Notes under the pieces: generated by a model | The model's database searches: none | What the model saw: only the letters and a program-made list of their open reading frames with translations | Told to the model about the DNA's origin: nothing | Position numbers and translations under genes: made by a program | Shown here: positions 1 through 53,228 of the stretch, piece by piece | Layout of the letters: every line of letters starts with the position of its first letter | How positions within the stretch are numbered: the stretch's first letter is position 1 | NCBI GenBank assembly: GCA_018648605.1 | Contig: JABGQU010000002.1 | Coordinates: 1 to 53,228 of the forward strand | Origin: Anaerolineae bacterium | GTDB taxonomy: Bacteria > Chloroflexota > Anaerolineae > Anaerolineales > Villigracilaceae | DNA length: 53,228 nt | Reading direction: 5' to 3'

Positions 1-133
1 AATGACTACCTCTGCAAGATATTAGCCGTTGGTATTTAGATGCAATCGCCCTGTTTTTAGTGTGGAGACCACTATGCCGATTGGTGTGCTATTATTTATC
101 AGCTCAAGTTGCTAATGCTTCTTGAAAATTTTA

Positions 134-161
134 TTGACTTCCCTATTTCTTGTGCTATAAT
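134..161 (+). promoter_or_regulatory. sigma70-type promoter of the rplU-rpmA-rpmE operon
   Basis: A -35 box TTGACT (134-139) and a perfect -10 box TATAAT (156-161) are separated by 16 bases. TGC just before the -10 makes it an extended -10. Transcription would start near 168, about 120 bases before the rplU start. It is the best consensus promoter in the window and fits strong ribosomal-protein expression. Confidence 0.8.
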
Positions 162-167
162 ACAGCC

Positions 168-289
168 CGTTAAGTCCCCGTCGATCTTTTTCGGGGGCAA
201 ATTTATGTAAACCCCAAGCTTTCCCGCACTCAGGCGCTGGGACGAAATGTTCTCGCAGGGGCTGCGGAAAAGTGAAGATTGGAGAAGAA
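168..289 (+). promoter_or_regulatory. structured 5' leader of rplU (possible L21 autoregulatory leader)
   Basis: The untranslated leader of about 120 nt contains a CCCCG/CGGGG stem (176-180 with 192-196) and a longer-range CCGCA/TGCGG pairing (224-228 with 263-267) just before the ribosome-binding site GGAGAAG at 281-287. In other bacteria L21 operons carry a leader bound by a ribosomal protein. Whether this leader does that is inference from position and pairing only. Confidence 0.35.
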
Positions 290-601
290 ATGAAATATGC
301 AATTGTAGAAAGTGGCGGCAAGCAGTATAAAGCCGTCGAAGGCAGTGTGATCGATGTGGATCGTCTGCCGGATGAAGAAGGTGCAAAGATCGAGCTTGAT
401 CGTGTCTTGATGATCGTCGACGGTGAAGAACACACTATTGGTACCCCTGAAGTAGATGGCGCAAAGATTGAAGCAACCATTACCTCACATTTTAAGGGAC
501 CAAAAATTATCGTCTTCAAGTATCACCCTAAGAAACGTTACCGCTTGAAAAAAGGTCATCGTCAGCAGTACACCCGCTTGTCGATTGAAAAAATTGGTTA
601 G
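290..601 (+). CDS. rplU: 50S ribosomal protein L21
   Basis: Structural protein of the large ribosomal subunit that binds 23S rRNA. The protein begins MKYAIVESGGKQYK, the typical L21 opening, and ends in the basic KRYRLKKGHRQQYT segment seen across the family. I chose ATG 290 and not the upstream GTG at 272, because GGAGAAG lies at the right distance before 290 and the resulting 103 aa is the normal L21 length. It is first in a three-gene ribosomal operon with L27 ten bases downstream, the usual bacterial order. The strong promoter at 134-161 and a structured leader precede it. Identification is very secure. Confidence 0.97.
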   Translation: MKYAIVESGGKQYKAVEGSVIDVDRLPDEEGAKIELDRVLMIVDGEEHTIGTPEVDGAKIEATITSHFKGPKIIVFKYHPKKRYRLKKGHRQQYTRLSIEKIG

Positions 602-610
602 GAGTGAATC

Positions 611-868
611 ATGGCACATAAAACTGGTGGCGGTTCAACCCGCAATGGTCGCGATAGTAAATCAAAACGCTTGGGTGTTAAAAAATATGCAGGCGAGCAC
701 GTGATTTCTGGCAATATTTTGGTTCGCCAGCGCGGCACAAAAATTAAACCTGGCAAAAATGTTGGGCTGGGTAAAGATCACACTATCTTCGCTGTTGTCG
801 AAGGTACGGTAATGTTTGATGTTACTCGTGGGCGCAAGCGTATTAACGTTGTTCCACTCGAGAGCTAG
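611..868 (+). CDS. rpmA: 50S ribosomal protein L27
   Basis: Large-subunit protein whose N-terminus reaches towards the peptidyl transferase centre. The 85 aa sequence starts [16 protein letters not shown] and carries the family signature [19 protein letters not shown]. It begins directly AHKTGGGS after Met, so it lacks the cleavable N-terminal extension found in Firmicutes L27. The gene follows rplU by nine bases with GGAG overlapping the rplU stop region, so the two are co-transcribed. Length and sequence are normal. Confidence 0.97.
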
Positions 869-892
869 TTCTCGTCGATAAAAGGAAAGAAA

Positions 893-1354
893 ATGAAGCC
901 CGATATTCACCCCACTTATTACTCAGAATCCACAGTGACTTGCGCTTCGTGCGGAAACACTTGGGAAACCGGTTCTACTCAGTCTGAAATCAAAACTGAA
1001 ATTTGTTCCAATTGCCATCCTTTTTATACTGGTGATTTGTATCGCATTGTTGATACCGAAGGTCAGGTTGATCGTTTCTACAAACGTTTGCAAGCTCGTG
1101 AAGAGTATGTCAAGGAGAAGAGTGCCAAAGAACAAGCGCTTGTTTCCCCAACTCGTGATATTGCAGAGTTAGAACTTGGCAAGCGTGCTACTGATTCTTT
1201 ATTAAAAGCTGGCATCACTAATGTTGGCGAATTCATGAAGAAATACAGCGAAGGCGAAAAAACAGTTTTGGCAATTTCTGGCTTTGGTCAGAAATCATTG
1301 ATCGATGCCAAAAAAGCGCTACGTGGCATGGGATACGAACTTCCCGAAGCCTAA
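893..1354 (+). CDS. rpmE: ribosomal protein L31 fused to an RNA polymerase alpha-CTD-like helix-hairpin-helix domain
   Basis: Residues 1-75 are a zinc-type L31: [10 protein letters not shown], then Cys17, Cys20, Cys38 and Cys41 as zinc ligands, and the conserved SNCHPFYTG and VDRFYKR stretches. Normal L31 ends near 70 aa. This one continues through a charged linker (about 76-90) into a domain of about 65 residues containing [19 protein letters not shown], then a predicted hairpin with [16 protein letters not shown]. That layout matches the C-terminal DNA-binding domain of RNA polymerase alpha (a helix-hairpin-helix fold). Position at the end of the L21-L27 operon supports a true ribosomal protein. 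The role of the extra domain is unknown; an rRNA-binding or transcription-translation coupling role would be speculation. Confidence 0.9.
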
Positions 1355-1387
1355 GGCTTGCGCTAAAAATAATCTCAGGTACACTTA

Positions 1388-1421
1388 ATGGGCAGAAGCA
1401 TACGCATCTGCCCATTTTTTT
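1388..1421 (+). terminator. intrinsic terminator of the ribosomal protein operon
   Basis: A perfect 9-bp stem ATGGGCAGA/TCTGCCCAT (1388-1396 with 1407-1415), a 10-nt loop and a run of T through 1421 follow the L31 stop by about 33 bases. Confidence 0.9.
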
Positions 1422-1495
1422 ATAACTTGCCGAAAATGATCCCGCCGCCTTAAACGGGTTTTACTATACGGACAGACTTTAAAACGAGGAGAACA

Positions 1496-2065
1496 ATGAA
1501 GCATACAAAGGGATCTGTTGAAGTGATTACAGGCTCCATGTTTTGTGGAAAAACAGATGAGTTGATTCGGCGCCTGCGTCGAGCAACGATTGCCCGCCAA
1601 AAGGTGCAGGTTTTCAAGCCAGCCATAGATGTGCGTTACGCCGTTGAGAAAGTAACCTCCCATGCCGGGGCGGAATTTGACGCCTTGCCAATTGAAAACA
1701 GCCGTGAGATATTTAAACATCTCGATGATGATGTAACAGTCGTCGCGATTGACGAAGCGCAATTTTTTGATATGAATGTAGTTGCCGTTTCCAAAGAGTT
1801 GGCTGAAAAAGGCATCCGTGTGATTGTCGCTGGGTTAGATATGGATTTTCGCGCCGAGCCTTTCGGGCCTATGCCTGCAATCATGGCACAAGCTGAAGAA
1901 GTGCGTAAATTACGCGCGATCTGCATGGTTTGCGGTGAAGAGGCCAGTCGTACGCAGCGCCTTGTAAATGGGAAGCCTGCTCGCTATGATGATCCTATCG
2001 TCATTGTTGGCGCAGATGAGCTTTACGAAGCACGCTGTCGGAAAGATCATGAAGTGCCGCGTTAG
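1496..2065 (+). CDS. tdk: thymidine kinase (type II)
   Basis: Phosphorylates thymidine to dTMP with ATP in the cytoplasmic pyrimidine salvage pathway. The P-loop GSMFCGKT is at residues 13-20 and the catalytic glutamate lies in DEAQFF (Glu87). A structural zinc site is formed by Cys143, Cys146, Cys181 and probably His185; the last ligand is His, not Cys, in a variation known in the family. At 189 aa it has the usual length. The start at 1496 has a good AGGAG site about ten bases upstream. It opens a purine/pyrimidine salvage cluster with hpt eight bases downstream. Confidence 0.96.
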
Positions 2066-2073
2066 GAGAAGCT

Positions 2074-2634
2074 ATGATCGAAGACTATAAAAACTTTCTC
2101 AAAGAAATTCTGATAGATCGCAGCGAATTACAAGCACGGATCGCCGAACTCGGCGAAGAGATCAGCCGAGATTACAAGGGCAAAGAATTATTAATGGTCT
2201 GCATTTTGCGTGGCGGTGTTTTTTTTACCGTTGATCTAATGAAAAATGTCGATATCCCACACAAAGTTGAATTCATGGCGATCTCTTCCTACGGCGCTGG
2301 TGCACGCGAATCGACTGGTGATGTACGTATTACCTTCGACCTTCAAATCAATATTCGCGGCAAGCATGTTCTGCTGGTCGAAGATATCATTGATAGCGGA
2401 CATACCCTCGCCTCTGTAATTGAAAAACTCTCTGTTCAAGCTCCGGCATCCCTGGAGATCTGCGCATTGCTCGACAAAGCCTCTCGTCGCGAAGTCGATG
2501 TTCCCATCAAATATCGCGGATTCAACATCGAAGACAAATTCGTCTTTGGCTACGGGCTGGATATTGATGATTATTTTCGCGGATTGCCTTTTATCGGCGT
2601 TGTAGACTTGGACAAATACGAGCCTGCCGAGTAA
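2074..2634 (+). CDS. hpt: hypoxanthine phosphoribosyltransferase
   Basis: Salvages hypoxanthine or guanine by transferring them to PRPP, giving IMP or GMP. The PRPP-binding loop VLLVEDIIDSGHTL is at residues 99-112 and the conserved LRGG at 46-49. The C-terminus has the expected FVFGYGLDIDDYFRGLPFIG segment around the metal- and base-binding site. Length of 186 aa is normal. It follows tdk by eight bases, and a GGAG site overlaps the end of tdk, so the two salvage genes are co-translated; the nucleotidyltransferase gene starts five bases after its stop. Confidence 0.96.
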   Translation: MIEDYKNFLKEILIDRSELQARIAELGEEISRDYKGKELLMVCILRGGVFFTVDLMKNVDIPHKVEFMAISSYGAGARESTGDVRITFDLQINIRGKHVLLVEDIIDSGHTLASVIEKLSVQAPASLEICALLDKASRREVDVPIKYRGFNIEDKFVFGYGLDIDDYFRGLPFIGVVDLDKYEPAE

Positions 2635-2638
2635 AAAA

Positions 2639-4336
2639 ATGACTACACAGCAACCAGCATCTGGAGTAGAAAAGGGGAGTGCGAAATCTCCTTATGCCGG
2701 GCGCTGGGTTGCTCGCTTACGCGGCAAGATCATTGCGCATGGCGGCACACCTGCGCAAGCTCTCCATGCCGCAAAACAGGCTTGCCCCAAAGAAAAACCT
2801 GAAATCACCTATATGCCTTCTCCTGAAACCCTTGTTAAATCCTCGCTTCTCCCCGCAATTGTGGACGCTTTGCCACAAGATCAACCCCTCTATTTGATCG
2901 GAGGGGCAGTCCGTGACGCCTTACTTGGACAGGTGAGTCACGACCTTGATTTTGGATTGCCTCCGCGCAAAGGAGCAGTAGATAACGCCCTAAAAGTTGC
3001 CCGCCGCATCGCCAATAAAATTGGAGCAGCCTACTACCCGCTAGATAGCGAACGCGGCGCAGCGCGCCTCGTCCTTATCCATGAAGACGGCACGCGCGAC
3101 ATTCTCGATTTTGCCGCCTTTCGTGGAGACGATCTCGAAACAGACTTACGTGGGCGTGACTTCACTCTCAACGCCATCGCTCTGGATGTGCGCACCCAGC
3201 AACTCTTCGATCCACTTAACGGAGCGAATGATCTGCGTGCCAAAACCTTACGTGCTTGCTCCCCAACCAGTTTAAGCGATGACCCGATCCGCGTTTTACG
3301 AGCGATCCGCTTGGCAGCTTCTTATGGTTTTCGCATTTTGCCAGAAACGCGCCAGGCAATGAAAGCTGCGATCCCGGCCCTTTCGAAAACATCCGCTGAA
3401 CGACGCAGGGATGAACTTTTCCGTATTTTAGAAGGCAAACAGCCCGCAACCGCTATACGCGCGTTAGAAATGCTTGGTGTCTTACCTGAAGTCTTCCCTG
3501 AGTTGCCAGCCCTAAAGGACGTTGCGCAACCCTCCCCACATGTGGATGATGTTTGGGCGCATACGCTCAACACTTTGCGACACTTGGAGAATATCCTTTC
3601 TGCGCTTTCTCCCGAGTACGATTCAAGCAAAGCATCTGAATTTTATAATGGCTTGCTAGTCCTGCGTTTGGGGCGTTATCGCGAGCAGTTTGATGCTCAC
3701 TTTGCTGATGGCCTAACCGCTGATCGCTCTATCTTTGGATTACTCTTTTTTGCGGCCTTATATCACGATGTTGCTAAACCGCTGAAGAGTGAGACGGGTG
3801 AAGATGGGCGCATCCGCTTTTGGGGGCATGATGCTGAAGGTGCAGAGATGGCAGCAGACCGGATGCGCAGCCTCCATTTGAGTAACGACGAAACAGATCG
3901 GGTGAAGCGGGTTATTGGTAACCACATGCGCATCCACTCAATGACGAATCGATTCTTGGATGAACGGAAGCAACCCTCCCGGCGTGCGATTTACCGATTC
4001 TTCCGTGATACGCGTGAAGCAGGCGTGGACTTGGTCCTGCTCTCGTTAGCCGATCTTCGTGCTACCTATGAGCATACCCTTCCTGAATCCCTCTGGAAAG
4101 CAGAATTGGACGTTTGCCGGATCCTGCTTGAAAATCTTTGGGAACATCCCGCTGAGGTGGTAAAGCCGCCCAGTTTTCTTAATGGCCATGAGGTCATGCA
4201 AGCTTTTGAGCTGTCTCCCAGCCCTTTGGTAGGCGCCTTGCTTGAAGCGATCCGAGAGGCGCAGGCAATGGGCGATGTGTCTGATAAAGATGAAGCACTG
4301 GTTTTCGCGAGCAACTGGTTGAAAAAAGAAAACTAG
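2639..4336 (+). CDS. CCA-adding/poly(A) polymerase family nucleotidyltransferase with HD domain and N-terminal DUF5678-like domain
   Basis: Class II nucleotidyltransferase family that adds CCA to tRNA 3' ends or A-tails RNA. After a DUF5678-like module at about residues 18-60 (GRWVARLRGKIIAHGG, ending in a YMP motif), the catalytic head has GGAVRD at 89-94 and the metal-binding DLD at 102-104. The DDPIRVLRAIRLA motif of the family is near residue 218. An HD phosphohydrolase domain follows (HD at about 376-377). The 565 aa length is above the usual 400-480 because of the front module and long C-terminus. CCA versus poly(A) specificity cannot be told by eye; CCA addition is more likely if no other copy exists. 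A hairpin with TGCTCTGTG/CGCAGAGCA arms (4366-4399) lies downstream. Confidence 0.88.
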   Translation: MTTQQPASGVEKGSAKSPYAGRWVARLRGKIIAHGGTPAQALHAAKQACPKEKPEITYMPSPETLVKSSLLPAIVDALPQDQPLYLIGGAVRDALLGQVSHDLDFGLPPRKGAVDNALKVARRIANKIGAAYYPLDSERGAARLVLIHEDGTRDILDFAAFRGDDLETDLRGRDFTLNAIALDVRTQQLFDPLNGANDLRAKTLRACSPTSLSDDPIRVLRAIRLAASYGFRILPETRQAMKAAIPALSKTSAERRRDELFRILEGKQPATAIRALEMLGVLPEVFPELPALKDVAQPSPHVDDVWAHTLNTLRHLENILSALSPEYDSSKASEFYNGLLVLRLGRYREQFDAHFADGLTADRSIFGLLFFAALYHDVAKPLKSETGEDGRIRFWGHDAEGAEMAADRMRSLHLSNDETDRVKRVIGNHMRIHSMTNRFLDERKQPSRRAIYRFFRDTREAGVDLVLLSLADLRATYEHTLPESLWKAELDVCRILLENLWEHPAEVVKPPSFLNGHEVMQAFELSPSPLVGALLEAIREAQAMGDVSDKDEALVFASNWLKKEN

Positions 4337-4444
4337 AAGGACTTACGCATATTTTAGATTCTAGGTGCTCTGTGTTGGTACTGATTGCATCGCAGAGCAT
4401 TACAGCAAGGAAAATGAGTATTTTGCATAAGCTCGAGTTAAATG

Positions 4445-4478
4445 AAAGGAGCACAACCTCTGGTTGTGCTCCTTTTTA
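4445..4478 (+). terminator. intrinsic terminator after the salvage/nucleotidyltransferase cluster
   Basis: A perfect 14-bp stem (4445-4458 with 4462-4475) around a TCT loop is followed by Ts. It ends only 13 bases before the stop of the convergent response regulator, and the A-rich left flank could make it work in both directions. Confidence 0.9.
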
Positions 4479-4490
4479 TAAAAAATAGGC

Positions 4491-4901
4491 TTACGAAAAT
4501 ACCGGGTTTATAGCGGGAGGTAGCGGGCCTAATTGGCTTGTGCTACGACGAGCAAGGTTTTTGATATGGGCTACGAGAATGCTGCTGGGTACAGGTTTAA
4601 TGAGGTAATCGTCTGCCCCTGCGTCAAGCGCGCTGGCGACCAAGCCTGGGTTATTAAGGGCAGAGAGTACGACAATGGGTATGTTGCTGAAAGAGCGTAT
4701 TCTTTTGCAAACTTCCCAGCCGTCCATGGCTGGCATCATTAGATCTAAGAGGACAATATCGGGGTTCCTTTTTTTAAGCAAGTCAATCCCCTCCAGCCCG
4801 CTGTTGGCAGTGATGATTTCGAATCGATGAGTTTGCAAGAGCAGCGTGAGCAACTCTGTCATAGCAATGTCGTCGTCAATGGCTAGTACTTTGATAGGCA
4901 T
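4491..4901 (-). CDS. stand-alone response regulator receiver protein
   Basis: Single-domain two-component receiver (CheY-like). With the start at 4901 the 136 aa protein shows the acidic pair Asp10/Asp11, the phospho-acceptor Asp53 in LLDLMMPAMDG, Ser80 in the Thr/Ser position and Lys102 in the KP motif. The last 20 residues are a Pro-rich tail without an output domain. I prefer ATG 4901 over the upstream TTG at 4919 because GGCGGAGAAA sits 5-14 bases before it. No histidine kinase is adjacent, so its partner is unknown. It is divergent from ppdK across 225 bases. Confidence 0.9.
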   Translation of the reverse strand: MPIKVLAIDDDIAMTELLTLLLQTHRFEIITANSGLEGIDLLKKRNPDIVLLDLMMPAMDGWEVCKRIRSFSNIPIVVLSALNNPGLVASALDAGADDYLIKPVPSSILVAHIKNLARRSTSQLGPLPPAINPVFS

Positions 4902-5126
4902 AAAATTTCTCCGCCCCAATTATGCTCTAAAAAGGAGTTGTCGGACTTTTCAACCAGTTAACAAATAGGAAAGGTTCGGGTAACCTCGCGAAAATAGTTA
5001 AAAATAAGCATGTTTTTTTCTGATTTTAGTCACTCATCAAGAAAAAGCCCTTGTGGTAAACTATCGCTTGGTTATTTTTGAAGTTAATATGATGCAATTT
5101 TTCCCACTGTTATAAGGAGATTTATA

Positions 5127-7859
5127 ATGCAAAAATGGGTATATACATTCGGTGAGATCGCCGAAGCAGAAGAGTACGCTGGCAATTGGGAAGGTGTTCG
5201 CAGCTTGCTTGGAGGTAAAGGTGCAAACCTTGCCGAAATGACACGAATTGGTGTTCCTGTCCCCCCTGGGTTCACTGCATCGACCGAAGCCTGCCTGGCT
5301 TACCTTGAAGCTGGTAACGAATTCCCTGAAGGACTTTGGGAGCAAGAGTTGGTTGCCATGAAGACAACCGAAGAACTAACTGGTAAAAAATTTGGTGATG
5401 CAACAAACCCGCTTTTGGTTTCTTGTCGCTCGGGCGCCAAGTTCTCCATGCCTGGCATGATGGACACTGTTCTCAATCTTGGTATGAATGATAAAGTTGC
5501 TGAAAGCATGGTCGAAATGACAAACGATGCTCGCTTTGTCTACGATGCTTATCGTCGTCTTGTGCAGATGTTTGGCTCGGTCGTCCTTGGTGTTGACGAC
5601 GAGAAATATGAACATGTTATCGATCAGCACAAGGAAGAAAAAGGTTATAGCAGTGATACCGACATGACCGCTGAAGACTGGAAGGCAATGACCGAAGCAT
5701 TTAAGGTTGTTACTACAGAGGCTGGCTTTGAGTTTCCCCAAGATTCTTATGAGCAATTGAAAAAAGCGACCGAAGCTGTTTTCAGCTCTTGGAATGGCAA
5801 GCGTGCGATTGATTATCGTAATGCTGCTGATATTTCTCACGATCTGGGTACTGCTGTAAATATCCAGACAATGGTTTTCGGGAACATGGATAACTCTGGT
5901 ACCGGTGTTGCTTTCACCCGCAACCCATCTACAGGCGAGAACGTCAACTGGGGCGAATATCTAATGAACGCCCAAGGTGAAGATGTTGTCGCCGGTATCC
6001 GCAATGCAAAACAAATTGCAGAAATGAAAGGCGAACTCCCCGAAGCCTATGCAGATTTCATCGCCGTTTGCGACAAACTCGAAGCTCATTATCGTGATCT
6101 GCAAGATGTTGAATTCACTGTAGAGCATGGCAAACTCTGGATGCTCCAAACTCGTGATGGTAAACGCACCGCAAAAGCTGCTGTAACAGTCGCTGTTGAT
6201 ATGGCAAATGAAGGTCTCATCTCTAAGGAAGAAGCTGTCTTGCGTGTGAAACCTGAACAGGTAGATACCCTTCTCCATCCCCAATTTGTTGAAGCCGCTA
6301 AACGTGCCGCTGACGAAGCCGGCAAGATGTTCGCCACCGGCGTAAATGCCTCCCCGGGGGCATCTGTTGGGCGTGTATATTTCGATGCTGACACAGCCGA
6401 AGCGAAAGCCAAAGAAGAAGGGCAAGACGTTATCATGGTGCGCCCCTTCACCAAACCGGATGATGTTCACGGTATGCTCGCAGCCAAAGGTATTCTCACC
6501 AGCGAAGGTGGAGCAACATCCCACGCGGCAGTTGTAGCACGTCAATTCGGTATTCCCTGTGTTGTTGGTGCATCCTCTGTTCGTATTGATGGTGAAAATC
6601 TTCAATTCACTTCTAATGGTGTGACCGTCTCCGAAGGTGATTGGATTTCCGTAGATGGCACAACTGGCGAAGTTTTCCTGGGCAAAATTGAATCCGTTGC
6701 CCCATCTTTGGAAGAACAGACCGATCTCCTCACACTGCTTACTTGGGCTGACGAAATTGCCGCAACTGAAGGCGTTCGTGTTGCTAAAGCAGAAGGTTAT
6801 CCCACAAAAGGTTTGCAAGTTTGGGCAAATGCTGATTATCCCGAAGATGCCCGTCGTGCCCGCTCTTATGGGGCACAAGGTATTGGTCTCTGCCGTACCG
6901 AGCATATGTTTTTCGAGCCGGAGCGTCTTCCTATCGTTCAAGAGATGATCCTCGCCGGCGATGACGTTGCCACACGTCAAGCATGCCTCGACAAATTACT
7001 CCCCTATCAACGTTCCGATTTTGACGGTCTCTTTGAAGCGATGAGCGGCTACCCCGTTATCATCCGTCTCATTGATCCCCCGCTGCACGAGTTCATGCCC
7101 GACGAGCGCGAATTGCTCGAAGACGTGATCGGCGCACGCATCAAAGGCGAAGACGCTGCTGAAAAAGAAGCACTCCTCGCCGACATTGAGAGCCTGCACG
7201 AAAGCAACCCAATGATGGGATTGCGCGGTGTCCGCCTGAGCGTGATGATGCCCCAAATCGTCTCCATGCAAGTTCGTGCTATTTTCGAAGCAGCCGCCGA
7301 CGTAAAATTGCGTGGCTTCGAGCCGCACCCCGAAGTCATGATCCCGCTTACAGGTCATGTCAACGAATTGCACTTCATCCAGCCCAAACTGGAAGAGATC
7401 GCAGCTGATGTGATGAAAGCCAAAGGTGTTGAATTTACTTATAAATTCGGCACCATGATCGAAATTCCCCGCGCTGGTCTGACCGCGGACGAGATCGCTA
7501 AAACCGCCGAATTCTTCTCCTTTGGCACCAACGATCTGACCCAATTCACCTTCGGCTACAGTCGTGATGATGCCGAGCGCAACTTCCTCGTCAAATACGT
7601 CGAAGATGGCATCTTGCCGGTAAATCCCTTTCAGACCATTGACCGCCCTGGTGTTGGTCAACTAATGGACATTTCCGTCACAAAGGGTCGCGCTGCTCGC
7701 CCAACACTTGAATGTGGCATCTGTGGCGAACACGGTGGCGATCCCAGTTCTATCGACTGGTGTCACCAAATTGGCTTGAACTATGTTTCTTGCTCCCCCT
7801 TCCGTGTGCCGATCGCACGTTTGGCAGCAGGACACGCCGCGCTAGAACATCGCGCATAG
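5127..7859 (+). CDS. ppdK: pyruvate, phosphate dikinase
   Basis: Interconverts pyruvate + ATP + phosphate with phosphoenolpyruvate + AMP + pyrophosphate, acting in glycolysis or gluconeogenesis. The N-terminal ATP-grasp domain begins with GGKGANLAEM; the swivelling phosphohistidine domain has GGATSHAAVVAR with catalytic His466; the C-terminal PEP/pyruvate barrel carries LECGICGEHGG with the active-site cysteines 863/866. At 910 aa it is slightly longer than the usual 870-880. A good AAGGAG site precedes the ATG by about eight bases. Single-gene transcription unit, closed by a clear terminator. The identification is secure. Confidence 0.97.
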   Translation: MQKWVYTFGEIAEAEEYAGNWEGVRSLLGGKGANLAEMTRIGVPVPPGFTASTEACLAYLEAGNEFPEGLWEQELVAMKTTEELTGKKFGDATNPLLVSCRSGAKFSMPGMMDTVLNLGMNDKVAESMVEMTNDARFVYDAYRRLVQMFGSVVLGVDDEKYEHVIDQHKEEKGYSSDTDMTAEDWKAMTEAFKVVTTEAGFEFPQDSYEQLKKATEAVFSSWNGKRAIDYRNAADISHDLGTAVNIQTMVFGNMDNSGTGVAFTRNPSTGENVNWGEYLMNAQGEDVVAGIRNAKQIAEMKGELPEAYADFIAVCDKLEAHYRDLQDVEFTVEHGKLWMLQTRDGKRTAKAAVTVAVDMANEGLISKEEAVLRVKPEQVDTLLHPQFVEAAKRAADEAGKMFATGVNASPGASVGRVYFDADTAEAKAKEEGQDVIMVRPFTKPDDVHGMLAAKGILTSEGGATSHAAVVARQFGIPCVVGASSVRIDGENLQFTSNGVTVSEGDWISVDGTTGEVFLGKIESVAPSLEEQTDLLTLLTWADEIAATEGVRVAKAEGYPTKGLQVWANADYPEDARRARSYGAQGIGLCRTEHMFFEPERLPIVQEMILAGDDVATRQACLDKLLPYQRSDFDGLFEAMSGYPVIIRLIDPPLHEFMPDERELLEDVIGARIKGEDAAEKEALLADIESLHESNPMMGLRGVRLSVMMPQIVSMQVRAIFEAAADVKLRGFEPHPEVMIPLTGHVNELHFIQPKLEEIAADVMKAKGVEFTYKFGTMIEIPRAGLTADEIAKTAEFFSFGTNDLTQFTFGYSRDDAERNFLVKYVEDGILPVNPFQTIDRPGVGQLMDISVTKGRAARPTLECGICGEHGGDPSSIDWCHQIGLNYVSCSPFRVPIARLAAGHAALEHRA

Positions 7860-7880
7860 TTTTGTAAAAAAAGAACACCG

Positions 7881-7920
7881 AAGCCCCAGCACCTTATGGA
7901 TGTTTGGGGCTTTTTTCTTT
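7881..7920 (+). terminator. intrinsic terminator of ppdK
   Basis: AAGCCCCA (7881-7888) pairs with TGGGGCTT (7905-7912), followed by an unbroken T run, 21 bases after the ppdK stop. Confidence 0.9.
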
Positions 7921-7965
7921 TCTCAAAAATGGGCTACAATTCTTTCATCCACGTAGAGGAGGCTT

Positions 7966-8405
7966 ATGCAGAACTTCACTTTTTTGCTGAAATCTACATA
8001 AACACAACCCAGTGCATGTGCTGGATTTTTTAGCAGATCTGTCGCAGCATGCCCTAATCTACCCTCTGGTCGTATCCGTTGAAGAACTCGAGGTGCCAGA
8101 AGAGCAGTTTCGCCGTTATCGCATTACGGATCGTGTGCGGATGGAGCCTTTCAAGTTCAAAGTCAGTTACGAAGCCGATATTTGGCGGACACAGGCTGGA
8201 GATTTGCGCTCAATCGCGCGCCGATCTCCAGGAATTATCTTGCATAACACCACGAGTGCCATACCTAAAGGAGATGGAACGCTCTTGTGGGAAGAGGTCT
8301 CCGTTAAAGCACCATTTCTTCTGGGAAAAAATTGTGTTCCACCAAACACGCAAATCGCATAAAAAAATCTTCGAGTGTCTAAAAGAGTTTCTTGAAGCAG
8401 AGTAA
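7966..8405 (+). pseudogene. SRPBCC-family protein gene with three single-base frameshifts
   Basis: Pieces of one SRPBCC (START-like hydrophobic ligand-binding) protein lie in three frames: MQNFTF (from ATG 7966), AEIYINTT (from 7986), HVLDFLADLSQHALIYPLVV through KAPFLLGK (8012 to about 8330), and HQTRKSHKKIFECLKEFLEA to the stop at 8405. Rejoining them needs one extra T in the T run at 7980-7985, one extra C in the CCC at 8008-8010 and one A fewer in the A6 run near 8327. All three indels are in homopolymers, so either a decaying gene or uncorrected long-read errors fits. A strong GAGGAGG site before 7966 remains. Restored, the protein would be about 146 aa. Confidence 0.8.
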
Positions 8406-8410
8406 ACAAG

Positions 8411-8437
8411 AAAAAAGCGGCAAAATGCCGCTTTTTT
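8411..8437. terminator. bidirectional terminator between convergent genes
   Basis: AAGCGGCA (8415-8422) and TGCCGCTT (8426-8433) form a tight hairpin with an AAA loop, flanked by six As on the left and Ts on the right, so it can end transcription on both strands (the SRPBCC gene and the lipoprotein at 8451). Confidence 0.9.
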
Positions 8438-8450
8438 CTTACATCAATTT

Positions 8451-9230
8451 CTATGGAGCAGGCCAAGCAATCGTTTTCGGCTGGCTATAGCCGTGTTTTT
8501 CAACTGTGTAAATCATCCCGCTAGACGGGTAGGGACAACCGGCTTCATCTTTGATCGTATAGCTCGTAGTGTACTGGTCTGGAAACGAAATTGGCCACCA
8601 CAGATAAACATCATCCTGACAGATAAATAGATCAAGAAAATAGCCACGATCTTTATCCTTGGTCATCTTCATTTGAGCCCATGTAATGATCACTTGAGAG
8701 CCGTTCCGTGTAGCAACTACGTTCTTTGGCGCGCCATATTGATTAGTGCCAATACGTGTTAAATCCAAAACTGATAATCTGATAACCGTTTCAATATCTC
8801 CGGTAACCGTAACGACAGAAGGTGCGACCCAGCAAAAATAATCCAATTTGTCGAATTTGACATAGAGCCATTTGCTTAAGTACCAGCGGCTTCGCACCGT
8901 GCCAGTATCGCCTGCGTAGAGATCGGCAGCATGGAGATAGGCAATATTCGGGCCATAGCGGCAGTGTGCTTGTGCAGCGCTCACTTCGACAGTAGGAAAG
9001 GCGAAGGTTGGGGTTGGCGTGAGGCTGGGCGTGAAGGTCATCGTCGGCGTATAGGTCAGTGTGGGTGTCAGGGACGGGGTCAGCGTAAAGGTGGCAGTGC
9101 TGGTTGGCGTTAGCGTGGATGTGGAGGTTGCTGTCCACGAAGCGGCTGTCATCGTGGCTTGCTCTTCGGGGGAAGGCCCGCACGCAGAAATGAGTAACAC
9201 CAAGCTGATTAGGACGAGTAATTTTTTCAT
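8451..9230 (-). CDS. secreted lipoprotein with Thr/Pro linker and SH3-like domain
   Basis: The N-terminus is a lipoprotein signal peptide with lipobox LISAC, Cys17 being the lipidated residue. Residues about 30-78 are a Thr/Pro/Ser linker (TPTST, LTPTLTYTPT), a style common in Chloroflexota exported proteins. The following region, HCRYGPNIAYLHAADLYAGD and the W-rich stretch after it, resembles a bacterial SH3 domain (inference), and the C-terminal 110 residues form a further beta-rich domain I do not recognise. It is the last gene of a minus-strand run, ten bases after the sirtuin stop. No enzymatic motif is visible; a cell-envelope binding role is likely. Confidence 0.8.
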   Translation of the reverse strand: MKKLLVLISLVLLISACGPSPEEQATMTAASWTATSTSTLTPTSTATFTLTPSLTPTLTYTPTMTFTPSLTPTPTFAFPTVEVSAAQAHCRYGPNIAYLHAADLYAGDTGTVRSRWYLSKWLYVKFDKLDYFCWVAPSVVTVTGDIETVIRLSVLDLTRIGTNQYGAPKNVVATRNGSQVIITWAQMKMTKDKDRGYFLDLFICQDDVYLWWPISFPDQYTTSYTIKDEAGCPYPSSGMIYTVEKHGYSQPKTIAWPAP

Positions 9231-9240
9231 TGCGTATCCT

Positions 9241-9978
9241 TTAGTTTTCTATCGCTTCCAGTAGATTTGTGATTGCCACTGTCGCTTTTCCTTGCAGAAA
9301 GATATCTGTGATCTGTTGGGTGTATAGCGAAGGTTCTATATTGATCTCGATGATTTTTGCTCCATTTCTCTTTGCAATATGCGGAAGTTGTGCGGCAGGC
9401 ATCACCTCGCCTGTTGTGCCAACGAGCAGAAATACATCTGCTTGCTCAGTTTCTTGAAAAGATAAGGACATAGCAGGTTCGGGAATTGCCTCGCCGTAGA
9501 AGATGAAGTCTGGTTTAAGGATCTTGCTACACCGAATGCATAAAGGCGGTAGCAAGTTCAAGTCGAAGTGCGAAGCAGGGGATTTTTGTCCACAGGATGT
9601 GCAGATAAGATTGCGTGAGTTTCCATGATATTCATAGACTTCGATGCTGCCCGCATCCTGATGGAGGTTGTCGATATTTTGAGTGATCGTTGCTTTGACG
9701 TAGCCATCCTTTTCTAGTTGGGCAATACCGAGGTGCGCCGCATTGGGGTGGGCTTGTCCGAAAAAATCGTAGAAGATCTCTTTGATAACCTGCCATGATT
9801 CGCGCGGATTGGCGTGAAAATAGCGGATATCGAGAAAGATGGGATCGTATGTGTTCCAAAGACCGTTCTCGCCGCGAAAAGGCGGGATGCCACTCTCGAC
9901 GGAAATCCCCGCACCGGTGAAGACGGTAACATGAGATGCGTTTTTGATGATCTGAGCAGCTTCCTGGTAAGTGGGCAT
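9241..9978 (-). CDS. cobB: NAD-dependent protein deacylase (sirtuin)
   Basis: Removes acyl groups from lysines using NAD+, producing nicotinamide and O-acyl-ADP-ribose. The NAD loop GAGISVESGIPPFRG is at residues 22-36, TQNIDNLH at 99-106, the catalytic His118 in EYHGN, and the zinc site uses Cys126, Cys129, Cys147 and Cys150. The 245 aa length is typical of class III/U bacterial sirtuins. The start ATG lies three bases after the stop of the membrane glycosyltransferase gene and has no separate ribosome-binding site, implying translational coupling. Substrate class (acetyl, succinyl) cannot be assigned. Confidence 0.94.
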   Translation of the reverse strand: MPTYQEAAQIIKNASHVTVFTGAGISVESGIPPFRGENGLWNTYDPIFLDIRYFHANPRESWQVIKEIFYDFFGQAHPNAAHLGIAQLEKDGYVKATITQNIDNLHQDAGSIEVYEYHGNSRNLICTSCGQKSPASHFDLNLLPPLCIRCSKILKPDFIFYGEAIPEPAMSLSFQETEQADVFLLVGTTGEVMPAAQLPHIAKRNGAKIIEINIEPSLYTQQITDIFLQGKATVAITNLLEAIEN

Positions 9979-9981
9979 AGA

Positions 9982-12525
9982 TTATTTTTCGTCGATTAAT
10001 TTTTGAAGTGGGGCGGCTGTGTAAATTGCTTGTTGCCCGTTTTTACTAACAAAAATCAGCCAAATGTCTTGCAACGAACCGTCTTTGGCTATAATGGTTA
10101 CATCTGCTGTGTTTGGAAAAAAGGCAGGGGGCATTGCAAGAGGAAAGATGACCCTCCCTGTTCTTTGACCGACTAATTCAAACACAAGCCTGCTTTGCTC
10201 ACTAACCCCATAACCTACTTTATCTGTGAGAGGAAAGCCTTCGCCTGCTGGAAAATATCTTGGGTAAATCGCTCGACCTTTAAGAATAGTTAGCTCTTGT
10301 TGATGATTGATAAGGATAGTATTGAGTTCTTCTGGAGATAGCTGGACAGTTTGTTTCGTGAACTCATCCCACATCTGGGTTTGTGGTTGTTGCGGGTATT
10401 GATCGGGTACGACTATCTCGCTTAGCGGGAGGCTGATTCCTGTAAGGAAAATCAGGAAAATCGCCGCATATCTCCAAGCGAAGACGGTTTTTCTTAAGGA
10501 GGTGCTTTCTGGTTTTCGAGTTCTTTGAGGAAATGTCCCTAAAAGAAGGAAGATAAAAGATGTTATTGATATTATTCCCAACATTTGGTACAGGTAGAAT
10601 ACCCAGTCAATTGGGAATAATAAGCGGATGCCTGATGCTAAAAACATGGCTGTCCATAAGTTGTAAAATAAATTTATGCCTAGAGGAAGTAAGCCTAGCC
10701 ATTGTAGTTTTCTCCAAGCTGTTGCGATGCCTATCCCGAAAATAAGTATATAGAAGAGCAGTGTTAAATTTTTTCCTGGATTAATTTCTGTATCCCAACC
10801 TTCCCAAAAATTACTTGTAGGGATAAATAGATCTGTCTCACTGGGGAGGTTTTTCCTGATTGGAAAAGTAAGTAAACTGCCTGTCAGGTTTTGAAAAAAA
10901 TGATTTGAAATAGAAACGGTTGTTTTTAAAGGGTTGGCATAAATGCGTTCGATCGCAATTTTCAACATTCTATTTGAGTATTCACTGTCGTTTTCGCCAT
11001 CGAGGTGCGGTATTGTTGTGTGTTCTTTGTGTTCCGAATAGCGCACAGCCAGGACACTCATTTGTGAAAGGGGATTGTCAAAAACTATACCACCAGTAAT
11101 TTTCCAGTTACGATAAAGCCAAGGTGAAAGACTGATGGATACTCCTAGAATAAGAAAGAAAATTTGAGTGATAGTTTTTCTGAAATCTTTCTTTGAATTA
11201 ATAAATGCCACGATTAGAACAGGAAAGAGCGCAATGATACTTTGAGTTCGGATAAGTGTTGCTATGCCAATTATGCCTCCAGCAATGATTGGGATGAGTT
11301 TACTTGCGTGAATATCTTTGAGCCACTTAATGGATAAAAGGGTAAAAAGGCTTAACAGCATCGCTACCGGGAACTCAGATAGAAAAAGTTTGGAGTATGT
11401 GACACTAACAGTAAAGTGCGCGACTGCGTTAATTGTGATATCGCGTAGGATGGCAAGCGTTGCTATTGCTACTCCCAGTGGGCGACCTGAAATTTCTTTT
11501 CCTAGAAGGTAGAGAATTGCAGGAAAGGCTGAGAAAAAAAGCGTCTGCAAGGCTATAACGCGGGTGTAATCTTGCCCAACCAAGGCATGTGCGAATGCAA
11601 GAAAGACGACGTAGATAGGGCGGGCTGGAAATTGTTCACCTGCCATGCCTTTTCCTATAAGGATTGATTGCGAATTTTGATCATAGAGTTGAGCGTCTGA
11701 AAAAGGGTATATTTCAAAATTGGGAACCATAGGAGCTCTTGCTGCAAAACCAGGGTTGACGGGTTGATTTGTCCATAGGATTGCAGCAATTACCCAAATT
11801 ATGATCGCGATCAACGTATCAGACAGACGAAGCGCTGCCTTGATCCTGTGTCCATACAGTATCGTAATTGTAGACAAGAGCCATGCAAGTAAAATTTGCC
11901 ATTCTAATAAAGGGACAGAGGGTCCGCCTAGTCCCCCTAAAATGACTTCTTTGAAATTCTGTTTAAGAAAGATGCTTAGAAATGATAGCGCACCAAGTAT
12001 GCCCCATATCCCCAGAAGAACCTTTACGAAGGCTTTGTCTGTTTCTAACACGCGAAGAAGATTATTTCTATTTAGAAAGAAGACCCAGATAGCTATTTCG
12101 ACACCAAGTAGCGATAGTAGAAGAGAGATAGGTTGAAGATGTGTTGCGTATGCATTGAAGTAATTTAGACTTGGGTTTTGTGCAAGTGCCTGAAATATGA
12201 TAATAGTTGCACGGCTGAACAGCGAGGTTAGAATACCGCCGAAAACTAAAGTTTCTTTCCATGGAGATTTCAGGATTGCGTTTTGAAAAAGAGACTTTTT
12301 AGCATATAAGACTGCACCTGTTAAGACTATGAACGTTATAGCAAGTAACACGATAAAACGCGGTGCAGAGTAGTTCCAGATAAATCTATTGTCGATCTCT
12401 GATGGTTGCAAGGCGATGAGTACAAGGGTAATGAAACCTTGGATTATCCACAAAAGCAAAAAGATTTGCGTAACGACAGAATTAGTTTTGGCGCTGTTTT
12501 GAGAAGTTAATAGTTTTTTTGTCAT
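9982..12525 (-). CDS. polytopic membrane glycosyltransferase-like protein (GT39/GT83 type)
   Basis: An 847 aa integral membrane protein with about a dozen hydrophobic helices spread over residues 20-690, followed by a soluble C-terminal domain of about 150 aa. A loop with EIYPFSDAQLYDQ carries an Asp in the position expected for the catalytic acid of lipid-linked-sugar (ArnT/PMT-like) transferases, and GRPLGVAIATLAI-type repeats of small residues follow. Likely acts on the outer face of the cytoplasmic membrane in protein or envelope glycosylation, an inference from fold. First of a three-gene minus-strand run with sirtuin and lipoprotein. Exact donor and acceptor are not assignable. Confidence 0.75.
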   Translation of the reverse strand: MTKKLLTSQNSAKTNSVVTQIFLLLWIIQGFITLVLIALQPSEIDNRFIWNYSAPRFIVLLAITFIVLTGAVLYAKKSLFQNAILKSPWKETLVFGGILTSLFSRATIIIFQALAQNPSLNYFNAYATHLQPISLLLSLLGVEIAIWVFFLNRNNLLRVLETDKAFVKVLLGIWGILGALSFLSIFLKQNFKEVILGGLGGPSVPLLEWQILLAWLLSTITILYGHRIKAALRLSDTLIAIIIWVIAAILWTNQPVNPGFAARAPMVPNFEIYPFSDAQLYDQNSQSILIGKGMAGEQFPARPIYVVFLAFAHALVGQDYTRVIALQTLFFSAFPAILYLLGKEISGRPLGVAIATLAILRDITINAVAHFTVSVTYSKLFLSEFPVAMLLSLFTLLSIKWLKDIHASKLIPIIAGGIIGIATLIRTQSIIALFPVLIVAFINSKKDFRKTITQIFFLILGVSISLSPWLYRNWKITGGIVFDNPLSQMSVLAVRYSEHKEHTTIPHLDGENDSEYSNRMLKIAIERIYANPLKTTVSISNHFFQNLTGSLLTFPIRKNLPSETDLFIPTSNFWEGWDTEINPGKNLTLLFYILIFGIGIATAWRKLQWLGLLPLGINLFYNLWTAMFLASGIRLLFPIDWVFYLYQMLGIISITSFIFLLLGTFPQRTRKPESTSLRKTVFAWRYAAIFLIFLTGISLPLSEIVVPDQYPQQPQTQMWDEFTKQTVQLSPEELNTILINHQQELTILKGRAIYPRYFPAGEGFPLTDKVGYGVSEQSRLVFELVGQRTGRVIFPLAMPPAFFPNTADVTIIAKDGSLQDIWLIFVSKNGQQAIYTAAPLQKLIDEK

Positions 12526-12620
12526 TTATTATCTTTACCTCAGAAACCCCATACCTAAGAGATTCTGATGGGGCGACGATGCATGTGATAGTGATAATGA
12601 TCTCGGCGACTTCGTTATAA

Positions 12621-12935
12621 CTATAGATGCGCTTCAAAGCAAGTTACGCCCTGCGAGCTGACGGCTGCGCTGTGGATGGTATTGGTAGGCAGTTCAAGAC
12701 GGTCGCCGGGATATAAGGTGATGGTTTGATCTTCGTTAGGTAAAATGAAGGTGATTGAGCCATGTACCACATAAAGAATTTTATCGTAGGTGTGGACATG
12801 GGGCGCGTAAAGATCGTTGGGATTATTTGACCAGGGATAGTAGCTCAAGCCTTCATCGTGCAGGATTTGAGTCAATTCTTTTTCAGTAGGCGCTTCATTT
12901 TCCCAGCGAATGATATTCAGATTTAATTTTGTCAT
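12621..12935 (-). CDS. small cupin-domain protein
   Basis: A 104 aa single cupin barrel. Motif 1 is represented by HVHTYDKILYVVHGSITFIL, with metal-ligand candidates His47 and His49 region, and motif 2 by YPGDRLELPTNTIHSA. No fused domain. The start lies three bases after the stop of the upstream membrane-protein gene, so they are co-translated. Small stand-alone cupins bind metals and small ligands or act as isomerases; nothing here tells which. Confidence 0.85.
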   Translation of the reverse strand: MTKLNLNIIRWENEAPTEKELTQILHDEGLSYYPWSNNPNDLYAPHVHTYDKILYVVHGSITFILPNEDQTITLYPGDRLELPTNTIHSAAVSSQGVTCFEAHL

Positions 12936-12938
12936 TCT

Positions 12939-13532
12939 TTACTCAGTGGTGGGGGTGAGTCTGGAGAGGGGCAGCAGTAATAGAGATGCCCCAATTGCAC
13001 CGACCATGCCCCAGCCAATGATCCAGCCGAGGACGAAGCCGAAAGCGGAACCAATTGGTTCGATGAGAAAAAGTGTGATGAAGCCGGTCAGACCCCAGGC
13101 AAGGGCGTTTCCGATAATCCACCAGCCTTGTCCTTTGGCTTTTAGTCCGATAATCTGCAAAGCGCCAATGGCTAACCCCACAAAAAAACCACCAAATGGG
13201 TTGTCGCCAAAGAGGGGCGCAAACGACCATCCGACCGCGCTGGCAAGCGCCCACCATCCACCAACGGGGAGATAGGCGCGCAAGGCAAACCACTGCATGA
13301 TGCCCAATGCTGCACCAAAGACAGCCCAATTGCCGAAGCCTTGATCGCCGATCGCGCCGCTAAAGGTGCCTCCCAAGGCACCGCCAATGAAGCTGGCGAT
13401 GAGCCACGGTACCCAGGGGAGCGTTCTCTCTCTACTGCCCGTGGGGGTGAATGTTTTGCCAATTCCCCCCAATGCACGGGGTACAAGATAGGCAATAACA
13501 GCACTAACGATGGCTTTGCTAATCTCATCCAT
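12939..13532 (-). CDS. glycine-rich polytopic membrane protein
   Basis: A 197 aa protein with five to six Gly/Ala-rich hydrophobic segments after a short soluble N-terminus (MDEISKAIVSAVIAYLVP). Repeated patterns such as GGALGGTFSGAIG and FGAALGIMQWFALRAYLP suggest tightly packed helices arranged as internal repeats. I do not recognise a named family. A very good AAAGGAG site precedes the ATG. It sits between ybaK (11 bases upstream) and the cupin gene (3 bases downstream) in one minus-strand operon. Confidence 0.75.
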   Translation of the reverse strand: MDEISKAIVSAVIAYLVPRALGGIGKTFTPTGSRERTLPWVPWLIASFIGGALGGTFSGAIGDQGFGNWAVFGAALGIMQWFALRAYLPVGGWWALASAVGWSFAPLFGDNPFGGFFVGLAIGALQIIGLKAKGQGWWIIGNALAWGLTGFITLFLIEPIGSAFGFVLGWIIGWGMVGAIGASLLLLPLSRLTPTTE

Positions 13533-13543
13533 TTTTAGCTCCT

Positions 13544-14023
13544 TTACGAATCTTCTTTTGAAAAAGTGCCAATTTCAACAGTCCCTAAGATTTTTTGAAA
13601 CTCTTTTCTTTTCATCATAATAGCTGTATTTCGTTTCCCAGATCCAAAAGAAATTTCATCGTGGACAAAAACATTTTTATCCGCAAGCAGGCGGATGGGA
13701 GAGGCTATGCCAATTGGCGCAACGGTGCCAATCGGGTAGCCTGTGACACACAAAACTTCTTCTTTGGTTGCCATTGTCATACGAGATTGTCCCAAATGAG
13801 CGCGGAGCGCACTCCAGGAGAGTTGCGCTGGTCCCGCGACGAGTACCATAATGAATTCATCCTTGCCAATACGAAAAAGAATACTGCGCACAACTTGAGA
13901 GACAACTTGCCCGCGTTCGGCTGCTGCCTGCTCAATGCTTTTGATGGAGGTTTTATGTTCAAAGACGCGATGTGAGGCGTTGAGTTTCGTCAGTATGAGG
14001 GAGACAGGTGGTAAAGTTTCCAT
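13544..14023 (-). CDS. ybaK: YbaK/EbsC-family aminoacyl-tRNA deacylase
   Basis: Hydrolyses mischarged tRNA, typically Cys-tRNA(Pro). Family hallmarks seen are the N-terminal helix region, VVRSILFRIGKDEFIMVLVAG, then GYPIGTVAPIGI and FGSGKRNTAIMMKRKEF at the C-terminus. I place the start at 14023 (METLPPVS), giving 159 aa, instead of 14050. The reason is that a perfect -10 box TATAAT lies at 14030-14035, six bases before this ATG, and no ribosome-binding site is present, so the message is probably leaderless. First gene of a three-gene operon with the membrane protein and cupin. Confidence 0.85.
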   Translation of the reverse strand: METLPPVSLILTKLNASHRVFEHKTSIKSIEQAAAERGQVVSQVVRSILFRIGKDEFIMVLVAGPAQLSWSALRAHLGQSRMTMATKEEVLCVTGYPIGTVAPIGIASPIRLLADKNVFVHDEISFGSGKRNTAIMMKRKEFQKILGTVEIGTFSKEDS

Positions 14024-14029
14024 CTCTGT

Positions 14030-14035
14030 ATTATA
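14030..14035 (-). promoter_or_regulatory. -10 box of a leaderless ybaK promoter
   Basis: TATAAT on the minus strand ends six bases before the ATG at 14023. The -35 region is weak (TGTTTT at 16 bases). The position puts the transcription start at or next to the start codon. Confidence 0.5.
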
Positions 14036-14139
14036 CATCCAGCAGTTCAAAAAAACATTGACAGAGGCAAGGCTTCATCTTATATTTACGAATAAAGTTT
14101 TGCACGTTTTATAATCATATTATATTCTTTGGAGGAATA

Positions 14140-14538
14140 ATGTTCGCTCTCAACCTTTTGTCTGAATCTACGAATGAACCTGATCTAACCTGGCTGCTTT
14201 GGCTTGTTCTCGCTATTTTTGTTGTTATTGTCGTCGTTGGTTGGCTAACCAGCAAAAAAACTGATGCCCCTGCCGAAGCTGATGCCGCTCCTGATGATCT
14301 AACCAAGCTCGAAGGTGTAGGCCCCAAAGTCTCTGGCGTTTTGGCTGCTGCTGGCTATACAACTTTTGCAAAATTAGTCTCTGCCGATGCAGACGCCGTC
14401 AGTGCAGTTTTGAAAGAAGCTGGTTTGCAGATGATGGACCCCGCTGGCTGGATCGAACAAGCGGATTTGGCTGCCAAAGGCGATATGGAAGCTCTCGAGA
14501 AATTGCAAGATGAACTCAAAGGCGGGCGCCGCGGGTAA
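14140..14538 (+). CDS. single-pass membrane protein with helix-hairpin-helix domain
   Basis: A 132 aa protein with a membrane helix at about residues 17-40 (LLWLVLAIFVVIVVVGWL), an acidic Ala/Pro linker, then a helix-hairpin-helix domain: LTKLEGVGPKVSGVLAAAG followed by FAKLVSADADAVSAVLKEAG, ending in a basic GGRRG tail. The second half resembles the DUF4332/flap-endonuclease-like HHH modules often found as small proteins in Chloroflexota. It would place a nucleic-acid-binding or protein-binding HHH at the membrane; function unknown. A strong TTGGAGGAATA ribosome-binding site precedes the ATG. Confidence 0.85.
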   Translation: MFALNLLSESTNEPDLTWLLWLVLAIFVVIVVVGWLTSKKTDAPAEADAAPDDLTKLEGVGPKVSGVLAAAGYTTFAKLVSADADAVSAVLKEAGLQMMDPAGWIEQADLAAKGDMEALEKLQDELKGGRRG

Positions 14539-14558
14539 CGAACCCGGATTTCAACTTG

Positions 14559-14596
14559 CCCCCGATAAATGAAGATTTGTCGGGGGTTTATTTTTT
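14559..14596 (+). terminator. intrinsic terminator after the HHH membrane protein
   Basis: A 12-bp stem with one G-U pair (14559-14570 with 14575-14586), a GAAG tetraloop and a T-rich tail follow the stop by about 20 bases. Confidence 0.88.
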
Positions 14597-14714
14597 GGGC
14601 TATAACTGAAATGCTTTTCTTTGTTTGATCTAAAATTGAAGTGAATATGCTATCTATCCTCCCTATGGGTAGCTTTTTGTCGTCCAAGAAGATGAAATAA
14701 GGAGCAATAGTTTA

Positions 14715-15839
14715 ATGAGTATCCCGAAAACGATAGGTTTTCCCTCTATGCGCGAAGAAGCGGGTGAAAAGCGTGTTTTTTTACCAGAATTTATTCGCTG
14801 GCTGGCAGATTTTGGAGTTGAAATTTATTTAGAGGAGGGGTATGGTGTCCCTTTAGGATATTCATTGGAAGATTATCAGGCAGAAGGAAAAGCGATCTTT
14901 GCAGGGACGCGCGAACAAGCCTTCGGGCAGGATATTGTTATTCTCTTGCGCTCGCCAAAACCTGATGAGTTCGCCCTCATGCGCAAAGGTGGGGTTTTGA
15001 TCTCTATGCTACATTATCATACCCGTCCGCGCAGGGTGCAACTATTGCGAGAGCTGGGAATCAATGCCATCTCACTCGATAGTATTGTTGACGGGAACGG
15101 AATTCGTCTGGTGCAGAATATGCGCGCCGTTGCGTGGAATGGCTTGGACGCTGCCTTTGGCGTACTTGAAAAAAAGTGGCCCGACCTACGCAAGGATAAC
15201 GGAGAACCTTTTCGGGTTTTGGTAATGGGAACAGGTATGGTTGGGAAACATGCTTTTGAAGCGGCGACCAAGCTTGGGGATCGCGTGCGAAACGATGTGC
15301 ATATTGCGGCTGGCGGCGCGGGTGTGATCGCAAAAGGATTTGGGCGGAATATCACCCGTAATCCAGAGCAGATGAAATCGCTTTTTGAGAAAGCCGATAT
15401 TCTTGTCGATACGACCCAGCGACGTAACCCATCCACGCCGGTGGTGCCAAATGAATGGTTGGCGTGGTTGCCAGACCATGCGGTGATCGTTGATCTTTCG
15501 GTTGATCCTTATACGCTGAATGTTGACCCGCCAGTGGTGCGCGGGATTGAGGGCATCCCACAAGGGAACTTGGATCAATATATCTTTGCGCCCGATGATC
15601 CTAATTGGATGGCAAAGATCCCGCCTGAAATCCCGACCGATGTGCGCCGCACAAGTATCTCTTGCTATTCGTGGCCTGGCATTCGCCCGCAAGCGTGTAT
15701 GCAGCATTACCAGGGGCAGCTAAAGCCACTGATGCAAGTTTTGCTCAAAAGCGGATACGCGCGCCTTGCGCACGAGACCAATCATTTTGGCCGTGCCTTG
15801 TATCGGGGGAGTTTGGATGCGTTCTTGAATGTTAGATAA
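14715..15839 (+). CDS. alanine dehydrogenase/pyridine nucleotide transhydrogenase-family oxidoreductase
   Basis: A 374 aa protein with the AlaDH/PNT N-terminal domain (IGFPSMREEAGEKRVFLPEF, and HYHTRPRRVQLLRELGI) and a C-terminal Rossmann domain with VLVMGTGMVGKHAFEAATK. The N-terminal basic and histidine residues could bind a carboxylate substrate and the GTGMVG loop NAD(H). Sequence differs enough from classical Ald that substrate cannot be named; saccharopine/lysine-related dehydrogenases share this fold. An AAGGAG site lies about ten bases before the ATG. Single transcription unit. Confidence 0.8.
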   Translation: MSIPKTIGFPSMREEAGEKRVFLPEFIRWLADFGVEIYLEEGYGVPLGYSLEDYQAEGKAIFAGTREQAFGQDIVILLRSPKPDEFALMRKGGVLISMLHYHTRPRRVQLLRELGINAISLDSIVDGNGIRLVQNMRAVAWNGLDAAFGVLEKKWPDLRKDNGEPFRVLVMGTGMVGKHAFEAATKLGDRVRNDVHIAAGGAGVIAKGFGRNITRNPEQMKSLFEKADILVDTTQRRNPSTPVVPNEWLAWLPDHAVIVDLSVDPYTLNVDPPVVRGIEGIPQGNLDQYIFAPDDPNWMAKIPPEIPTDVRRTSISCYSWPGIRPQACMQHYQGQLKPLMQVLLKSGYARLAHETNHFGRALYRGSLDAFLNVR

Positions 15840-16235
15840 CTAACTCTTTCTTGAAAATACTTGAAGATCTGTTTCACAAATATGCTTTACCATCCAGTGT
15901 TCCATCTCATGTTTTAGTGCTATAACTTCCAGCATACTTGCGCTTTCAGAACCTAGTTTTGCATTAATTTCTGCTAGTTTTTATCTCAAGAGATCTTGCT
16001 CTTCTCGGTTTTTCTCTGCTACTGGAGAAGGATGATTTGATGCCCGCCATTCTTCGTTCGGAAAATGGAATTCAGTATATTGTTCGAAAAAACGCAGAGC
16101 TACTTTAGTCAATTCTTTTCCTTGTTGGTTGCTCACAGCATTATCAAATTCATTGTAACGTCGTAGCCACTCTTTATGTTCTTCATCAATTTCCGGTATC
16201 CCCGTTGACATGTCTTCATTCCACTCTATGGCCAT
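15840..16235 (-). pseudogene. bacteriohemerythrin gene with in-frame stop and lost iron ligands
   Basis: The first 84 residues (MAIEWNEDMSTGIPEIDEEH, then FHFPNEEW) are a hemerythrin, a di-iron O2-binding four-helix bundle. A TAA at 15981-15983 stops it, but the same frame continues as KLAEINAKLGSESASMLEV and MEHWMVKHICETDLQVF to a TAG at 15840, the expected C-terminal helix including the HxxxxD ligands. In the third helix the two conserved ligand histidines are Asn and Gln (EKNREEQDLL), so the iron site was already lost. One stop plus two ligand losses suggests a decaying gene and not a sequencing error. Confidence 0.8.
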
Positions 16236-16359
16236 TTCTATTTACCTTCTTTGAAGAAAATTGTAAAAATCTTAGCTATTATTTGGTAATAATTTTTAGC
16301 TTTGGGAGAATCTTGATGAGTATTGATGTTGACTTGACCGCTATATTGCGCCTTGTCTA

Positions 16360-16677
16360 CTATTCAAAATCCAATTCTATTCCACCAACCCTTGCTGCGA
16401 CTAAGTTATATAGATAAGCACCAATAGCTCCTACTATAAATCCAAATAGTGCAGAAATAATTGGCATACCAATCAGTGCTCCAAATGCGAGCACTGTGCC
16501 AAAACTTAGCCCAGGAGTCGATGCGGAGACGGGTGAAACCCACCCAATGCTCACAAGCACATCTATGATGAGGCCACCAAATGAATACAAAACCCCAGCA
16601 CCTAAACCCACTTTTGCCATGATGACGGCTTGGAATTTTGCAAAAGAGAATACACCAATATTTTTTACTTTTGCCAT
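16360..16677 (-). CDS. small two- to three-helix membrane protein
   Basis: A 105 aa protein with a short N-terminus (MAKVKNIGVFSFAKFQAVIM) and Gly/Ala-rich membrane segments at about 20-47 and 60-95, ending in IELDFE. Similar small proteins (VFSFAK near the N-terminus, GAxxAYLYNLVAxxxGGI at the C-terminus) occur widely in archaea and Chloroflexota; I know of no assigned function. GAGG lies 11 bases before the ATG. Confidence 0.75.
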   Translation of the reverse strand: MAKVKNIGVFSFAKFQAVIMAKVGLGAGVLYSFGGLIIDVLVSIGWVSPVSASTPGLSFGTVLAFGALIGMPIISALFGFIVGAIGAYLYNLVAARVGGIELDFE

Positions 16678-16767
16678 AGTTATTTACCTCGGTTTTTTAA
16701 ATCGAAGACTTACTTACTGTAATAATAAAATAGGATAGAGAAATTGTAGCATGAAGACTAAGCGCAA

Positions 16768-17922
16768 TTACCCCGCATGGATCGCCGCAATTGCTTGGCG
16801 CGCCAGGCGCGAGATTTCTCGCTCGTCACGATTGGCGGCAAGCGCATCCAGCGCGGGTAGTGCGTAGCGGTCTTTGAGCTGGCCTAATGCATTAATAGCC
16901 GCGATCCGCACGCTAGACTCGCTATCGTTGAGCGTTTTCAGTAAATAGTTGACAGCTTCCCGCCCACCGATCTTTGCGATACTCTCCACAGATTTCTCGC
17001 GAATCCAATCGTTTGGGCTAGATAATGCTTCAACGAAAATCGACATGGCTGTTGGCCCGTAACCAATCATTGCCGTTGCTGCCATTTCTGCCACGTCATA
17101 ATTTGGGTCATAGAATGCCATTTGTAGCGGCTCTAGCGAGCGTGAGTCTTTTAGCGGGGCGAGCAGAGAAATGGCATAACGTCGCACAGTTGGCTCTTTG
17201 GCATTCATCGCCTCGGCGAGCGGGGCATAAGCTTGCGTGCCAAATTTACGAATGCTCGCCTGCAAAACCTGCATGGCTTCTTCGCGCCCGTACCACCAGA
17301 ACGAATCATATAAAGCTTCAACCAAATAAGGGATCACACTCGGGTCATCGGTCTCTGCCAATGCTTGTGCGGCTGCCTGCCGTACATTAATTTCAGGGTC
17401 GTCGAGCAAGTCTGCCAAATTAAGATACGTTTTGGGCAAACGAAAACCAGCGATAGCCCTCGCAACAGCGATGCGCACATCCGGGTCATTATCGCTGAGG
17501 GTGTTGAGTAATTGCGGCATCACGCTTTTGTCGTTGATCTTCCCCAACGCCAGCGCGGTTGCCACTTGCACTTTGTAGTTTTTGCTGGGCAAAATCTGAA
17601 GCAGGATGGGCAGTGCAGCAGAATTGCCGATTTCGCCAAGAACTGTTGCTGCCTGTATTTGATTGGATGCTTCTCTTGCGCGGATCGCTTCACTTAGCGC
17701 GGGAATTGCGTCCACGCCAATGCGGACAAGAATCTGCGGTACGAACGTGCTTAGGGCTTGGTCCTTGCCCCCTAGCGCGGCGACCAAACCCGGGGCGGAG
17801 TCCGCTCCGAGCGCGATCAATTGACGTGCGGCGTTATTTCGTTTGTTGGCATCACTGTTGCGCAGCATCCCGATCAATCGCTTTACGTCCATATTTTGTT
17901 TTTTATCAGAAAACCAGGCCAT
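16768..17922 (-). CDS. HEAT-repeat protein
   Basis: A 384 aa protein made almost entirely of about ten HEAT/PBS-lyase-like alpha-helical repeats of 31-37 residues; examples are ALGKINDKSVMPQLLNTLSD, DDPEINVRQAAAQALAETDD and AINALGQLKDRYALPALDAL. No signal peptide or catalytic domain, so it is a cytoplasmic scaffold or, as in phycobilin lyase relatives, a chaperone-like binder. GAGGAGATAAAAG precedes the start. Divergent from hemW with 62 bases between start codons. Confidence 0.88.
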   Translation of the reverse strand: MAWFSDKKQNMDVKRLIGMLRNSDANKRNNAARQLIALGADSAPGLVAALGGKDQALSTFVPQILVRIGVDAIPALSEAIRAREASNQIQAATVLGEIGNSAALPILLQILPSKNYKVQVATALALGKINDKSVMPQLLNTLSDNDPDVRIAVARAIAGFRLPKTYLNLADLLDDPEINVRQAAAQALAETDDPSVIPYLVEALYDSFWWYGREEAMQVLQASIRKFGTQAYAPLAEAMNAKEPTVRRYAISLLAPLKDSRSLEPLQMAFYDPNYDVAEMAATAMIGYGPTAMSIFVEALSSPNDWIREKSVESIAKIGGREAVNYLLKTLNDSESSVRIAAINALGQLKDRYALPALDALAANRDEREISRLARQAIAAIHAG

Positions 17923-17949
17923 CTTTTATCTCCTCTGTGCTGGTTCTAT

Positions 17950-17978
17950 TTTACATTGATTTTCCCCCATGTTATCAT
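17950..17978 (+). promoter_or_regulatory. leaderless promoter of hemW
   Basis: TTTACA (17950-17955), a 17-base spacer and TATCAT (17973-17978) end six bases before the ATG at 17985, and there is no ribosome-binding site. Transcription should start at or within a base or two of the A of ATG. Confidence 0.65.
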
Positions 17979-17984
17979 TTGCGC

Positions 17985-19184
17985 ATGAATTCCCCCCACG
18001 CCCTATACTTTCACATCCCATTTTGTGTGCATCGCTGCGCCTATTGCGACTTCAACACCTACGCCGGGCAGGATGCGCTTATCCCCGCTTACGTGGATGC
18101 GCTTATTCGTGAGATAGAACTCGTTGGGCAAGGGGCGCGGGAAAAAGTCCACGCCAGCACTATTTTCTTCGGGGGAGGCACGCCATCTCTCCTGAGCGTC
18201 CCGCAGTTTTCATCCATTTTCGATGCCATTTGCCAGAACTTCGATCTGCACCCCGATGCCGAAATCTCGCTCGAGGCAAATCCCGGCACGCTCACGCGGG
18301 ACTATTTGCAGGGCTTGCGTGATGTTGGGTTTTATCGCCTGAGTTTGGGCGTTCAGTCTGCGCATCCCGATGAATTACAGATGCTTGAACGTATCCATTC
18401 TTACGGGGATGTCGTCTCTGCGGCGTTATCTGCCCGAAAAACAGGATTCGAGAACCTGAGCTTTGACCTGATCTTCGGCTTGCCGGAACAAACGCTCGAC
18501 CGTTGGCAGGCTACCCTTAAATTGATCGTTGGTTTGCGCCCCGAGCATCTCTCGTTATATGCTCTGACTCTTGAGCATGGCACTCCCTTTGGGCGCTGGG
18601 CAGAGCGCGGGCTGCTCCCGCTCCCCGACCCGGATCTGGCAGCGGATATGTACGAATGGGCGAGTGAGTATCTTGCTGGAGAGGGTTTTGAGCAATATGA
18701 GATTTCCAATTGGAAAAAACCGAAACAAGAATGCCAGCACAACCTTCAATATTGGCGTAACCTGCCTTACCTTGGCTTTGGCGCAGGCGCACACGGCTAT
18801 GCCGATAGAATGCGCTACGCAAATGTCTTACGAATCCAGACTTATATTGACCGCTTGGTGAAAAAAGATGCGTCGGCATCTTTCCCGTTTTCGCCAGCCG
18901 CGGTGAGTAAACAGATTGTCTCTGATGAACAAGCGATGCAAGAGCACATGATGATGGGCTTGCGCTTAACGCACGAAGGCGTTGCTAGAGAAACCTTCCG
19001 CACACGCTATGGACATGACGTGGGAGATGTTTTTGTATCTGAAATTGAAGAGTTGATGAAGTATAACTTACTGGAGTGGGGGAAAATAAAAACTTCCGAA
19101 GTTTCTAAAACTTCGGAAGTTCTGCGCCTGACCAAGCAAGCTTATCTCTTAGGGAACCAGGTCTTTCGGCGTTTTGTACCGTAA
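17985..19184 (+). CDS. hemW: radical SAM heme chaperone HemW
   Basis: HemN-like radical SAM protein that carries heme and inserts it into respiratory enzymes. The 4Fe-4S motif is CVHRCAYCDF at residues 19-28, GGGTPSLL follows near residue 65, and the C-terminal HemN domain begins around 300. It lacks the N-terminal residues of true coproporphyrinogen oxidase HemN. I start at ATG 17985 (MNSPHALYFHIPFC, 399 aa); a longer open frame back to 17559 is just the antisense of the HEAT gene. Near the C-terminus residues KTSEVSKTSEV are encoded by a copy of a dispersed hairpin repeat (19091-19121), an in-frame insertion. Confidence 0.93.
   Translation: MNSPHALYFHIPFCVHRCAYCDFNTYAGQDALIPAYVDALIREIELVGQGAREKVHASTIFFGGGTPSLLSVPQFSSIFDAICQNFDLHPDAEISLEANPGTLTRDYLQGLRDVGFYRLSLGVQSAHPDELQMLERIHSYGDVVSAALSARKTGFENLSFDLIFGLPEQTLDRWQATLKLIVGLRPEHLSLYALTLEHGTPFGRWAERGLLPLPDPDLAADMYEWASEYLAGEGFEQYEISNWKKPKQECQHNLQYWRNLPYLGFGAGAHGYADRMRYANVLRIQTYIDRLVKKDASASFPFSPAAVSKQIVSDEQAMQEHMMMGLRLTHEGVARETFRTRYGHDVGDVFVSEIEELMKYNLLEWGKIKTSEVSKTSEVLRLTKQAYLLGNQVFRRFVP
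19091..19121. repeat. hairpin repeat family C, copy 1, inside hemW
   Basis: Perfect 14-bp arms AACTTCCGAAGTTT / AAACTTCGGAAGTT with a CTA loop. The same palindrome recurs at 20450-20483 and 43529-43561, where it is intergenic. Here it is translated as TSEVSKTSEV without breaking the frame. Confidence 0.9.
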
Positions 19185-19199
19185 GAGAAGAAAAGTCTT

Positions 19200-20333
19200 T
19201 TAGGGACGACCGCAATAGCTTATTTCACCAGAATTAGAACTGGTTTGCTTCCATACACACCCCGCAGCTTGACAACTGGCGGCATTATCATGACTTAGAG
19301 GGAATTTGCATTCGACCGTTGTCGTCTCCCCTGATTGTTCTCCCGATTCTCTTGTTGGTGTCGTTGTGCGCGGGCAAAGCTTGGGTTCATATCCCGTTGG
19401 TGTATAGCCAAAAGCTTCGAAACAAGTATTATCGATAAGATAGAGTTCACCAAGGGGGTAGTATTGATTGTCGCGTACGGGGGAGCCAGCATCTTCTGCG
19501 CGGAAACGATCTACATAGTCGAGTTTGCCAACATCGCGCAAGCCCGCGTCTGCCAGTACGCCGAGCATAAATCCGCCATCGGTGAGAGATTTTTTGAAGG
19601 CAAATTGAATTGTCGCGTTTATGCCCGCGTCGCTGCGCACCCACGCCAAGTCGGGATCGGTATCAAGCCCATCACTCAGGTTAAAGATGGGGGTATCGTA
19701 TCCGTTTGTGTCCAAGGGTGCATCGGAATGTCCCGCAGAGAGACCGGCGCTGTCGTGATTGCTATCTTCGATGACTTGAAGAGTCTCATTTGTCCACTCG
19801 CGGGTATAGGGCGGTTGCGCCCATACGATCACGTCACCAAAGCCATCTGTATCATTGTCGATCTCGACCCCGAAATTAATGCCTATCTCGTTATTGGGGT
19901 TTTTTCCGAACATTTCAATGGAAACGTAATACCAGGTTCCATCGCTACTTAAGGTGTACGTCACAATGTCCAGATCGGGAATGTAGGTCATATCTTGAGT
20001 GAAAGGGCGTTCCAGACGGTTGATTTTATATGAATCCCCATAGGGAGCGCGGTTTTCGTTGGCTGTGCCGTGCGAGACAACATCGTATATGATTCCTCCG
20101 CTTGGTGGTGAGGTCTCCGGAAATGCAATATGTACAACTGAAGGGGCGCTCGTTGGAGGCACAAGTGTTGGGGTGTTGATTTCACCTGAGAAATGCGTTG
20201 CTGCGGGAATTGGGGGTGGAAGAAGTGTAGCGGTAGGTGCTGGTTCGCCAGTTGCAATGAAAGGCAGATTGCAGGCAATGATCAATAAACTGAACACCAA
20301 GAGTACAAGGGAAGTGTGTTGGCGGTGTTTCAT
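19200..20333 (-). CDS. secreted lipoprotein, paralogue of the 20546-21655 gene
   Basis: Lipoprotein signal peptide with lipobox LIIAC (Cys21), a Thr/Pro-rich stretch to about residue 75, then a beta-sandwich-like domain with calcium-type acidic runs (GVEIDNDTDGFGDVIVWAQP, SDAPLDTNGYDTP). The C-terminus is a short module with spacing C-x11-C-x4-C-x-W-x12-C. The gene is about 60 percent identical by eye to the next one upstream, so they arose by tandem duplication. AAAGGAG precedes the ATG. Convergent with hemW (15 bases between stops). No named family; an exported binding protein is likely. Confidence 0.8.
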   Translation of the reverse strand: MKHRQHTSLVLLVFSLLIIACNLPFIATGEPAPTATLLPPPIPAATHFSGEINTPTLVPPTSAPSVVHIAFPETSPPSGGIIYDVVSHGTANENRAPYGDSYKINRLERPFTQDMTYIPDLDIVTYTLSSDGTWYYVSIEMFGKNPNNEIGINFGVEIDNDTDGFGDVIVWAQPPYTREWTNETLQVIEDSNHDSAGLSAGHSDAPLDTNGYDTPIFNLSDGLDTDPDLAWVRSDAGINATIQFAFKKSLTDGGFMLGVLADAGLRDVGKLDYVDRFRAEDAGSPVRDNQYYPLGELYLIDNTCFEAFGYTPTGYEPKLCPRTTTPTRESGEQSGETTTVECKFPLSHDNAASCQAAGCVWKQTSSNSGEISYCGRP

Positions 20334-20449
20334 CGAGTTCTCCTTTGAGTAATAATCCGCCTATTATCTAATTAGCTTTGTAAAACTTCAATGGCTCTTT
20401 CGGGGCGGGTAGACAACAACTTTTTAGAATAGTTTTTATGCTGAAAATA

Positions 20450-20483
20450 AAAACTTCCGAAGGGCTAGGCCTTCGGAAGTTTT
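20450..20483. repeat. hairpin repeat family C, copy 2
   Basis: Arms AAAACTTCCGAAGG / CCTTCGGAAGTTTT (20450-20463 with 20470-20483), loop GCTAGG, between the two paralogous lipoprotein genes. It may end transcription from the upstream gene, but it matches the dispersed family at hemW and 43529. Confidence 0.88.
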
Positions 20484-20545
20484 GCGTATAGTCAGGATCG
20501 CTCATCTACTGGGCATCCAGCTTTTTGAGCTTATTGTGGGAGAAA

Positions 20546-21655
20546 TCATGGTGAGACACAGTGATATGCAACGTGAGTAATTACGTTTGGATCTTGCACC
20601 CACGCACAGCTTGCCTGTGTGCAGCTAACGCCATTAGTATACTGGCTGGGATTCGTGCAGCCGGTTTGTTCTGCGGGTGTTTTCTCAGGAGGGGGGCAAA
20701 GTTGTGGCTCATAGCCAGTTGGCTTAAATCCGAATGCTTCGCGGCAGGTATTATCAACGAGATAGAGTTCGCCAAGAGGATAGTATTTGTTGTCGCGTAC
20801 AGGGGAACCTGCATCCTCAGCAAGAAAGCGATCCACATAGTCTAATTTTTCGACGTTGCGTAAGCCAGAATCAGCCAAGACACCGAGCATAAATGAGCCA
20901 TCTGTTAGTGATTTTTTAAAAGCAAATTGGATCGTGGCTTTTAGGCCGGCATCACTGCGCACCCAGGCGAGATCGGGATCGTCTTTGATGTTATTTTCAA
21001 GGTCGAAGAGCGCTGTATCGTAGCCATTTGTATCAAGGGGAGCATCAGAGAATCCTGGGGAAAGACCGGCTGTATCGTGGTTTGTGTCTTTCAAAACCAT
21101 CACGTTATCATTTGTCCAGTCACTGATATAAGGTGGTTTAGCCCAAACGATGGTGTCGCCAAAGCCATCTGCGTCATTATCAATTTCAACGCCATAGTGA
21201 ATGCCAAGATCATTGTTGGGGTTTGTGCCAACCAATTCGATTGAGATATAGATCCACGTCTCATCTTCACTAAGGCTGAATGTGACAATGTCCATATCAG
21301 GGACGTAAGTCATATCCTGTTGAAAGGGACGCTCCAGACGGTTGATATTATAAGAATCTCCATAAGGGGCGCGTTTCTCAGGAGCTGTGTCTTGTGATAC
21401 CACATCATAGACGATCCCTCCGCTTGGCGGGGATGTCACCGGATACAGAATGTGAACTACCGAAGGCGTGCTGGTTGGTGGGATCAAGGTTGGTAAATTG
21501 GACTCGGCAATGAATACCGTCGGTATTGGAGAAGATATAGGGGCAGACGTAGGAACTGCTTCTGGGGGTGAGCTTGCAAAAAATGGAATCGTGCAAGCCA
21601 AGGCAAATAAGGCAATGCTGGAAATGATAGGTATAAGTTTCGTTTTGTTATTCAC
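20546..21655 (-). CDS. secreted lipoprotein, paralogue of the 19200-20333 gene
   Basis: Start is GTG 21655, supported by AAAGGAG at ideal distance. Signal peptide with lipobox LFALAC, Thr/Pro linker with TSAPISSPIPT, then the same beta-rich acidic domain as its neighbour (GVEIDNDADGFGDTIVWAKP, SDAPLDTNGYDTA, KSLTDGSFMLGVLADSGLRN). The C-terminal module has spacing C-x11-C-x4-C-x-W-x13-C. Length 369 aa. It is transcribed in the same direction as its paralogue, 212 bases apart, and divergent from the FGE-type lipoprotein that carries the same C-terminal module. No enzymatic residues recognised. Confidence 0.8.
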   Translation of the reverse strand: MNNKTKLIPIISSIALFALACTIPFFASSPPEAVPTSAPISSPIPTVFIAESNLPTLIPPTSTPSVVHILYPVTSPPSGGIVYDVVSQDTAPEKRAPYGDSYNINRLERPFQQDMTYVPDMDIVTFSLSEDETWIYISIELVGTNPNNDLGIHYGVEIDNDADGFGDTIVWAKPPYISDWTNDNVMVLKDTNHDTAGLSPGFSDAPLDTNGYDTALFDLENNIKDDPDLAWVRSDAGLKATIQFAFKKSLTDGSFMLGVLADSGLRNVEKLDYVDRFLAEDAGSPVRDNKYYPLGELYLVDNTCREAFGFKPTGYEPQLCPPPEKTPAEQTGCTNPSQYTNGVSCTQASCAWVQDPNVITHVAYHCVSP

Positions 21656-21816
21656 GAGAAACTCCTTTCAACGTTTTCTGATTTCATTATGCGCTCTGAA
21701 TATCGAAACTACAATGGCTTCTTTAGGTGAGAATACAGGTCAGGGCTTACACGCTTTACTAGAAAGTATTTTTTTTCGCTCATAAGTGAAGATCCTACTT
21801 ATCATTCTTGATAGTT

Positions 21817-21847
21817 TTGCATAAATCATCATGATGATGCGTATAAT
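21817..21847 (+). promoter_or_regulatory. promoter of the FGE-type lipoprotein with palindrome in the spacer
   Basis: A -10 TATAAT (21842-21847) and a weak -35 TTGCAT (21817-21822) flank a perfect 14-base palindrome ATCATCATGATGAT (21825-21838). The placement between -35 and -10 is what a repressor operator would have; the spacer of 19 is long. Confidence 0.5.
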
Positions 21848-21886
21848 ACTTTTGTACAAAACGATCAAGAAAACAAGGAGATGGAA

Positions 21887-23638
21887 ATGAAGAAAAAATA
21901 CGCTATTATCTATTTTGCTATTCTATTTGCTTTGGCTTTATCTTCCTGCGGCATACTGACTCCCAAGGTAGATTCTGCACAAGAGACAGAAAATATCCCG
22001 CCTGCACCCGCAGAGAGCCTCGAAGTTGTGCCTGCGCCAACAAGCGAGACAGTTTTTATCAATTTAGCTGGACCAGATATCGGCACAAGGATGGAGTGGG
22101 TAGATGGCAGTTTGATGGTTTATATTCCCTCTGGGGAGTTCATTATGGGGCAGGGTGGCGAAGATAACCCCGAACACGATGTTCTTTTGCGTGATTTCTG
22201 GGTTTATCGTACCAAGGTGACTAATCAGATGTATGCGGTTTGCGTTGCAGCGGGGACTTGTTCATCACCCGAAAATAAAGTGCCCGATTATTATCTAAAC
22301 CCTGAATATGCCGAGCAGCCTGTTGTCGGCGTGAATTGGAGACAGGCGGCAACCTATTGTTCATGGGTGAAGGGCGACCTTCCAACGGAAGCACAATGGG
22401 AGAAAACTGCGCGCGGTACTGAAGGAAGTATTTACCCCTGGGGTGATTCTGCGCCAAATTGTGATTTACTGAATTTCGATAATTGCCTCGGTGGGTTGAG
22501 TAATGTGAGTGATTTTCCGGAAGGAAAATCGGATTACGATGTTTTAGATATGGCAGGAAATACCTTTGAGTGGGTTTTGGATTGGTATGACCCCACTTAT
22601 TATGAAGCCGCGCCTTCGGATGATCCTTATGGGCCAGAGTTGGGGAATGTCAAATCGGTGCGTAGCAGTAGTTTTGAGAGCGCAGCGCAGCAAGTTCCGG
22701 TCGCGAATCGTTTCTTCCTTGATCCAGAAAAGCAGCGTGAAGACCTCGGCTTCCGCTGTGTACTTATCGATCCAGTTTCTCCTGCTCCATATTGCGTGGC
22801 TGCTTCTCTTCCCACAAGAACGCCTGAGCGGAGTACGCCAGATTGTGAACCAGTAGACTTCTCTATTGGGAATTCTTTTTGTCAGGGCGGCAGTGCCTAT
22901 GTTAATATCGAGACAAATAGCGCATCGGCTTTTGTTACATCCAGCAGCGATCCGCTAAATTGTACGCAATACCAAGCTGGGCGTTTGACTTGCGGCCCTT
23001 TGGCGACGGAGTCGCGGGTGAGTCTCACGGTTTGTGCTCCCGGGTGCGAACCGGATCAGGGCGCGACAGCGATTGTGCCTGAAATAGCCTGTGCGGTTGG
23101 ATTTCTTTATAACCCTGCAACGGGCGGCTGTGAATATGCTCCGCTTGCTATTGATCCGCATGGCATAGATTGTGGTCTTGGCTACCAGTCGACCGCACTT
23201 GGATGTTTGCCCCTCGTAAATAATTTTGGCGGCTGTGGCACAGGACAATATTATGATGCCGCCTTAGGAACATGTCTGCCAAGTGGTGGCGCGAGCGATT
23301 GTTTCCCAGGTTATTCAGGTTATCCGGGCGAAGAGACTTGTAATACAAGTTGTTTGGACGGGTATATTTACGATGCTGATCTGGGGTGTTGCGCCCCCGA
23401 GGATGGCAGTTATATGGTTCCTGGCGGCGGTGATGCCCCTGTAATAACCACCGAGCCTTCGGGCACCGAGAGCGCATGCAGTAGCTTTACGGTTACTGCT
23501 GCGAGTTGTATTGATTACACAGGTGATGGCGAACCTACAGGGTGCGAAAGCTATAAGGATGAAAAAAGCTGCTTTTACGCCGACTGTTATTGGGATATTA
23601 ACGCATATGGTGGGCGTGGCGGATGTTTCCCCGGATAA
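21887..23638 (+). CDS. lipoprotein with FGE/SUMF1-fold domain and Cys-rich C-terminus
   Basis: Signal peptide with lipobox LSSC near residue 20. Residues about 60-300 are a formylglycine-generating-enzyme (SUMF1) fold: PSGEFIMGQGGEDNPEHDV, LPTEAQWEKTARG, YPWGDSAPNCD, VLDMAGNTFEWV, and LGFRC at its end. The catalytic Cys pair that real FGE carries after RGGS is missing (RSSSFESAAQQVPV), so it probably binds a ligand and has no oxidase activity. Residues 300-583 are Cys-rich, ending in a C-x8-C-x4-C-x-W-x10-C module shared with the two divergent lipoproteins. I use ATG 21887, six bases after AAGGAG; ATG 21881 abuts that site. Confidence 0.85.
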   Translation: MKKKYAIIYFAILFALALSSCGILTPKVDSAQETENIPPAPAESLEVVPAPTSETVFINLAGPDIGTRMEWVDGSLMVYIPSGEFIMGQGGEDNPEHDVLLRDFWVYRTKVTNQMYAVCVAAGTCSSPENKVPDYYLNPEYAEQPVVGVNWRQAATYCSWVKGDLPTEAQWEKTARGTEGSIYPWGDSAPNCDLLNFDNCLGGLSNVSDFPEGKSDYDVLDMAGNTFEWVLDWYDPTYYEAAPSDDPYGPELGNVKSVRSSSFESAAQQVPVANRFFLDPEKQREDLGFRCVLIDPVSPAPYCVAASLPTRTPERSTPDCEPVDFSIGNSFCQGGSAYVNIETNSASAFVTSSSDPLNCTQYQAGRLTCGPLATESRVSLTVCAPGCEPDQGATAIVPEIACAVGFLYNPATGGCEYAPLAIDPHGIDCGLGYQSTALGCLPLVNNFGGCGTGQYYDAALGTCLPSGGASDCFPGYSGYPGEETCNTSCLDGYIYDADLGCCAPEDGSYMVPGGGDAPVITTEPSGTESACSSFTVTAASCIDYTGDGEPTGCESYKDEKSCFYADCYWDINAYGGRGGCFPG

Positions 23639-23641
23639 AGC

Positions 23642-23672
23642 AAAGTGCGGCTCAAGCGAGCCGCACTTTTTT
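23642..23672. terminator. terminator shared by convergent FGE lipoprotein and amidase genes
   Basis: A perfect 12-bp stem AAAGTGCGGCTC/GAGCCGCACTTT (23642-23653 with 23658-23669) is followed by Ts on the plus strand. The amidase stop codon lies inside the stem. Confidence 0.88.
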
Positions 23673-25034
23673 CGTCTCTAACTCGTAGGCATATCCGGCC
23701 TCTAAAATCTTCTTTTCCTGCCATGCTGCGCCCACGATCTGCAAACCGATCGGTAGACCTTTTCCGTCGACACCACAAGGCAACGAGAGCACAGGCAACC
23801 CCGTTAAATTAAAGGGTGCGGTGAAGCGCGTCAGCAATTTGGCTTCTTCAACGGCATCTTTCCCCTCGATGGGTGGTGCAGTCACGGCTGTGCTGGGGAG
23901 CAAAAGCAGACCATATTCTCCAAAGAAAATTTCCATGCGTCGTTTGGTTTCAGCTTGTGTGCGGCGCGCCAAACTATATTCGCTGCTCGTATACGCAGCC
24001 CCTGTGCGCAGGCGGCGCAACACATCTTTGCCGTAGACTTCGGGCGTTTTATTCATCCGCTCGTGATGATAGGCAGCGCCATCGGCAGGAGTCATCAAGC
24101 CGTTTGCGCGCGCAGCTTCTGTCAGCCACGAGAAATCAATGCTTTCCACTTTTGCGCCGAGCGATTGAAAGACGGATGCCGCCTCCCGTACGGCAGATGC
24201 GACTTCAGGATTCGCAAAATCCAGATAGCCCTCTTCTGCCAGCCCGATACGGACTCCTTTTAGGTTTGCCTCCGTTATGGATGCGTAATCCTCGACACCC
24301 ACATCTACCGATGAAGGATCGCGTGCATCATAGCCCGCCATCGCATTTAGCATTAATCCCGCATCATTCACCGAGCGTGTCATTGGCCCCGCATGATCGA
24401 GATTCCACGAAAGAGGCATGATCCCGCGTAAACTGACGCGTCCAAAAGTAGGCTTTAGCCCCACCACACCACATAACGATGCCGGGATGCGGATAGAGCC
24501 GCCTGTATCCGTTCCCAACGCGGCAGGACACATATTTGCCGCCAACGCCGCCGCAGATCCGCCCGATGAGCCGCCCGCAATCCGATTTGTGTCGTGCGGG
24601 TTATGCGTCGCCCCATAATGCGGATTGACCGTCGTCACACCGAGCGCGATCTCGTGCGTATTCGTTTTGCCGAGCAGGATCATCCCGACATTTTTTAGGC
24701 GGCGAATTACTTCAGCGTCTTCCTTCGGGATGTCATCCGCTCTAAAGGAAGTCCCGCCTGTCGTGCGGATGCCCGCTGTATCATAAAGGTCTTTTGCGGC
24801 AAAAGGGATTCCCAATAGTAGCGGCATTTCTTCTGCGGATAATTTCATTTGCAGAGACTCGGCTTCTTTTGCCTGAGCGCGTGCTGTCTCTGCGGTGACG
24901 GTGATAAAAGCGTTGATCCTCGTCTCTTCGATGTCAATTTGACGGAGGCAAGCCTCCACAAGTTCGACCGGGGAAATTTTCTTTTGCTGGATCAGTGTTT
25001 GGGCTTCTGAGATGTTGAGGGTGTGTAGATTCAT
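23652..25034 (-). CDS. amidase-signature-family hydrolase (GatA-like)
   Basis: Ser-cisSer-Lys amidase. The conserved core GGSSGGSAAALAANMC followed by GTDTGGSIRIPASLCGVVG contains the catalytic serines, and the catalytic lysine is in AAKDLYDTAG near residue 80. The N-terminal LVEACLRQID region is typical of GatA, the glutaminase subunit of Asp/Glu-tRNA amidotransferase, and the 460 aa length fits (usual about 480). No gatB or gatC is adjacent, so a general amidase is equally possible. AGGA lies nine bases before the ATG. A remnant of a GNAT gene lies just upstream. Confidence 0.85.
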   Translation of the reverse strand: MNLHTLNISEAQTLIQQKKISPVELVEACLRQIDIEETRINAFITVTAETARAQAKEAESLQMKLSAEEMPLLLGIPFAAKDLYDTAGIRTTGGTSFRADDIPKEDAEVIRRLKNVGMILLGKTNTHEIALGVTTVNPHYGATHNPHDTNRIAGGSSGGSAAALAANMCPAALGTDTGGSIRIPASLCGVVGLKPTFGRVSLRGIMPLSWNLDHAGPMTRSVNDAGLMLNAMAGYDARDPSSVDVGVEDYASITEANLKGVRIGLAEEGYLDFANPEVASAVREAASVFQSLGAKVESIDFSWLTEAARANGLMTPADGAAYHHERMNKTPEVYGKDVLRRLRTGAAYTSSEYSLARRTQAETKRRMEIFFGEYGLLLLPSTAVTAPPIEGKDAVEEAKLLTRFTAPFNLTGLPVLSLPCGVDGKGLPIGLQIVGAAWQEKKILEAGYAYELETKKVRLA

Positions 25035-25054
25035 GGGAAAATCCTAAAAAAATA

Positions 25055-25090
25055 GTCTTTTTTCTCGTAAAGGTACTCTTCGATTTCTAG
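25055..25090 (-). pseudogene. remnant of a duplicated GNAT acetyltransferase 3' end
   Basis: On the minus strand this stretch reads LEIEEYLYEKK, nearly the same as the last residues (QEIEELLYEKK) of the intact acetyltransferase 90 bases away, and the DNA matches over about 31 bases. It appears to be the tail of a second tandem copy, cut by the palindrome at 25094-25142. Confidence 0.5.
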
Positions 25091-25093
25091 AAG

Positions 25094-25142
25094 CAATGCT
25101 CTGCATTGCGGCTTGTCTACAGTTTCCCAACGCGGAGCATTG
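25094..25142. repeat. short palindromic element
   Basis: Outer arms CAATGCTCTGC and GCGGAGCATTG (one wobble) enclose about 27 bases, with inner hairpins CAATGC/GCATTG and TTTCCCAA/TTGGGAAA. It interrupts what looks like a GNAT gene remnant, so it may be a mobile miniature element. Only this copy is seen here. Confidence 0.5.
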
Positions 25143-25177
25143 GGAAAAGGATTGTGAAAATATCTAAGTCTAAAAAG

Positions 25178-25657
25178 TTATTTTTTCTCGTAAAGAAGTT
25201 CTTCGATCTCTTGACCGCGAGCATTGGCATAGCCTTTACTTTCACTGAGCAGTAGAAAACCACATTTTGCCAATACACGACATGAGCCAAGATTATCCTT
25301 TGCAACTCGTGCATATATTGGGCGCATTTTATTGTGAATTTTCAGAAATACAGCGAGTGCCCAGGTAGCAAGGCCTTGCCCCCAATGTTCTTTGCCCAAC
25401 CAATAACTGACTTCTGGCTTTCCCTCATCTTCATAACTCAGGACGCTTCCGGCAACTTCTCCGTTTAAGATAATCGTTTTGATGATGACGGTTTTATCCT
25501 TTAGAATTTTCTGCCAATGCGCATTGAATGCTTCTTTATCGTTTGGGTCTTTGGCGGTGAAAGCAGCCATCTGATTCGCTTCCTGATCCAACTGGTTTTG
25601 GAAGAATACCTCGAGATCATCGTTAGCAACATCGCGTAGAAAAAGTTTGGCGGGCAT
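25178..25657 (-). CDS. GNAT-family N-acetyltransferase (RimJ/RimL type)
   Basis: Transfers an acetyl group from acetyl-CoA to an amine of a protein or small molecule. The 159 aa sequence shows LFLRDVANDDLEVFFQNQLD at the front, then the acceptor strand VAGSVLSYEDEGKPEVSYWL, the CoA-binding turn GKEHWGQGLATWAL and NLGSCRVLAKCGFLLLSESK, the hallmark of the RimJ/L branch. The start ATG lies three bases after the stop of the yjbQ gene, implying an operon. Substrate unknown. Confidence 0.88.
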   Translation of the reverse strand: MPAKLFLRDVANDDLEVFFQNQLDQEANQMAAFTAKDPNDKEAFNAHWQKILKDKTVIIKTIILNGEVAGSVLSYEDEGKPEVSYWLGKEHWGQGLATWALAVFLKIHNKMRPIYARVAKDNLGSCRVLAKCGFLLLSESKGYANARGQEIEELLYEKK

Positions 25658-25660
25658 CTT

Positions 25661-26088
25661 TTATTCGCCCATGATCTGCAGGACTAACTCGCGTTGACGA
25701 GCGCGGTTGTCAAAATCGACAAAGATGATCTGTTGCCATGTGCCTAGTGTGAGACGCTGCTCAACAAAGGGAACGGAAAGCGATGGCCCCAATAGCGCCG
25801 CACGGACGTGGCTGTGCCCGTTCCCGTCGTGCCAGCGGGCGTTATGCGCGTAGTGCCGGTTGGGAGGAGCTATCTCATTATCTCATCGAAGAGACGCTGC
25901 AAATCGCTAACGCAGCCTGATTCGTATTCGATGGTGGTCAACGTGCTCGTGGCAGATGGGGTGAAGATGGTTACGGTGCCGTTCCTAAGTTCAGATGCCA
26001 GCACTTGCTGGGCAACAGCATCCGTGATGTCGCGTATATCGCCATCGCCGCGTGTTTGGAGTTGGAGGGAAAAAGTTTTTACGGGCAT
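25661..26088 (-). pseudogene. YjbQ/UPF0047 family gene disrupted by an 8-bp tandem duplication
   Basis: YjbQ-family proteins are small beta-barrel trimers with reported secondary thiamin-phosphate synthase activity. The N-terminal half (SLQLQTRGDGDIRDITDAVA, then TSTLTTIEYESGCVSDL) runs in one frame to a stop at 25870. The C-terminal half, with PPNRHYAHNARWHDGNGHSH, SVPFVEQRLTLGTWQQ and IIFVDFD, continues in another frame to the stop at 25661. At the junction the plus strand has TATCTCAT twice in tandem (25871-25886). Removing one copy restores a 139 aa protein with all conserved residues. The rest of the gene is undamaged, so the duplication is recent, reversible, or phase variation. Confidence 0.85.
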
Positions 26089-26142
26089 GGGCTTTTCCTG
26101 AAATATCCTATAGCTTAAGATCTTAATCTAAAAGCAGCAAGA

Positions 26143-26181
26143 AAGAAAAAAGGCAGAAAACTAAAATAGCTTTCTGCCTTT
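26143..26181 (-). terminator. terminator of the sulfurtransferase gene
   Basis: AAAGGCAGAAA (26149-26159) pairs with TTTCTGCCTTT (26171-26181); on the minus strand a T-rich run follows. It starts seven bases after the stop codon. Confidence 0.85.
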
Positions 26182-26187
26182 CATGTT

Positions 26188-27024
26188 TTATTCCCAGATA
26201 GCCCAATTTCCATCTCCTGTTTCAGTAATGGGTAATCCTTCGCTCATCCATTCATACATTGAGCCATCATATACCGCAACATTTTCATTACCAATCATAA
26301 AATGAGCAACAGCATTTACCGTTGCTGCTATCCCACCCCCGCAATAGGTTATGATGCGCTTGAATCCCAATCCTTTTTTTAGTTTCTCTGTAATTAGATT
26401 TTGCTCTACAAATGCATCCATTCCTAGCATCAAATCTGTACATGGCAAACATGTTGATCCTGTGATGTGCGCAGCCTGATAACTTTCATTCATAAGTGCA
26501 TTTTCAACGCAAACTTTACTTTCTTTCATTGCTTCCATGACTTCATTTTTGCTCACGAGCATCTTCCGCTTGAAAAGCCCCTTATATTCAACCGGAGCAT
26601 AATGCCGTTCCCCTTGCTCGACTTCTCCTCCTGCTTTTTTCCAAGCATCCAATCCACCGTTTAGAATTCGCACATTTCTATGCCCCGCATAATGCAATAT
26701 CCACCAAGCACGGGTCGCAGCAGGCAGAATTCCCGGTGCATATACAACAATTTCTGAATTCTCCGAAATCCCAATATTTCCAATTTGCGCTGATATTTCA
26801 GCTTCCGATGCTACCATCAACATATAATCACTATTAGGCTCGGAAAAATTGTTATGATCAAAAAATGCTGCTCCTGGAATATGCTCTTTCTCATATTTTT
26901 CCTTAGCAGTTAGATCTGATGCATTTCCAAAAAACAAAATAGTTGTATCAAAAATGCGAAGATTTTTATTCTCTAGCTTACTCAATAGTTCATCTGCTTC
27001 GATCAAAATACTGTTTCTATCCAT
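26188..27024 (-). CDS. two-domain rhodanese-type sulfurtransferase
   Basis: Transfers a sulfane sulfur from thiosulfate or 3-mercaptopyruvate to acceptors. Two rhodanese domains: the first (about 1-130) has an inactive-type loop APGILPAATRAWW, the second ends with the active-site loop ITYCGGGIAATVNAV, whose Cys would carry the persulfide. HIPGAAFFDHN and AAHITGSTCLP are the conserved pre-active-site strands. The 278 aa length is normal. GAGGAGATATAGGT precedes the start. The active loop (CGGGIAA) differs from both CGSGVTA of mercaptopyruvate enzymes and CRxGxx of thiosulfate enzymes, so substrate is undecided. Confidence 0.88.
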   Translation of the reverse strand: MDRNSILIEADELLSKLENKNLRIFDTTILFFGNASDLTAKEKYEKEHIPGAAFFDHNNFSEPNSDYMLMVASEAEISAQIGNIGISENSEIVVYAPGILPAATRAWWILHYAGHRNVRILNGGLDAWKKAGGEVEQGERHYAPVEYKGLFKRKMLVSKNEVMEAMKESKVCVENALMNESYQAAHITGSTCLPCTDLMLGMDAFVEQNLITEKLKKGLGFKRIITYCGGGIAATVNAVAHFMIGNENVAVYDGSMYEWMSEGLPITETGDGNWAIWE

Positions 27025-27160
27025 ACCTATATCTCCTCAATCCGTTTAAAAACCAATACCTGTAAATTTATCACAATGCTATTAGCCCCCAACTAGGTGA
27101 TATGTGGAGTCCGACTCCGCTTAATACTATGTTTTGAACATTATACTTTGGAAGTTGATA

Positions 27161-27198
27161 CAAAAAGGCTGGAAAGTCCCCCAAACTTTCCAGCCTTT
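27161..27198 (-). terminator. terminator of the formate-tetrahydrofolate ligase gene
   Basis: A perfect 14-bp stem (27164-27177 with 27185-27198) with a 7-base loop is followed on the minus strand by five Ts, 24 bases after the stop. Confidence 0.9.
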
Positions 27199-27221
27199 AA
27201 CTTTGAGCTTTCTAACTAAGC

Positions 27222-29126
27222 TTAGAACAAGCCAACAACCTTGCCGGTTTCCAAATCCACATCCACGTCAAAGTAGACGGGGCGGGTGGGTAAGCCGGGC
27301 ATGGTGCTCATTGCGCCAACGAGCGGATAGATGAAGCCTGCGCCAACGGATGCGCGCAGTTCGCGAATCGGGACGATGAAACCGGTCGGGCGACCTTTCA
27401 GGTTGCCATCGTGGCTCAAGCTGAGATGGGTTTTTGCCATGCACATGGGGAGCTCATCAAAGCCCAGGCGGGTGTAGCGTTCGATCTGCTCTTCGGCTTC
27501 TTCGGAGTATTCCACACCAGCTGCACCGTAGATCTTTGTACAGATGGTTTCGATTTTCTCTTTGATGCTGGTTCCCTTGAGCGGATAAAGGAATTTGAAA
27601 TCGCTGGGTTTTTCACAAGCAGCGATAACAGCTTCACCAAGAGCGATGGAGCCTGCGCCACCTTCCATCCAGTGGCGGGAGACGACAGCGTCTTCTGCGC
27701 CAGCAGCGATCGCGGCTTTGCAAACGAGATCAACTTCAGCTGGGGTGTCATCTTTGAAGCTGTTTACAGCGACAACAACGGGAATACCAAAGCGAAGTGC
27801 ATTTTCGATATGTGCTTCAAGGTTGGGCATTCCGGCGGCGAGCAGTTCGAGATTCTCTTCGACATATTCAGGAGCCAAAGGTGCGCCAGCTTTTACAGCC
27901 GGACCACCGCCATGCATCTTCAGTGCGCGCACGGTTGCGACGAGTACAACGGCGTCGGGGATCAAGCCGGAATAGCGGCATTTGATATCGAAGAATTTTT
28001 CCATGCCGATGTCAGCACCGAAACCAGATTCTGTTAGAACGTAATCAGCCAATTTCAAGGCAATGCGGTCGGCGATGATCGAGCTGTTCCCGTGTGCGAT
28101 ATTGGCAAAAGGTCCGGCGTGGATGAATGCAGGCGTGCCTTCGAGAGTTTGCATTAGAGTAGGCATGATCGCGTCTTTCATCAAAACGGTCATTGCGCCA
28201 GCGATACCAATGTCTTCACAGGTGACGGGGTCACCAGCGTGGCTGGTTGCTAAAACAATGCGTCCGAAGCGGGCGCGCATATCAGCCAGGTCGGTAGTGA
28301 GTGCCAAAATTGCCATGATCTCACTGGCAACGGAGATGTCATACCCTGTCTTGCGGGTGTGACCTTTTTCTTTTGGTCCCTGTCCAATGGTGATCTCACG
28401 CAGGTGGCGGTCGTTGATATCAACAACACGACGCCAGGTAACGGTATCAGGATCTATATCCAGACGAACGAAGCGGCTAATCTCTTCTTCGGTCAAGTCG
28501 TTAGGGTCAGTCTTGTCGATGCCTAATTTTTCTAAACGCACGAACATGGATTTTGCAAATTTGCGGCTGCCATCTTTGGCGGGAGGGCATAAACGACGAA
28601 AAAGAGCCTCATCTGATTGGCGTGTCTCGTGGAACATGCGGCTATCGAGTGCAGCGGCAACCAGATTATTTGCGGCAGTAATTGCGTGGATATCGCCAGT
28701 CAAATGAAGGTTGAAATCTTCCATCGGGATGATCTGCGAGTAGCCACCGCCAGCAGCACCGCCCTTAATACCAAAGGTCGGGCCCTGTGAAGGTTGGCGA
28801 ATGGCAGTGAAAACTGTTTTGCCAAGATGTGCACCCAAAGCCTGCGAAAGACCCACTGTGGTCGTGGTTTTGCCTTCACCCAAAGGGGTGGGCGTGATCG
28901 CGGTGACATCAATATATTTTCCGTTCGGGCGGTTTTTCAAGCGCTCTAAAAGGCTTAAAGAGACTTTTGCTTTGTGGGGGCCATAAAGGATGAGTTCGTC
29001 TTCCTGAATACCGACTTCTTCAGCGATCAGTGAAATTGGTTTTAAGGTTGCTTCTTGCGCGATATCAATATCTGAAGGTACTGGGGTGCGTAAATTAAGC
29101 GGGGTGGGGGTAAATTCTTTGGTCAT
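27222..29126 (-). CDS. fhs: formate-tetrahydrofolate ligase
   Basis: Joins formate to tetrahydrofolate with ATP to make 10-formyl-THF, feeding one-carbon metabolism and purine synthesis. The ATP loop [14 protein letters not shown] is near residue 80, followed by [10 protein letters not shown]-like sequence (here [20 protein letters not shown], with Gln for the usual Glu). Other family blocks are [18 protein letters not shown] and [14 protein letters not shown]. At 634 aa it is somewhat longer than the common 555-560 aa form and closer to the length of the eukaryotic ligase domain. AAGGAG lies at the right distance before the ATG. Single gene with its own terminator. Secure. Confidence 0.96.
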
Positions 29127-29224
29127 TCACAAGCTCCTTGAATTGATTGGTAAAGGCATAATGCCATAATTGTCAGACCTTTCAATTGTGCTACTTTTCT
29201 GAGATTTTGGCAAGTGACTTTCTT

Positions 29225-30112
29225 CTAATTTGATGTGATGAGCGTTCCTATCTTATTGCTTTTAAACGCATTTTTAAGCGCGTTTCCCACTTCTCCGGAG
29301 AAAATCTGTACAGACAATTCGGGAATTTCATCAACAAGCCTTAGCATCTGCCGGACTTTGGAATCCATCCCGCCGGTTACATCGGTTGCAGCGGATGCGC
29401 CAATGCTTGCTTGCATCTGATGAAAGGAAGTGGGCGTAACGCGTGCGACCTTATGCTTGCGTGCTGGAAAATCGGCATATATCCCGTCTTCGAGCCCAGC
29501 CAATAAAATCCGTTGTGGACGCAGCTCCCGCGCGAGGTGCATGAACAAATCTTCGGTCGAGAGAATTGTCCCGCCGCGCAACTCATCGAAGATCACATCT
29601 CCATGAACAACGGGCAGGATACCGTTTAATAGCGCGCGTTTGATCGGCGCCAAATTCCACGCCACCACTTTGCCATCTCGTGCCATTACACTCGCGGAGG
29701 GGGGCATCGCCATTGCGGGGATGTCTGCCTCGCGCAGCGCATCCATGACGTGCTTGTTCAGCGCGGCGGCTTCATGCCAAACTTCTGTGAAGCCGTGCCA
29801 ATACCCCCCCCCTCTACCCTCTCTGTTTTTTACGAAAACAGGGCGGGAGTTCCCCTCTCCCTGAGGGAGAGGGGTTAGGGATGAGGGCTGGGGCGAAATT
29901 TGCAACCCCTCTCTTGTCTTGTACTTTTTTGCCGGAACATGCCCAAAGGACCCGCTACCATGCCCGAGTAAGAGGAGCAAGTTTGGGTCATGTGCGCGCA
30001 CTGTTGCAAGTTGCGCGGTTAATGCTTTTAGGGTTTCTGGTCGCAGTGTGCGGGGCTGCATCTTATCTGTGATCAGCGATCCGCCAAGTTTGAGAAAGAT
30101 CAAGTTTTCCAT
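29225..30112 (-). CDS. isopentenyl phosphate kinase with in-frame repeat insertion
   Basis: Phosphorylates isopentenyl phosphate to isopentenyl diphosphate in the alternative mevalonate route known from archaea and some Chloroflexota. Amino-acid-kinase fold: LIFLKLGGSLITDK at the front, then GHGSGSFGH whose last His is the family-specific catalytic residue, LNGILPVVHGDVIFD, and TDVTGGMDSKV near the C-terminus. Between KKYKTREGL and YWHGFTEVWHEA sit about 33 extra residues (SSLTPLPQGEG, then SRPVFVKNREGRGGG) encoded by a dispersed repeat (29804-29887). ATG 30112 is preferred to TTG 30118. The start is 44 bases from the divergent gene at 30157, so the leader must be very short. Confidence 0.88.
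   Translation of the reverse strand: MENLIFLKLGGSLITDKMQPRTLRPETLKALTAQLATVRAHDPNLLLLLGHGSGSFGHVPAKKYKTREGLQISPQPSSLTPLPQGEGNSRPVFVKNREGRGGGYWHGFTEVWHEAAALNKHVMDALREADIPAMAMPPSASVMARDGKVVAWNLAPIKRALLNGILPVVHGDVIFDELRGGTILSTEDLFMHLARELRPQRILLAGLEDGIYADFPARKHKVARVTPTSFHQMQASIGASAATDVTGGMDSKVRQMLRLVDEIPELSVQIFSGEVGNALKNAFKSNKIGTLITSN
29804..29887. repeat. repeat family B, copy 1, inside the isopentenyl phosphate kinase gene
   Basis: An element with CCCCTCT...CCCTCTCC on one side and GGGAGAGGGG with TTAGGGATGAGGG on the other. It contains internal palindromes TTCG-type around ACGAAAACAGG and CCCTCTCCCTGAGGGAGAGGG (split 29852-29874). A related copy is intergenic at 40163-40239. Here it is read through in frame, adding SSLTPLPQGEG-like residues. 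It includes a run of nine Cs at 29804-29812. Confidence 0.85.
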
Positions 30113-30120
30113 ATTCAAGT

Positions 30121-30149
30121 TTTACCACATTTGAGACCTTTGCTATAAT
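30121..30149 (+). promoter_or_regulatory. leaderless promoter of the 30157 gene
   Basis: TTTACC (30121-30126), 17-base spacer, extended -10 TGC plus TATAAT (30144-30149), then seven bases to the ATG at 30157. No ribosome-binding site. The whole divergent intergenic space to the kinase gene is only 44 bases. Confidence 0.7.
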
Positions 30150-30156
30150 TCAACCA

Positions 30157-30981
30157 ATGGATATTCAAGCAGGCATTCGTACAGCAATACTTCTATCGGT
30201 ACTTGGCGCGGCGATCAGTATTTGGGCGGGGTTAAATTCGATCCGCTCGGCACGCGGTTTAACCTTTTACCGCTTGCATCGCCGCCAAACGCTTAGGGGC
30301 TGGCGGCTATTATGGGGGGGGGCTTTTCTGGTGACACTCGCTATCGTTTTAGGAAAATTTGGTGAGCCGGTGGCTTATCAATATTTTCCCCCAACGCCAA
30401 CCATTGTGCCGACGCCCACGATCACGTTGACGCCAACCATCACGACGACGCCCACGATCACACTCACGCCCACGATCACGCTGACGCCCTCGGTGACAGA
30501 TACGCCCACGCCGACTTCGACACCCTTTATCCCGCTCGTGATCGAAGCGCTCTTTGATGCCGTGGTGACGCCTAATACTGATTCGGTTTTTAGCCCCTTA
30601 CAGTTTTCCACAAAGATGGAGAATTACCAGGCAATTAGCCCTTCTACTTATTTTGTGAATCCGATCAAGGATCTTTTTGCGGTCTATTCCTATAATAATA
30701 TGATCCCTGGCGTGCAGGTGACCGAGCTTTGGTTCCGTGATGGAAAATTGGTGCATTACAACACCTTCCTCTGGGATGGCACAACCGGCGGGCTGGGTTT
30801 TGCCGAGTGCAGTTATACGCTTTGTGATGGCTGGCTGCCGGGAGAATATCAGGTGCAGGTTTTCGTTGGTATGGATTGGAAAGTGGTCGGTCTCTTTACT
30901 TTAGAGGGCGAACCGCTGACCGTCACACCGACTCTTATTCCCAGCCCAACATTGGAGCCGACAGCCATGCCAGACTCATAA
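30157..30981 (+). CDS. membrane-anchored protein with Thr/Pro linker and extracytoplasmic domain
   Basis: A 274 aa protein with two membrane segments near the N-terminus (about 8-27 and 51-70) separated by a basic loop RLHRRQTLRGWR. A long Thr-Pro linker (TPTITLTPTITTTPT style) spans about 77-130, and a beta-rich outer domain of 120 residues follows, including VTELWFRDGKLVHYNTFLW and WLPGEYQVQVFVG. A second short Thr/Pro tail ends the protein. The architecture is typical of Chloroflexota cell-surface proteins; no enzymatic motif seen. Expressed from an apparent leaderless promoter. Confidence 0.78.
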   Translation: MDIQAGIRTAILLSVLGAAISIWAGLNSIRSARGLTFYRLHRRQTLRGWRLLWGGAFLVTLAIVLGKFGEPVAYQYFPPTPTIVPTPTITLTPTITTTPTITLTPTITLTPSVTDTPTPTSTPFIPLVIEALFDAVVTPNTDSVFSPLQFSTKMENYQAISPSTYFVNPIKDLFAVYSYNNMIPGVQVTELWFRDGKLVHYNTFLWDGTTGGLGFAECSYTLCDGWLPGEYQVQVFVGMDWKVVGLFTLEGEPLTVTPTLIPSPTLEPTAMPDS

Positions 30982-30988
30982 AATGATA

Positions 30989-31082
30989 TGTCTTTGCGAA
31001 CCCCACGCTTTTTGGGGTGAAGCAATCTCCTACGCAATCAGGGAGACTGCCGCATCGGGCTAAAGCCCTCCTCGCAGAGACA
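30989..31082. repeat. repeat family A, copy 1 (intergenic)
   Basis: A 94-base element with ends TGTCTTTGCGA and TCGCAGAGACA, an internal CCCC...GGGG hairpin, and the core GAAGCAATCTCC ... GAGACTGCCGCATCGGGC. Related copies lie in the NicO-fusion gene (37514-37602) and in the phosphoglycerate-mutase-like gene (52051-52182), where they are coding. Confidence 0.85.
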
Positions 31083-31154
31083 GGATTGTATAAGTTTTAT
31101 TTGTTTTTCTATCAGAAAGCTAATTTACATCATTCTCTATCTACGAGGTCCTTC

Positions 31155-31646
31155 ATGCCCGAAAAATCATTCCAGGATCATTACCCTGAACACACCGCCC
31201 AGTGCTTTGGATGCGGACGTCTTAATGGAACGGGGCATCAGCTCCAATCTTATTGGGAAGGCGATGAGAGCGTCGCCCGCTTCACCCCTGATCCCGAGCA
31301 TATTGCCATCCCGGGCTATGTCTACGGTGGTTTACTTGCTTCACTGATCGACTGCCACGGGACAGGGACAGCCGCCGCAGCCGCCTACCGCGCTGAAGGG
31401 CGCGAGATGGACTCCGAACCATCCCATCGCTTCCTGACAGGCTCTCTGCATGTCGATTTTCTCAAGCCAACCCCGCTCGGCATCGAATTGGAAGTACGTG
31501 GCAAAGTCAAAGAGATCAAGGGGCGCAAGATCGTCATCGAAGAATGGATCGTCGCCAATGGCGAGATCACTGTCCGCGGCGAAGTGGTCGCCGTCGAAGT
31601 GCCGGAGAAATTAGTGCTAGATTTATTGAATAAAGCGGGGAAGTAG
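31155..31646 (+). CDS. hotdog-fold acyl-CoA thioesterase (PaaI-like)
   Basis: Probably hydrolyses acyl-CoA thioesters in the cytoplasm. The 163 aa protein (start MPEKSFQDHY at 31155, with GAGG seven bases upstream) has the PaaI-type opening CFGCGRLNGTGHQL, the central helix region PGYVYGGLLASLIDCHGTG and the last strands VDFLKPTPLGIELEV. The open frame extends upstream to 31017, but that part is repeat family A and is not likely translated. Natural substrate unknown. Confidence 0.85.
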   Translation: MPEKSFQDHYPEHTAQCFGCGRLNGTGHQLQSYWEGDESVARFTPDPEHIAIPGYVYGGLLASLIDCHGTGTAAAAAYRAEGREMDSEPSHRFLTGSLHVDFLKPTPLGIELEVRGKVKEIKGRKIVIEEWIVANGEITVRGEVVAVEVPEKLVLDLLNKAGK

Positions 31647-31649
31647 TAA

Positions 31650-31762
31650 GGTTGAGTATGAGACGATCAGTGTGGAAGAGTACGAGAAAAAATATCAGGA
31701 ACAGCAACTGAAGATATGCAGAAGAAAGCCGCCAAGCTAGGATACCAACTCACCCCAAACTG
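31650..31762 (+). pseudogene. possible transposase C-terminal remnant
   Basis: Two short frames read EYETISVEEYEKKYQEQQLK and, after a one-base shift, MQKKAAKLGYQLTPN followed by a stop. This basic, helical tail with a KxAxxLGYxL ending resembles the last residues of several insertion-sequence transposases. No other transposase part or inverted repeat is seen, so this is a weak call based on a tail motif. Confidence 0.3.
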
Positions 31763-31823
31763 AACCATTCTTTTGGGAATGAACAAGGCGTCCTCTTATG
31801 GAGAACGCCTTGTTGGGCAGCTT

Positions 31824-32438
31824 TTAACCTTTTGTTGGCCGATATTTATCTCGATACTCGACATCGTGCACATAATCCATCATTATTTTACTCACGGATG
31901 TCTTGTAACCACGCGGTTTATCTCGACTTGAAATAGCAGCAACTTGACGAAAAGAATCTATAGGATTAACTCCATGTTTCTTGGCCGATTGGAATAGGTC
32001 AGATAAAGCACCGAAAAAATCGCGATAATCAAGTCCACAATTTTCTAAGGACGAAGACACTAAGCCCCTTAAAAACCAAACTTTTTCACCTGTTAATTCT
32101 AATTCCTCAATTGCCCGATTTGTGTATCGGAACAATAGAATCTCGAAATCGAGATTTCCATAGAATGACGCAATAATCGTTTCGCATTCATCTTGGGTAA
32201 AACCTAGATAATCCACATAGTTCTCGTCAATAAAGTCGAATATCTTGCTCGGCAAATCATGTGCTGCCTTCTGCTTCGCTTCAGCTTCATCTACTGCTAA
32301 CTCCATATGTTTCAGATCGTTGTAGCTAAGGTATTTTTTAGGAACGAACGATTTTCGGAGCCGATTAATGGGTTCAATCCAAATTGAATACTGGTCAGCA
32401 TGAGTTTTTATCTGTGTTAAGAATTCGTCTGAATTCAT
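31824..32438 (-). CDS. hypothetical protein
   Basis: I do not recognise this 204 aa protein. It is charged and mostly helical by composition (MNSDEFLTQIKTHADQYSIW, LAVDEAEAKQKAAHDLPSK, LTGEKVWFLRGLVSSSLENC), has no signal peptide or membrane segment, and ends in basic YRDKYRPTKG. The start at 32438 is chosen because GGAGAAG lies just before it; the frame is open back to 32477. It looks more AT-rich than its neighbours and stands alone between the thioesterase and psuG, so it may be an acquired gene. Confidence 0.65.
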   Translation of the reverse strand: MNSDEFLTQIKTHADQYSIWIEPINRLRKSFVPKKYLSYNDLKHMELAVDEAEAKQKAAHDLPSKIFDFIDENYVDYLGFTQDECETIIASFYGNLDFEILLFRYTNRAIEELELTGEKVWFLRGLVSSSLENCGLDYRDFFGALSDLFQSAKKHGVNPIDSFRQVAAISSRDKPRGYKTSVSKIMMDYVHDVEYRDKYRPTKG

Positions 32439-32521
32439 AATCTTCTCCAAAAATATTTTGGAAAGAGAGCTGTCCAACTATGTTTTATACAGCATCGTGC
32501 TGTAAAACTCCCTTAATACGT

Positions 32522-33445
32522 CTAAAATTTCTTTGCCTTCCCCTTGCTTATAACCTTCGCGATCTTTGCTGCCAGCGTGGCGTTATTATGCAGGAGCACC
32601 AAATTCGCCTCTAGGGAACGTCCGCCGCTTAACTTGTTAATGCGCGCCAGCAAAAATGGGGTCAATGCCTGCCCGCTGATGCCTCGATCTTGGGCATCTT
32701 GCGAAGCCTGTGCAATGATCGGGTTAATGAAATCATCCTCGAGTGAATATTCTTCAGGGATGGGATTCGTCACCAATATAGCGCTCCGCAAGCCCAAATC
32801 CCAGTGCGCTTTCGCGAAGGCCACGATCTCTTCGGGGGAATCCAAGCGCACGCTCACGTTCAATCCACTTCTGCGCGAGAAAAAGGCGGGGAATTCATCC
32901 GTCCCATAGCCGACCACCGGCACCGCCATCGTCTCGAGATATTCCAGCGTCGCAGGCAGATCAAGGATGGATTTTGCGCCCGCGCAAACCACGATCATGG
33001 GCGTATCGGCGAGGGCTTGCAGATCGGTCGAAATATCCATGTGCCCCTCGCGATGGACACCGCCGATCCCGCCCGTGGCGAAGACGCGTATATCGGTTTG
33101 CGATGCGGCGAGCATCGTCCCCGCGACAGTCGTGCCCCCGTCCATTTTTTTGACGATAGCCTTGGCAAAATCCCGCCGAGAAACTTTGACAGGCTCTTTG
33201 GCATTTGCCAACTTCTCTAGCTCGGTCTCGTTAATTCCCACGCGGATCTGCCCATCCAGCAATGCGACAGTCGCGGGCGTTGCCCCCTGCTCGCGGACTT
33301 TGGCTTCCATTGCGAGAGCAAGTTCCATATTTTGTGGGGTCGGCAGCCCATGCGTGATGACGGTCGATTCAAGCGCGACGATGGGCGTATTCAATTCACG
33401 TGCACGCTGTACTTCATCTGAGATATAGAGAAAATTCTTTTTCAT
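32522..33445 (-). CDS. psuG: pseudouridine-5'-phosphate glycosidase
   Basis: Cleaves pseudouridine 5'-phosphate into uracil and ribose 5-phosphate (reversibly), part of pseudouridine breakdown. Family blocks seen are PIVALESTVITHGLPTPQNM (with catalytic Glu26), VSRRDFAKAIVKKMDGGTTV, ATGGIGGVHREGHMDISTDL and VCAGAKSILDLPATLEYLET with the catalytic Lys. Length 307 aa is normal. No pseudouridine kinase gene (psuK) is adjacent, so the pathway partner must be elsewhere or the enzyme acts on other substrates. Secure family call. Confidence 0.95.
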   Translation of the reverse strand: MKKNFLYISDEVQRARELNTPIVALESTVITHGLPTPQNMELALAMEAKVREQGATPATVALLDGQIRVGINETELEKLANAKEPVKVSRRDFAKAIVKKMDGGTTVAGTMLAASQTDIRVFATGGIGGVHREGHMDISTDLQALADTPMIVVCAGAKSILDLPATLEYLETMAVPVVGYGTDEFPAFFSRRSGLNVSVRLDSPEEIVAFAKAHWDLGLRSAILVTNPIPEEYSLEDDFINPIIAQASQDAQDRGISGQALTPFLLARINKLSGGRSLEANLVLLHNNATLAAKIAKVISKGKAKKF

Positions 33446-33505
33446 TATTTTCTTTCATTCCTTATTTTTGAGATGTTATTTAGGTCAAGCTTAGCATATT
33501 TCCTT

Positions 33506-35179
33506 TTATCCTAAGGGAGGCCGTGCGCCAATCCAATGTGCGTCTTCGATGCTTTTATAGATTTTTTGAGATGCTTCTGTGAAGATTTCTGTGTTTAAGT
33601 CAGAATACTCGCTTTCGTAAGCAGGTGCGATATTCTTCGCTTCTTTGATCAACTCCATATAACTTAGAAGTGTTTCATAGATAAATGTATCTCTATAAGA
33701 ATCAGGGGCATGGATGATCCTTGCTGTGTTGAGAAGAACGTGCTGGACAAGACGCATCATTTCAGCATTTTTCTCTTTATTCTCTGTTTTCTGCAATTTC
33801 TTTTCCGTTCCATTTTTTTTGTTTTCTTTTGAAAGTTGCCAGGCTTCCATGTTCTTTGCGAAGATAGCAGGGTCTGGAGTCGCCCATGTGCCTGTGCCTA
33901 ACCATTGTAGGACAACACCTTTTTTGCGGTTATTCTCAGAGAACTCTTCAGTAAATTCAGAGAGAAGAGGATTTATCTCATGACGAGGAACGAAATCTGG
34001 GACAGTGAACTGATCTTGAGGAAGTTCAAAGCTATTTTCCTGGGTGCGGCTTATCAGATCTTGTTCCTCCTGATATTTTTCTGCACGATCTTTTAATTCT
34101 GTTTTTTCAGGTTCACCAACCGCGCTCAGAAATTCACTGAGAGAATGCTTTGTGATGAAACTGCCCAATGCGCCTTTAATGATGCCAAGCATTGGATTAG
34201 TAGGGGAATAGTTGGCTGTATGAGAACCAAGAAAGGGAAGCTCCAGTTCAGAAACTTTCATACTTTTGCTGTAAAAGTAAGGCGGGATGGCTTGTTTGCT
34301 GTAAGGGTAAATGGTTTTTAGTTCCTCCTCTGTAGGATAGCCTCGCCAAATACTGTAAACCATGCGCACATCTTTGGCAGTAACTTTAATGCCTTCACGT
34401 GTGCGAGCAGAAACTTCAACGGAATCTAATACCTCATCACGTAGATTTTTTGTGCCACGCAAACGTTCAAAGCCTTCGATGAATTCGCCGTCGGGTTTCT
34501 TTAAGCCAAGAATTTTTTCAAGACGTACAAAGAGCTTTTTCAGAAGTGAAAGCTTTTCTTTAGGAGTGAATACTGGTCCTATGACATGGGGGCGACCATT
34601 TGGCTTTTCAAATAGGGCAGCACTACAGAGATCTACTTTTACATATCCGGGTCCACCAATATATCTGATCGGTGAGTTCTCTGAATCTTTACTCACTTCG
34701 CCATTCTCTATTTTGATCTCTTCGTATTTGCTTGCGAAGGCGGCTTGCCGGATAAATTTTGCTGCAATACTTTGGTCTTTTAGTTCATAGATATCGGAGA
34801 GATAGTTGTAGGCTCTACGATAGGCGAACAGGAAAGGCGCAAGTAAAAGAGCGAATATACGTAAAAAAGTGGGCGAGAAAAAAGCTCTTCGCAATAAGCT
34901 TAGCAAATCAGGGATTGGGTTTTCTGATTTGAAAGTGAATGTTAGCACGTATTGGAAACTTGCTCCCAACTTTTCCGTCCAGCCTGTTCCCTGGAGTAGC
35001 TGAGAACCTATGCCGAACCAAATCCCTAACAATGTGAACATAACAAGGCGTTGTCGCCACTTTGCGCCATCGATATCCAGCATGAAGAAGAGATTGAAAA
35101 TAGTACTTTTCAACCTTTTTATATTTTCACGAAATTCTTTCCACGATTCGCTAAGCGTGCATGGTCTTTTAGCCTGCAT
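33506..35179 (-). CDS. SPFH/band-7-like membrane protein (second of a pair)
   Basis: A 557 aa protein with two N-terminal membrane segments (about 45-65 and 103-122), then a region with IRYIGGPGYVKVDLCSAALF, HVIGPVF and VEVSARTREGIKVTAKDVRM. This is the strand pattern of an SPFH domain (stomatin/flotillin-like) as seen also in its neighbour. The C-terminal 200 residues are charged and helical with an unusually Lys/Glu-rich stretch (ENKKNGTEKKLQKTENKEKN). Its start overlaps the end of the upstream gene by 11 bases, so the two are translationally coupled and probably form a hetero-oligomer in the membrane. Confidence 0.7.
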   Translation of the reverse strand: MQAKRPCTLSESWKEFRENIKRLKSTIFNLFFMLDIDGAKWRQRLVMFTLLGIWFGIGSQLLQGTGWTEKLGASFQYVLTFTFKSENPIPDLLSLLRRAFFSPTFLRIFALLLAPFLFAYRRAYNYLSDIYELKDQSIAAKFIRQAAFASKYEEIKIENGEVSKDSENSPIRYIGGPGYVKVDLCSAALFEKPNGRPHVIGPVFTPKEKLSLLKKLFVRLEKILGLKKPDGEFIEGFERLRGTKNLRDEVLDSVEVSARTREGIKVTAKDVRMVYSIWRGYPTEEELKTIYPYSKQAIPPYFYSKSMKVSELELPFLGSHTANYSPTNPMLGIIKGALGSFITKHSLSEFLSAVGEPEKTELKDRAEKYQEEQDLISRTQENSFELPQDQFTVPDFVPRHEINPLLSEFTEEFSENNRKKGVVLQWLGTGTWATPDPAIFAKNMEAWQLSKENKKNGTEKKLQKTENKEKNAEMMRLVQHVLLNTARIIHAPDSYRDTFIYETLLSYMELIKEAKNIAPAYESEYSDLNTEIFTEASQKIYKSIEDAHWIGARPPLG

Positions 35180-36782
35180 CTGGTTTGCCCCCTTTATCTA
35201 CCCATTGGATCATGTCGGTGAGTTGATTGATTTCTTTTTCTGCTTCCTTCAATAGTTGCGGATTACGGATCAATTCTTTGCGTGTTGAACGGATCAATAC
35301 TTGCAAGGCTTCGTGAGGTGCCGTGTTTTTTTTGCGAATGACATCTTTGCTTAATGCAAGTGCGTATTCGATCAGTGCCTTCTCTTTCCCTTTTGTTTCT
35401 CTGATTCGATGGTGTTTCTCAATGTAGACTTTCTCGCCCTTTGCGTTTTTTAGCCAGGTAGCTGCCCAACTGTCTACAAGATCAGCTTCCAGTTCAGGGG
35501 CGAAGCGCAAATCATTTACGCTCACGGAAAGAATGCGAATGCCGCGCTCCAGAGTTAGGAATTTATATTCGGGACTGTCCTTTTCTGCGTGGTCTTCAGT
35601 TTTTCCATAGCGATTAACAGGTGTATATTGTGCTTCTTTGAGACGTTCATTCATTAAACGTGTGATACTCTGTAACGCGGTTTCTTTCTCAGACGCGATC
35701 TTCTTTTCTGAGGAGGATACTGGCTCTTCAATGTCTTTTTCTTCGTCTTGCAAGGGAGGGGAGATGCGATCATCTACTTTTTTGAGGATAAATCTCAAAA
35801 CCGAATTGATGTCATTTAGCAGATCGCAGGCAATACCGCGTATGCCGTATTCAAAATGCGGGGGAAGAACAACTTCGCCTTCTAGGGTTTCCAATATTTC
35901 TTTGCGTCCTTTATCAGGAATATCTTGTGTTTCCTGAAAGAGTTCAGCAAAACGATATTTACCTACATACTCACGCCAAAGGTCAACTGCCAGATTGATG
36001 GGAAGTTGATTCCATCTTACACTCTCCGTGTTATTAGCAGAGTTGATGCTAGTATGCCAAATAGCTTTCTGTACAGATTCTTCGTTATATCCAAAGCGCG
36101 AACCATCTTCCTTACCGCTGGCGGGCTTTGCATCAATTCGAAACGCAATGGAGATGTTTGGGACGATCTCGATCCCATCACGGGTAAGTGCGCTGGTTTC
36201 AAAACGACGTTTTTGTATCTCTTGATATTTGTCGTTGTCTGAATAGGATGTGTCAGGTGCGAAAGGGTCGTCTTTTTCGTTGGGTCCCGCCGTATCTACT
36301 AGTGTTTTCAGGGGGACAGGTTTTTCTGCAATATGTTCCCCTTTCTTGGTAAATACCACCCCGGGTCCGACCGTCTTCGTAAATTTGTTGAATTTTTTCA
36401 ACACAACTGCGCTGGCTGTATCCAAAACGATGACCCCCGCACCACTTTTCTTGCTTTCTCCGGGTGATTCAAATAATCTCCCGTTTTCGATGAAGAGTGC
36501 TGGTCCACTTGTGCCTGAAAATAAACGCACAAAAAGGCGGTTGAAGATTTTTCGGCGATCGGCGTTTGTGCGGACAGGCAAAATAAACTGTGCGAAGAAG
36601 AATATCCACCAAATGCAGGCTATAAGAAAAAAGAAAATGTCTTTGAGTAGCACTGCCCAAATTTGAACAGTATCTAATTCACTCAAAAAACGCATAGCCG
36701 AGATGTACATCCCGCCCAGGATAAATCCCCAAAAAATTGGAGAGAACTTGTTAAGCTTGTGCTGAAAAGTTTTCCCATCCAT
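35169..36782 (-). CDS. SPFH/band-7-like membrane protein (first of a pair)
   Basis: A 537 aa protein with two membrane segments (about 12-31 and 41-68). The SPFH-like region has ALFIENGRLFESPGESKKSG, then VIVLDTASAVVL, TVGPGVVFTKKGEHIAEKPV and FETSALTRDGIEIVPNISIA. Late in the protein, GIRILSVSVNDLRFAPELEA and LVDSWAATWLKNAKGEKVY match the end of band-7 domains, followed by a helical tail. The paired gene starts 11 bases before its stop. SPFH proteins organise membrane patches or regulate proteases; no NfeD or FtsH partner is next to them here. Confidence 0.72.
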   Translation of the reverse strand: MDGKTFQHKLNKFSPIFWGFILGGMYISAMRFLSELDTVQIWAVLLKDIFFFLIACIWWIFFFAQFILPVRTNADRRKIFNRLFVRLFSGTSGPALFIENGRLFESPGESKKSGAGVIVLDTASAVVLKKFNKFTKTVGPGVVFTKKGEHIAEKPVPLKTLVDTAGPNEKDDPFAPDTSYSDNDKYQEIQKRRFETSALTRDGIEIVPNISIAFRIDAKPASGKEDGSRFGYNEESVQKAIWHTSINSANNTESVRWNQLPINLAVDLWREYVGKYRFAELFQETQDIPDKGRKEILETLEGEVVLPPHFEYGIRGIACDLLNDINSVLRFILKKVDDRISPPLQDEEKDIEEPVSSSEKKIASEKETALQSITRLMNERLKEAQYTPVNRYGKTEDHAEKDSPEYKFLTLERGIRILSVSVNDLRFAPELEADLVDSWAATWLKNAKGEKVYIEKHHRIRETKGKEKALIEYALALSKDVIRKKNTAPHEALQVLIRSTRKELIRNPQLLKEAEKEINQLTDMIQWVDKGGKPDAG

Positions 36783-36841
36783 GTTGGCGTGAATTGTATC
36801 AGTAAATTTGCTCTTTTATCAGATGGTCACTTTTCGTTTAG

Positions 36842-36850
36842 TGCTAGAAT
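36842..36850 (+). promoter_or_regulatory. extended -10 of the PHP hydrolase gene (leaderless)
   Basis: TGC plus TAGAAT (36842-36850) lies six bases before the ATG at 36857, and no ribosome-binding site exists. No clear -35 is seen, as is common for extended -10 promoters. Confidence 0.5.
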
Positions 36851-36856
36851 TACCCT

Positions 36857-37516
36857 ATGTCTTTTATCACTGAATTCCACTGCCATACCATATATTCCAA
36901 AGACTCGCTCGTTCACCCCTCTGATTTGGTGGTTGCCTGTCGCCGCAAGGGCATCGGACGGGTCTTCATCAGCGACCACAACACTATCAAAGGCGCGCTT
37001 GAAGCGCAAAAGCTTGCGCCAGACTTGGTTATCATTGGCGAGGAGATCATGACCACGCAGGGCGAGATTCTGGCGGCGTTTGTGACAGAGGAGATTCCAG
37101 CCGGGCTGACGCCTAAAGAAGCAATTGCACGCCTAAGAGAGCAGGGGGCTTTTATCAGTATTTCGCATCCTTTTGATTTTATGCGCAGCGGGCATTGGGA
37201 CGAAGCTGGTCTTCTCGAGATTTTGCCCCAAATTGACGCCATCGAAACGTTTAATGCCCGCTGCCTGTTGCCGCGTATGAATCGTCAGGCTGCGGGATTT
37301 GCCGCTAGGCACGGCATTCCGTCCACGGTGGGGTCAGACGCGCATACGCTCTGGGAGCTGGGTCGGGCTACTTTAACGCTACCCAACTTCAACTCCGCGA
37401 GCGAATTGCGGGCAGTTATCCGCCAGGGTGTCCCCAATCTTCGCAGCACGGGCATCCACGCTCGGCTGGCATCCCGCTATGCCGTCCTCTCCAAAAATCT
37501 ATGGAAAAAATCATGA
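36857..37516 (+). CDS. PHP-domain metal-dependent phosphoesterase
   Basis: A 219 aa polymerase-and-histidinol-phosphatase (PHP) fold protein. Metal ligands are visible in EFHCHTIYSKDS (HxH near residues 8-10), ISDHNTIKGA (Asp-His), GEEI, ISISHPFDF and, at the end, GSDAHTLWELG. Related stand-alone proteins hydrolyse phosphomonoesters such as 3',5'-bisphosphates; the substrate here is not evident. Its 3' end overlaps the next gene by 16 bases (the NicO fusion starts at 37501). Confidence 0.88.
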   Translation: MSFITEFHCHTIYSKDSLVHPSDLVVACRRKGIGRVFISDHNTIKGALEAQKLAPDLVIIGEEIMTTQGEILAAFVTEEIPAGLTPKEAIARLREQGAFISISHPFDFMRSGHWDEAGLLEILPQIDAIETFNARCLLPRMNRQAAGFAARHGIPSTVGSDAHTLWELGRATLTLPNFNSASELRAVIRQGVPNLRSTGIHARLASRYAVLSKNLWKKS

Positions 37517-40110
37517 ATCCGCGAGGAGCACGTTTTTGCGACGAAGCGGTCTCGCGTTCCATAAGATTGCGTCGTCGAGCTAAAGCTCTCCTGGCAAAAG
37601 CACTTTTAATGCTCTTGTTCATCCCGCAGGTTGTCCAAGCCCATCCTGCGGATATGTATTTTCATGCACACACGGTCAACTTTTCGAGGCAGGGCGTGCA
37701 GATTGTATGGGAGCTTGTGCCGGGGCCGATGATCACGCATGTGGTTTGGAACGAAGCGGATGCAAACGGGGATGAGTTGGTTTCGACCGCCGAGGCCGAG
37801 CTTTGGATTGCGCCTTTGCTGGAGGCGTTTTCGGCAAAATTGGACGGTACGCCCCTGCGCCTTGAACTTGCTTCCGTTCAATGGGCAGCATCCATGCCTG
37901 AGTTGCGGGCGGGTGACTCGCCGATTCTGAGCGAATTGACGGCAGAATGGGAAGGGATTGATCTCGGTGCAGAACATGAGTTGCTTCTGCTCAATGACTA
38001 TAACGCCTCGAATAGCTTGAGTTGGTATTCTCTTAATGCCGTCGATGGGATCGGGTTCTCCACCCCTGAACAGGATAATGGCGTTTTGACGGTGCGCTTT
38101 GGCGCAAAGGGTGCAACTGCCTGGGAAAGTGGCATGCCCTCCATCCCGCCTGTTGTGGAAGCCTTAGGGCTGGGTGAGACCGCTGAAGAAGCGGTAGCGC
38201 AAGCGGGAAATAAGCAGGGTATTTTAGCAATTTTAGAAGGCTTTTTACGCACACCAGAGATCTCCCCGTTGCTTTATTTGGCGGCTTTTGTCATTGCGCT
38301 CATCCTGGGGGCATTGCACGCTCTTAGCCCTGGGCACGGAAAAACCATCGTTGCGGCGTATCTGGTTGGCTCACAGGGCAGGGCGTACCATGCTATTGTT
38401 TTGGGCGCATTGGTGACGCTCACGCATACAGGCTCAGTTTTTATTCTTGGTTTGGCAACGCTTTCTCTTTCGCAGTACATCATGCCGACACAGATCTTCC
38501 CCGCGCTGGAATTGGTTTCGGGTTTATTGATCGTTGTTTTGGGGCTGGCTTTGCTCCTGCCGCGTTTACGGACATGGCTTGAAGAACGCGCACGCAAAAA
38601 AGCGCCTGCTGTTGCGAAGAAAGTAGATAAAGGCGAGAAGGGCACGCGCCTGACTATTGACGCAGCAATCCGTGAGCCGGGGCCTGAGCATAATCACGAC
38701 CCTTCGCAATTTGGCTATGTACCCATCCCTAAAGGTGTGGCTGAAGCCGCCGCAAATCCGCTTTCGGGTATCAGTTGGCGTTCGCTGATCGCGCTCGGCA
38801 TCAGTGGTGGTCTCGTCCCCTGCCCGGATGCGATTGCGATTTTATTGATCGCGATTACGATCAATCGCATTGGCTTTGGGCTTTCGCTGATCATTTCCTT
38901 TAGTCTTGGCTTGGCAATTGTATTGATCGCCATCGGGATCGTGATGGTGAAGAGCAAACAAATATTTGCGCGTTTGCAATGGTTTAGCCGCGCGTCTTTT
39001 GTCGTGCCTGTGATCAGTTCTTTGGTAGTTCTAGGGTTGGGTATCGGTTTGAGCGTGAGTGCGCTCAAAAACTTCCCCGCTGATTTTTCACTATCTGGTA
39101 ATTCTGACTCTTTCAATCTTAAAAAAGCCTCAGTGATCTATCTTGCTGTTGATGAGAAATATCATAAACAGCTTTATCTTGTCCCCGCAACGGGCGGCGA
39201 CGTGGAGCAGATCACGAATGGCGATACAGGCGTCTGGAATTACAGCGTCTCGCCCGATGGCAATAGCCTGATCTATTCAATTCCCGACGGGGGGCGCGGC
39301 TCCGATCTTTGGTATTGGGGCACAGAGCTGGACACGCCAGAATTGCTCCTGAATTGCCCTGATTCATCCTGCTCCGATGTGCTTTGGTCACCAAATCGTG
39401 GGCAAATTCTCTATAGCCGTCTCGATTTTACGAACGAGCAAGCTTATCTCGGTATTCCCTCGATGTGGTGGCTTGACCTCGACACCAAAGAAACACACCC
39501 TGTTTTTCAAGATGCTCAATTGCCTGGCTACAATCCGCGTTGGTCGTATGATGGTGTTTGGTTGAGTTATACATCTGCCAGCCCGCAGGCGATACAGATC
39601 TATAACCTTGAGGGCGGCGAACGCCAATCATTGCCAACCGAGATTGGTTCGGCAGCGGCTTGGTCGCCGAATGCCAATCAATTCTTGCTCTCCGATCTGC
39701 AATTTATCGGCGATATCTATCTCAACAAAATTTCTCTTTACGATGTGGGGAGCCGCAATCTAACGCTCCTTCCGACCGAAGAAAATTTCGATGATAGTAA
39801 TCCGGCCTGGTCGCGAGACGGAGAGTGGATCAGTTTTGCGCGTGGGGCATGGACGCTCTCAGGTGTCTCGAGCGGAGATCAGATTTGGGTTAGCCGTGCG
39901 GATGGGAGCGAAGCACGCGCCCTCACCGATGATCCTGAAACCACGCATGGACCCGCGGCTTGGTCGGCGGATGGACGCTATCTTCTCTACCGAATATATA
40001 CCGCTTCCAATACCGCCGCCCCGTCGCAGGTTCGTATCCTTGACATGAAGACTGGCGAGGAAATTGTTGTCGCTGCGCCAGGTGAAAGCCCGAGTTGGTT
40101 TTTGCCTTAA
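37501..40110 (+). CDS. NicO/RcnA-type transporter fused to extracytoplasmic N-domain and C-terminal beta-propeller
   Basis: An 869 aa protein with four parts. A signal peptide is followed by a periplasmic domain starting HPADMYFHAHTVNFSRQGVQ. The NicO-type nickel/cobalt efflux core (about 255-530) has GALHALSPGHGKTIVAAYL, LVTLTHTGSVFILGLATLS and GISGGLVPCPDAIAILLIA. A His-containing cytoplasmic loop (GPEHNHDPSQF) lies between the halves. The C-terminus (about 545-869) is a TolB/WD40-type propeller with blades marked by SVSPDGNSLIYS, NPRWSYDGVWLSYT and AWSRDGEWISFA. The first 37 residues come from repeat family A, which supplies the basic n-region RLRRRAK of the signal peptide. The start overlaps the PHP gene. 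Confidence 0.82.
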   Translation: MEKIMNPRGARFCDEAVSRSIRLRRRAKALLAKALLMLLFIPQVVQAHPADMYFHAHTVNFSRQGVQIVWELVPGPMITHVVWNEADANGDELVSTAEAELWIAPLLEAFSAKLDGTPLRLELASVQWAASMPELRAGDSPILSELTAEWEGIDLGAEHELLLLNDYNASNSLSWYSLNAVDGIGFSTPEQDNGVLTVRFGAKGATAWESGMPSIPPVVEALGLGETAEEAVAQAGNKQGILAILEGFLRTPEISPLLYLAAFVIALILGALHALSPGHGKTIVAAYLVGSQGRAYHAIVLGALVTLTHTGSVFILGLATLSLSQYIMPTQIFPALELVSGLLIVVLGLALLLPRLRTWLEERARKKAPAVAKKVDKGEKGTRLTIDAAIREPGPEHNHDPSQFGYVPIPKGVAEAAANPLSGISWRSLIALGISGGLVPCPDAIAILLIAITINRIGFGLSLIISFSLGLAIVLIAIGIVMVKSKQIFARLQWFSRASFVVPVISSLVVLGLGIGLSVSALKNFPADFSLSGNSDSFNLKKASVIYLAVDEKYHKQLYLVPATGGDVEQITNGDTGVWNYSVSPDGNSLIYSIPDGGRGSDLWYWGTELDTPELLLNCPDSSCSDVLWSPNRGQILYSRLDFTNEQAYLGIPSMWWLDLDTKETHPVFQDAQLPGYNPRWSYDGVWLSYTSASPQAIQIYNLEGGERQSLPTEIGSAAAWSPNANQFLLSDLQFIGDIYLNKISLYDVGSRNLTLLPTEENFDDSNPAWSRDGEWISFARGAWTLSGVSSGDQIWVSRADGSEARALTDDPETTHGPAAWSADGRYLLYRIYTASNTAAPSQVRILDMKTGEEIVVAAPGESPSWFLP
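37514..37602. repeat. repeat family A, copy 2, forming the 5' end of the NicO-fusion gene
   Basis: Matches the family order CGCGAGGAGCA, GCGACGAAGCGGTCTC, GATTGCGTCGTCGAGC TAAAGCTC TCCTGGCA. It is translated as NPRGARFCDEAVSRSIRLRR and following residues. Confidence 0.75.
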
Positions 40111-40162
40111 ATATTACCCACTCATGTTACGCAAAAGATGCCTTTTGCAGACTTTCGGGCTG

Positions 40163-40239
40163 CCCTCACCCTCCGCCCTCTCCCAAGGGGAGAGGGGACT
40201 TAATCCTTTCTCCCTTTGGGAGAAGGTTAGGATGAGGGG
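40163..40239. repeat. repeat family B, copy 2 (intergenic)
   Basis: CCCTCACCCTCC at the left end and GGTTAGGATGAGGGG at the right end frame two hairpins CCCTCTCCC..GGGGAGAGGG and CTTTCTCCC..GGGAGAAGG. Related to the copy inside the isopentenyl phosphate kinase gene (29804-29887). Confidence 0.8.
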
Positions 40240-40282
40240 AAACGACAGTCTATCGTTCATCACTCCGTAATATCAGTTACCC

Positions 40283-40401
40283 AGTCTCTGAGCGGAAACG
40301 AAGCGAAGCGGAGTTGCAGTTGAAGAGCGATGTTCTTGGTTCACTCTATCGAGTGTAAGCGACCGCGCTCTTCCTTACAGTCATCGCTCCGCTCAGGAAC
40401 T
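40283..40401. repeat. MITE-like element with terminal inverted repeats
   Basis: Ends AGTCTCTGAGCGGA (40283-40296) and TCCGCTCAGGAACT (40388-40401) are inverted copies with two mismatches. The pairing continues inwards to GAAGAGCG/CGCTCTTC, and the centre has a CACTC/GAGTG hairpin. With family B copy 2 it fills the 302-base gap between the NicO fusion and the HAD gene; nothing else is seen there. Confidence 0.6.
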
Positions 40402-40412
40402 AATAAGATTCT

Positions 40413-41027
40413 ATGAATTCTACAATCAAAGCGATCATCTTCGATTTCGGCGGCGTTCTGATCGACTGGAGCCCGCATAATCTGTACAACGCCTATTTCC
40501 CCAATCAGCCCGAAGCGTTGGAAGATTTTCTGCGCGAAGTGGATTTCTATACTTGGAACGCTGAGCAAGATCGTGGGCGTAGTTTTAGGGAAGGTGTTGC
40601 TGAGCTTTCTGCAAAATTTCCGCATCGTGCTGATTTGATCGCTGCTTATGCTGAGAACTGGATCAATTCGATCACAGGCGAGATCTCAGGGACAGTGAGA
40701 ATCTTGCACAGATTGAAGGCTAAGGGATATTCACTATATGGCTTGAGCAACTGGTCGGCAGAAACATTTCCCTTAGTGAGAGATGAGTTTTCTTTTTTGG
40801 ATCAATTTGATGATCTTGTCTTGTCGGGCGAAGTAAAACTGGTGAAGCCAGAGCCTGAGATATTTCATTATTTACTCGAACGCATCCCCGAAGAAGTGGG
40901 GGAGTGTCTCTTCATCGACGATTCGTTGGCAAATATCGAAGCTGCCCAAAAGCTGGGCTTTTATACTGTCCATTTTAGATCAGCTGAAAGGTTGGAAGAC
41001 GAATTGCGAGAGCATCAACTACTTTAA
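40413..41027 (+). CDS. HAD-superfamily hydrolase
   Basis: Haloacid-dehalogenase-like phosphatase of the YihX/epoxide-hydrolase-N type. Motif I is IIFDFGGVLIDWSP (nucleophile Asp near residue 11), motif II YGLSNWSAETFP, the conserved Lys lies in VKLVKPEPEIF and motif III is CLFIDDSLANIEAA. The cap is a small four-helix C1 cap. At 204 aa the length is normal. Probably a sugar-phosphate or nucleotide phosphatase. No ribosome-binding site is visible before the ATG. Confidence 0.9.
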   Translation: MNSTIKAIIFDFGGVLIDWSPHNLYNAYFPNQPEALEDFLREVDFYTWNAEQDRGRSFREGVAELSAKFPHRADLIAAYAENWINSITGEISGTVRILHRLKAKGYSLYGLSNWSAETFPLVRDEFSFLDQFDDLVLSGEVKLVKPEPEIFHYLLERIPEEVGECLFIDDSLANIEAAQKLGFYTVHFRSAERLEDELREHQLL

Positions 41028-41030
41028 AGC

Positions 41031-41058
41031 AAAGAGCCTGCAATCGCAGGCTCTTTTT
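41031..41058 (+). terminator. terminator of the HAD gene
   Basis: AAAGAGCCTGC/GCAGGCTCTTT stem (41031-41041 with 41046-41056), AATC loop and T run, directly after the stop. Confidence 0.92.
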
Positions 41059-41060
41059 CT

Positions 41061-41093
41061 AGACTACAAAAGTCTATAAGACTTTTGTAGTCT
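41061..41093. repeat. hairpin repeat family D, copy 1
   Basis: Perfect 15-bp arms AGACTACAAAAGTCT / AGACTTTTGTAGTCT with an ATA loop, between convergent genes and touching the MFS stop codon. Other copies at 47820-47852 and 52524-52556. Confidence 0.88.
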
Positions 41094-42376
41094 TATGCTA
41101 ACTCTTCTACAGTATTCCCGTCATTGTTGGTTTCAATATTCATAATAGCGGGAACAAATGTGGCTGCGAGCGTCATCAGGATGCAGATCGAGCCGCCGAA
41201 AATGAACCAGAAGCGTATCCCAAGAAGATCTGAGAGCGGCCCGGCGATCATTAATCCGAGTGGCATCATTGCCATTGCTCCGGCGCCAAGCAGGGAGAAG
41301 ACACGTCCTTGCATTTCAGGCGCGACAGAGGATTGGAAGATCGCACTCAGAGGGCCATTCGCAAATACTTGTGCAAACCCGACCAGGAAGTTGGCAGCCA
41401 GGAGCAGCGAGAACATGCTGGCAGGAACCAAGCCCACCGAAACGATGGCAATGCCTATGCCGACGATCCCGACGAGTGACGTGATAATGCGCCGCTTAAA
41501 ACCACCCCAGATGCTGAGCAGGATACCACCTGTAATGATGCCGATCCCGAATGTGGATTCGACCCAGCCTAATTCCACAGCTCCGCCATTGAAGATTTTG
41601 GTCACAACGAGTGGGGCAAGAGCGGACGTAGGGCCAAGCAGGAAGTTGAGCATCATTGCCAAAATGATGAGCCCAAGTAATCCCTTCCACTGACGGACAT
41701 AGCTGAATCCTGCGCGCAGGTCTTGCCAGTAAGATGTTTTTTTGCGTGTGCCATTTGCTTGTTCGATCTGGTTTTGCGGCTGCGGGATGGCGATGAAGAA
41801 CAGGGGCAAGACAGCCGCGATGGCGGTAAAGACATCGATGAGCAGAACGTTTTGTGTGAAGATCGTTTCCAGCAAGAGCGCACCTAAAGGAGGCGCTGCA
41901 ATATTGAGCAGTCCTTGCAGTGTTTGGTTGGCACCAGCGACGCGAGCCAAATGTTTGTCTGGCACCATTAAAGATGTAGATGCTGCCATTGCAGGATGAT
42001 GGAACGCGCCGCCCAATGAGCGGATCGCCATAATAACGAAGATATGCCAGACCTCCACGCGGCCGGTGGCGAAAAGCCAAACCAGACCGAGGGTTGCTAC
42101 CGCTATGGACGAATCTGCCACGATCATGATGATGCGCCGATTCCAACGATCAACCAATGTCCCGACGAAGGGACCCAGAACGATTTGCGGGAGTAAGGCA
42201 ACCAGTGTTGCTGTGGCGAGAATTGTTGCAGAACCGGTTTCCCTCGTCAGATACCAGACCAGTGCAAATTGGACGAGTGAACTGCCGAAGAGTGAAACAG
42301 CTTGCCCGCTCCAGATGGTGAAGAAGCGAAATGCCCAGTTTTTAGGAAGTGGGGAATGTTGATTTTCGTTTTCCAT
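41093..42376 (-). CDS. MFS transporter (MFS_3/macrolide-efflux-like)
   Basis: A 427 aa polytopic protein with about twelve membrane helices. The loop 2-3 signature region reads GPFVGTLVDRWNRRIIMIVA, a D-R-x5-R-R pattern typical of the MFS_3/Bcr-MefA efflux group. FFTIWSGQAVSLFGSSLVQF at the N-terminus is the usual opening. Probably exports a small hydrophobic compound; substrate not assignable. A GAGG site lies before the ATG. No regulator is adjacent. Confidence 0.87.
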   Translation of the reverse strand: MENENQHSPLPKNWAFRFFTIWSGQAVSLFGSSLVQFALVWYLTRETGSATILATATLVALLPQIVLGPFVGTLVDRWNRRIIMIVADSSIAVATLGLVWLFATGRVEVWHIFVIMAIRSLGGAFHHPAMAASTSLMVPDKHLARVAGANQTLQGLLNIAAPPLGALLLETIFTQNVLLIDVFTAIAAVLPLFFIAIPQPQNQIEQANGTRKKTSYWQDLRAGFSYVRQWKGLLGLIILAMMLNFLLGPTSALAPLVVTKIFNGGAVELGWVESTFGIGIITGGILLSIWGGFKRRIITSLVGIVGIGIAIVSVGLVPASMFSLLLAANFLVGFAQVFANGPLSAIFQSSVAPEMQGRVFSLLGAGAMAMMPLGLMIAGPLSDLLGIRFWFIFGGSICILMTLAATFVPAIMNIETNNDGNTVEELA

Positions 42377-42475
42377 ATAACCTCGGGGTATTTGGATTTT
42401 GGAACGCTATCAATATACCTTTTCTAAGGTCATATTTCGCAGTGCTGAAGGTCACATGCGGGGTCATGTAAATGA

Positions 42476-42504
42476 GTAGGGGCGGGTCTCAGACCCGTTC
42501 CTAC
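42476..42504. repeat. hairpin repeat family G (GTAGGGGCGGGT type)
   Basis: GTAGGGGCGGGTCT pairs with AGACCCGTTCCTAC (two mismatches) around a single C. This GTAGGGGCGGG hairpin type is frequent between genes in many bacterial genomes. It lies directly after the lipoprotein stop on the minus strand and may stabilise or end that transcript. Confidence 0.7.
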
Positions 42505-42506
42505 GT

Positions 42507-43496
42507 TTAAGGATTGTAATTGCCATCCGGCAATACAGTGGGATTATGATATTGCGGATCGGTCAGCAATTCGTAAATGGCAGGATCACCTTCGCGGAGT
42601 TTTTCGGCGGTGTTCAACTTCCACTCGTGACTGATCTCATCACTGCGACCGGGGTAGTTTTGCCCACCGAGAAGAGATGTGATCGCCCAATAATGATATT
42701 CGGAGATCATGCAGGCGTAATCGCAGGTCTGGTCATCGTAGGTGTACCAGGCTCCGGCAGGGTATGAAGCGGGGACATTTTCGAAGTAGCCGCCGCGCGC
42801 GGTATCCATCGCATCCGCGATCGCAGTGCCGCGTTGCTCGCCGAAAATATCGGGATAAACAGAAGCGTATCCGGTATTCGAGATGATGTGGAATATCTCC
42901 TCCAGCGAGGCATCGAATTCACCTTGTGCTGCGCTATTGGGAACGATCTCTTCGCCGTAGAGAGGCTGTAGCGCGAGCTTACCGCTGTCAAGCAGATGCT
43001 CGATGCCCTCGAAGAATTCTTCTTCTGCGCGGCTGTCAGGACGCGCGAAGATGAAGATCGAAGCCTGCTTTGCTTGCAGGGCGCGGATCACAGCAGAGTC
43101 GTCGGGCAACCCATCTTCATCGTTGTCGAGATATTGCGCCATGACACCAGCGGCGTGAAAGACTTTGTTTTCAGGGATATCGCTCGTTGCATAGACGCCG
43201 ATGCCGAAAACGTCTATATATTGGCTGAAAACTTCAAAGGCTGGGTCAGCGTACTCAGGGATAGATTCAATGCTCAGTTCAGGGGAGCCAGCAGGCTCGG
43301 CAAGCTCTTCGTTTTGGGCTTCTTCAAGCTCTTCAAAATATTCCTCTTCTTCAGCATATTCATCGTCTTGATAAGTTTCTGATGTATTAGGGCCATCATC
43401 GTAATAATCGTCATATTCCTCGTCGAAAAGACCGCAGGCGAAAAGCAGAAAGCTCGCCAGAACAAGGAGGATGGTGAGTTGGCGTTTGGTTATCAT
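42507..43496 (-). CDS. lipoprotein with acidic linker and unassigned conserved domain
   Basis: Signal peptide with lipobox LLFAC (Cys21), then a very acidic linker rich in Asp, Glu and Tyr (EEYDDYYDDG, EEEEYFEELEE) to about residue 70. The folded part has VFGIGVYATSDIPENKVFHA, AQYLDNDEDGLPDD, and EEIFHIISNTGYASVYP, where the Glu-x-x-His pattern could be half of a metal site. It also has WYTYDDQTCDYACMISEYHY with two close cysteines. I do not know a characterised member. A -10-like TAAAAT lies six bases before the ATG, so the message may be leaderless. Confidence 0.75.
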   Translation of the reverse strand: MITKRQLTILLVLASFLLFACGLFDEEYDDYYDDGPNTSETYQDDEYAEEEEYFEELEEAQNEELAEPAGSPELSIESIPEYADPAFEVFSQYIDVFGIGVYATSDIPENKVFHAAGVMAQYLDNDEDGLPDDSAVIRALQAKQASIFIFARPDSRAEEEFFEGIEHLLDSGKLALQPLYGEEIVPNSAAQGEFDASLEEIFHIISNTGYASVYPDIFGEQRGTAIADAMDTARGGYFENVPASYPAGAWYTYDDQTCDYACMISEYHYWAITSLLGGQNYPGRSDEISHEWKLNTAEKLREGDPAIYELLTDPQYHNPTVLPDGNYNP

Positions 43497-43528
43497 GGAG
43501 TGATTTTATCTTAATTCTAGGGATTAAA

Positions 43529-43561
43529 AAACTTCCGAAGTTTTCAAAACTTCGGAAGTTT
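43529..43561. repeat. hairpin repeat family C, copy 3
   Basis: 16-bp perfect arms AAACTTCCGAAGTTTT / AAAACTTCGGAAGTTT with one loop base, followed by Ts. It lies between etfA (stop) and the lipoprotein gene, and matches the copy inside hemW. Confidence 0.9.
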
Positions 43562-43604
43562 CTGTTTTTATTGAACACTGCCCCTGAATACTGAGAACTA
43601 AACC

Positions 43605-44624
43605 TTACTTCCCCAACTTTGCCTTCATCGCTTCATTCAGCGCGGGGACGATTTCAAATAAATCGCCGACCACGCCATAGCGAGCGGATTTGAAGATGGG
43701 GGCATCGGCGTCTTTGTTGATCGCCACGATGACTTTTGAGTTGCGCATCCCGGCGATGTGTTGGATCGCGCCAGAGATGCCATTGGCGATATAAAGATCG
43801 GGGCTGACAACTTTGCCTGTCTGCCCAACCTGATTGGCGTAGGGGATGTAATTCGCATCTACGGCTGCGCGGGAGGCACCGACGGCTGCGCCGAGGGTTG
43901 AAGCCAGATCGGTGATAAGAGCAAAACCTTGCTGGGCGCGCCAGACTTCGGCTTCTTCGTCGCTCATGCCATCGGGGGCTGTCAGATTTGGGTTATTGGA
44001 AACGCCACGTCCACCAGATACGATTACGCCTGCATCGGTTAGGCTGACGCCACCACCGGCTTCGGCATAGCCTTCAACGGTCGATTTTTCGTCGCCAGCG
44101 TTCACGTCCACTTTGGTAATGGTGCCAGTAGCGCCTGCGGTTGCTTCGGGTTTTGCGAAAGCGCGTCCGCGCAGGGTGACGATCTGTGGGCTGGCATTGC
44201 AGACTGTTTTCTCGAGCAATTTTCCGGCGTAAATGGGGCGTGTCGCCACAACTTTTTCGCCATCCAGTTCCATGGCAACGACATCAACTAAAACACCTGT
44301 GTTCAGATCAATGGCAACCATGCCTGCCAGCTCACGTCCACGCGATGTGGTGGGGAAGAGGAGCAAGTTCGGGGTTGCGTTTGATACGAGCGCGGAGAGG
44401 GCGGTAGCGTAATTCTCAACGCGGAAATCTGCGAGGGCAGAATCATCTCCCAGCACGACTTCATCCGCGCCATATTCAAATGCAGCATTGGCAAGGGCTT
44501 CTGCGCCTGCACCGAGTAGAACGGCGGTGACATCGCCACCGAGCGCTTTGGCTGCGCCGATGGCTTCCCACGAAGCAGCAACGGCTTCGCCTTTGAAGTG
44601 GTCAATATATACCCAGGTTTTCAT
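43605..44624 (-). CDS. etfA: electron transfer flavoprotein alpha subunit
   Basis: FAD-binding subunit of ETF, which collects electrons from acyl-CoA dehydrogenases and passes them to the quinone pool. The C-terminal FAD domain has SGGRGVSNN, then the stretch around [40 protein letters not shown] and [18 protein letters not shown]. Length 339 aa is slightly above the usual 310-325. Its ATG overlaps the etfB stop by four bases, so both subunits are made in equal amounts. The nearby glutaryl-CoA dehydrogenase is a natural electron donor. Confidence 0.95.
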
Positions 44625-45379
44625 AAGATTTTCTCCGCCATGATCTTGTCGGCAAGTTTCTCTGCAATTTCGGCGGGGCTGCCGCCTTCGATCATTTCAA
44701 CGCTCACGTCGCGGGCGGGTGGGTTGAGGGTTTCGGTAAATTCGACAACGGGCACAGGAGCTTCGATGCCGAGGTCTGCCAATGACCAAACGGGGACGAC
44801 GGCGCGGGATGCTTTGCGGATGCCCATGAAGGATGGGTAACGCGGTTCGCCATATTCCTTGACGAGGCTGAGGACAGCAGGAAGTTCGGCGCTGACGGTC
44901 TGACGACCTTCTTCGACGGAACGCTCTACTGTGACCTTGCTACCGTCAACATTAATGGATGCCGCAAGAGTTAATGCAGACCAGCCAAGCACGCGCGCGG
45001 TTTGCGCGGGGGTGATGCCGGCATCGCCATCAATGGCTTGACGACCAAAGAACGCCATGTTCACATCGCCGACTTTTTGAATGGCGGCAGCGAGGACTTT
45101 GGCGGTTCCCTGTGTGTCGACATTGGCAAGCGCATCATCGGAGATGAGAACGGCTTCTTTGCAGCCCATCGCGAGAGCGTGTTTGAGGGCTTCTTTGGCA
45201 TCTTCACCGCCCATACTCATGACGGTGACGTCGCCGCCCATATTGAGAGCCGCTTCTACAGCGTACTCGTCCCAGGGGTTGATGACCAAAGGTGCATCTC
45301 CCCAGGAGGCTTGTCCGTTCTCTGCGACGAGGCTCGCCGCGGAGTCAGGCACTTGTTTGACACAGACTACGATTTTCAA
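44621..45379 (-). CDS. etfB: electron transfer flavoprotein beta subunit
   Basis: AMP-binding partner subunit of ETF. It starts MKIVVCVKQVPDSAA, the usual opening, and has INPWDEYAVEAALNMGG, GRQAIDGDAGITPAQTARVL and LPAVLSLVKEYGEPRYPSFM, all family blocks; the recognition loop for dehydrogenase partners ends the protein around EKLADKIM. Length 252 aa is normal. A strong AAGGAGGAG site precedes the ATG. Co-transcribed with etfA downstream. Confidence 0.95.
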   Translation of the reverse strand: MKIVVCVKQVPDSAASLVAENGQASWGDAPLVINPWDEYAVEAALNMGGDVTVMSMGGEDAKEALKHALAMGCKEAVLISDDALANVDTQGTAKVLAAAIQKVGDVNMAFFGRQAIDGDAGITPAQTARVLGWSALTLAASINVDGSKVTVERSVEEGRQTVSAELPAVLSLVKEYGEPRYPSFMGIRKASRAVVPVWSLADLGIEAPVPVVEFTETLNPPARDVSVEMIEGGSPAEIAEKLADKIMAEKIL

Positions 45380-45431
45380 GGTGCTCCTCCTTATGGTTTA
45401 AGGTTTGATTATGAAAGATTCAAGGTTTTTC

Positions 45432-45514
45432 TTCACCACTGAGACACAAAGGGCACAAAGTTTTTCTTTGTGGTCACAAAAAGAGCTTTGTGTACTCTGT
45501 GACTTTGTGGTGAG
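45432..45514. repeat. inverted-repeat element family H (CACCAC...GTGGTGA type)
   Basis: Left TTCACCACTGAGACACAAAG and right ACTTTGTGGTGAG ends are inverted copies with several internal CACAAAG/CTTTGTG pairs. The type (CACAAAG/CTTTGTG around GTGGTGAA) is widespread as intergenic palindromes in bacteria. It lies between rnhA and etfB. Confidence 0.65.
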
Positions 45515-45521
45515 TTTTTAC

Positions 45522-46280
45522 TCAGAAAAGAGAGGGTTGATTATTTCCATCTGCATAGCCGATGTCGTGCTTAAGGTTCTTCGATCTCGCCGCGGCATTA
45601 GCGAGTTGATCACAACGTTCGTTGTTGGCATCGGTGAAATGCCCGCGCACCCAGCGGAATTCGACTTCGTGTTCGTCACATAGCTGGAGTAATTCTTTCC
45701 ACAGGTCAATGTTGGCGATCTTCTTGCGGTCGCTTTTGAGCCAGCGATTGGCGCGCCAACGCGCGGCTGTGCCTTTTGTGACTGCATCAACGATGTATTT
45801 CGAGTCGCTGAAGAAGACTACGTCGCTATGTTTTTTGAGTGTGCGCAGGGCTTGAATACAAGCCATCATCTCCATGCGGTTATTGGTCGTCTCGAAGTAG
45901 CCAGCGGAAAGCTCCATGACTTGGTCGCCGTTTCGCAAAACAGCGCCATAACCGCCTTTGCCCGGATTACCAAGCGAACTGCCGTCGGTGTAGATGACGA
46001 CTCTGCCCGCATCCAAAAGCGCTTGGATAGGGTCATCTTTTTCTGTGGGAGCGTTTTCAAGGTGCAGTAGCAGGTTGGGGGCGTAGGTGCGTAATTTTTC
46101 AGCGCCTAATTCTCGAAGCCAATCAGTGGCTTGTTCTAATGTGAAAAAGCCTTTGTAAAGTGCTTGTGGGTAATTTTCAACTTGTTTTGCAGCGCCATCA
46201 TCGCCGAACCAGGTTTTATAAAGACCGGGGGCATGCCCCTTAACGACGATGTAGTACTGTTTTTTTTGCTTTTTACCCAT
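45522..46280 (-). CDS. rnhA: ribonuclease H I with N-terminal viroplasmin-type domain
   Basis: Degrades the RNA strand of RNA-DNA hybrids. Residues about 5-55 are a caulimovirus-viroplasmin/RNase H1 hybrid-binding module (QYYIVVKGHAPGLYKTWFGD, FFTLEQATDWL). The nuclease domain has the four acidic residues in IYTDGSSLGNPG, TNNRMEMMAC, FFSDSKYIVDAV and RGHFTDANNERCD. I start at ATG 46280 (MGKKQKKQ, 252 aa), because a -10 TATAAT ends seven bases upstream; the frame is open to 46409 but that part is promoter and repeat. Secure. Confidence 0.93.
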   Translation of the reverse strand: MGKKQKKQYYIVVKGHAPGLYKTWFGDDGAAKQVENYPQALYKGFFTLEQATDWLRELGAEKLRTYAPNLLLHLENAPTEKDDPIQALLDAGRVVIYTDGSSLGNPGKGGYGAVLRNGDQVMELSAGYFETTNNRMEMMACIQALRTLKKHSDVVFFSDSKYIVDAVTKGTAARWRANRWLKSDRKKIANIDLWKELLQLCDEHEVEFRWVRGHFTDANNERCDQLANAAARSKNLKHDIGYADGNNQPSLF

Positions 46281-46287
46281 GCGCGTG

Positions 46288-46316
46288 ATTATATCGTAAA
46301 AAGCAAAATCTACCAA
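46288..46316 (-). promoter_or_regulatory. leaderless promoter of rnhA
   Basis: On the minus strand TTGGTA (46316-46311), a 17-base spacer and TATAAT (46293-46288) end seven bases before the ATG at 46280, and no ribosome-binding site is present. Confidence 0.65.
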
Positions 46317-46345
46317 CCGTTCGGTAGGGAAAGTGATTTTTGCAT

Positions 46346-46526
46346 CCTCTGTCCTATCGGACAAAGTACCCTTCAGGGTATCTCCCCCAAATTCCAACCC
46401 CGCTAACATCCTGCGGGGCAGGAGCGTGGAATTTAGGGGAGACCAGACGGTGAATTTGTTTCTGTCCCCTATTTTGCTTGCAAAATGGGGGACACCCCAG
46501 CGAAGCGAGGGGCAGGGGGCTGAATG
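46346..46526. repeat. repeat family E, copy 1
   Basis: About 180 bases with ordered blocks: CCTCTGTCCTATCGGAC, TCTCCCCCAAATTCC, GGAATTTAGGGGAGA, CCCCTATTTTGCTTGCAAAA TGGGGG (hairpin TTTTGCTTGCAAAA) and GCGAGGGGCAGGGGGCTGAA. The same blocks in the same order occur at 51259-51415. It fills the gap between gcdH and the rnhA promoter. Confidence 0.85.
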
Positions 46527-46531
46527 CTAAA

Positions 46532-47713
46532 TTATCCCGAAAACGCCTGCAAGCCTGTCTGCGCGCGTCCAAGGATTAGCGCATGGATATCATGTGTACC
46601 TTCATAGGTAATGACCGATTCAAGGTTCATTACGTGACGAATAATATGGTACTCATCCGAGATGCCGTTGCCGCCGTGCATGTCGCGGGCATGGCGGGCG
46701 ATCTCAAGTGCTTTTCCGGTCGAGTTGCGCTTGACGAGGGAGATCATCTCCGGGGTGACTTTGCCTGCATCCATCAAGCGGCCAACGCGTAATACGCTCT
46801 GCAAACCAAGCGTGATCTCGGTCATCATATTTGCCAGCTTGAGCTGGATGATCTGATTGGCCGCTAGCGGACGTCCGAACTGCGGACGGTCGAGGGTATA
46901 TTGACGGGTGGCGTGCCAGCAGAATTCAGCTGCACCCAATGCGCCCCAAGCGATGCCATAGCGGGCTTTGTTCAAGCAGCCGAACGGGCCTTTCAAGCCT
47001 TGCACATTCGGCAGCAGGTTTTCATCGGGGGCAAAGACCTGTTCCATGACGATCATGCCGGTCACGCTGGCGCGCAGGCTGAACTTGCCTTCGAGTTTCG
47101 GAGCGCTCAAGCCCTGAGTCCCTTTTTCGAGGATGAAGCCGCGAATGATGCCCTCTTCGTCTTTCGCCCAGATGATGAAAACGTCGGCGATGGACGAGTT
47201 TGTGATCCATGTTTTGCTGCCTTGCAATATCCAGCCGCCATCCACTTTCTTGGCGCGGGTTTCCATGCTGCCCGGGTCACTGCCGTGATTAGGTTCGGTC
47301 AGCCCAAAACAACCGATCCATTCTCCAGTTGCGAGTTTGGGTAAATATTTCTGTTTTTGTTCTTCGGTGCCATAAGCATTGATGGGGTGCATAACCAGCG
47401 AACTTTGGACGCTCATCGCGCTGCGATAGCCGCTGTCTACGCGCTCGACTTCGCGGGCGACCAAGCCATAGGCAACGTAGCTCATATCTGCGCCACCATA
47501 TTCTTCAGGAATAGTGATTCCAAGGAAGCCCATCTCGCCCATTTGGTTCATGATATTGCGGTCGAAATGCTCATGGCGATTTGCTTCGATAATGTCGGGC
47601 ATCAACTTCTCCTGACAGAACCGATTTGCCATATCGCGCACCATACGTTCTTCGTCATCGAGTTGGTCGTTGAACAAAAAAGGGTCGTCCCATTTGAATT
47701 TTTGCTTTGCCAT
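46532..47713 (-). CDS. gcdH: acyl-CoA dehydrogenase, most like glutaryl-CoA dehydrogenase
   Basis: FAD enzyme that oxidises and decarboxylates glutaryl-CoA to crotonyl-CoA in lysine/tryptophan/benzoate breakdown, giving electrons to ETF. Typical glutaryl-CoA dehydrogenase blocks are [60 protein letters not shown] and the catalytic-base segment [20 protein letters not shown] (Glu near residue 368). Length 393 aa is normal. Start at 47713 is supported by GAGGTGATT. It stands alone, but etfBA lies about 1.2 kb further along the same strand. A non-decarboxylating variant cannot be excluded by eye. Confidence 0.88.
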
Positions 47714-47819
47714 AATCACCTCTGTTTTTTAGTGAGTTCTTTTGTTGAATATAACCGAAAAGAAGGATAAATATCCAGATACAGTTCGTGGCATTTTACT
47801 ACTGAACAGTAGAAAGAAA

Positions 47820-47852
47820 AGGCTACAAAAGCCTTGAAGACTTTTGTAGCCT
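47820..47852. repeat. hairpin repeat family D, copy 2
   Basis: AGGCTACAAAAGCCTT pairs with AAGACTTTTGTAGCCT (one mismatch) around one G. Same family as 41061-41093 and 52524-52556. Between gcdH and the SDR gene. Confidence 0.82.
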
Positions 47853-47897
47853 ATAAAAACTATTCAACGGACATATTTTATTTAAATGGTATCAAGC

Positions 47898-48599
47898 CTA
47901 AACCGAGCGCGTGATCCCGCCATCTACACGGATATTTTGTCCGGTGATATATCCGGCATCATCCGAGAGCAGGAATCGCACCGTTTTCGCCACTTCCTGC
48001 ACCTTTGCATAACGTTTCATCGGGATCTTCTCGACAATCTCAGGGCTGGATGGGTAGTTATCCATAAAGCCAGGCAGCACGTTATTCATGCGGATGCCAG
48101 CTTCGGCATAACGGTCGGCGTAGAGTTTTACATAGCCGGCCAGCCCGGCACGCAACGCGCTCGAAACGGGGAAGGATGGGGATGGCTCAAAAGCCGAAAA
48201 AGTAGATATGTTGACCATCGCTCCGCTACCTTGGGCTTCGAAGATGGGGGTGACCAGCCGTGCCATACGTGCAACGGGCAGGATGAGCAGATCGAGACCT
48301 GTGTGCCAGTCTTCATCGGATAACGCTAAAATCTCGCCTTTGGGCGGATGCCCGGTATTCGTGACCACCGCGTCAACCCGACCATATTTCTCCATGGTTG
48401 CGTTGACGAGCTTTTCCAGATCGGCAGGTTCGGTGACAGAGCCTGTTAAGGCGATGCCGCCCAATTCTTCGGCGAGCTTGACCGCGCCGCCCGAGTTTGA
48501 AAGCAAAGAAACTTTGTATCCAACTTCTGCTAGTTCTCTGGCGATCGCTGCGCCAACACCTTGTCCTGCTGCGGTAATAATTGCTACTTTTTCACTCAT
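47898..48599 (-). CDS. SDR-family protein lacking the catalytic Tyr and Lys
   Basis: A 233 aa Rossmann-fold short-chain dehydrogenase homologue. The cofactor loop ITAAGQGVGAAIARELAEVG is normal, as are VVTNTGHPP and VLPGFMDNYP at the C-terminus. But where classical members have YxxxK, this one has SSALR in FPVSSALRAGLAGYVKLYAD, so both catalytic residues are changed (Tyr to Ser, Lys to Arg). Other SDR relatives with this FPVSS sequence exist. It may bind a nucleotide as a sensor or use different chemistry. Its ATG overlaps the stop of the ArsR gene by four bases. Confidence 0.85.
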   Translation of the reverse strand: MSEKVAIITAAGQGVGAAIARELAEVGYKVSLLSNSGGAVKLAEELGGIALTGSVTEPADLEKLVNATMEKYGRVDAVVTNTGHPPKGEILALSDEDWHTGLDLLILPVARMARLVTPIFEAQGSGAMVNISTFSAFEPSPSFPVSSALRAGLAGYVKLYADRYAEAGIRMNNVLPGFMDNYPSSPEIVEKIPMKRYAKVQEVAKTVRFLLSDDAGYITGQNIRVDGGITRSV

Positions 48600-48919
48600 T
48601 TTATTTCTCCTGAAATGGTCATGATCCCATTCAGCGCTTGCATGAATTGGGAGATTTTCTCTTCGTCGCGCTTATAGTAGGTCCACTTCCCGATCCGGGT
48701 CGGCAGGACGAAACCAGCTTGATGAAGAATGGACATATATTGGGATGTGGTAGATTGGGATATCCCCGCTTTTTCCTGAATATAAGCAACACAAACGCCA
48801 TTCTCGAAAGTCAGCCCGCTTTCGTGGGGCGGAAAATTGGCATCAGGTTTTTTTAACCACTCAAGAATTTGCATCCGAGCAGAATTATTGAGGGCTTTTA
48901 GCTGGTTTTTTATATCCAT
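48596..48919 (-). CDS. ArsR-family winged-helix repressor
   Basis: A 107 aa DNA-binding regulator. The winged helix has LNNSARMQILEWLKK, the recognition helix GISQSTTSQYMSILHQAG and the wing LPTRIGKWTYYKRDEE. A single Cys lies in the NGVCVAYIQEKAG segment; no typical ELCVCDL metal site is seen, so it probably senses something other than arsenite. It is transcribed from a promoter embedded in an inverted repeat (48931-48962), most likely its own operator, and is the first gene of a two-gene operon with the catalytically altered SDR. Confidence 0.9.
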   Translation of the reverse strand: MDIKNQLKALNNSARMQILEWLKKPDANFPPHESGLTFENGVCVAYIQEKAGISQSTTSQYMSILHQAGFVLPTRIGKWTYYKRDEEKISQFMQALNGIMTISGEIK

Positions 48920-48925
48920 GCGCGT

Positions 48926-48962
48926 ATTGTATCAACATATCGCGATTTGTCAATATGTTGAT
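48926..48962 (-). promoter_or_regulatory. arsR promoter and overlapping operator palindrome
   Basis: On the minus strand a perfect -35 TTGACA (48953-48948), 16-base spacer and -10 TACAAT (48931-48926) end six bases before ATG 48919. A 10-bp inverted repeat ATCAACATAT / ATATGTTGAT (48931-48940 and 48953-48962, 12 bases apart) covers both boxes, the classic place and size for ArsR self-repression. Confidence 0.8.
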
Positions 48963-49061
48963 GTCGAAAGCAGTCTCCATAGTGTAGGAAGTTTTTGTCG
49001 GCTGTCGGTGAGAAGTTTTGTTGTACAATAGTCCTATCCAAACCAATCTGTGGGTATTACT

Positions 49062-51215
49062 ATGACAAACTCTAAAAACAACCGTTACGAAACACCCAAT
49101 ATCTGGCACGATCTGCCTCTGGACGATAAAGAAAAAGCGCAATTTCACTTCGATGATTACGCTGCAACCCTTGCGCGTCTGATCGCCAGCAAGGAGACTG
49201 TTACACCGCTCACTATCGGGGTCAGTGGGGCGTGGGGTAGTGGTAAGACAACGTTGCTGCGGCGTGTGGAAAGAATGCTTCAGCAAACGGATACACTTCG
49301 TGATCCGAAAACACCCGAGAAAATGGATTTCTTGAATCCAAGCGATGAGCCATCGAAACTTTTTCGTCCTTGCCGGACAGTTTGGTTCAATGCCTGGAAA
49401 TATGCTGATGAAGAGCAATTATTAGTAGCCCTTGTACGTGTGATCGTACAGGCAATGGCAGAAGATGATGTAGTTTCAAAGGTTCTGGCGAACCTGCTTG
49501 ACCCTAGCTATCCACGCCGGGATGTCGTTAATACGGTGCTTTCCTGGTTTTCGATCAAAATTGGGGATGTTGGAGTCGAGTTGAATACGGGCGAGACCAT
49601 TCCAACCTCCTTTGCGCAAAAAACAGCACTGCTTGATCTCTTTGATGATGCCTTTGATAAGCTCATTGCTGCTTGGGTACATCGCAAAGCGGATATTGAC
49701 AAGGTCAACCCTGAAGAAGGCATCTTAGCCATTTTCATCGACGATCTTGACCGCTGCTTGCCAGAGAAAACTGTGCAAGTTCTTGAAGCGGTCAAACTCT
49801 TTCTCGATAAAAAAGGTTGCATTTTTTTGCTCGGTGCCGATACGCGCATTGTGCAGCAGGCAGTAACCAAACATTATCAAGAAACGAACATTCTTGCCGA
49901 TGACCCCGCTGATTATCTTGAAAAAATCATCCAATTGCGCTTTGACTTGCCACCCGTGCAGGATGATGAGATGGGTGAATTCGTCCGTCAACAAGTTGAA
50001 GAAGATGACGAGATGAAAGCCCATAGCCGCCTGATCGCTTTGGGTGCAGCGGCCAACCCGCGCAAGGTCAAAACCTTTTTAAACGATCTCAATTTGCGCT
50101 GGGCGATGTGGCGCAATATGAGCGAAAGCGAGAAGGTGGTCGATTTTGATGACTTCGTGCGCTGGGAAGTTTGGATGCGCGCCGCGCCGAAATTCCGCAA
50201 ACGTGTTTATGGAATGCAGGGTGCATCTTCTGCCCGCGCAAACCTTATCCAGGCGGCCTTCGATTGGGCTGGTGATGATGACGAAGCAGCCAATAGTTTT
50301 AGGGATGATCTTAACCGAGAAATGGAACGCGTACTCAAAGAGATTTCCCCGCATAGAAATAACTTTGCGGCTGATGTGATCGACAGCCTCGTTCACATGG
50401 CGCTCCCGCCCGTGGAAGAAGAACCTGCTCCCGTTAAAGAAACCGAAATTGCTCCCGAAATGCTGGGTGACAAAAAATCCCGCCTGCGTGGCAAAAGAGA
50501 CCTTGATTTTGAGCCTGCTAAAACTGATGCGCAGCTTTTCTTTGCAGAAATGTCCTTTCAGCGCATCCCAGCAGGTGATTTTCTGATGGGTGATGGTAAT
50601 GAGCGGCATACGGTGAATATTTCTTATGATTACTATATGGCGCGTCTGCCTGTTACGACTGCAGATTACGGGAAGTTTGCAGGTTCACAGTTTGAAGTTG
50701 AAAGCAGAAAAGAAAATCATCCCGTTGTTGAAGTTTCATGGCATGATGCGCAGAAATATACTGTCTGGCTGAACAATAATCATGCTGGTAAATTACCAAA
50801 AGACTATCGCTTTGCGCTACCTTCCGAAGCGGAATGGGAAAAAGCCGCCCGCGGAGAATATGCCAACGAATATCCCTGGGGCAATGAATTCGATAAAGCC
50901 AAATGCAATTCTCGCGAAAGCGGCATTGGAACGACCAGCGCGGTGGGGCAATTCTCTCCTGCGAGTGATAGCCCGTATGGTTGTGCGGATATGAGTGGAA
51001 ATGTATGGGAGTGGACGCGCAGTCTTTATAAAAATTACCCTTATCTTGCAGAGGATGGGCGCGAGAAAGAAGCAGGTAGTGGCAGTCGCGTTTTGCGCGG
51101 CGGTTCTTTCCTCAATGATCTGAGCAGCGTGCGCTGCGCCTTTCGCATCAATAACCTTCCCGGTTACAGTAGCCTCAGCCTCGGTTTTCGTCTTTGCGTT
51201 TCTCCCATCTCCTAA
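49062..51215 (+). CDS. KAP-family P-loop NTPase fused to FGE/C-type-lectin-fold domain
   Basis: A 717 aa protein. The KAP NTPase (about 30-400) has Walker A GAWGSGKTTLLRRVE at 56-70 and Walker B LAIFIDDLDRCLPEKTVQ near 226-243; CIFLLGADTRIVQQAVTKHY is the expected sensor strand. A linker (about 450-495) leads to a SUMF1-type fold: FQRIPAGDFLMGDGNERHTV, ALPSEAEWEKAARGEYANEY, PWGNEFD, CADMSGNVWEWTRSL, GSRVLRGGSF and LGFRLCVSP. The catalytic Cys pair of true FGE is absent, so this end should bind a ligand. Residues after RGGS look hypervariable. I start at ATG 49062, not GTG 49050. KAP and related NTPases with such C-ends are seen in conflict systems. Confidence 0.88.
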   Translation: MTNSKNNRYETPNIWHDLPLDDKEKAQFHFDDYAATLARLIASKETVTPLTIGVSGAWGSGKTTLLRRVERMLQQTDTLRDPKTPEKMDFLNPSDEPSKLFRPCRTVWFNAWKYADEEQLLVALVRVIVQAMAEDDVVSKVLANLLDPSYPRRDVVNTVLSWFSIKIGDVGVELNTGETIPTSFAQKTALLDLFDDAFDKLIAAWVHRKADIDKVNPEEGILAIFIDDLDRCLPEKTVQVLEAVKLFLDKKGCIFLLGADTRIVQQAVTKHYQETNILADDPADYLEKIIQLRFDLPPVQDDEMGEFVRQQVEEDDEMKAHSRLIALGAAANPRKVKTFLNDLNLRWAMWRNMSESEKVVDFDDFVRWEVWMRAAPKFRKRVYGMQGASSARANLIQAAFDWAGDDDEAANSFRDDLNREMERVLKEISPHRNNFAADVIDSLVHMALPPVEEEPAPVKETEIAPEMLGDKKSRLRGKRDLDFEPAKTDAQLFFAEMSFQRIPAGDFLMGDGNERHTVNISYDYYMARLPVTTADYGKFAGSQFEVESRKENHPVVEVSWHDAQKYTVWLNNNHAGKLPKDYRFALPSEAEWEKAARGEYANEYPWGNEFDKAKCNSRESGIGTTSAVGQFSPASDSPYGCADMSGNVWEWTRSLYKNYPYLAEDGREKEAGSGSRVLRGGSFLNDLSSVRCAFRINNLPGYSSLSLGFRLCVSPIS
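51096..51191 (+). other. candidate diversity-generating-retroelement variable region
   Basis: The last 31 codons of the FGE fold, RGGSFLNDLSSVRCAFRI and NNLPGYSSLSLGFR, match the layout of DGR target loops (RGGS...R.A.R....GFR). Of the 18 codons I assign to variable positions, 17 end in C or T and could derive from AAC or AAT by changes at adenines only; the other (CTG) could come from CAG. No template repeat or reverse transcriptase is in the window. Confidence 0.55.
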
Positions 51216-51258
51216 CTCTGCTCTCTGCCTCTCTGCACTCTGAATCTCTGAGTCTTTG

Positions 51259-51415
51259 CCCCCTCTGTCCTGCGGACATCTCCCCTTGTCTTTAGGGCAA
51301 ATTCCAAGTGCGTGGGATTTAGGAGAGAAGTGGGAAACTGTATTTTTTTATCCCCCTATTTTGCTTGCAAAATGGGGGGATGCCCAAGTGGAGCGAGGGC
51401 AGGGGGGCTGAACGT
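51259..51415. repeat. repeat family E, copy 2
   Basis: Same block order as 46346-46526: CCCCTCTGTCCTGCGGACAT, TCTCCCC, CAAATTCC, GGGATTTAGGAGAGA, CCCCCTATTTTGCTTGCAA AATGGGGGG and GAGCGAGGGCAGGGGGGCTG. It fills most of the 227-base gap between the KAP-FGE stop and the convergent gene. Confidence 0.85.
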
Positions 51416-51442
51416 CTGAATACAAGAGGAAAGTGCGTAATA

Positions 51443-52501
51443 TTAAGCAAAGAATTTCTTCATCGCCGGTGTAATATCGGCTAAATTTCCTAAACCTTTC
51501 CCAACAAACTGCTTTCTCATTTCTTCATTCCCAAGTAATAAACAGGGCACATCCACATCTGTATGCCTACGTGTGCCGAGGTCTTCCATATTGCCATGAT
51601 CGGATGTTATTAGCACAAGCAGGTTATTGGATGCGGCTTCGAGCAAGCCTGCCAGCACGCCGTCGAAAGTTTCGAGTTGTTGGATTGCCCAATCCATATC
51701 CTGTTTATGGCCGGCGTAATCGCTTGCCCAATATTCGAAAAAGGAGAAGTCGTATTGCATGGCTAGAGAAACGAGTTTTACTCCCGCTTCTTCAGGCGTA
51801 TATAGCGGCACTTTTTCGTCCTTGAGCATTTTTCGCCATGCTTCTCCAGTGAAGCCTGCAGAAAGGGCGCGCCCTGCGTAGATATCTTCGGCGGTGAAGA
51901 GAGGCAGCCCTGCCTGTGTGACGGCGAGCGGAATGGCTGAGTAAAGCCGCTTGCCTGAATTTATGCCTTTGAAATATCCATCAGGATAGGCGCTCAGGAG
52001 CGCGGCTGTTTTGTTTTTTGCGCGTATCCATGAGAAGATGGTTTCGCCCACGTCACTACCCTTTCGGGCAAGCGTGTGAGGAGCATGCACGCCTGCACTC
52101 GCTGTATTTCGAGTGTGCGACGCGGCAGTCTCTTTGGCTGTTGCGGAGATCGCTTCGGCGGTAAAGCTGCCTCGCGATGACGCAGCAGGGTTTGTGAGAA
52201 ATTCGCGCACATCGGCGTTGGGTTTGGGTCCGTAGTGATAACCGATCTCTTTGGGGATGTTGAGGCCTGTGAGCAGCGTCGCCTGCCCTGTCGCAGATTG
52301 GGGTAGGCCATCTACACCGAGATTGGCATCCAGCGCCAAGAGGCTGGCGCGTTCACCGTGATAGGGGGCAGTATCAGCGACGAGGGCTTGGTCGCCGAGC
52401 AAGGCACGCAGGGTCGGCATTTTGGCGCGGGCAAAGGGATTTGTTTCGGGGTTATTGGCGCCGAGTCCGACGCCGTCGAGGAAGATAAATAGAAGGGGCA
52501 T
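51443..52501 (-). CDS. alkaline-phosphatase-superfamily metalloenzyme (phosphoglycerate-mutase-like) with repeat-encoded insertion
   Basis: Related to cofactor-independent phosphoglycerate mutase and phosphopentomutase. Metal and nucleophile motifs are FIFLDGVGLG (Asp), LPQSATGQATLLTG (Ser/Thr nucleophile region), YWASDYAGHKQDMDWA and ITSDHGNMEDLG. The middle has GYHYGPKPNADVREFLTN, then about 44 residues (ASSRGSFTAEAISATAKE, then HTRNTASAGVHAPHTLARKG) encoded by repeat family A, and conserved sequence resumes at GETIFSWIRAKNKTAALLSA. The insert lies in a surface position between metal-site segments. True substrate unknown. No ribosome-binding site is obvious before the ATG. Confidence 0.82.
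   Translation of the reverse strand: MPLLFIFLDGVGLGANNPETNPFARAKMPTLRALLGDQALVADTAPYHGERASLLALDANLGVDGLPQSATGQATLLTGLNIPKEIGYHYGPKPNADVREFLTNPAASSRGSFTAEAISATAKETAASHTRNTASAGVHAPHTLARKGSDVGETIFSWIRAKNKTAALLSAYPDGYFKGINSGKRLYSAIPLAVTQAGLPLFTAEDIYAGRALSAGFTGEAWRKMLKDEKVPLYTPEEAGVKLVSLAMQYDFSFFEYWASDYAGHKQDMDWAIQQLETFDGVLAGLLEAASNNLLVLITSDHGNMEDLGTRRHTDVDVPCLLLGNEEMRKQFVGKGLGNLADITPAMKKFFA
52051..52182. repeat. repeat family A, copy 3, inside the phosphoglycerate-mutase-like gene
   Basis: Read on the minus strand it starts CGTCATCGCGAGGC and contains CGAAGCGATCTCC and GAGACTGCCGCGTCG, the same core as the intergenic copy at 30989-31082. It also has an extra hairpin CACTCG/CGAGTG and ends near GGGTAGTGACG. 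About 132 bases, a multiple of three, translated in frame. Confidence 0.8.
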
Positions 52502-52523
52502 GAGGTTGTACCAATAAAAAGGG

Positions 52524-52556
52524 AGACTACAAAAGTCTCAAAGACTTTTGTAGTCT
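52524..52556. repeat. hairpin repeat family D, copy 3
   Basis: Perfect 15-bp arms AGACTACAAAAGTCT / AGACTTTTGTAGTCT with a CAA loop, same as 41061-41093. It lies between the methyltransferase stop and the phosphoglycerate-mutase-like start. Confidence 0.88.
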
Positions 52557-52570
52557 GGTGGCGGGTGTGG

Positions 52571-53131
52571 TTATTTCTTCTGAAACAAAGCCCAAACCGA
52601 ATCTCGCCCGATCTTGTCTGTGCCATCTTTGCGCCAGATGAGATCGAATCGGGATTGGGCAGATGCCAGATCAACGGGAGCAAGCCCATGACTTGCGGGC
52701 GTCCCGTCGGCGGGGGTGAGGTGAGCGTAGATGAGCCAGTATCCGCTTGGGGCGAGGATATTGTCCAGCTGAGCAAGATAATCCCGTTTTTTCTCGCCTA
52801 AATTGTGAAAACAACCCATATCGAGAGCGAGATCAAATTTGCCTTTTATGCCGCGTAATTTACTTGCATCGCCAAGATGGAGATCTATTTTCACATTGGC
52901 GATCTTGGCTTTGCGCCGCGCTTTGTAGAGGGCCAACAATGCAAAATCTACACCGCTAACTTGCCAGCCATGTTCGGCGAGAGTGATCAGATTTGTGCCT
53001 GTCCCGCAGCCAATGTCGATAGCACGCCCGGCAGGATGTTGATCGATGAACTCGAGAAGCTCGGGTGGCGTAATGCCACTATCCCAAGGTGGGCGGCTGA
53101 GGTAGAACAGGTTGCTGATCAATGGATTCAT
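52571..53131 (-). CDS. class I SAM-dependent methyltransferase
   Basis: Seven-strand Rossmann methyltransferase. Motif I AIDIGCGTGTNLITLAEHGW binds S-adenosylmethionine, followed by VSGVDFALLALYKARRK (acidic residue for the ribose) and the post-motif strand KFDLALDMGCFHNLGEKKRD. With the start at 53131 (MNPLISNLFYLSRPPW) it is 187 aa, near the thiopurine/tellurite-type group. The frame is also open to a GTG at 53188, which would add 19 residues without family resemblance. Substrate unknown. It is the last gene in the window. Confidence 0.85.
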   Translation of the reverse strand: MNPLISNLFYLSRPPWDSGITPPELLEFIDQHPAGRAIDIGCGTGTNLITLAEHGWQVSGVDFALLALYKARRKAKIANVKIDLHLGDASKLRGIKGKFDLALDMGCFHNLGEKKRDYLAQLDNILAPSGYWLIYAHLTPADGTPASHGLAPVDLASAQSRFDLIWRKDGTDKIGRDSVWALFQKK

Positions 53132-53228
53132 GGGGAAAAATATGGAAAAAGCGTTGCACTTGCCTTCTTGGATAATGACATTCCGCACTTTGACAATTTA
53201 ACTGTATTCTCTTACAATCATGCGGTCT

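Follow-up and report, generated by a model that had tools for sequence, protein, structure and literature searches.

The window, a stretch of 53,228 nucleotides from the genome of an Anaerolineae bacterium, carries on its minus strand an isopentenyl phosphate kinase (IPK) gene of the AA_kinase family (29225-30118). The open reading frame is intact and encodes 297 aa; it starts with TTG, and an ATG at 30112 is the likelier start. Within the gene lies an in-frame palindromic insert of 84 nt (29804-29887, minus strand), REPIN-like in its layout of outer arms and two hairpins. The initial annotation gave both the coordinates and the content of this insert correctly and the frame indeed stays open through it; the added segment, put there at about 30 residues, is here read as about 28. 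The kinase blocks were also rightly described as intact on both sides: GGSLIT, HGSGSFGH, GDV, and DVTGGM are present together with the AA_kinase fold, and a single Pfam AA_kinase match (residues 6-264, E 1.7e-25) runs across the insert. No intein domain was reported in the Pfam scan of this protein. The C9 run, which had been named as an indel risk, is accompanied by no sign of a broken gene: the ORF is uninterrupted, and the homologous blocks before and after the insert share one frame.

The insert has two parts. At 29852-29887 (minus strand) lies a 36-nt core, which fits the pattern CCCTCANCCC-NNN-CCCCTCTCCC-NNN-GGGAGAGGGG with 0 mismatches and reads CCCTCATCCCTAACCCCTCTCCCTCAGGGAGAGGGG on the minus strand. 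The second half (29804-29851, minus strand) consists, by sequence and fold, of an imperfect hairpin CTGTTTT...AAAACAG and the outer arm TAGAGGGGGGG. As single-stranded DNA the whole insert is predicted to fold into two hairpins on an outer stem (z -3.31).

An AlphaFold2 model of the protein (13-sequence alignment) has a mean pLDDT of 85.7 and a pTM of 0.85. Residues 74-97, within the insert, have a pLDDT below 50 and are flanked by helices 54-64 and 101-128. Foldseek ranks IPK crystal structures first among its matches to the model (best E 2.0e-24), and a sequence search retrieves IPK crystal structures as well (3ll9, E 9.5e-30). Given the normal fold, the low-confidence insert, and the IPK structures as top matches, the best reading of the model is that the segment loops out of an IPK fold that is normal in other respects, as had been proposed from the sequence.

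The insert had been likened to an intergenic repeat at 40163-40239 (plus strand). The likeness holds for the palindrome, which the two places share. The intergenic copy, in which the two hairpin halves can pair as one long stem (40163-40240, z -4.12 as single-stranded DNA), belongs to a longer MITE-like form (approximately 40125-40272, plus strand) with ends TGTTACGCA and a degenerate TCCGTAATA as judged by eye, but the IPK copy does not. Other long-form copies in the genome often end in TGTTACGCA / TGCGTAACA. The words TTACGCA/TGCGTAA stand on one or both sides of 13 of 19 long-form matches, two of which are one place seen on both strands, and 17 of the 19 have no open frame of more than 135 codons across them.

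The palindrome itself, searched as CCCTCTCCC-N2-12-GGGAGAGGG, has 22 matches (two overlapping) in the 3.26-Mb genome, while the reversed pattern has 0. The 36-nt core was found with up to 3 mismatches at 6 places in this genome and at 23 places in seven of the nine genomes of the genus, and with up to 2 mismatches in 110 of the 152 family genomes, with 0 to 82 matches each; reversed-pattern controls gave 0 in every case. Match numbers per genome, in these searches and in the phylum sample that follows, are strand matches, so that a doubly tagged palindrome is counted twice. In a phylum sample of 400 genomes the element occurs in 56, among them 19 of the 25 from the family and 37 of the 375 others. 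High match numbers (52-134) were seen in G002, G098, G057, G101, G269, and G327, the last two outside the family.

For closer inspection of the element, all 23 genus places were combined with a single place from each of 30 family genomes. The window and these 53 copies have a CCCTCAYCC-like tag on the hairpin, which in the 53 was part of the search pattern; a GTAG or CGTC tag is absent beside the hairpin in the window and in the same 53 copies, found as they were by a pattern containing CCCTCAYCC. On average 4.3 of the six reading frames of the element are open over the 53 copies, and 3 to 6 of six in the 21 genes confirmed below, figures drawn from a set of loci that favours open ORFs. Mostly open frames and a core whose length is a multiple of three would let the element be carried in genes as a peptide and would make many landings readable.

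Other repeats are present in the window. A second palindrome family (AGACTACAAAAGTCT...) has three copies (41061-41093, 47820-47852, and 52524-52556), the last of them in a 161-codon stop-to-stop frame. A third (AACTTCCGAAGTT...) has two copies that are 94% alike, at 43527-43560 and at 19088-19121, the latter close to where a 548-codon open frame ends. Identical 26-nt near-palindromes CCCCTATTTTGCTTGCAAAATGGGGG at 46466-46491 and 51353-51378 resemble C-rich hairpins that accompany DUF559 genes. At 19372-20085 and 20694-21407 lie two pairs of long direct repeats, spaced by 1322 and 72-76% alike, which probably represent a tandem gene duplication.

The element is found in many genes other than IPK. 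A Pfam scan covered 51 loci (50 and IPK; L192 and L202 were left out of the 53), and in 21 of them homology extends on both sides of the 36-nt element in one frame (L203 and L214 have one side below the cut-off), a count that depends on loci whose ORF is uninterrupted. Homology on both sides was lacking at the remaining 30. Confirmed hosts include ValS, dihydropteroate synthase, PPDK_N, GlyS, M20 peptidase, photolyase, MetH, and an FtsJ/S4 (TlyA-like) methyltransferase. In the genome of the window, five of the six element places are in genes: IPK, TlyA-like, GlyS, MetH, and RlmI-like. The TlyA-like gene and GlyS of this genome contain identical 36-mers (L194, L199). Orientation within genes is 15 to 6, a bias that is not significant by an estimated sign test.

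Several proteins hold the element at a recurrent position, as judged by eye: OMP decarboxylase at the same place in two genomes, AlaRS at about the same place in two genera, and two Amino_oxidase proteins at about the same place in opposite orientation. A loop in GlyS, obtained from 6 of 7 loci (the anchors missed L392), has 7 aa in one relative and 19-23 aa in five genomes, where it is filled by five different inserts; by eye, that of the window's genome is class A, L393 is class B-like, and L394 looks palindromic (the classes are defined with the IPK loops below). A loop of the TlyA-like protein has 20 aa in one relative and 26-39 in eight genomes, and by eye several of the inserts look like palindromes of class A or B. 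Further inserts occur at hot loops (GlyS L391, L394, and L395; MetH linker L368, L370, L373, and L375), and hot-loop inserts such as SKLNVESSNLEPSNL, VGTGLAPVQ, and QVDTYASTQ look like further in-frame repeats.

The MetH gene of the window's genome (L312, C119:1513-1833) contains more than the palindrome: an in-frame DUF559 domain, covering positions 4-108 of 109 (E 1.2e-36), is flanked by two palindromic elements. DUF559 is similar to 3hrl, an endonuclease-like protein of known structure (E 7.8e-19), and is assigned to the EDxHD / Vsr-like family in the relevant part of PMC9403480. It is present in 119 of the 152 family genomes. In the linker between the pterin and B12-binding parts of MetH, DUF559 was found in 7 of 30 loci, 27 of which could be measured (L380, L383, and L387 had no anchor). 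All seven nuclease-bearing linkers have element hairpins, five of them on both sides and two (L374 and L382, with the anchor inside the nuclease) viewed downstream only. The other 20 of the 27 linkers are without nuclease; 14 have 35-50 residues and six have 55-70, and among the latter L367 has two element hairpins. In a second set of seven MetH loci (four genomes overlapping) elements are seen by eye on both sides of DUF559. Altogether DUF559 in MetH was seen in 10 genomes of several genera, and the same nuclease-bearing linker recurs in L300, L301, L302, L305, L306, L315, and L372. No Hint/intein family was found by hmmscan of the MetH fragments L203 and L204. In-frame DUF559 domains with palindromic elements also occur in other long ORFs, methylase-like by eye (L298, L299, L304), two of which have the elements upstream of DUF559 only.

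Free-standing DUF559 genes were sampled as the best-scoring place in each of 30 genomes. GC hairpins (stem of at least 9) lie within the 250-bp flanks of 10 of these, all with TCCC in the 5' arm, and 20 have no hairpin within that distance. Any such hairpin was found at 5 of 120 IPK genes and in 4 of 400 random windows taken from IPK neighbourhoods, and the element type, defined by TCCC in the 5' arm after the DUF559 flanks had been seen, at 0 of the 120 control IPK genes (250-bp flanks). The window's genome also has a free-standing DUF559 gene with two C-rich hairpins nearby. At least 10 element matches occur in 43 of the 119 genomes with DUF559 and in 0 of the 33 without it (p 4.6e-6, phylogeny uncontrolled); among the 105 genomes that are at least 90% complete the corresponding figures are 36 of 90 and 0 of 15 (p 0.002), a link with copy number that is confounded by phylogeny and completeness. 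These associations suggest, tentatively, that the DUF559 (Vsr/EDxHD-like) nuclease may supply the mobility of the element.

The main rival as mover are the Y1/RAYT tyrosine transposases; DUF559 would then be carried along, with a preference for sites rich in repeats. Of the 152 family genomes 147 have Y1_Tnp matches, and the relevant part of PMC8450116 reports an IS that sits in REPs. However, in a sample of 28 Y1 loci, a subset of the Y1 genes in which strand and position were assumed for the 8 top-scoring, 9 have some GC hairpin in their 250-bp flanks and 0 have one of the element type with a TCCC 5' arm, and the tag of the element is CCCTCAYCC rather than GTAG or CGTC. A lone CCCTCTCCC lies near one of the 8 top-scoring loci. 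With none of the 28 loci carrying an element-type hairpin, Y1/RAYT was set aside as the mover and appears unlikely in this role; of the movers considered, DUF559 is the best candidate.

The IPK loop that holds the insert in the window varies widely among relatives. IPK was matched in 134 of the 152 family genomes; four matched genomes were left out, and the remaining 130 loci gave 124 loops after L075 (in which the insert removed the anchor), L088, L104, L105, L122, and L157 were dropped. The loop has 17 residues in 64 cases and is longer in 60, with a maximum of 56. Homologues with an unrelated loop of similar length had been named in the initial annotation as evidence that would count against an inserted repeat; long loops are indeed common, yet 19 of the 60 have a GC hairpin of their own (stem of at least 7), compared with 2 of the 64 short ones (Fisher 1.9e-5). 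Overall such a hairpin is found in 21 of the 124 loops and in 88 of 3758 overlapping nearby segments of equal length.

About 20 IPK loops have palindromic inserts by eye, of differing classes, in both orientations and in one case nested; for these labels, likewise made by eye, L068, L081, and L115 were dropped from the 21 hairpin loops, and L039 and L065 were added. Class A inserts are like the one in the window, and class B has the layout CCCCCCTC - small hairpin - CTCCCCCC..GGGGGGAG - GAGGGGGG. Class B occurs in both orientations (L055 against L040 in the DNA; L074 from peptide and hairpins), and in L037 a class A element adjoins a class B one. A class B pattern, which nearly equals its own reversal and thus has no usable control, matches 91 of the 152 family genomes, the IPK places of G002, G028, G030, and G033 among the matches. 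The different classes, the two orientations, and the nested case point to several separate insertions, in number left unspecified, as the probable origin of most of these inserts.

Alternatively, a single ancestral IPK element could have been inherited and then diverged, been lost many times, or been overwritten by conversion. In three g7 genomes (L054, L055, L056) the insert is of class B and oriented alike, and conversion between copies is conceivable given that two genes contain identical 36-mers. On a quick single-gene IPK tree built without the loop, in which gains and losses are indistinguishable, presence of an insert takes 16 changes for 20 tips, and with shuffled labels 16-20 (mean 19.1). 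As this equals the lowest shuffled value, some inheritance is indicated; as it is still near the shuffled mean, insert presence follows the tree weakly. The occurrence of both classes and of either orientation at one loop speaks against a single ancestor, as do the 17-aa loops among near relatives in g26, and the ancestral explanation is improbable.

Still less probable is that the loop is a hypervariable region of low constraint that grows by slippage and drift, its likeness to a repeat being compositional. The range of lengths (17-56 aa) would fit this, and 41 of the 60 longer loops are hairpin-free by the test used; some of these may be decayed inserts and others ordinary loop growth. However, the insert of the window fits a dispersed 36-nt pattern exactly where the control gives 0, an identical 36-mer is found in two unrelated genes of the genome, and neither long perfect stems nor opposite orientations and nesting are expected from slippage. 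In g6 a 31-aa loop (PPRATPLVYRRRDDTQ-like), without a hairpin by the test used, is found in 12 genomes (L041-L047 and L049-L053); it is possibly an old, settled insert. Finally, that the insert, as a bypass element or mini-intron, is skipped in the RNA or by the ribosome and is absent from the final protein is very doubtful, for although a stable hairpin within a gene recalls translational bypass elements, no intein domain was reported in the IPK protein or the MetH fragments, and in the 21 confirmed genes an open frame leads through the element and on into the rest of the gene without a shift, a point softened by the open-frame average over the 53 copies and by a set of loci that favours open ORFs.

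The insert in the window is very probably a copy of a short mobile palindromic element whose landing in a tolerant surface loop of IPK preserved the reading frame and which is translated there. The element would be a hairpin with the CCCTCAYCC tag, existing singly or as an inverted pair and entering genes and intergenic DNA alike. Within genes, landings would persist only where they are in frame and in tolerant loops, and selection by loop tolerance would explain the hotspots without a DNA target rule. In IPK the insert would be read as a flexible segment of about 28 residues rich in Pro, Gly, and Arg, and the enzyme would presumably stay active. The recurrence at the same loop, the further target genes, and the DUF559 nuclease had escaped the initial annotation. 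A family of bacteria appears to tolerate short mobile DNA in essential enzymes, repeatedly at the same loops, and homologous proteins would thus differ by peptides of mobile-DNA origin. The loops offer a natural test set for the survival of insertions in folded proteins and for the way loops gain new sequence.

More speculatively, the palindromes and DUF559 might form one mobile system living inside proteins and repeatedly entering the same tolerant loops. Such a system would occur in two kinds, one carrying the nuclease (palindrome - DUF559 - palindrome) and the other small and without it, both read in frame and unspliced, and would be a continuing source of new protein segments in essential enzymes. 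What moves Rickettsia palindromic elements (RPEs) and other coding palindromes has been unclear. If the link with DUF559 is true, it would supply coding palindromes with a mechanism of movement, and endonucleases with a way of residing in a host gene that needs no splicing.

Translated palindromes are already known from the RPEs and from 'REP-decorated' proteins. RPEs are described in the relevant part of PMC10969869 as palindromic repeats that lie in frame in many unrelated genes and are read as peptides. In-frame palindromic repeats in protein-coding genes are found here too, but in another phylum and with a shorter unit (36 nt, or about 84 nt as a pair, compared with about 150 bp in RPEs); in addition, the same loop is reused in several orthologous proteins and there is a nuclease-bearing version. 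The parallel with RPEs drawn in the initial annotation is thus fair for the mode of working but not as membership: by analogy the elements would work like RPEs, and phylum and unit length set them apart. Palindromes in mitochondrial coding sequences have also been reported (PMC6649704, in part).

'REP-decorated' proteins, as presented in the relevant sections of PMC3733652, carry hairpins of 20-40 bp within housekeeping genes, alone or paired as inverted dimers, with a REP at about the same site in recB of two Xanthomonas species; REPs of that kind lie for the most part between genes, bear GTAG/CGTC tags, and are associated with tyrosine transposases. The elements described here resemble them in hairpin size, in single or inverted paired arrangement, and in their presence inside housekeeping genes. 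They differ in the tag, in that five of six copies in the window's genome are in genes, and in that the Y1 loci examined have no element-type flanks. In REPINs, two inverted hairpin units are the mobile unit according to the pertinent part of PMC3116915. Two such units are present at 29804-29887, and the copy at 40163-40239 has two such halves; in contrast, no RAYT association was found at the 28 Y1 loci, and many copies within genes are single 36-nt units. Enterobacterial RU elements, which are MITEs, are described in part of PMC2759123 as small dispersed sequences that maintain ORFs inside host genes. This likeness extends to the present elements, but their in-gene copies lack terminal inverted repeats other than the hairpins themselves, and in the window's genome only the long form has TGTTACGCA ends; no target-site duplication was established. 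Full-length DUF559 as a small nuclease domain at a fixed site in a host gene is reminiscent of EDxHD/Vsr-like homing endonucleases; here, unlike those, it comes with no intein domain in the MetH fragments scanned and is an in-frame extra domain bracketed by palindromes. A search of the open-access literature, judged from its search results, turned up no prior account of such peptides, nor of palindromes accompanying DUF559. What looks new in comparison with these systems is that the same loops are reused by different classes of insert and that a nuclease is bracketed by the same palindromes within a host protein.
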